From Promethearchaeota archaeon (GTDB lineage Archaea; Asgardarchaeota; Lokiarchaeia; Sigynarchaeales; MK-D1), in the NCBI GenBank assembly GCA_016839865.1, contig JAEOTN010000213.1, positions 1 through 5,438 of the forward strand: a stretch of 5,438 bases of DNA. The letters are read 5' to 3'. Shown here in pieces: positions 1 through 5,438 of the stretch. The position numbers and the translations under genes were made by a program. The notes below the pieces were generated by a model that saw nothing but the letters and a program-made list of their open reading frames with translations, was not told the origin of the DNA and searched no databases. Each line of letters starts with the position of its first letter. The first letter of the stretch is position 1.

Positions 1-83
1 GGATCTAAAAAATCGACTGATCCGTTTTTTCGAGCAATATATCCGTCAAGAGTGCATGCTATTGAGAGTATTACTTTTACCAT
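1..83 (-). CDS. Dihydrofolate reductase-like / RibD C-terminal-like reductase, N-terminal fragment (runs off left edge)
   Basis: Reading leftwards from an ATG at 83-81, the frame stays open for 27 codons to the window edge. It begins MVKVILSIACTLDGYIA and continues with RKNGSVDFLD. A first beta-strand (VKVILSIA) followed by a [ST]LDGYIA turn and a G-x-VDFLD/VDWLD stretch is the typical start of the dihydrofolate reductase-like superfamily, which includes FolA-type enzymes and RibD C-terminal-type reductases. Members are usually about 170-220 residues and use NAD(P)H to reduce a pterin, a pyrimidine or another small substrate. The specific substrate cannot be told from this fragment. No Shine-Dalgarno sequence is visible before the ATG, so a leaderless or short-leader transcript is likely. 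The gene diverges from the zinc-ribbon gene at 164. The plus-strand frames over the same bases give only short open stretches without a recognisable motif. The assignment rests on N-terminal similarity recalled by eye. Confidence 0.72.
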   Translation of the reverse strand, partial: MVKVILSIACTLDGYIARKNGSVDFLD

Positions 84-163
84 AGTAAGGTATATGTTTC
101 GTACCTAGTTTATGTTTTTGTGGTGGAATCTATAATAACGCTCAAACATTAAGAAATAATATA
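84..163. promoter_or_regulatory. Divergent intergenic region with TATA-like box (about 130-138) for the rightward gene
   Basis: This 80-bp AT-rich gap separates the leftward reductase start (83) from the rightward zinc-ribbon start (164). The clearest signal is ATCTATAATAA around 128-138. It is TATA-like and centred about 30 bp before the ATG at 164, which would place transcription initiation only a few bases before the start codon and explain the absent Shine-Dalgarno site. For the leftward gene, only a weak AACATAAACTAG-like stretch (around 105-116, minus strand) lies at the right distance. The spacing matches archaeal leaderless genes. The transcription starts are inferred. Confidence 0.4.
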
Positions 164-577
164 ATGACACCTAGATTTGGTAGAAGACCTCTGAGGGGAC
201 TTAGGATCCTCAGACGTGGAATACTCAGACCCTTTATGCGCCCCCCTAGACGTATAATCCGAAGATTACTGTTCGGTAGCTTCGTGTACTTGGCTATTAC
301 CGGAAGTAGACCATACAAAATGTATCCTGAAGAAGTTGAAAGAGTAGAACAGCATACAGGAAAGCCTGCAGAAGAATTGACAGAAGAAGAATTAAAATCG
401 TCGATGAGAGATTTAAATATCGAAAATCGGGAGATATCCGATGAAGAACATAATCGGATTAATGAGCAGAATGGAATGTCCACTTCAGATGCTAAACATA
501 ATGCTTATTGCAAATTTTGTGGTGCAAAATTGACAGGTCCTGGAAAGTTCTGCGCGAATTGTGGTTCAAAAGTTTAA
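164..577 (+). CDS. Arg-rich N-terminus plus C-terminal zinc-ribbon protein of unknown function
   Basis: This 137-residue protein has three parts. Residues 1-35 are extremely basic: 13 of the first 34 are arginine, with glycine, proline and leucine between them. A short hydrophobic stretch (about 36-47, LLFGSFVYLAIT) follows, too short for a confident transmembrane helix. Residues 52-100 form an acidic, probably helical segment (MYPEEVERVEQHTGKPAEEL onward). This resembles the short helical modules found in many archaeal small zinc-ribbon proteins. Residues 116-133 are a treble-clef or zinc-ribbon knuckle pair, CKFCG and FCANCG (C116, C119, C130, C133), expected to bind one zinc ion. The basic front could contact nucleic acid or the negatively charged membrane surface; this is inference. 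The ATG at 164 is used because no better start lies upstream, and it sits at the leaderless distance from a TATA-like box. The antisense frame over 142-483 is a shadow produced by the arginine codons. Confidence 0.75.
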   Translation: MTPRFGRRPLRGLRILRRGILRPFMRPPRRIIRRLLFGSFVYLAITGSRPYKMYPEEVERVEQHTGKPAEELTEEELKSSMRDLNIENREISDEEHNRINEQNGMSTSDAKHNAYCKFCGAKLTGPGKFCANCGSKV

Positions 578-583
578 TTGCCA

Positions 584-590
584 TTTTTTT
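584..590 (+). terminator. T7 run after the zinc-ribbon gene
   Basis: Seven consecutive T residues begin 7 nt after the TAA stop at 575-577, without a convincing upstream hairpin. Archaeal RNA polymerase commonly terminates at such T-runs, so this probably ends the zinc-ribbon transcript before the flavodoxin gene. No experimental support is available. Confidence 0.4.
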
Positions 591-600
591 GCCATAATCC

Positions 601-630
601 CTATTATTTATGTGAAACAACAGTGATAAA
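601..630 (+). promoter_or_regulatory. TATA-like box and weak GTGAT ribosome-binding site before the flavodoxin gene
   Basis: CTATTATTTA at 601-610 is TATA-like and centred about 25 bp before the ATG at 631, the distance expected for a leaderless archaeal promoter. GTGAT at 623-627 matches part of the archaeal Shine-Dalgarno GGTGAT, but only 3 nt separate it from the ATG, which is closer than usual. The two signals suggest different modes of translation start, and either could operate. Confidence 0.35.
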
Positions 631-1104
631 ATGAAAATATTAGTTGTATACTATACTAGAACCGGGAATACAAAAACCGTAGCAGAGCATATTGCGAACG
701 AGCTTAATGCTGATATTGAAGAGATAATAGATATGAAAGCTAGAACTGGTGTAGTTGGTTCAGCGAGTGCGTACCTTCGACCACGGGCAACAACTACGAT
801 AGAAGAAATCAAACATAATCCAAAAGACTATGATGTAGTTATTGTAGGGGGGCCAATATGGTGGTTCTCCAGTGTCCCAGCGGTTAATACTTTTATCAGT
901 GATTATAAAGAGCAAATTAACAAAGCAGCATTCTTTTACTCGTTTGATAAAGATACTCGAAATCGTATTAGTGCTTTTCCAGATATGGAAGAATTTTTAG
1001 GTAAATCTCCTGTTGCAACGGTTTCTGCGGAATCAAGGACGATTAAAGATGGTTCGTATAAGAAAAATTTTGAAGACTTTATTCAAAATATTAAAAAATC
1101 ATAA
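631..1104 (+). CDS. Flavodoxin family protein (short-chain, FMN-binding)
   Basis: This is a 157-residue, single-domain flavodoxin-like fold, predicted to be a soluble cytoplasmic electron carrier or FMN-dependent oxidoreductase. The N-terminal strand MKILVVYY leads into the FMN phosphate-binding loop TRTGNT (residues 9-14), followed by the helix KTVAEHIANEL. DYDVVIVGGPIWW (67-78) is the third strand and the loop that usually packs against the isoalloxazine ring. Two tryptophans (W77, W78) lie there. KAAFFYSFD (98-106) is the fourth strand, but the usual glycine-rich loop after it is absent. The C-terminal helix (about 143-155) ends KKS. The length fits short-chain flavodoxins, which lack the extra loop of the long-chain class. 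The redox partner is unknown, and nothing in the neighbourhood identifies one. The gene converges on the double-zinc-ribbon gene and overlaps its end by 6 nt. Fold and cofactor class are confident; the precise role is not. Confidence 0.92.
   Translation: MKILVVYYTRTGNTKTVAEHIANELNADIEEIIDMKARTGVVGSASAYLRPRATTTIEEIKHNPKDYDVVIVGGPIWWFSSVPAVNTFISDYKEQINKAAFFYSFDKDTRNRISAFPDMEEFLGKSPVATVSAESRTIKDGSYKKNFEDFIQNIKKS
1093..1098 (-). terminator. T6 run directly after the double-zinc-ribbon stop (minus strand)
   Basis: On the minus strand, TTTTTT follows at once after the TGA stop (1101-1099). It lies inside the last codons (lysine AAA codons) of the convergent flavodoxin gene. It is a plausible T-run terminator for the leftward transcript. 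Confidence 0.35.
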
Positions 1105-1437
1105 GCCACGTGCTTTTTTTAAACGAGCTTGGCGCAATTTTCTTTCCTTTTCCCATTTATTCCCACAGTTCTTGCAAAACATGCCAAAAAGAGTCGGATC
1201 TTCACTTTGAAATGGTTTTGCACAATTTACACATGCAGTATGATATTGATAATAGTACACTTCAGCATCTCTGTCAATTCTTAGGTCAAGCTCTTTTTTA
1301 CGACTACATTCACTGCAAAATTTTCCGGATAAAACTGTTTCCATGTCTGTAAATGGAGTTCCACAGTTTAAACAATACGTTACCTGAAATTGATACCATA
1401 TCGGTTTAGAATTTCTTCGAATTTTCTCCACAAGCAT
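1099..1437 (-). CDS. Double zinc-ribbon protein of unknown function
   Basis: This is a 112-residue basic protein with two zinc-ribbon units. The first has CLNC (C22, C25) and FCSEC (C41, C44). The second has CVNC (C69, C72) and FCKNC (C88, C91). In both units the knuckles are separated by 15 residues containing an aromatic plus a glycine-x-F-C turn, so the units look like diverged duplicates. The linker (about 46-66) is charged and contains a YYYQY patch. The C-terminus (94-112) is rich in lysine and arginine and probably helical. Such proteins often act in nucleic-acid or protein binding, but no named family is recognised. The ATG at 1437-1435 is the only good start: an in-frame TAG lies eight codons upstream (complement of 1459-1461), and a later start would lose the first ribbon. 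GAGGAG is present but sits only 1-3 nt from the ATG. The gene lies 47 nt downstream of uvrA on the same strand. Confidence 0.8.
   Translation of the reverse strand: MLVEKIRRNSKPIWYQFQVTYCLNCGTPFTDMETVLSGKFCSECSRKKELDLRIDRDAEVYYYQYHTACVNCAKPFQSEDPTLFGMFCKNCGNKWEKERKLRQARLKKARGL
1114..1120 (+). terminator. T7 run after the flavodoxin stop
   Basis: Seven T residues begin 10 nt after the TAA at 1102-1104, just after the palindrome CACGTG (1107-1112). They lie antisense within the last codons of the convergent zinc-ribbon gene. A T-run in this place is a plausible archaeal-type terminator for the flavodoxin transcript. Confidence 0.4.
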
Positions 1438-1463
1438 ACTCCTCTGAACGTAGATTCCCTAAT

Positions 1464-1470
1464 AAAAAAA
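1464..1470 (-). terminator. T7 run just after uvrA, possibly also the TATA element of the next gene
   Basis: On the minus strand, TTTTTTT lies 14 nt beyond the uvrA TAA (1487-1485). A weak GCAC/GTGC hairpin precedes it (GCAC complement of 1489-1492, GTGC complement of 1477-1480). It fits termination of uvrA. The same T-rich block continues as TTTATTA and is centred about 26 bp before the zinc-ribbon ATG at 1437, so it could also act as a TATA-like box for that gene. Both roles are inferred. Confidence 0.4.
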
Positions 1471-1484
1471 TGAAGCGCACATAA

Positions 1485-4475
1485 TTAAGTGCTTTTTATT
1501 GCGTCCTTGGTTGATTTAACTGAATTACCATCAGATGAAGATGGTTGTGCTAAGGTGGATTCCAACACTTTTTTCAGATATTGACCCGTATAGGATTTTT
1601 TCATATCTGCTATCTCTTCAGGAGTACCAGTTCCAATAATTCTTCCACCATTTTCTCCTCCTTCTGGTCCCAGATCGATAAGATAATCTACAGATTTAAT
1701 CACATCAAGATTATGTTCAATTACAACAACCGTGTTACCCTGATCAACCAATCGCTGGAGTACTCGGATTAAGATTTTCACATCGTGCATATGAAGACCT
1801 GTCGTACATTCATCTAGTACATAAAGGGTGTTTCCAGTAGATCTTTTACTCAATTCTCTAGAAAGTTTCATTCTCTGGGCTTCACCACCACTTAAAGTCG
1901 TGCTGGATTGACCTAATTCGATATAACCCAAACCTACATCTACAACAGTTTGGAGTATTCTTTTGATCTTTGGATGATTTTCAAAGAATTCCAATGCTTG
2001 GTTATGGGTCATTCGCAGAATATCATATATGCTTTTACCCTTGTATTTAACTTCAAGTGTCTCCTGATTGTATCTCTTCCCCTTACAGACGTCGCATTTT
2101 ACGTATACGTCTGGCAGGAAATGCATCTCAATGAGATTATAACCTAATCCTCGACATTTTTCACATCGACCCACTTTGACGTTAAAAGAGAACCGACCCT
2201 TCTTATATCCTCGAATTTTTGCTTCCTCTGTCTTTTCAAACGTATCTCGTATGAGATCAAAAGCTTTCGTATATGTTGATGGGATTGATTTAGGTGTTCG
2301 ACCTATAGGTCGTTGATCAATATTTATCACTTTATCGATGTTATCCAGACCCTTGATGTCATCAAAATTAATTTTCACATGTTTTTTCTTTCTGCGAAAC
2401 TCTTCACTAACCGCTTCAAGGAGGACTTGCTGAATAAGACTCGATTTCCCTGCTCCTGAAACTCCAGTAACACAAGTGAATATTCCCAGAGGAATCTTTA
2501 CATCAACGTTTTTGAGGTTATTTTCTCGAGCCCCGATAATTTCTAAAAATTCTGTATCCTTCGTTATTGCTCTACGTTTCTTCGGAAGGCAAATTTGTTT
2601 TTTACCTGATAGATATTGACCAGTAATGGATTTAGGATTTGATTCAATTTGATCTATTGTTCCCGCCTCGACGATGTGTCCTCCCTTCTCTCCACCATAG
2701 GGTCCAATATCAACAATGAAATCAGATGCTCGTATCACATCTTCATCATGTTCTACAATAAGAACTGTATTACCACGTTTCTTTAATTCTTTAAGCATTT
2801 TGATAAGTTTAGATTTATCTTTCGGGTGCAATCCGATTGTTGGCTCATCTAAGACATAGAGTACTCCTACAAGATTTGAACCTATTTGTGTCGCGAGTCG
2901 AATTCTCTCAGATTCACCACCACTTAATGTTCGGGCAACTCGATCCAAAGTAATATAGTCTAGACCAACGTTTTTCAAGAAGGAATACCGTGCATCAATC
3001 TCTTTCAAGATATCCCTAGCAATCTTCTTTTCTCGCTTATTGAGTTTCAATCCTTTAAACCATCGGATTGCCTCGGAAACATAAAGTTCGCATACTTCCC
3101 AAATATTCTTACCTTCCAAGGTTACAGCGAGGCTAATGGGTTTTAATCTTTTACCATTGCATGCTGTGCATCTCGTGTCAGTCATGAACTGTTCATACCA
3201 CTGGCGCATCCCTGGTGATTTAGTTCTCATATACCTGTTTTGGAGAGTTGGTATAATTCCGCGAAAAGGTCGTTTTGCTTTGAAGCTAAAATGAGTCTCA
3301 TCGTCATCATAATCTTCTGAGTCCTCATCAACTCCTCCATTTTTTTCGTAGGAAAACAATATCTTCTCTTTACCGGTTCCGAACAGAAACTTATCCCAAA
3401 AAGTATCAGGTAGGTTTTTGATAGGTTGATTCAAATCCACTTCATAGTGATCTGCTAAAGATTCAATACTTCTCCAGCTCCACGTACCTAAAGTCCCAAA
3501 TCCTCCGACTCTTCGCAACCCACTCTCATATAATTCAACGTCTGTATCAGGAAATATCTTAATTTCATCAAAATTAAGTACTCGACCGAGTCCCTTACAA
3601 TATGGACACATTCCGTAAGGCGTATTAAACGAAAAATCACGGGCTTGCAATTTCTCATATGATAAGCCACAGTCAGGACAGAAGAAATGTTCGGAAAAAA
3701 TTCGAGATTCACCATCAACAATTGCAATCTCAACTAATCCTTCAGTTAAGGATAATGAAGTCTCCACTGAGTTTGCCACACGTGAGCGAAACTCGTTATC
3801 CTCTTCGCTTTTCATAATAAGTCTATCAATTACCACGGAAATATCGTGCTTAATGTTCTTATCTAATGAGATGGGGTCTTCTAATATGTACTCAATTGCT
3901 TCTTTTCCTTGATCTTGGATAATTACCCGTGAATACCCACTTTTTCTTAATTTGAGAAACAATTTCTCGTAAGTTCCTTTCTTCCCTCTGATAATAGGAG
4001 CAAGTATTTTGAATTTTATCCCTGTTTTCAATGATTGTAAGATTTCATGAATAATCTCTTGACTGCTCTTCGGAGTTATTTCTTTTCCACATTCAGGGCA
4101 ATGAGGAGTTCCAATATTAGCCCACAACAATCGTAAATAATCATAAATTTCTGTAACTGTACCTACAGTAGATCGAGGATTTTTACTAACTGTTTTTTGT
4201 TCAATGGCAATCGCCGGACTCAAACCTTCAACAGTATCCACATCAGGTTTATCCATCCCTTCAAGAAACTGACGGGCATACGCTGATAATGATTGAAGAT
4301 ATCTGCGTTGCCCCTCGGCATAAATTGTGTCAATAGCTAAGCTGGACTTTCCAGATCCACTTAAACCTGTAAAGGTAACCATCTTATCTCTAGGGATATT
4401 CACATCTATGTTCTTTAGGTTATTCTGACGTGCTCCTTTAACTACAATCCACTTACCATTTCCATTTTTTGCCAT
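1485..4475 (-). CDS. uvrA: UvrA, ATPase subunit of the UvrABC excinuclease (nucleotide excision repair)
   Basis: This complete 996-residue UvrA dimerises, scans DNA for bulky lesions with UvrB, and loads UvrB for UvrC incision. Cassette I has Walker [10 protein letters not shown] (37-45), signature LSGGESER (517-524), Walker B LYVLDEP (539-545) and H-loop His576. Between the two halves of cassette I lie an extra CPEC (126-129), the first zinc module (C266, C269, C290, C293) and the insertion domain. CTAC follows at 436-439. Cassette II has Walker [10 protein letters not shown] (671-679), the DNA-binding zinc finger (C771, C774, C794, C797), signature LSGGEAQR (861-868), Walker B LYVLDE (884-889) and H-loop His920. 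The [12 protein letters not shown] block (719-730) is also present. Oddities are Cys890 where DEP is normal, an acidic insertion (382-393), and a Ser/Lys-rich tail of about 25 residues; the total is longer than the roughly 940 of E. coli. The ATG at 4475 is chosen because an in-frame TGA lies six codons upstream. Neither uvrB nor uvrC is in the window. Confidence 0.98.
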
Positions 4476-4633
4476 CGAAAGTACTCTCGATCATCATTGT
4501 GTGATACTTTTTTGAGTTTGTCAAAATAAAATATAAAACAGCAATGCGTGGGAGAGATTATTCACCTTTAAAAACTCCACGAAAAATGGAAAAAGAGATA
4601 GATTCAATCAGAAGTTGTTAGTTGGTTAATATA
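4476..4633. promoter_or_regulatory. uvrA promoter region with TATA-like box and an imperfect dyad
   Basis: This gap lies between the end of the JAMM gene and the start of uvrA. On the minus strand, TTTTATATTTTATT (complement of about 4525-4538) is a good TATA-like element. It would start transcription near 4508 and leave a leader of about 30 nt. That leader contains an imperfect inverted repeat: AAAGT (4478-4482) with ACTTT (4506-4510), and inside it ATCA (4490-4493) with TGAT (4502-4505). It could be a leader hairpin or an operator half-site pair. No strong Shine-Dalgarno site is visible before the uvrA ATG. Several T5 runs on the minus strand (around 4565-4600) could end the JAMM transcript. 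Confidence 0.42.
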
Positions 4634-5438
4634 TCACAAATATAGATCGCTCTTGGGATCCTCTTCTTTTTTCTCTTCAAGAGGAAAAGCATCATCATCC
4701 AGTAACTGGACAATCTCATATTGTAATTCTTTTCCATGTCTATCGAAAACAACCAATTGATCTAATGAGCTCTCACCATGAGCACTCCCGAGTATCATAT
4801 TGATGTAGTAGATCCGAAAAGTTTGACGATCTTGGTCACTCGGATCAGCAGGTCCAAGGGTATGGGAGTGCAAAAAACCACAAACGCTTGTATCATCAAA
4901 CGGAAATTGGTCACTGTAAAATCCAGTAGCAAAAGGTGTACTGAAATATCGTCCAGGTAAGCGAATTCGCCAGATTATCCATCGATCTAATTGGATAAAT
5001 GCCCCCATTTCATTCGGTGCATGTTCTCTAGCTGTCTGTTTTACCATATTCAGAAATTGTTGAGAAATCTGAATTTTCCCAAATCCATAAAATCCCAAAC
5101 AAGCTTTTAGCTCTACTAATACTTCAGCAATGCTATATGGTTGCATTTCTGACCAAGTTCGTAGAAAGTGGAGTCTTTGATGAAGTGTTTTATCGTCAAA
5201 TTTCTCCTCTATAAAATATGGAAACTCAAAAGTTGGAGGTTTTGGATACTCGGTTAAGTTCATTATAACATTGTAACCATTACTGAAGTCAACTGTAAAC
5301 TTGTTAGATTCGGAATCAAATTCTTCAACAGTGAATTTTTCCTGAACCAATTCAATTTGCTGAGTAATGCTTATGATGTTCTTAGAAACTTGATTCTTTA
5401 AATCCGAAATCCTCTTTTTTAATTCCGGAGGTGTGTAC
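4634..5438 (-). CDS. E2/RWD-like domain fused to JAMM/MPN+ metalloprotease (deubiquitinase-like), N-terminus beyond right edge
   Basis: The frame is open from the right edge to the TGA at 4636-4634, giving 267 visible residues. A TTG at 5350 could start a 238-residue version, but 29 further codons upstream lack a stop and read as a charged helix (ELKKRISDLKNQ), so the true start probably lies outside. Numbering from the TTG, residues 1-88 look like a ubiquitin-conjugating E2 or RWD fold: strands FTVEEF, KFTVDF and YNVIMNL, the hallmark YPKPPTFEF (35-43), then W66 and the helix SIAEVLVELKACL. No cysteine lies at the E2 catalytic position (around residue 58), and no HPN is seen. Residues 90-215 are a JAMM domain with Glu114 (NEMGAF) and HSHTLGPADPSDQD (161-174), an exact HxH-x7-S-x2-D zinc site (H161, H163, S171, D174). 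The tail is acidic. The family cleaves isopeptide bonds of ubiquitin-like modifiers (Rpn11, CSN5, AMSH, bacterial JAB proteins). Catalytic competence and the modifier are inferred; no modifier, E1 or E2 gene is visible here. Confidence 0.85.
   Translation of the reverse strand, partial: YTPPELKKRISDLKNQVSKNIISITQQIELVQEKFTVEEFDSESNKFTVDFSNGYNVIMNLTEYPKPPTFEFPYFIEEKFDDKTLHQRLHFLRTWSEMQPYSIAEVLVELKACLGFYGFGKIQISQQFLNMVKQTAREHAPNEMGAFIQLDRWIIWRIRLPGRYFSTPFATGFYSDQFPFDDTSVCGFLHSHTLGPADPSDQDRQTFRIYYINMILGSAHGESSLDQLVVFDRHGKELQYEIVQLLDDDAFPLEEKKEEDPKSDLYL

Follow-up and report, generated by a model that had tools for sequence, protein, structure and literature searches.

The window analyzed here (the whole stretch of 5,438 nucleotides) ends inside an open reading frame that seems to join a fold of ubiquitin conjugation to a metalloprotease of deconjugation, and it raises the question of whether both modules are present in one archaeal polypeptide and of what such a protein might do beside uvrA. 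As the preliminary description had placed it, the frame lies on the minus strand, encodes 267 aa and is open at the window's end, and no in-window stop codon was found ahead of it. The 5' end is thus outside the window and, judging by the lengths of the relatives, the gene continues further. The following features were assigned:

1099..1437, minus strand: zinc-ribbon-like protein after uvrA (counterpart after uvrA in locus L001, 58% identity)
1485..4475, minus strand: uvrA (NCBIfam UvrA, 1384 bits), 158 bp 3' of the RWD-JAMM gene
4634..5438, minus strand: C-terminal 267 aa of the RWD-JAMM protein (ORF; 5' end beyond the window)
4706..5077, minus strand: JAMM/MPN+ metalloprotease domain, residues 121-244
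4829..4870, minus strand: HSH-x7-S-x2-D zinc motif, residues 190-203 (motif scan; conservation)
5009..5011, minus strand: JAMM catalytic Glu, residue 143 (alignment; conserved column)
5084..5368, minus strand: RWD/UEV-like domain of helix, four strands, and helices, residues 24-118 (predicted topology, profiles, conserved columns)
5234..5248, minus strand: YPKPP signature, residues 64-68 (motif scan; conservation)
5378..5437, minus strand: helical stretch ahead of the RWD-like domain, residues 1-20 (model helix 4-20; alignment)

The zinc motif reads HSHTLGPADPSDQD (residues 190-203); the short stretches LRTW and PNE, mentioned below or carrying the catalytic Glu, occupy residues 92-95 and 141-143, respectively.

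Identification of the JAMM domain

The window ORF scored 27.0 bits against the Pfam family Prok-JAB (cut-off 25). The features of a JAMM/MPN+ protease, a Glu together with H-x-H-x7-S-x2-D, were present and an MPN fold was predicted. In line with the intact zinc site of the preliminary description, E143, H190, H192, S200, and D203 were found in the window protein, each of them kept in 54 of 62 aligned family members and replaced in 8. The pattern H[ST]H-x7-S-x2-D does not reflect chance, because it occurred in none of 1137 composition-shuffled ORFs, against 104 of the same 1137 unshuffled, which were taken from loci chosen for such genes and partly overlap.

Searches of solved structures with whole-family profiles (A3 and A5) returned JAMM chains and chance rows alone, and the nearest solved JAMM by sequence was AfJAMM, not Rpn11. 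The structure model used was built from alignment A5 (62 sequences; pLDDT 88); an earlier model built from six long forms of the protein (A2) was discarded (pLDDT 44). Structure-library matches to the model fell on the JAMM half, residues 114-254 (from residue 111 for AfJAMM, PfJAMM1, and CsRpn11). No E2 or RWD chain was among the best 50 matches listed from either library, in which the RWD half was hardly covered.

Probable membership of the first domain in the UBC superfamily

RWD and UEV domains consist of a helix, four strands, and helices. The model predicted this order, with a helix at 24-32, strands at 36-41, 46-50, 56-60, and 69-71, and helices at 82-88, 90-93, and 103-116, the last corresponding to the C-terminal helix noticed before. 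P65 and W95 were invariant in the 62 aligned family members, which bears out the conserved downstream Trp of the preliminary description; Y64 was kept in 58 of the 62 and P68 in 53 of the 60 that have a residue at that column. The YPxPP hallmark that it had named is present in the window as YPKPP, but in its strict form it is not a rule of the family, whose consensus is YPKKP. Across residues 20-120, Cys was present in at most 9 of 61 sequences at any one column. The domain therefore lacks the conserved catalytic Cys of active E2 enzymes and appears not to be a functional E2.

The bridge to the UBC superfamily was provided by multi-RWD proteins of the same phylum, mostly of 550-630 aa, in which a number of RWD-like repeats precede a RING-like end, whereas RWD-JAMM ends in a JAMM domain. 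Two of them were recognized by Pfam: UQ_con matched the protein of L030 with 36.3 bits (cut-off 27; the best stretch being the first repeat), and RWD that of L025 with 28.4 bits (cut-off 22.8). Using hhalign, the first domain of RWD-JAMM matched repeats R2, R3, and R1 of these proteins with 99.1, 98.4, and 82.5%, respectively, and all controls (shuffled, reversed, JAMM, TPR) remained at or below 6.3%. An enlarged profile of the domain plus R2 and R3 (A7) reached R1 with a score of 62.4 (97.0%), against 18.7 (4.0%) for the best of 40 column shuffles, and R1 matched Asgard E2s with 93.9%. When R1 was included as well (A6, the domain plus R1-R3), E2, UEV, and BRCC45/BRE chains filled the first 24 of 45 rows obtained from solved structures (best E 0.0013; BRCC45 E 0.035). 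Pfam scans of single A6 rows gave UQ_con in 8 of 38, UEV in 4, RWD in 4, and BRE in 2.

The multi-RWD proteins of L030, L032, L025, and L177-L196, which measure roughly 350-630 aa and contain multiple RWD/UBC-like repeats, are possibly E3-like or ubiquitin-binding. Many showed a RING-like C-terminus by eye, and Pfam RING scores were below the cut-off in those scanned.

Could residues 24-118 instead form an unrelated alpha+beta domain, with a coincidental YPxPP match? Several results point that way: no UBC-type Pfam family matched the window's own domain in single-row or ORF scans, the structure libraries barely covered this half, and profiles without R1 did not reach solved E2s. Thus, the RWD domain alone (A4) retrieved no E2 or RWD chain among three HMMER rows of solved structures, and the best E2 row for A7 (E 0.67) lay below an unrelated transposase (E 0.041). 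Direct hhalign comparisons were equally low, both for the domain (Asgard E2s, 1.5%; repeat R4, 0.3%) and for A7 (0.2 and 4.7%, respectively); A7 also matched the JAMM profile with 95.4%, which we attribute to its rows extending into the start of the JAMM domain. Against an unrelated domain stand the margin of the A7-R1 match over its shuffles, the E2, UEV, and BRE chains heading the rows of the profile that includes R1, and the predicted order of helix, four strands, and helices, and we regard it as very improbable. The profile relation, which runs through R1 and fails without it, and the YPxxP...W signature indicate that residues 24-118 very probably belong to the UBC superfamily. The observation of the preliminary description, motifs of an E2/RWD-like domain ahead of a complete JAMM zinc site in one ORF, was hereby confirmed, and its reading of the window protein as an E2/RWD-type fold, in which we found no conserved Cys, joined in one chain to an intact JAMM is supported.

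Distribution of the family, the long form, and a zinc-less class

The first seven relatives found shared 61-67% identity with the window protein; six had 414-464 aa and P0007 was a 154-aa JAMM piece. An eighth, P0008, had 474 aa. Those with an organism name were labelled Promethearchaeota or Lokiarchaeota, which suggests a Lokiarchaea-like source for the window. The long form carries N-terminal additions, namely an AN1 zinc finger, a coiled-coil-like stretch, and TPR-like helices, which Pfam scored weakly. AN1 (PF01428) was above the cut-off in P0002, P0003, P0005, and the L001 protein, and below it in P0001; the sequences of P0004 and P0006 do not include this part, and neither does the part of the gene inside the window.

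A profile of 26 sequences (A3) matched 91 of 227 genomes of the relatives' phylum. RWD-JAMM genes spanning both domains (first matched position no later than 40 and last no earlier than 236, of 264; counted by hand from the listed rows) were found at a minimum of 49 loci in at least 46 of the 227 genomes, these counts being minima because the A3 listing stops at weak matches; JAMM-only and RWD-only matches occurred in additional genomes. The full-length long form was detected by its profile (A2) in 1 of the 227 genomes, and A2 matches of any kind in 59, many of which involved just the AN1/TPR part or just the RWD part. G001 and G086 also encode AN1-TPR-like proteins that have no RWD-JAMM portion and resemble the N-terminus of the long form (L003, 976-2016, AN1 below cut-off, and L020, 1423-2298, respectively). 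In L043 (G118), a 70-residue RWD-like piece (6902-7111), perhaps a decayed copy, is separated from a complete RWD-JAMM gene by about 1.9 kb.

The motif H[ST]H-x7-S-x2-D was kept in 39 of 49 distinct proteins and lost in 10. Loss of the zinc site in homologues had been named beforehand as evidence against the proposal; it does occur, in a separate clade, but not in the long forms. In a tree of 62 sequences the zinc-less proteins (8) formed one clade with support 100, and the long forms (8) grouped together, although the reported node had a support of 35. The zinc-less paralogues retain the RWD domain. Three genomes (G001, G132, and G145) carry one copy of each class, and in the other 43 of the 46 (completeness unstated) one of the two classes was seen. 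These results indicated that the RWD-JAMM core is a family of this archaeal phylum and that one of its classes has lost the zinc motif.

The uvr neighborhood

The gene order in L001, a Lokiarchaeota MAG and the one long-form locus besides the window that the analysis covered, is uvrB (UvrB confirmed by NCBIfam), long form, uvrA, and zinc ribbon. JAMM, uvrA, and zinc ribbon follow one another in the same order in the window, with protein identities of 61, 79, and 58%, respectively, and the gap ahead of uvrA measures 158 bp in the window and 178 bp in L001. The small zinc-ribbon-like protein after uvrA is encoded at 1099-1437 of the window and at 14009-14341 of L001. The long-form frame of L001 continues from the uvrB stop, with AGGAGG about 25 bp past it; candidate starts are a TTG (9344) and the first ATG (9479).

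This adjacency suggests, from gene order, that the protein might work at DNA-repair complexes. Developed further, the long form would be an archaeal DNA-repair deubiquitinase, made together with UvrB and UvrA, that edits ubiquitin-like tags at excision-repair complexes as a single-polypeptide, pre-eukaryotic equivalent of the JAMM and UEV/RWD machinery used by eukaryotes at DNA damage; we consider this quite unlikely. There is a slightly better than even chance that the protein has no part in excision repair and that its place between uvrB and uvrA is incidental. Among the best 30 uvrA loci of the 227 genomes, uvrB immediately preceded uvrA in 17, was more distant in 5, and was unseen within the flank in 8; G001, one of these 8, was the sole locus of the 30 with a JAMM gene in between, the short forms adjoin unrelated genes, and the uvr link thus comprises one neighborhood besides the window. 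The order kept between the window and L001 at the identities given above, and the L001 frame running on from the uvrB stop with its AGGAGG, argue against an incidental placement. A general tie of the family to uvr genes was rejected, given the short forms located elsewhere and the single JAMM gene among the 30 loci.

Separately, uvrA-like matches in tandem about 10-65 bases apart, or single frames of 1919-1972 aa, which may be a fused double UvrA, were observed (G180, G181, G184, G192, G201, G217-G219, and G222; G009, G012, G057, G058, and G062).

Other neighbors and genes of the ubiquitin system

Eight of the ten zinc-less loci (L053, L099-L104, and L106) adjoin hypE- and hypD-like genes, HypE and HypD being confirmed by NCBIfam in L099 alone and by eye in the other seven; the zinc-less loci of G001 and G086 have no hyp-like neighbors. 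The hyp genes beside these paralogues are hydrogenase-maturation genes, and the genomes concerned are G134, G147, G143, G146, G142, G145, G132, and G129 (listed as L099-L104, L106, and L053).

In three loci that are mutually close relatives, a TtuA/NcsA-like gene and the short form share an ATGA at the stop of the former (L041 4913, L048 9657, and L049 9546), and a ThiF/MoeB-like gene lies about 3.5 kb away. When the L041 neighbors were scanned, ThiF scored far above its cut-off and a PP-loop ATPase above, and TtuA reached 211 of 450 bits, below its cut-off. In L047, a ubiquitin-family gene (16320-16568; 29.2 bits, cut-off 25.4) is located about 6 kb from the RWD-JAMM gene; its product ends in GGY and has a weak Rad23 match far below cut-off.

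True E2, E1-like, and ubiquitin-like genes, which the preliminary description had suggested looking for, are present in the relatives' genomes. UQ_con and ubiquitin each matched 18 of 19 genomes searched (no UQ_con in G117; no ubiquitin in G089). G001 contains a ubiquitin operon in the order Ub, E1, E2, JAMM, and further JAMM genes. Since G001 has these other JAMM genes, including the one in the operon, RWD-JAMM need not act on that ubiquitin. The possibility of RWD-JAMM being the sole JAMM of its genomes was rejected: PF01398 matched at other places in all 19 genomes of a second, overlapping set.

Proposed function of RWD-JAMM

Based on sequence evidence, RWD-JAMM is probably a zinc isopeptidase that removes ubiquitin-like tags, and the dead E2 fold of the same chain would serve for binding or as a scaffold. 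The JAMM domain would bind zinc and cut at the (iso)peptide bond that follows such a tag. The RWD/UEV-type domain would hold the tag or its carrier and/or scaffold the JAMM domain, and the AN1 finger and TPR-like helices of the long form might recruit a substrate or partner. Protease activity, tag binding, and recruitment are what we infer here; the zinc motif, the predicted JAMM fold, the conservation, the UBC profile link, and the ubiquitin-like, E1-like, and E2 genes of the relatives come from the sequence analysis itself. The interpretation of the preliminary description as a whole was partly supported; the larger protein with its AN1 and TPR-like parts, the zinc-less class, and the uvrA adjacency had not been seen in it because they were outside its evidence.

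Two other readings concern the tag and the role of the RWD domain. The tag could be a sulfur-carrier modifier (SAMP/Urm1-like), which would make the family desampylase-like housekeeping proteases rather than ubiquitin proteases. The overlap with TtuA/NcsA-like genes and the ThiF/MoeB-like genes in L041, L048, and L049 are consistent with such a modifier, as is AfJAMM, and not Rpn11, being nearest among solved JAMMs; however, these three loci are closely related, the long form does not occur in such a setting, and the relatives also carry true E2s and ubiquitin, so we hold a sulfur-carrier tag to be rather unlikely. Somewhat less doubtful, and still tentative, is a purely structural RWD domain that dimerizes the JAMM or binds a protein partner without touching the tag. 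BRCC45 UEV-N binds Abraxas, and MPN+ and MPN- partners pair. The zinc-less paralogues keep the RWD domain and, by analogy, the two classes together in G001, G132, and G145 could form an MPN+/MPN--like pair, but 43 of the 46 genomes (completeness unstated) showed one of the two classes.

Comparison with known systems

Eukaryotic JAMM proteases of the BRISC and BRCA1-A type work with separate UEV/RWD subunits. BRCC36/BRCC45 likewise combine a JAMM protease with UEV/RWD folds, but as separate chains of a large complex, whereas RWD-JAMM is one chain. The likeness to BRCC45 proposed at the outset was recovered as a weak profile resemblance (A6, E 0.035; Pfam BRE weakly in 3 of 62 RWD-JAMM members, best E 0.014); these are weak or fold-level matches, and the likeness is at most one by analogy. 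BRE (BRCC45) is described as UEV-N, RWD, and UEV-C domains that, with MERIT40, bind ubiquitin with a Kd of about 20 uM (review, PMC7692841).

Among archaeal JAMM proteases, the alignments of AfJAMM (AF2198), PfJAMM1, and CsRpn11 cover the JAMM half of the model, and no RWD, TPR, or AN1 part was aligned. Dead E2 folds are known from the same phylum in the Vps23-like UEV proteins of Asgard archaea, reported to bind ubiquitin (PMC9192718), and the Asgard ubiquitin system has been described as well (PMC9192718 and PMC10936438); these UEVs are ESCRT-I proteins, and the main text of PMC9192718 makes no mention of JAMM.

The view that conjugation and deconjugation modules usually sit on separate proteins stands with the caveat that E2-E1-JAB single chains of bacteria were described in 2006 (Iyer 2006, PMC1779556). 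An E2 fold and a JAB in one chain are therefore already known from bacteria, and RWD-JAMM differs from that arrangement by having no E1 domain (no ThiF match in the window ORF, P0001-P0007, or the L001 protein), by its archaeal origin, and by its gene setting. The same source mentions a conserved Arg and Trp in the N-terminal alpha+beta domain of JABs from operon type 6d, a description that resembles the LRTW of RWD-JAMM and offers a lead. For RWD-JAMM as a single chain, no description was found in the titles and opening abstract lines of the open-licence papers listed; one listed paper linking Asgard archaea and RWD domains dealt with the kinetochore. The position beside excision-repair genes is a first indication that a protease for ubiquitin-like tags may be encoded there and, with its zinc-bearing and zinc-less classes, the Asgard-type one-chain protein represents a small testable system for the joining of these modules.
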